In this document: positions 1-6,587 of the stretch, in pieces
Layout of the letters: each line of letters opens with the position of its first letter
How positions within the stretch are numbered: position 1 is the first letter of the stretch
Source of the DNA: Clostridia bacterium
GTDB lineage: Bacteria; Bacillota_A; Clostridia; Oscillospirales; CAG-382
Direction of reading: 5' to 3'
Length of the DNA stretch: 6,587 bases
NCBI GenBank assembly: GCA_017615235.1
Contig: JAGAAM010000112.1
Span: forward strand, 1-6,587
Position numbers and translations under genes: made by a program
Notes under the pieces: generated by a model
Seen by the model: the letters and a program-made list of their open reading frames with translations, nothing else
Databases searched by the model: none
Told to the model about the DNA's origin: nothing

Positions 1-1
1 C

Positions 2-433
2 CTGACCTATACCGACAAGGACAACATCGAGCGCACGCCGGTCGTCATCCACCGCGCGATCTTAGGATCGCTCGACAGATTCATGGCTTATCTGATCGAG
101 GAAACGATGGGCGCGTTCCCGACCTGGCTTGCACCCGTGCAGGTGCAGATACTCCCTATCACCGACAGGGCGAAAGAATACGGCGAATCGATACTCGCCG
201 CTTTGAAAGAAAAAGGCGTCCGCGCGGAGATCGACAACCGCAACGAAAAGATCGGTTACAAGATCCGCGAGCACAAGATACAGAAAGTGCCTTACCTTGT
301 TATCATAGGCGATAACGAGGTCGCGAACGGCACCATCACCGTGAACAGCTATAAGAAAGGCGATCTCGGAAACAGCACGCTTGACGCTTTCCTTGAAATG
401 CTGACAGAGGAGATCACCAAAAGACTGAGGTAA
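2..433 (+). CDS. thrS: Threonyl-tRNA synthetase, C-terminal part (5' end outside window)
   Basis: ThrRS charges tRNA-Thr with threonine in the cytoplasm. Only the last 143 codons are present; the frame is open to the left edge. Residues 13-27 of the fragment (PVVIHRAILGSLDRF) are class II synthetase motif 3, closing the catalytic core. The stretch around PTWLAPVQVQILPI starts the class IIa anticodon-binding domain, which runs to the stop and includes KIGYKIREHKIQKVPYLVI and the terminal KKGDLG segment. The rest of the usual roughly 640-residue protein (TGS, editing and most of the catalytic domain) would lie upstream. The position normally held by a conserved Arg before the terminal loop (VxVR in familiar ThrRS) reads Asn here (ITVNSYKKGD). 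A T-box leader would be expected upstream but is not in view. The methyltransferase gene begins 3 bases after the stop. Confidence 0.97.
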   Translation: MTYTDKDNIERTPVVIHRAILGSLDRFMAYLIEETMGAFPTWLAPVQVQILPITDRAKEYGESILAALKEKGVRAEIDNRNEKIGYKIREHKIQKVPYLVIIGDNEVANGTITVNSYKKGDLGNSTLDAFLEMLTEEITKRLR

Positions 434-436
434 ACG

Positions 437-1054
437 ATGCTCGACAGAGTTACTCTGAACGCCCGGAAACCGGAGCAGGACGAATACGGAAACGCCGTTT
501 TGGAACGGATGAACGAAAGCCATTACGAACTTACGCAATGGGGGCTTTCGCACGTCGATCCTAAAGCGGCAGCGGATATACTCGATATAGGCTGCGGCGG
601 CGGAAGGACGATCAACGGCTTTTTGACGAATACTGACGCGAAGGTCTGCGGGATCGATTTTTCCGACGCGAGCGTCGCGAAGACTATCGAACTAAACAAA
701 GCGTTCGTCGAAGCCGGCAGGGCTTCCATCACGAAAGGCACAGCGGAATCTCTCCCATACCCGGAAAACTCTTTCGACCTCGTCACCGCGTTCGAGACCG
801 TATATTACTGGGTCGAGCCGACGGAGTGCTTTAAAAAGGTTTTATCGACTCTGCGCGAAAAGGGCGAATTCCTGGTCTGCAACGAAGACAAGGACAGGTC
901 GCGCCCGGTGGTGGCTCAGTTTGCCGACGCGCTGGGAATGACGCTTTATTCGGCAGAAGAGCTTGGCGGCTTTATGAAAGCGGCGGGCTTTACCGAAGTC
1001 CGTACCTACGAGCACGAAAACGGTTTGTGGGTCTGCGCCGTCGGAAAGAAATAA
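437..1054 (+). CDS. Class I SAM-dependent methyltransferase
   Basis: The 205-residue protein has a Rossmann-type methyltransferase fold of the Methyltransf_11/UbiE-like kind. Motif I is at residues 48-57 (ILDIGCGGGR), the acidic ribose-binding residue is in CGIDFS (Asp74), and the post-motif strand SFDLVTAFETVYYW is at 112-125. A helix and strand follow (VLSTLREKGEFLVCNE), then a C-terminal strand pair ending LWVCAVGKK. No membrane segment or extra domain is visible, and the substrate cannot be named; a small molecule is more usual than RNA for this subgroup. The ATG is supported by GAGG 6 bases upstream, and that site overlaps the last codons of thrS, so the two genes are probably co-transcribed and translationally coupled. 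An intrinsic terminator follows directly. Confidence 0.9.
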   Translation: MLDRVTLNARKPEQDEYGNAVLERMNESHYELTQWGLSHVDPKAAADILDIGCGGGRTINGFLTNTDAKVCGIDFSDASVAKTIELNKAFVEAGRASITKGTAESLPYPENSFDLVTAFETVYYWVEPTECFKKVLSTLREKGEFLVCNEDKDRSRPVVAQFADALGMTLYSAEELGGFMKAAGFTEVRTYEHENGLWVCAVGKK

Positions 1055-1060
1055 TCATAT

Positions 1061-1100
1061 AAAAAACGCGTTCCGGTTTTGAAGCCGGAACGCTTTTTTG
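1061..1100. terminator. Bidirectional intrinsic terminator
   Basis: A 9-bp perfect stem (GCGTTCCGG at 1068-1076 with CCGGAACGC at 1085-1093) is extended by one G-T and one T-A pair inside the loop. It is flanked by six A on the left and six T on the right. It therefore has a U-tract in both directions and serves both the methyltransferase gene (plus strand) and the convergent phosphatase gene, whose stop is at 1109 (minus strand). Confidence 0.93.
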
Positions 1101-1108
1101 TTTTGATT

Positions 1109-1819
1109 TTAAATCCTTATGCCGTTCGTGAACTCGAGCGGAAGCCGGTCGCCGTAGAAATGCGAGGTGTCCGAAAGGGCGAGGCATTTCGGGTTGCAGA
1201 TGCCGCTCTTGTCGTTGTGGAAGTGGATTATCGTGATCGAGGAATGATTCAGATCGAAAGTCGACCAGAACAGCAACGGGTGGATATCCAGCATATGCGA
1301 AAGCCAGGTCGTGCCGAATCCCCAGTGACAGAACACCGCGATCCTTTCGTGGTTGGGCTGAAGTATCTTATAACTCATCCCCTCGTGCTTATAGCCGAGC
1401 GATTCCAGAAACGCGTCGGATTCGCGGGCGATACGGGCGCGTCCTTCGCGCATTTTAGTCTCGCTGAAGGGATACATATCCATCCATCCGTCGCCCATCG
1501 AAAGTATCTCCGCCGTTTTGAACCTGTCTGCTCGTGCGAAGCTCCAGGTCATATAACCGCCGATTTCCGGATCATGGAACGCGAACTCGTTCCAGGCGAG
1601 CGCTTCGCTCGTCCAGTCGAGGATGACCGGCTCTTTTTTAAGTATCTCGCAGGTCGGCTGCGCGGTCTGGCGGGCGCGGTTCAAAGGCGAGGAATATATC
1701 CTGTCAAGCCCGTTCACGGCAAGACGGCGCGCAAGGGCTTCCGCCTGCCTTTTGCCTTTTTCGGTAAGAGAGTCGGGATCGTAGATCGGGTCGCCGTGGC
1801 GAATGACGTATAAAAGCAT
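1109..1819 (-). CDS. Histidine phosphatase family (phosphoglycerate-mutase-like) protein
   Basis: The protein has 236 residues. The N-terminal LLYVIRHGD carries the family's RHG signature, with His8 as the expected phospho-acceptor. SSPLNRARQTA (43-53) supplies the second conserved Arg, and AVFCHWGF (161-168) contains the second catalytic His (His165). Here the usual HGG/HGx reads HWG. The middle region (about 70-150) is rich in aromatic and acidic residues and probably forms the substrate lid. The family includes sugar-phosphate phosphatases, cobalamin-pathway phosphatases and mutases; nothing here selects one. The start ATG has AGAGGA about 7-12 bases upstream. The gene lies 11 bases after the MnmM-like gene and is almost certainly in the same transcript. 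It ends at the bidirectional terminator. Confidence 0.92.
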   Translation of the reverse strand: MLLYVIRHGDPIYDPDSLTEKGKRQAEALARRLAVNGLDRIYSSPLNRARQTAQPTCEILKKEPVILDWTSEALAWNEFAFHDPEIGGYMTWSFARADRFKTAEILSMGDGWMDMYPFSETKMREGRARIARESDAFLESLGYKHEGMSYKILQPNHERIAVFCHWGFGTTWLSHMLDIHPLLFWSTFDLNHSSITIIHFHNDKSGICNPKCLALSDTSHFYGDRLPLEFTNGIRI

Positions 1820-1830
1820 GGTCTTTTCCT

Positions 1831-2394
1831 CTATTTCGATTCGATGATGTAAAAATATGAGCTTGACGGGGAGTTGATTATGCGGAACTTAACGCAGCAG
1901 TATTTCTTACGGTCGAGAGTCGACAGCAGATCTGCAAGCATATCGCCCTCTATTTCCCCTTCTTTGTGCCCGGGATAAACGGCGATAAGAAGTATGCCGT
2001 CCGGCGCCAAAAGGTCAAGAGCGCCATTTACGGCGGCGAGAGTGGTATCGCGCAGCGTCGTTACGCTTTTGTCGCCCCCGGGAAGATAACCCAGATTGAA
2101 CATCCCGGCTTTTATCGGGCGGTCGATATACTTTTTAAGGTTGTGGTGGGAATCGTTGATAAGCACGTAATTCTCCGGCGCGCCGTTTTCGGCAAGCCGT
2201 TTTTTAGTGTTCTCCAATGCCGCAGGCTGGATATCGAAGGCGTAAACCTTGCCGCTTTCACCGACTGTCTGCGATAAAAAAAGCGTGTCGTGCCCGTTGC
2301 CCATCGTGAAATCGGCAGCGGTGTCGCCCTCTTTCAAATGGGCGAGTATAAAACTCTTCTCGGTTTGTAAAATATCAAGCATAATACAGATCAA
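1831..2394 (-). CDS. mnmM: MnmM/YtqB-like tRNA wobble-uridine methyltransferase (rRNA_methylase family PF06962)
   Basis: The protein has 187 residues from a TTG start. DFTMGNGHDT (28-37) is the SAM-binding motif I as found in YtqB proteins. FDIQ (53-56) holds the acidic SAM-ribose residue, SHHN is at 82-85, and the family hallmark FNLGYLPGGDK is at 99-109. VYPGHKEG (139-146) and a C-terminal strand (SSSYFYIIES) follow. In Bacillus this family methylates nm5(s2)U34 to mnm5(s2)U34 in the anticodon of certain tRNAs; by homology the same role is inferred. The start is uncertain. TTG at 2394 is preceded by AAAGGCGG 4 bases away, whereas the in-frame ATG at 2382 (MLDILQ) has no Shine-Dalgarno but gives a start closer to what I recall for homologues. 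A hairpin covers the TTG and its ribosome site. Confidence 0.9.
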   Translation of the reverse strand: MICIMLDILQTEKSFILAHLKEGDTAADFTMGNGHDTLFLSQTVGESGKVYAFDIQPAALENTKKRLAENGAPENYVLINDSHHNLKKYIDRPIKAGMFNLGYLPGGDKSVTTLRDTTLAAVNGALDLLAPDGILLIAVYPGHKEGEIEGDMLADLLSTLDRKKYCCVKFRIINSPSSSYFYIIESK

Positions 2395-2425
2395 GGGACC
2401 GCCTTTGCAAGAAGGGCGGCCCCTT
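2393..2425 (-). promoter_or_regulatory. 11-bp hairpin between the oxidoreductase and mnmM genes
   Basis: AAGGGGCCGCC (minus strand, 2425-2415) pairs with GGCGGTCCCTT (2403-2393) around an 11-base loop. In minus-strand RNA all 11 positions pair, one as G-U. In plus-strand RNA that position would be an A-C mismatch, so the structure fits a minus-strand transcript. It lies 11 bases past the oxidoreductase stop and includes the GGCGG ribosome-site-like sequence and the first two bases of the TTG. There is no real U-tract after it, so it is either a poor terminator or a structure affecting initiation of the downstream gene. Confidence 0.55.
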
Positions 2426-2436
2426 AAATATCCTTT

Positions 2437-3465
2437 TTATTTGTTAAGATATATCCTTTGACCGGTCTTGCCGCTTTCGTAGATCGCGCAGATCATTTCC
2501 ATCGTCTCGTATGCGCTCTCGACGGGGATGAACATCTCCTCGCCGGTCTTGAGGCATTCGTAGAAATTGAAGATCTGTTTGCAGTGGTTGACGCCCCAAT
2601 AGGATTTCACGTTGCCGTAATAGACGCATTCGCCGGTGCGCTCCGCATGGAAGGTACGGCCGTCGTTAAGCTTGACGTCGCCTACGTCGGAGGTGAGTTT
2701 GGCAACGCCGTTCTCGCAGTAAAGTTCGATGTAAACGTCGGCGTCGTAGCCGTAATAGTTTATGGCGTGGAAGTTTGCGAGAAGCCCGTTATCGAAACGG
2801 ATGACGCCTTCGGCGGTATCCTCGACGTCGATCTTGGCGTGGCCGCGGTTCGCGATCGTCGCATATACCGATTCGACCGGTCTGCCGCAGAGATAGCGCA
2901 TCGCGTCAAGGGTGTGGATAGCCTGGTCGATGATGACGCCGCCGCCTTCTTTATCCCAGGTGCCCTTCCAGTCGCTGTGACCGTAGTAATCGTCGGACCT
3001 GTTCCAGGTGACGAAGCATTTTGCGGATTTGACTTCGCCCAGAGTGCCGTCGTCGAGCATTCCTTTGACCATCTGAGTACCCGCGTTATAGCGGTTCTGG
3101 AAAATGCAGGCGAGCGTTTTGCCGCACTCGTTGGCGGTGTCGATCATCGCGCGGGCGTCGGAAAGCTTGATGGACATGGGCTTTTCGGTCATGACGTGCT
3201 TGCCGCGTTTAAGGCACTCGATGGTGACTATCGGGTGAAGATAGTGAGGCAGACAGACGTGAACGACGTCGATGTCCTCTTTGTCGAGCATCTCGATATA
3301 ATCGTAATAGGCTTTAACGCCCAGCTCGGCTGCCCTTGCGTCTGCGCGGTCTTTTTTGATATCGCAGACCGCGACGAGAGTAGCGTCGGGGCAATCCTTG
3401 ATGCTGTAAGCGTGCATCGGGAAAATGTTACCGCAGCCGATAACGGCAGACTTGAACTGTTCCAT
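2437..3465 (-). CDS. Gfo/Idh/MocA family NAD(P)-dependent oxidoreductase
   Basis: The protein has 342 residues. The N-terminal Rossmann domain begins with AVIGCGNI (7-14; dinucleotide-binding G-x-G). VAVCDIKKDRA (31-41) ends strand 2, and VVHVCLPHYLH (67-77) forms the next strand with its His-containing loop. HVMTEKPMS (90-98) holds the family's EKP motif with the catalytic-site Lys95. GGGVIIDQAIHTLD (174-187) is the C-terminal-domain signature, with Asp180 and His184 as likely catalytic residues. Family members oxidise or reduce sugars, inositols and related polyols; the substrate is not evident and no sugar transport or kinase genes flank it. There is no signal peptide. The ATG is preceded by AGAGG at 6 bases, and a strong promoter region lies just upstream. 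It may read through into mnmM and the phosphatase gene unless the intervening hairpin terminates transcription. Confidence 0.94.
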   Translation of the reverse strand: MEQFKSAVIGCGNIFPMHAYSIKDCPDATLVAVCDIKKDRADARAAELGVKAYYDYIEMLDKEDIDVVHVCLPHYLHPIVTIECLKRGKHVMTEKPMSIKLSDARAMIDTANECGKTLACIFQNRYNAGTQMVKGMLDDGTLGEVKSAKCFVTWNRSDDYYGHSDWKGTWDKEGGGVIIDQAIHTLDAMRYLCGRPVESVYATIANRGHAKIDVEDTAEGVIRFDNGLLANFHAINYYGYDADVYIELYCENGVAKLTSDVGDVKLNDGRTFHAERTGECVYYGNVKSYWGVNHCKQIFNFYECLKTGEEMFIPVESAYETMEMICAIYESGKTGQRIYLNK

Positions 3466-3500
3466 AAAAAACCTCTTTAAAACATCGTTTTTACACTCGG

Positions 3501-3540
3501 ATTATAACATATTATAGATAAAATGCAATAGATATTTCAA
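3501..3540 (-). promoter_or_regulatory. Sigma-A promoter region, two overlapping candidates, for the oxidoreductase gene
   Basis: On the minus strand, TTGAAA (3540-3535), an 18-base spacer and a perfect TATAAT (3516-3511) form one promoter. TTGCAT (3528-3523), a 16-base spacer and a second perfect TATAAT (3506-3501) with an upstream TGT (extended -10) form another. Both lie 36-51 bases upstream of the start codon in an AT-rich stretch. Confidence 0.75.
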
Positions 3541-3580
3541 AAAAAACGGCGGCCTGAAGTGCGTTCAAACCGTCGTTTTT
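3539..3580 (-). terminator. Intrinsic terminator after spoIIP
   Basis: In the minus-strand transcript AACGACGG (3577-3570) pairs with CCGCCGTT (3552-3545), one pair being a wobble. An inner TTGA/TCAA-type stem sits above a small internal mismatch, and eight consecutive T follow (3546-3539). It lies directly downstream of the spoIIP stop at 3590. The last two T are also the first two bases of the next gene's -35 hexamer. Confidence 0.88.
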
Positions 3581-3589
3581 CACAAAAAA

Positions 3590-4696
3590 CTATCTGTCGT
3601 ATTCGTCCTTGAGCATACAGGCGTAAGCCTCCGCGAAAAGCGTTATCGCGTACTCCGCCTCCTCCACCGTATTGCCGCAGGAGCCGCATTCGAGAAGCAG
3701 GCTCCCTTTCGTCAGCGCCTGATTGAAAGATGCGCTTCGCAGGTTCACCGGGCGCGCCAGCATGGGATAAAGCCCGTTCATCATCTGTTGAAGATGTGCG
3801 GCGACGGTGAGGTTCGTTTTCCATCCGGGGTGATTAGCTCCGCCCTCGTCGGTGCCTACGACTATCATAAGCTGGGCGGCGTTTTTGCCGTCTATCGCGG
3901 CTATAGGCTTGATATTCGTGCCTTTGGAACTGAAAATCGAATCGCGGTGCAGGTCTATCACGAAGCGTATCGAGGGATACTTTTCCAGCGCCTGATTGAT
4001 GCCTTTGCGGGAGTAGGTATAGGACTTGTTGAAATCGGTGGTATCATACATCGTCCTGTCGTGGTACGTCGGTATCCCGAGCTCGGATAGCCGCTCGCAA
4101 AGCACGTCGCCGATATGCACGACGGTGACGCTTTCGTCCCTGACCGATCGGAACTTTTCGCTTGAAGAATAAAATTCGTATCCGTTGCGGAGATAACTCT
4201 CACTTCCGTGAGTATGTATCACAAGCACCAACGGTTCGTCGCCTATCGGACCTGTCAAAGGGAAGTCTTTCGAGGCGAAACTTTCAAGATCGACGCTGTA
4301 TTTCGTGCGGTTGGTGATAAGCAAAGCCGCCTTGTCAGGCGAATCGTATCGGCAGAGGTTCATCGTAAGCACCGGGAAATCGTCTTCGCCGGGTTCGGGC
4401 GGATCGAAAGACACCTCGTCGGAAACGTCGGGGAGCGATCCGGTGTCCTCGGCGTTGTCCTCCGGCTCTATCGCCGTGAAATCGTATTCGCGCGGGTAAA
4501 CGCCTCCGCCGCCGAGCGCGAAGACCGGCTGCGCTTCGGGCAATTCGGCGGAACGCGCCGCCCGGGTGATATCCGGCAGTGCCGAGACTATATAGGGTAT
4601 CGATGCGAAAGCCCCGGCGAGCACCGCCGCCGACAGAGCAAGTACGGACCACCTCTTTATCGCCCGCCTTTGGTTATAAGTCAAACGTCTTTTCAT
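3590..4696 (-). CDS. spoIIP: Stage II sporulation protein P (septal peptidoglycan hydrolase)
   Basis: SpoIIP is a membrane-anchored amidase/endopeptidase that acts with SpoIID and SpoIIM to thin septal peptidoglycan and drive engulfment of the forespore. The protein has 368 residues, close to the roughly 400 of Bacillus. A basic N-terminus (MKRRLTYNQRR) precedes one transmembrane segment at about 16-38. An acidic, proline-rich linker spans about 50-107. The catalytic domain begins at about 150 with VLVIHTHGSESYL (157-169), which matches the family HTHxxESY motif. FVIDLHRDS (245-253) is the second signature, VGTDEGGANHPGW (280-292) follows, and SLLLECGSCGNTVEEA (332-347) supplies the conserved C-terminal Glu region. 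His161, His250 and Glu336 are candidate zinc or catalytic residues. The ATG has GAGGA about 10 bases upstream. It follows gpr by 53 bases, as in other spore formers. Confidence 0.95.
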   Translation of the reverse strand: MKRRLTYNQRRAIKRWSVLALSAAVLAGAFASIPYIVSALPDITRAARSAELPEAQPVFALGGGGVYPREYDFTAIEPEDNAEDTGSLPDVSDEVSFDPPEPGEDDFPVLTMNLCRYDSPDKAALLITNRTKYSVDLESFASKDFPLTGPIGDEPLVLVIHTHGSESYLRNGYEFYSSSEKFRSVRDESVTVVHIGDVLCERLSELGIPTYHDRTMYDTTDFNKSYTYSRKGINQALEKYPSIRFVIDLHRDSIFSSKGTNIKPIAAIDGKNAAQLMIVVGTDEGGANHPGWKTNLTVAAHLQQMMNGLYPMLARPVNLRSASFNQALTKGSLLLECGSCGNTVEEAEYAITLFAEAYACMLKDEYDR

Positions 4697-4713
4697 TTAT
4701 ATCACATCCTCGT

Positions 4714-4746
4714 ATTATATATATTCGTGGAAGTTAGAAAATATGA
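4714..4746 (-). promoter_or_regulatory. Candidate sigma-E-like promoter for spoIIP
   Basis: The gpr-spoIIP gap contains TCATATT (4746-4740, minus strand), which matches the sigma-E -35 consensus KMATATT. At the expected 14-base spacing comes AATATATA (4725-4718), only a partial match to CATACANT. A perfect sigma-A-type TATAAT lies at 4719-4714 but without a recognisable -35. In Bacillus spoIIP has its own mother-cell promoter in this gap, which makes the call reasonable but not proven. Confidence 0.35.
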
Positions 4747-4749
4747 CTC

Positions 4750-5658
4750 TTAACTGCTGTATTCGTTCATCGATTCTATATCAAGACCGTGGACGGCGAT
4801 ATTGATCGCTCCGGCGACGAGTTTTGCGACGTCGCGCGCCATCGAATCGGAATCCTTCGGCGCGACGAACAGATCCTTTCCCCGCCCCTGCGCAAGTTTT
4901 TTCGCCGGTTCGAGCCCCTGTTTGTCTTTCCCGAACGCCTCTTCGAGCAGATCGTAGGCAAGCGTGGCGGCGTCGACGACGGTGGGCACTCCGACGGAGA
5001 CGACTTTTACCCCGAGCGTATCGCGGTCGATCTTCATCCTGCGGTTGAATACACCCGATCCCGGACAGATACCGCCGTCGGAGATCTGGACGGTGGAGGC
5101 GAGGCGCGACAGCCTTCGCGAGGCGAGCGCGTCGATTATCACGACGCATTTGGGCTTTATCTCGTCGCAGACGCCGCGGATTATGTCGGCGCTCTCGATC
5201 CCGGTCTTGCCCAGTACTCCAGGCGAAAGCGCCGCGAGCGACGAAAAGCCGGCGCCCCTGTAAAGGTCCGGCGCCATGCCTTTTAAATGCCGGGTAACGA
5301 TAAGGCTCCGCACGGCGCGGGGACCGACAGAATCGGGTGTGATATCCTCGTTCCCGAGCCCGACGGCGAGCACGCACCCCTCGCCTTCCGGCAGTAACGG
5401 TTTCAGTTCATCCGCGACGGCTTTCACCGAACGTTCGAGGGCGTTTTTGTCGTTTTGCCAAAGCCTGTCGAGCTCGACGGTTATATATCGCCCGGCGGGC
5501 TTCCCCGCAAGTCTTTCTCCCTCGCCGCTTTTTACAACGGCGTCGGTTATATTGCAGCCGTATCTCATATAATCCCGCAGTTCGACGCCGTCGTCTTCGC
5601 CGCGTTCGGCGCGTATCTCGTGCGATTCAAGGGCAAGGTCGGTCATTTTTTCAAACAT
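4750..5658 (-). CDS. gpr: GPR germination endopeptidase (spore protease)
   Basis: GPR is made in the forespore as a zymogen and cleaves small acid-soluble spore proteins at germination, releasing amino acids and freeing the DNA. The protein has 302 residues. MTDLALESHE (5-14) matches the autocleavage region of the family. VGLGNEDITPDSVGP (99-113) holds one proposed catalytic Asp (Asp109), and VVIIDALASRRLSRL (172-186) the other (Asp176). Their spacing of 67 closely matches the Asp127/Asp193 pair reported for Bacillus megaterium. TVQISDGGICPGSGVFNRR (189-207) and VPTVVDA (224-230) are further signatures. It is about 70 residues shorter than Bacillus GPR, mainly from a reduced segment between about 240 and 262 and a very short N-terminus. 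The ATG has GGAG 8 bases upstream. It is divergent from rpsT and upstream of spoIIP. I see no convincing sigma-F/G promoter. Confidence 0.96.
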   Translation of the reverse strand: MFEKMTDLALESHEIRAERGEDDGVELRDYMRYGCNITDAVVKSGEGERLAGKPAGRYITVELDRLWQNDKNALERSVKAVADELKPLLPEGEGCVLAVGLGNEDITPDSVGPRAVRSLIVTRHLKGMAPDLYRGAGFSSLAALSPGVLGKTGIESADIIRGVCDEIKPKCVVIIDALASRRLSRLASTVQISDGGICPGSGVFNRRMKIDRDTLGVKVVSVGVPTVVDAATLAYDLLEEAFGKDKQGLEPAKKLAQGRGKDLFVAPKDSDSMARDVAKLVAGAINIAVHGLDIESMNEYSS

Positions 5659-5735
5659 AATCTGTACTCCGGTGTTTCAGTAACGTTATTATTCTGCCTT
5701 TTTTCAAAAAAAATATAATTTTTTAAAAACACCCC

Positions 5736-5764
5736 TTGCAAAAGCGAAATATTTGTGGTATATT
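5736..5764 (+). promoter_or_regulatory. Sigma-A promoter of rpsT
   Basis: TTGCAA (5736-5741), an exact 17-base spacer and TATATT (5759-5764) are preceded by TGG, giving an extended -10. Transcription would start near 5771, leaving a leader of about 28 bases. The leader carries AGGAGG at 5785-5790, 8 bases before the rpsT start. Confidence 0.82.
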
Positions 5765-5798
5765 ATACTGGTTCCAAAATAAACAGGAGGTAAATAAG

Positions 5799-6062
5799 AT
5801 GCCCAATATCAAATCGGCGAAAAAGCGCGTTAAAGTTACCGAAACCAAAACGCTGCAGAACAAAATGTTCAAATCCGCAATGAAAACTTCCATCAAGAAG
5901 TACAAAGCGGCGATAGCCGACGGCAATAAGGAGCTTGCTTCGCAGACCTATCTCGAAGCGGTCGGAATGGTCGATAAAGCGGTAGCAAAAGGAATTCTCC
6001 ACAAGAACAACGCTGCCCGTAAAAAGAGCCAGTACACGAAACTCCTCAACGGTTTAGCCTGA
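5799..6062 (+). CDS. rpsT: 30S ribosomal protein S20
   Basis: S20 is a primary 16S rRNA-binding protein of the small subunit, all alpha-helical and very basic. The 87-residue protein starts MPNIKSAKKRVKVTETKTLQN, has the typical Lys/Arg-rich three-helix composition, and ends in the family pattern KGILHKNNAARKKSQYTKLLNGLA. Length is normal for the family. The ATG at 5799 is chosen because a perfect AGGAGG sits 8 bases upstream; an in-frame extension to 5736 would run through the promoter and is not credible. It is transcribed divergently from gpr, as in Bacillus. No clear terminator separates it from the downstream tRNAs, so readthrough to the terminator at 6331-6355 is likely. Confidence 0.98.
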   Translation: MPNIKSAKKRVKVTETKTLQNKMFKSAMKTSIKKYKAAIADGNKELASQTYLEAVGMVDKAVAKGILHKNNAARKKSQYTKLLNGLA

Positions 6063-6070
6063 ATTATATT

Positions 6071-6084
6071 AGGCGTTTTCGCCT
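6071..6084 (+). other. Short hairpin after rpsT
   Basis: AGGCG (6071-6075) pairs with CGCCT (6080-6084) over a TTTT loop, 9 bases after the rpsT stop. There is no U-tract after it, so it is not a convincing terminator. It may stabilise the mRNA 3' end or mark a processing point between rpsT and tRNA-Gly. Confidence 0.4.
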
Positions 6085-6121
6085 TGCCCGAAAAACGGTA
6101 ACACCATGATTCGGGTCAAAC

Positions 6122-6195
6122 GCGGGTGTAGTTCAATGGCAGAATTCCAGCCTTCCAAGCTGGCCGTGCGGGTCCGATTCCCGTCACCCGCTCCA
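6122..6195 (+). tRNA. tRNA-Gly (anticodon TCC)
   Basis: This is a full 74-base cloverleaf with encoded CCA. The acceptor stem is GCGGGTG (6122-6128) with CACCCGC (6185-6191), the discriminator is T6192 and CCA is 6193-6195. The anticodon stem is CCAGC/GCTGG (6147-6151 with 6159-6163), with loop CTTCCAA giving anticodon TCC (6154-6156). The T-stem is GCGGG/CCCGT (6168-6172 with 6180-6184). The T-loop reads TCCGATT: the position equivalent to the near-universal U55 is C (6174). Confidence 0.97.
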
Positions 6196-6198
6196 AAA

Positions 6199-6248
6199 AA
6201 AGGCTAACGCCTTTGCCGTACCGAACCTCGGTATCAAGTACATACCGA
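6199..6248 (+). other. tRNA spacer with three small stems, two mutually exclusive
   Basis: AAAGGC/GCCTTT (6199-6204 with 6209-6214) forms a 6-bp hairpin with only TTT after it. TACCGA (6219-6224) pairs with TCGGTA (6228-6233). The same strand, extended to TCGGTAT (6228-6234), can instead pair with ATACCGA (6242-6248) just before tRNA-Arg. No promoter is evident, so the two tRNAs are probably in one transcript and these stems may guide processing. Confidence 0.4.
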
Positions 6249-6250
6249 AT

Positions 6251-6327
6251 GTGCCTTTAGCTCAGCAGGATAGAGCAACTGCCTTCTAAGCAGTAGGCCG
6301 AGGGTTCGAGTCCCCCAAGGCACGCCA
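6251..6327 (+). tRNA. tRNA-Arg (anticodon TCT)
   Basis: This is a 77-base cloverleaf with encoded CCA. The acceptor stem is GTGCCTT (6251-6257) with AAGGCAC (6317-6323), the discriminator is G6324 and CCA is 6325-6327. The D-stem is GCTC/GAGC. The anticodon stem is ACTGC/GCAGT (6278-6282 with 6290-6294), with loop CTTCTAA giving anticodon TCT (6285-6287). The T-loop TTCGAGT is normal. The T-stem is GAGGG (6300-6304) with CCCCC (6312-6316), leaving an A-C mismatch at its second pair. Bases 6307-6327 belong to a 22-base sequence repeated exactly at 6566-6587. Confidence 0.97.
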
Positions 6328-6328
6328 C
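6307..6328 (+). repeat. Direct repeat copy 1 (3' end of tRNA-Arg)
   Basis: These 22 bases run from the T-loop C through the T-stem, acceptor 3' strand, discriminator and CCA plus one base. They are identical to 6566-6587. The preceding bases differ (GTT here, AAA at copy 2), so the left boundary is defined; the right boundary of copy 2 is at the window edge. Confidence 0.95.
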
Positions 6329-6330
6329 GT

Positions 6331-6355
6331 AAAGGATCCGCAAGGATCCTTTTTT
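6331..6355 (+). terminator. Intrinsic terminator after tRNA-Arg
   Basis: A 9-bp perfect stem (AAAGGATCC at 6331-6339 with GGATCCTTT at 6344-6352) is closed by a GCAA tetraloop of the stable GNRA type and followed by T through 6355. It begins 4 bases after the tRNA CCA and would end the rpsT-tRNA transcript. Confidence 0.93.
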
Positions 6356-6378
6356 CGTTGTTGCGCGGGGACGAGAAC

Positions 6379-6423
6379 GGGCGCGTAGTGAATGACAGTC
6401 CGGGGGACTGTCAGAGCGCGCCT
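6379..6423 (+). repeat. Nested inverted repeat (long imperfect hairpin)
   Basis: The inner stem TGACAGTCC (6393-6401) pairs perfectly with GGACTGTCA (6405-6413) over a GGG loop. An outer stem GGCGCG (6380-6385) pairs with CGCGCC (6417-6422), with an unpaired segment on the left side. It lies inside the non-coding stretch after tRNA-Arg. Confidence 0.8.
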
Positions 6424-6480
6424 TGACTGCTGGACGCACGAGCGCCGCCGGGGCGGATAAAGCGAGTGCGGTCAGGCGCA

Positions 6481-6534
6481 GCGGTCGAAAAATCAACGGA
6501 AGCGCAAGCGAAAGGCGGATTTTTCGGGTACCGC
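6481..6534 (+). repeat. Second inverted repeat with bulge
   Basis: CGAAAAATC (6486-6494) pairs perfectly with GATTTTTCG (6518-6526). Outward, GCGGT (6481-6485) pairs with ACCGC (6530-6534) across a 3-base bulge. That same ACCGC can alternatively pair with GCGGT at 6545-6549, so two folds compete. GCGGTC occurs three times in the stretch (6468, 6481, 6545). Confidence 0.75.
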
Positions 6535-6565
6535 AAGGAGTGTCGCGGTCACGCCGTGCGAGAAA

Positions 6566-6587
6566 CGAGTCCCCCAAGGCACGCCAC
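6566..6587 (+). repeat. Direct repeat copy 2 (tRNA-Arg 3' end without a tRNA body)
   Basis: These 22 bases are identical to 6307-6328, but the preceding sequence cannot form the rest of a tRNA, so this is an orphan 3' end. It runs to the last base of the window, so its true right end and what follows are unknown. Confidence 0.95.

Follow-up and report, generated by a model that had tools for sequence, protein, structure and literature searches.

A non-coding interval behind a clostridial tRNA-Arg gene is a probable diverged member of a DNA cassette family addressed to tRNA 3' ends

The 6,587-nt stretch of clostridial DNA analysed here (the window) ends in a short non-coding interval behind a tRNA-Arg gene, and this interval probably belongs, as a diverged member, to a family of mobile DNA cassettes for which the 3' ends of tRNA and tmRNA genes serve as entry points and which carry a folded site resembling integron attC. 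Comparison with related genomes indicated that the unit separates the tRNA CCA from the native flank and brings a copy of tRNA positions C56 to A76 that restores the gene. The same comparisons indicated that its folded core is common to units at 27 other kinds of target, and that units of the family are found in tandem arrays and can close a block of foreign gene cargo on its downstream side. We infer that these cassettes are mobile. The family is defined by the folded core and by a 5' arm complementary to the tRNA, both of which were absent from the original prediction.

The upstream part of the window contains the end of thrS, a GPR-like protease gene and an rpsT-like gene, all named by reading rather than by family search. 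Two tRNA genes lie near its right end, tRNA-Gly(TCC) (6122-6195) and tRNA-Arg(TCT) (6251..6327, + strand; called by ARAGORN and by Rfam RF00005 at 66.9 bits), the latter being the host gene and putative entry site. The sequence CGAGTCCCCCAAGGCACGCCAC occurred exactly at 6307-6328 and at 6566-6587, a spacing of 259. The left copy of the direct repeat (6307-6327, +) is the final 21 bases of tRNA-Arg(TCT), and the right copy (6566..6586, +) repeats this 21-nt 3' end without a tRNA body. The meaningful length of the repeat is therefore the 21 bases from tRNA C56 to A76, base 22 (a C) being an extra match; at the right copy this one further matching base is 6587, the end of the window, so that the final base of the repeat closes the window. 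The original prediction had held that a 22-base exact repeat could not be chance, and both copies were confirmed: no third CGAGTCCCCCAAGGCACGCCAC site was present in the window even allowing three mismatches, and shuffled sequences gave a mean of 0 matches (n=200, with 0 in all 200). As it had also stated, the second copy has no tRNA body; neither ARAGORN nor Rfam called a tRNA there, and in an Rfam 15 scan of 5660-6587 the two tRNAs alone reached the gathering score. Its argument that about 237 bases are too short for a recombinase likewise stood, as the 237-base interval held no integrase-sized ORF. Only one listed ORF crosses the interval (106 aa, minus strand, 6257-6577); it extends antisense into the tRNA gene and was taken as chance. 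Phage and plasmid records gave one short weak match each to the interval, also taken as chance, and exact pattern scans of viral contigs gave 0 matches.

Using the GPR-like protein as query, we found 17 loci. The closest, L001, belongs to an independent uncultured Clostridia MAG, and its protein is 56% identical to the product of window 4753-5658. L001 likewise has tRNA-Gly and tRNA-Arg, the 3' end of tRNA-Arg recurs 151 bases further along, and the sequence runs 61 bases beyond that second copy. The core of the L001 interval aligned with the window core, while the arms and loops differed by compensatory changes. Among the other 16 loci, tRNA-Arg(TCT) lay in the fetched stretch of L002 only, with tRNA-His directly after it and no second copy. 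Of 29 loci examined in L001's family, 24 yielded a tRNA-Arg(TCT) that was read, and in 5 none was found. Within 1.5 kb of available sequence, 23 of these 24 had no tail copy (up to four mismatches) and one had a decayed copy, so the empty-site alleles that the original prediction had proposed to seek in relatives do exist. One of the 23 tail-less loci, L195 (G008), carried a truncated unit with a perfect arm. A cluster of tRNA-Gly, -Arg, -His, -Gln and -Lys common to three genomes of the order (L080, L081 and L083) gave a direct comparison: its tRNA-Arg is followed by a unit in L083 and L080 and by none in L081. The sequence after the CCA in L081 corresponds to what L083 and L080 have beyond the unit, making L081 an empty site. 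Elsewhere in L081 (6389-6570) the 3' part of tRNA-Val(TAC) was duplicated in part, with no unit core.

Read from the tRNA outward, the window unit begins with a terminator-like hairpin, identified by eye, directly after the gene (AAAGGATCC-GCAA-GGATCCTTT; 6331..6352, +); comparison of other units showed that such a stretch arrives with the inserted unit or is duplicated. The 5' arm GGGGACGAG (6367..6375, +), assigned from the sequence and the family rule, matches the reverse complement of the first bases of the tail copy in 7 of 9 positions, with GGGGAC (6367-6372) pairing with GTCCCC (6569-6574) and G6375 with C6566, and is degenerate relative to the arms of relatives. Stem 2 follows, formed by GGCGCG (6380..6385, +) and CGCGCC (6417..6422, +), and between its sides lies the conserved core hairpin AGTGAATGAC-AGT-CCGGGGG-ACT-GTCAGA (6387..6415, +), assigned by pattern and by model matches in relatives. 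The covariance model R1, described below, matched window 6360-6460 with an E value of 6.8e-13, the right end of this match being misplaced because of a nested insert. This palindromic insert enlarges the stem-4 region (6423..6565, +; approximate limits), as judged from the sequence, the fold and comparison with L133. By eye it resembles an insert in unit 2 of L133 (4540-4660). Palindromic inserts, apparently of at least two kinds when judged by eye, sat within the second small hairpin of units in the window, L133, L021, L026 and L049. Folded as DNA, the 237 bases between the copies beat their shuffles (z -4.2). The fold from arm to tail did not differ significantly from shuffles (z -1.55, with 13 of 200 shuffles equally good), and the expected closing stem was not formed in it. 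The core hairpin and inner stem are intact, and we read the window unit as a diverged, perhaps disabled, member of the family with a nested insert. As the contig stops on the tail, an array may follow 6587.

The extent of the family was examined with the hairpin pattern AGTGAATGAC-N3-CCGGGGG-N3-GTCAGA, allowing up to three mismatches, which was present in 24 of 63 genomes of L001's family; a reversed control pattern gave no matches. The search returned 30 loci, in 19 of which the final 16 bases of a tRNA were repeated exactly close to the hairpin; the other 11 had no such copy, some of them being cut by a contig end, decayed or in unusual contexts. From 18 chosen units at eleven tRNA kinds, none with long inserts, we made an alignment (A1) and from it the model R1. 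With at most 10 candidates scored per genome, R1 matched 111 of 394 genomes of L001's order at E <= 1e-3 (108 at E <= 1e-4); at E <= 1e-4, a threshold differing from that of the 111/394 figure, it matched 13 of 391 genomes drawn from the class, including G001, which had six R1 matches. Run over the fetched loci, which are the best matches first rather than a random sample and a part of all matched places, R1 gave 159 raw and 149 distinct matches at thresholds of 0.01 or 0.1, some weak matches and at least one cut duplicate (L122/L092) included. Where at least 150 nt of upstream sequence was present (134 units), a same-strand tRNA or tmRNA end lay within 150 nt upstream of 85 units and a same-strand tRNA or tmRNA within 1.5 kb of a further 24, mostly later array members (109 in total), while 22 had neither gene on the same strand within 1.5 kb and 3 stood 5' of tRNA-Leu(CAA) in the opposite orientation, these counts being uncorrected for chance proximity to tRNA genes. 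By position the targets comprised 28 kinds, 27 of tRNA plus tmRNA; the 88 units that combined a tail copy with a short core covered 27 kinds in 53 genomes. We found no description of such units in the open-access literature, insofar as its text was accessible.

Several arrangements departed from this pattern. The opposite-strand units 5' of tRNA-Leu(CAA) (L042 1453-1600, L043 1448-1720 and, as a weak match, L246 9618-9693) are perhaps a second insertion mode; those in L042 and L043 contain copies of the D-arm side and the anticodon arm of the tRNA. The core hairpin also occurred without a copied tRNA tail in L225 (about 1480-1610), L025, L032 and L033, suggesting that the core may belong to a wider family of palindromic repeats. 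Short coreless intervals bounded by longer tRNA copies were seen in L051 (between tails 2008 and 1648), L037 (1620-1840) and L237 (1162-1341), and these are perhaps a second family of miniature elements.

A typical unit of the family reads, in order, tRNA with CCA, often a terminator-like hairpin, 5' arm, inner stem, core hairpin, second small hairpin and C56-A76. Most units span about 100-260 bp from CCA to CCA and contain no gene. Among perfect tails (n=67), identity leftward from the CCA extended over 21 bases in 55 cases, 22 in 10 and 23 in 2; 16 of 110 units with an upstream tRNA or tmRNA had no tail copy within three mismatches, some of these being partial or cut matches. The 5' arm was the exact reverse complement of the first eight bases of the unit's own tail (C56-C63) in 82 of 94 units, and differed by one mismatch in 9 more. 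Against the different 8-mers of other tRNAs the arm was perfect in 0.1% of 10,436 comparisons and had one mismatch in 36.7%, the latter figure because T-arms are alike. The two bases preceding the tail copy were mostly GG, AG, AA or GT and were TT, as in the tRNA, in only 2 of 94, suggesting that exchange probably takes place at or after the T55/C56 step.

Tandem arrays were found at several tRNA genes, with five tails at tRNA-Glu (L037), three at tRNA-Ser (L022), four at tRNA-Leu (L060) and four at tRNA-Ala (L107), the gene's own end counted. Cores of the same genome at different targets had a mean identity of 0.687 (48 pairs), a value reached in 0 of 1000 shuffles, compared with 0.582 when genome labels were permuted within targets. 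One 70-nt core was identical at tRNA-Ser(GCT) and tRNA-Ser(GGA) of G029. A nearest-neighbour count, a weak test, found 24 cores closer within the genome, 18 closer by target and 1 tie.

Six intervals between units, or from a tRNA to a unit or tail, carried genes; these were met during reading of contexts and do not form a defined set. Behind tRNA-Ser(GGA), units framed a DNA methyltransferase and a TdeIII-type restriction enzyme, a type II pair (L109 4596-8408, G043:C16). A 1176-aa SNF2 helicase with defence-library matches to DpdE, DrmD and PDC-S61 separated tRNA-Lys(CTT) from a unit whose tail is mutated (L235 924-6471, G129:C13), and two AT-rich genes of 346 and 188 aa with no Pfam or PADLOC match lay between tRNA-Leu(CAA) and a unit (L120 17152-19430, G004:C28). 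A GGDEF protein was found at tRNA-Leu in L133, where the second unit is a weak match (E 0.059), and 23S-IVP-like and cytidine-deaminase-like proteins at tmRNA in L130. The sixth interval held a 172-aa protein with no Pfam match between two tRNA-Val tails (L232 100-940, G001:C1); its right tail has no core, and a similar hairpin follows both tails. Cargo GC was below that of the rest of the locus in 6 of 6 measured cases, for L235 against 435 bases only. The last tail was diverged in L109 and L235. No integrase was found among 10 cargo proteins scanned, which are part of the cargo ORFs. The suggestion in the original prediction of a miniature trans-mobilised cassette, or the first unit of an array, is thus well supported by the relatives as regards cassette and array (arrays, empty sites, cargo and a core shared by many tRNAs); trans-mobilisation by a tyrosine recombinase is plausible, with no recombinase tied to the units.

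We next considered whether the fold is one of DNA or of RNA. In A1, the four helices were paired in 484 of 484 cells, with double changes in 15 of 27 pairs, and shuffled and slid structures did far worse; A1 is not an independent test because the structure was drawn from its own chosen units. Selection on RNA favours G-U over A-C, a preference not expected of DNA pairing or palindrome correction. Counted on alignments fitted to the model, the 2452 cells that make up helices 1-3 in 111 distinct units included 17 G.T, 17 A.C and 67 other mismatches. The control, acceptor and T stems of 97 distinct tRNAs of the same loci (1164 cells), gave 93 G.T and 10 A.C (Fisher p 2e-6 for G.T/A.C in unit helices against tRNA stems). 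Helix 4, which holds 48 T-G cells and 1 G-T cell, was left out of the count; column pair 68-90 is T-G in 10 of 18 A1 units, and we ascribe the T-G excess to this one wrongly drawn pair. The core helices thus have no G-U preference, unlike the tRNA stems, and the fold looks like one of DNA rather than RNA. We had also considered by eye whether the core holds a kink-turn or another RNA motif, and dropped the idea on this result. The G-U result separates DNA from RNA; it does not separate selection for a folded site from template-switch mutation.

A search for recombinases covered 50 genomes, 30 carriers and 20 non-carriers, some assemblies of which may be incomplete. All 50 had PF00589 matches. 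None had the integron integrase TIGR02249 over its cut-off, while all 50 gave weaker tyrosine-recombinase matches in that search. The carriers G001, G004, G105 and G280 each had a single PF00589 match at E <= 1e-10, subject to the same caution on completeness. That of G001 is a 337-aa protein, which we read as Xer-like; a comparison of 30 proteins showed its orthologs (42-75% identity) in carriers as well as in six non-carriers, so presence of the gene does not separate the two groups. The single matches of G001 and G004 are orthologs of this Xer-like gene. An integrase gene 1.7 kb from a unit in G029 was rejected as an element gene, being the same Xer-like gene beside tmRNA and an ORF read as smpB. 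Y1 (TnpA_REP) transposases were not associated with the units, occurring in 9 of 30 carriers and 7 of 20 non-carriers (Fisher p 0.76). A tyrosine recombinase gene lay near units in G233:C48, and in L122 3067-19901 (G348:C5) tRNA-Tyr was occupied by an ordinary 16.5-kb element that encodes Phage_integrase and Mob_Pre, uses the same tail as the units and has two units directly behind its right tail. The host Xer-like gene and the integrases of visiting elements are candidates for the recombinase.

Other explanations can be set against a mobile cassette family with a folded site. The units could be ordinary MITE-like derivatives of tRNA-specific elements, each moved by its element's own double-strand-specific tyrosine integrase, the core being a palindromic passenger whose folding is irrelevant. 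The tail from C56 to A76 is a usual att core of tRNA-specific integrases, and the 16.5-kb integrase element in L122 uses this tail with units behind it. We nevertheless think this unlikely, as one core family occupies 28 target kinds with a 5' arm that follows the host tRNA, while tRNA-specific integrases are as a rule tied to one tRNA; further, the four carriers named above have one PF00589 match each in their perhaps incomplete assemblies, G001 together with its six R1 matches. Distinctly less probable is a structured RNA, transcribed from the unit behind the tRNA, whose tRNA-like 3' end would act as a mimic or regulator. A conserved, covarying structure with a tRNA 3' end and CCA at its terminus would fit such an RNA, as would those units that follow a very short spacer with no clear terminator (L080, L083). 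The scarcity of G.T, no commoner than A.C in helices 1-3, unlike in tRNA stems, speaks against it, as do the terminator-like hairpins (by eye) in front of many of the units read, the presence and absence of units between relatives, their tandem arrays and gene cargo, and the lack of any Rfam family for the unit at gathering score.

We give an equally small chance to a palindromic repeat that spreads without recombinase, its copies arising by template switching, slippage and homologous exchange at tRNA genes and its arms being kept complementary by mutation alone. Template switching homogenises the arms of inverted repeats and can create hairpins, according to two studies (PMC8604942, PMC8794818), and the tail-less core hairpins of L025, L032, L033 and L225 would be in keeping with such an origin. 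Alone, however, it does not copy one core to unrelated tRNA and tmRNA genes, and it leaves unexplained both the presence of C56-A76 at the right end with native flank beyond and the framing of foreign genes. An assembly artefact at the contig end is very improbable: although the final base of the repeat is the end of the window, and 9 of 149 distinct matches have a sequence end within 100 nt behind the unit, independent assemblies, L001 included, show the arrangement with sequence beyond it. Contigs presumably break behind units because tails and units are repeats.

Returning to the mobile cassette with a folded site, we propose that the base of the unit (5' arm and tail) and the core would together form a folded single-stranded or cruciform DNA site. 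It would function as attC does in integrons, the tRNA T-arm taking the role of attI. Joining of the two at the T-loop would fall to a tyrosine recombinase, possibly a host Xer-like enzyme or the integrases that visiting elements bring. On a move to another tRNA the tail would be supplied by the new gene, and the 5' arm would change to fit it, the simplest route being template-switch correction of the imperfect palindrome. Perfect pairing of arm and tail could also come from template-switch mutation instead of use of the fold. We suggest only tentatively that this may be a new class of cassette capture, in which a folded-DNA site with a base re-tailored to each tRNA or tmRNA lets one core address many tRNA genes and stack empty and gene-bearing cassettes, defence genes included, without an integron integrase and perhaps through a host Xer-like recombinase.

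The nearest known parallel in layout is with integron cassettes and attC sites, including those of CALINs. In both, direct repeats bound each cassette with an inverted partner inside, and the site folds into a paired base, an inner stem and a variable end. Both form arrays, some gene-bearing, with the site at the downstream end of the cargo, and in both an imperfect palindrome keeps its structure while its sequence changes, as in the fully paired 484 cells of the units. Unlike integron cassettes, the units enter at the T-arm of tRNA or tmRNA, have 21 nt of tRNA as their direct repeat and bear an inverted arm tailored to the tRNA in question; no integron integrase exceeded the cut-off in 50 genomes. 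The R box of attC has a GTT triplet on the top strand and AAC on the bottom, as described in PMC2727003; no GTT stood directly before the tail copy of the units (0/94). With tRNA-specific integrative elements the units share a T-loop-to-CCA copy that restores the gene, a native flank displaced to the right and, in some, low-GC cargo. They differ in that most are geneless and about 100-260 bp, in the single folded core over 28 kinds and in the inverted arm, and the window interval has no integrase gene of its own.

Other small or tRNA-addressed elements are more distant. REP/BIME palindromes, which are mobilised by RAYT (Y1) transposases, resemble the units in their small size, palindromy, intergenic position and short conserved motif next to a hairpin. 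The units differ in standing at tRNA ends with a copied tRNA tail and in having no association with Y1 genes. IMEX are integrative elements that exploit the host Xer and enter dif; a similar strategy would explain mobility without an own recombinase, and a putative Xer-like gene is conserved in the carriers, but the entry site of the units is the tRNA T-arm and not dif. Tycheposons are, like the units, cargo-bearing and addressed to tRNA genes; they are much larger, and to our knowledge they share no folded non-coding core with a tRNA-tailored arm.

If the units are mobile as proposed, many tRNA genes in these Clostridia would be entry ports of a single cassette system, one with an integron-like layout built from different parts, and capture of cassettes through folded DNA would extend beyond integrons. 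A recombination site could then be rewritten to match a new target, and tRNA 3' ends could hold arrays of foreign genes, with likely anti-phage genes among them. The units may also be part of the reason why some contigs of these bacteria stop directly behind a tRNA gene.
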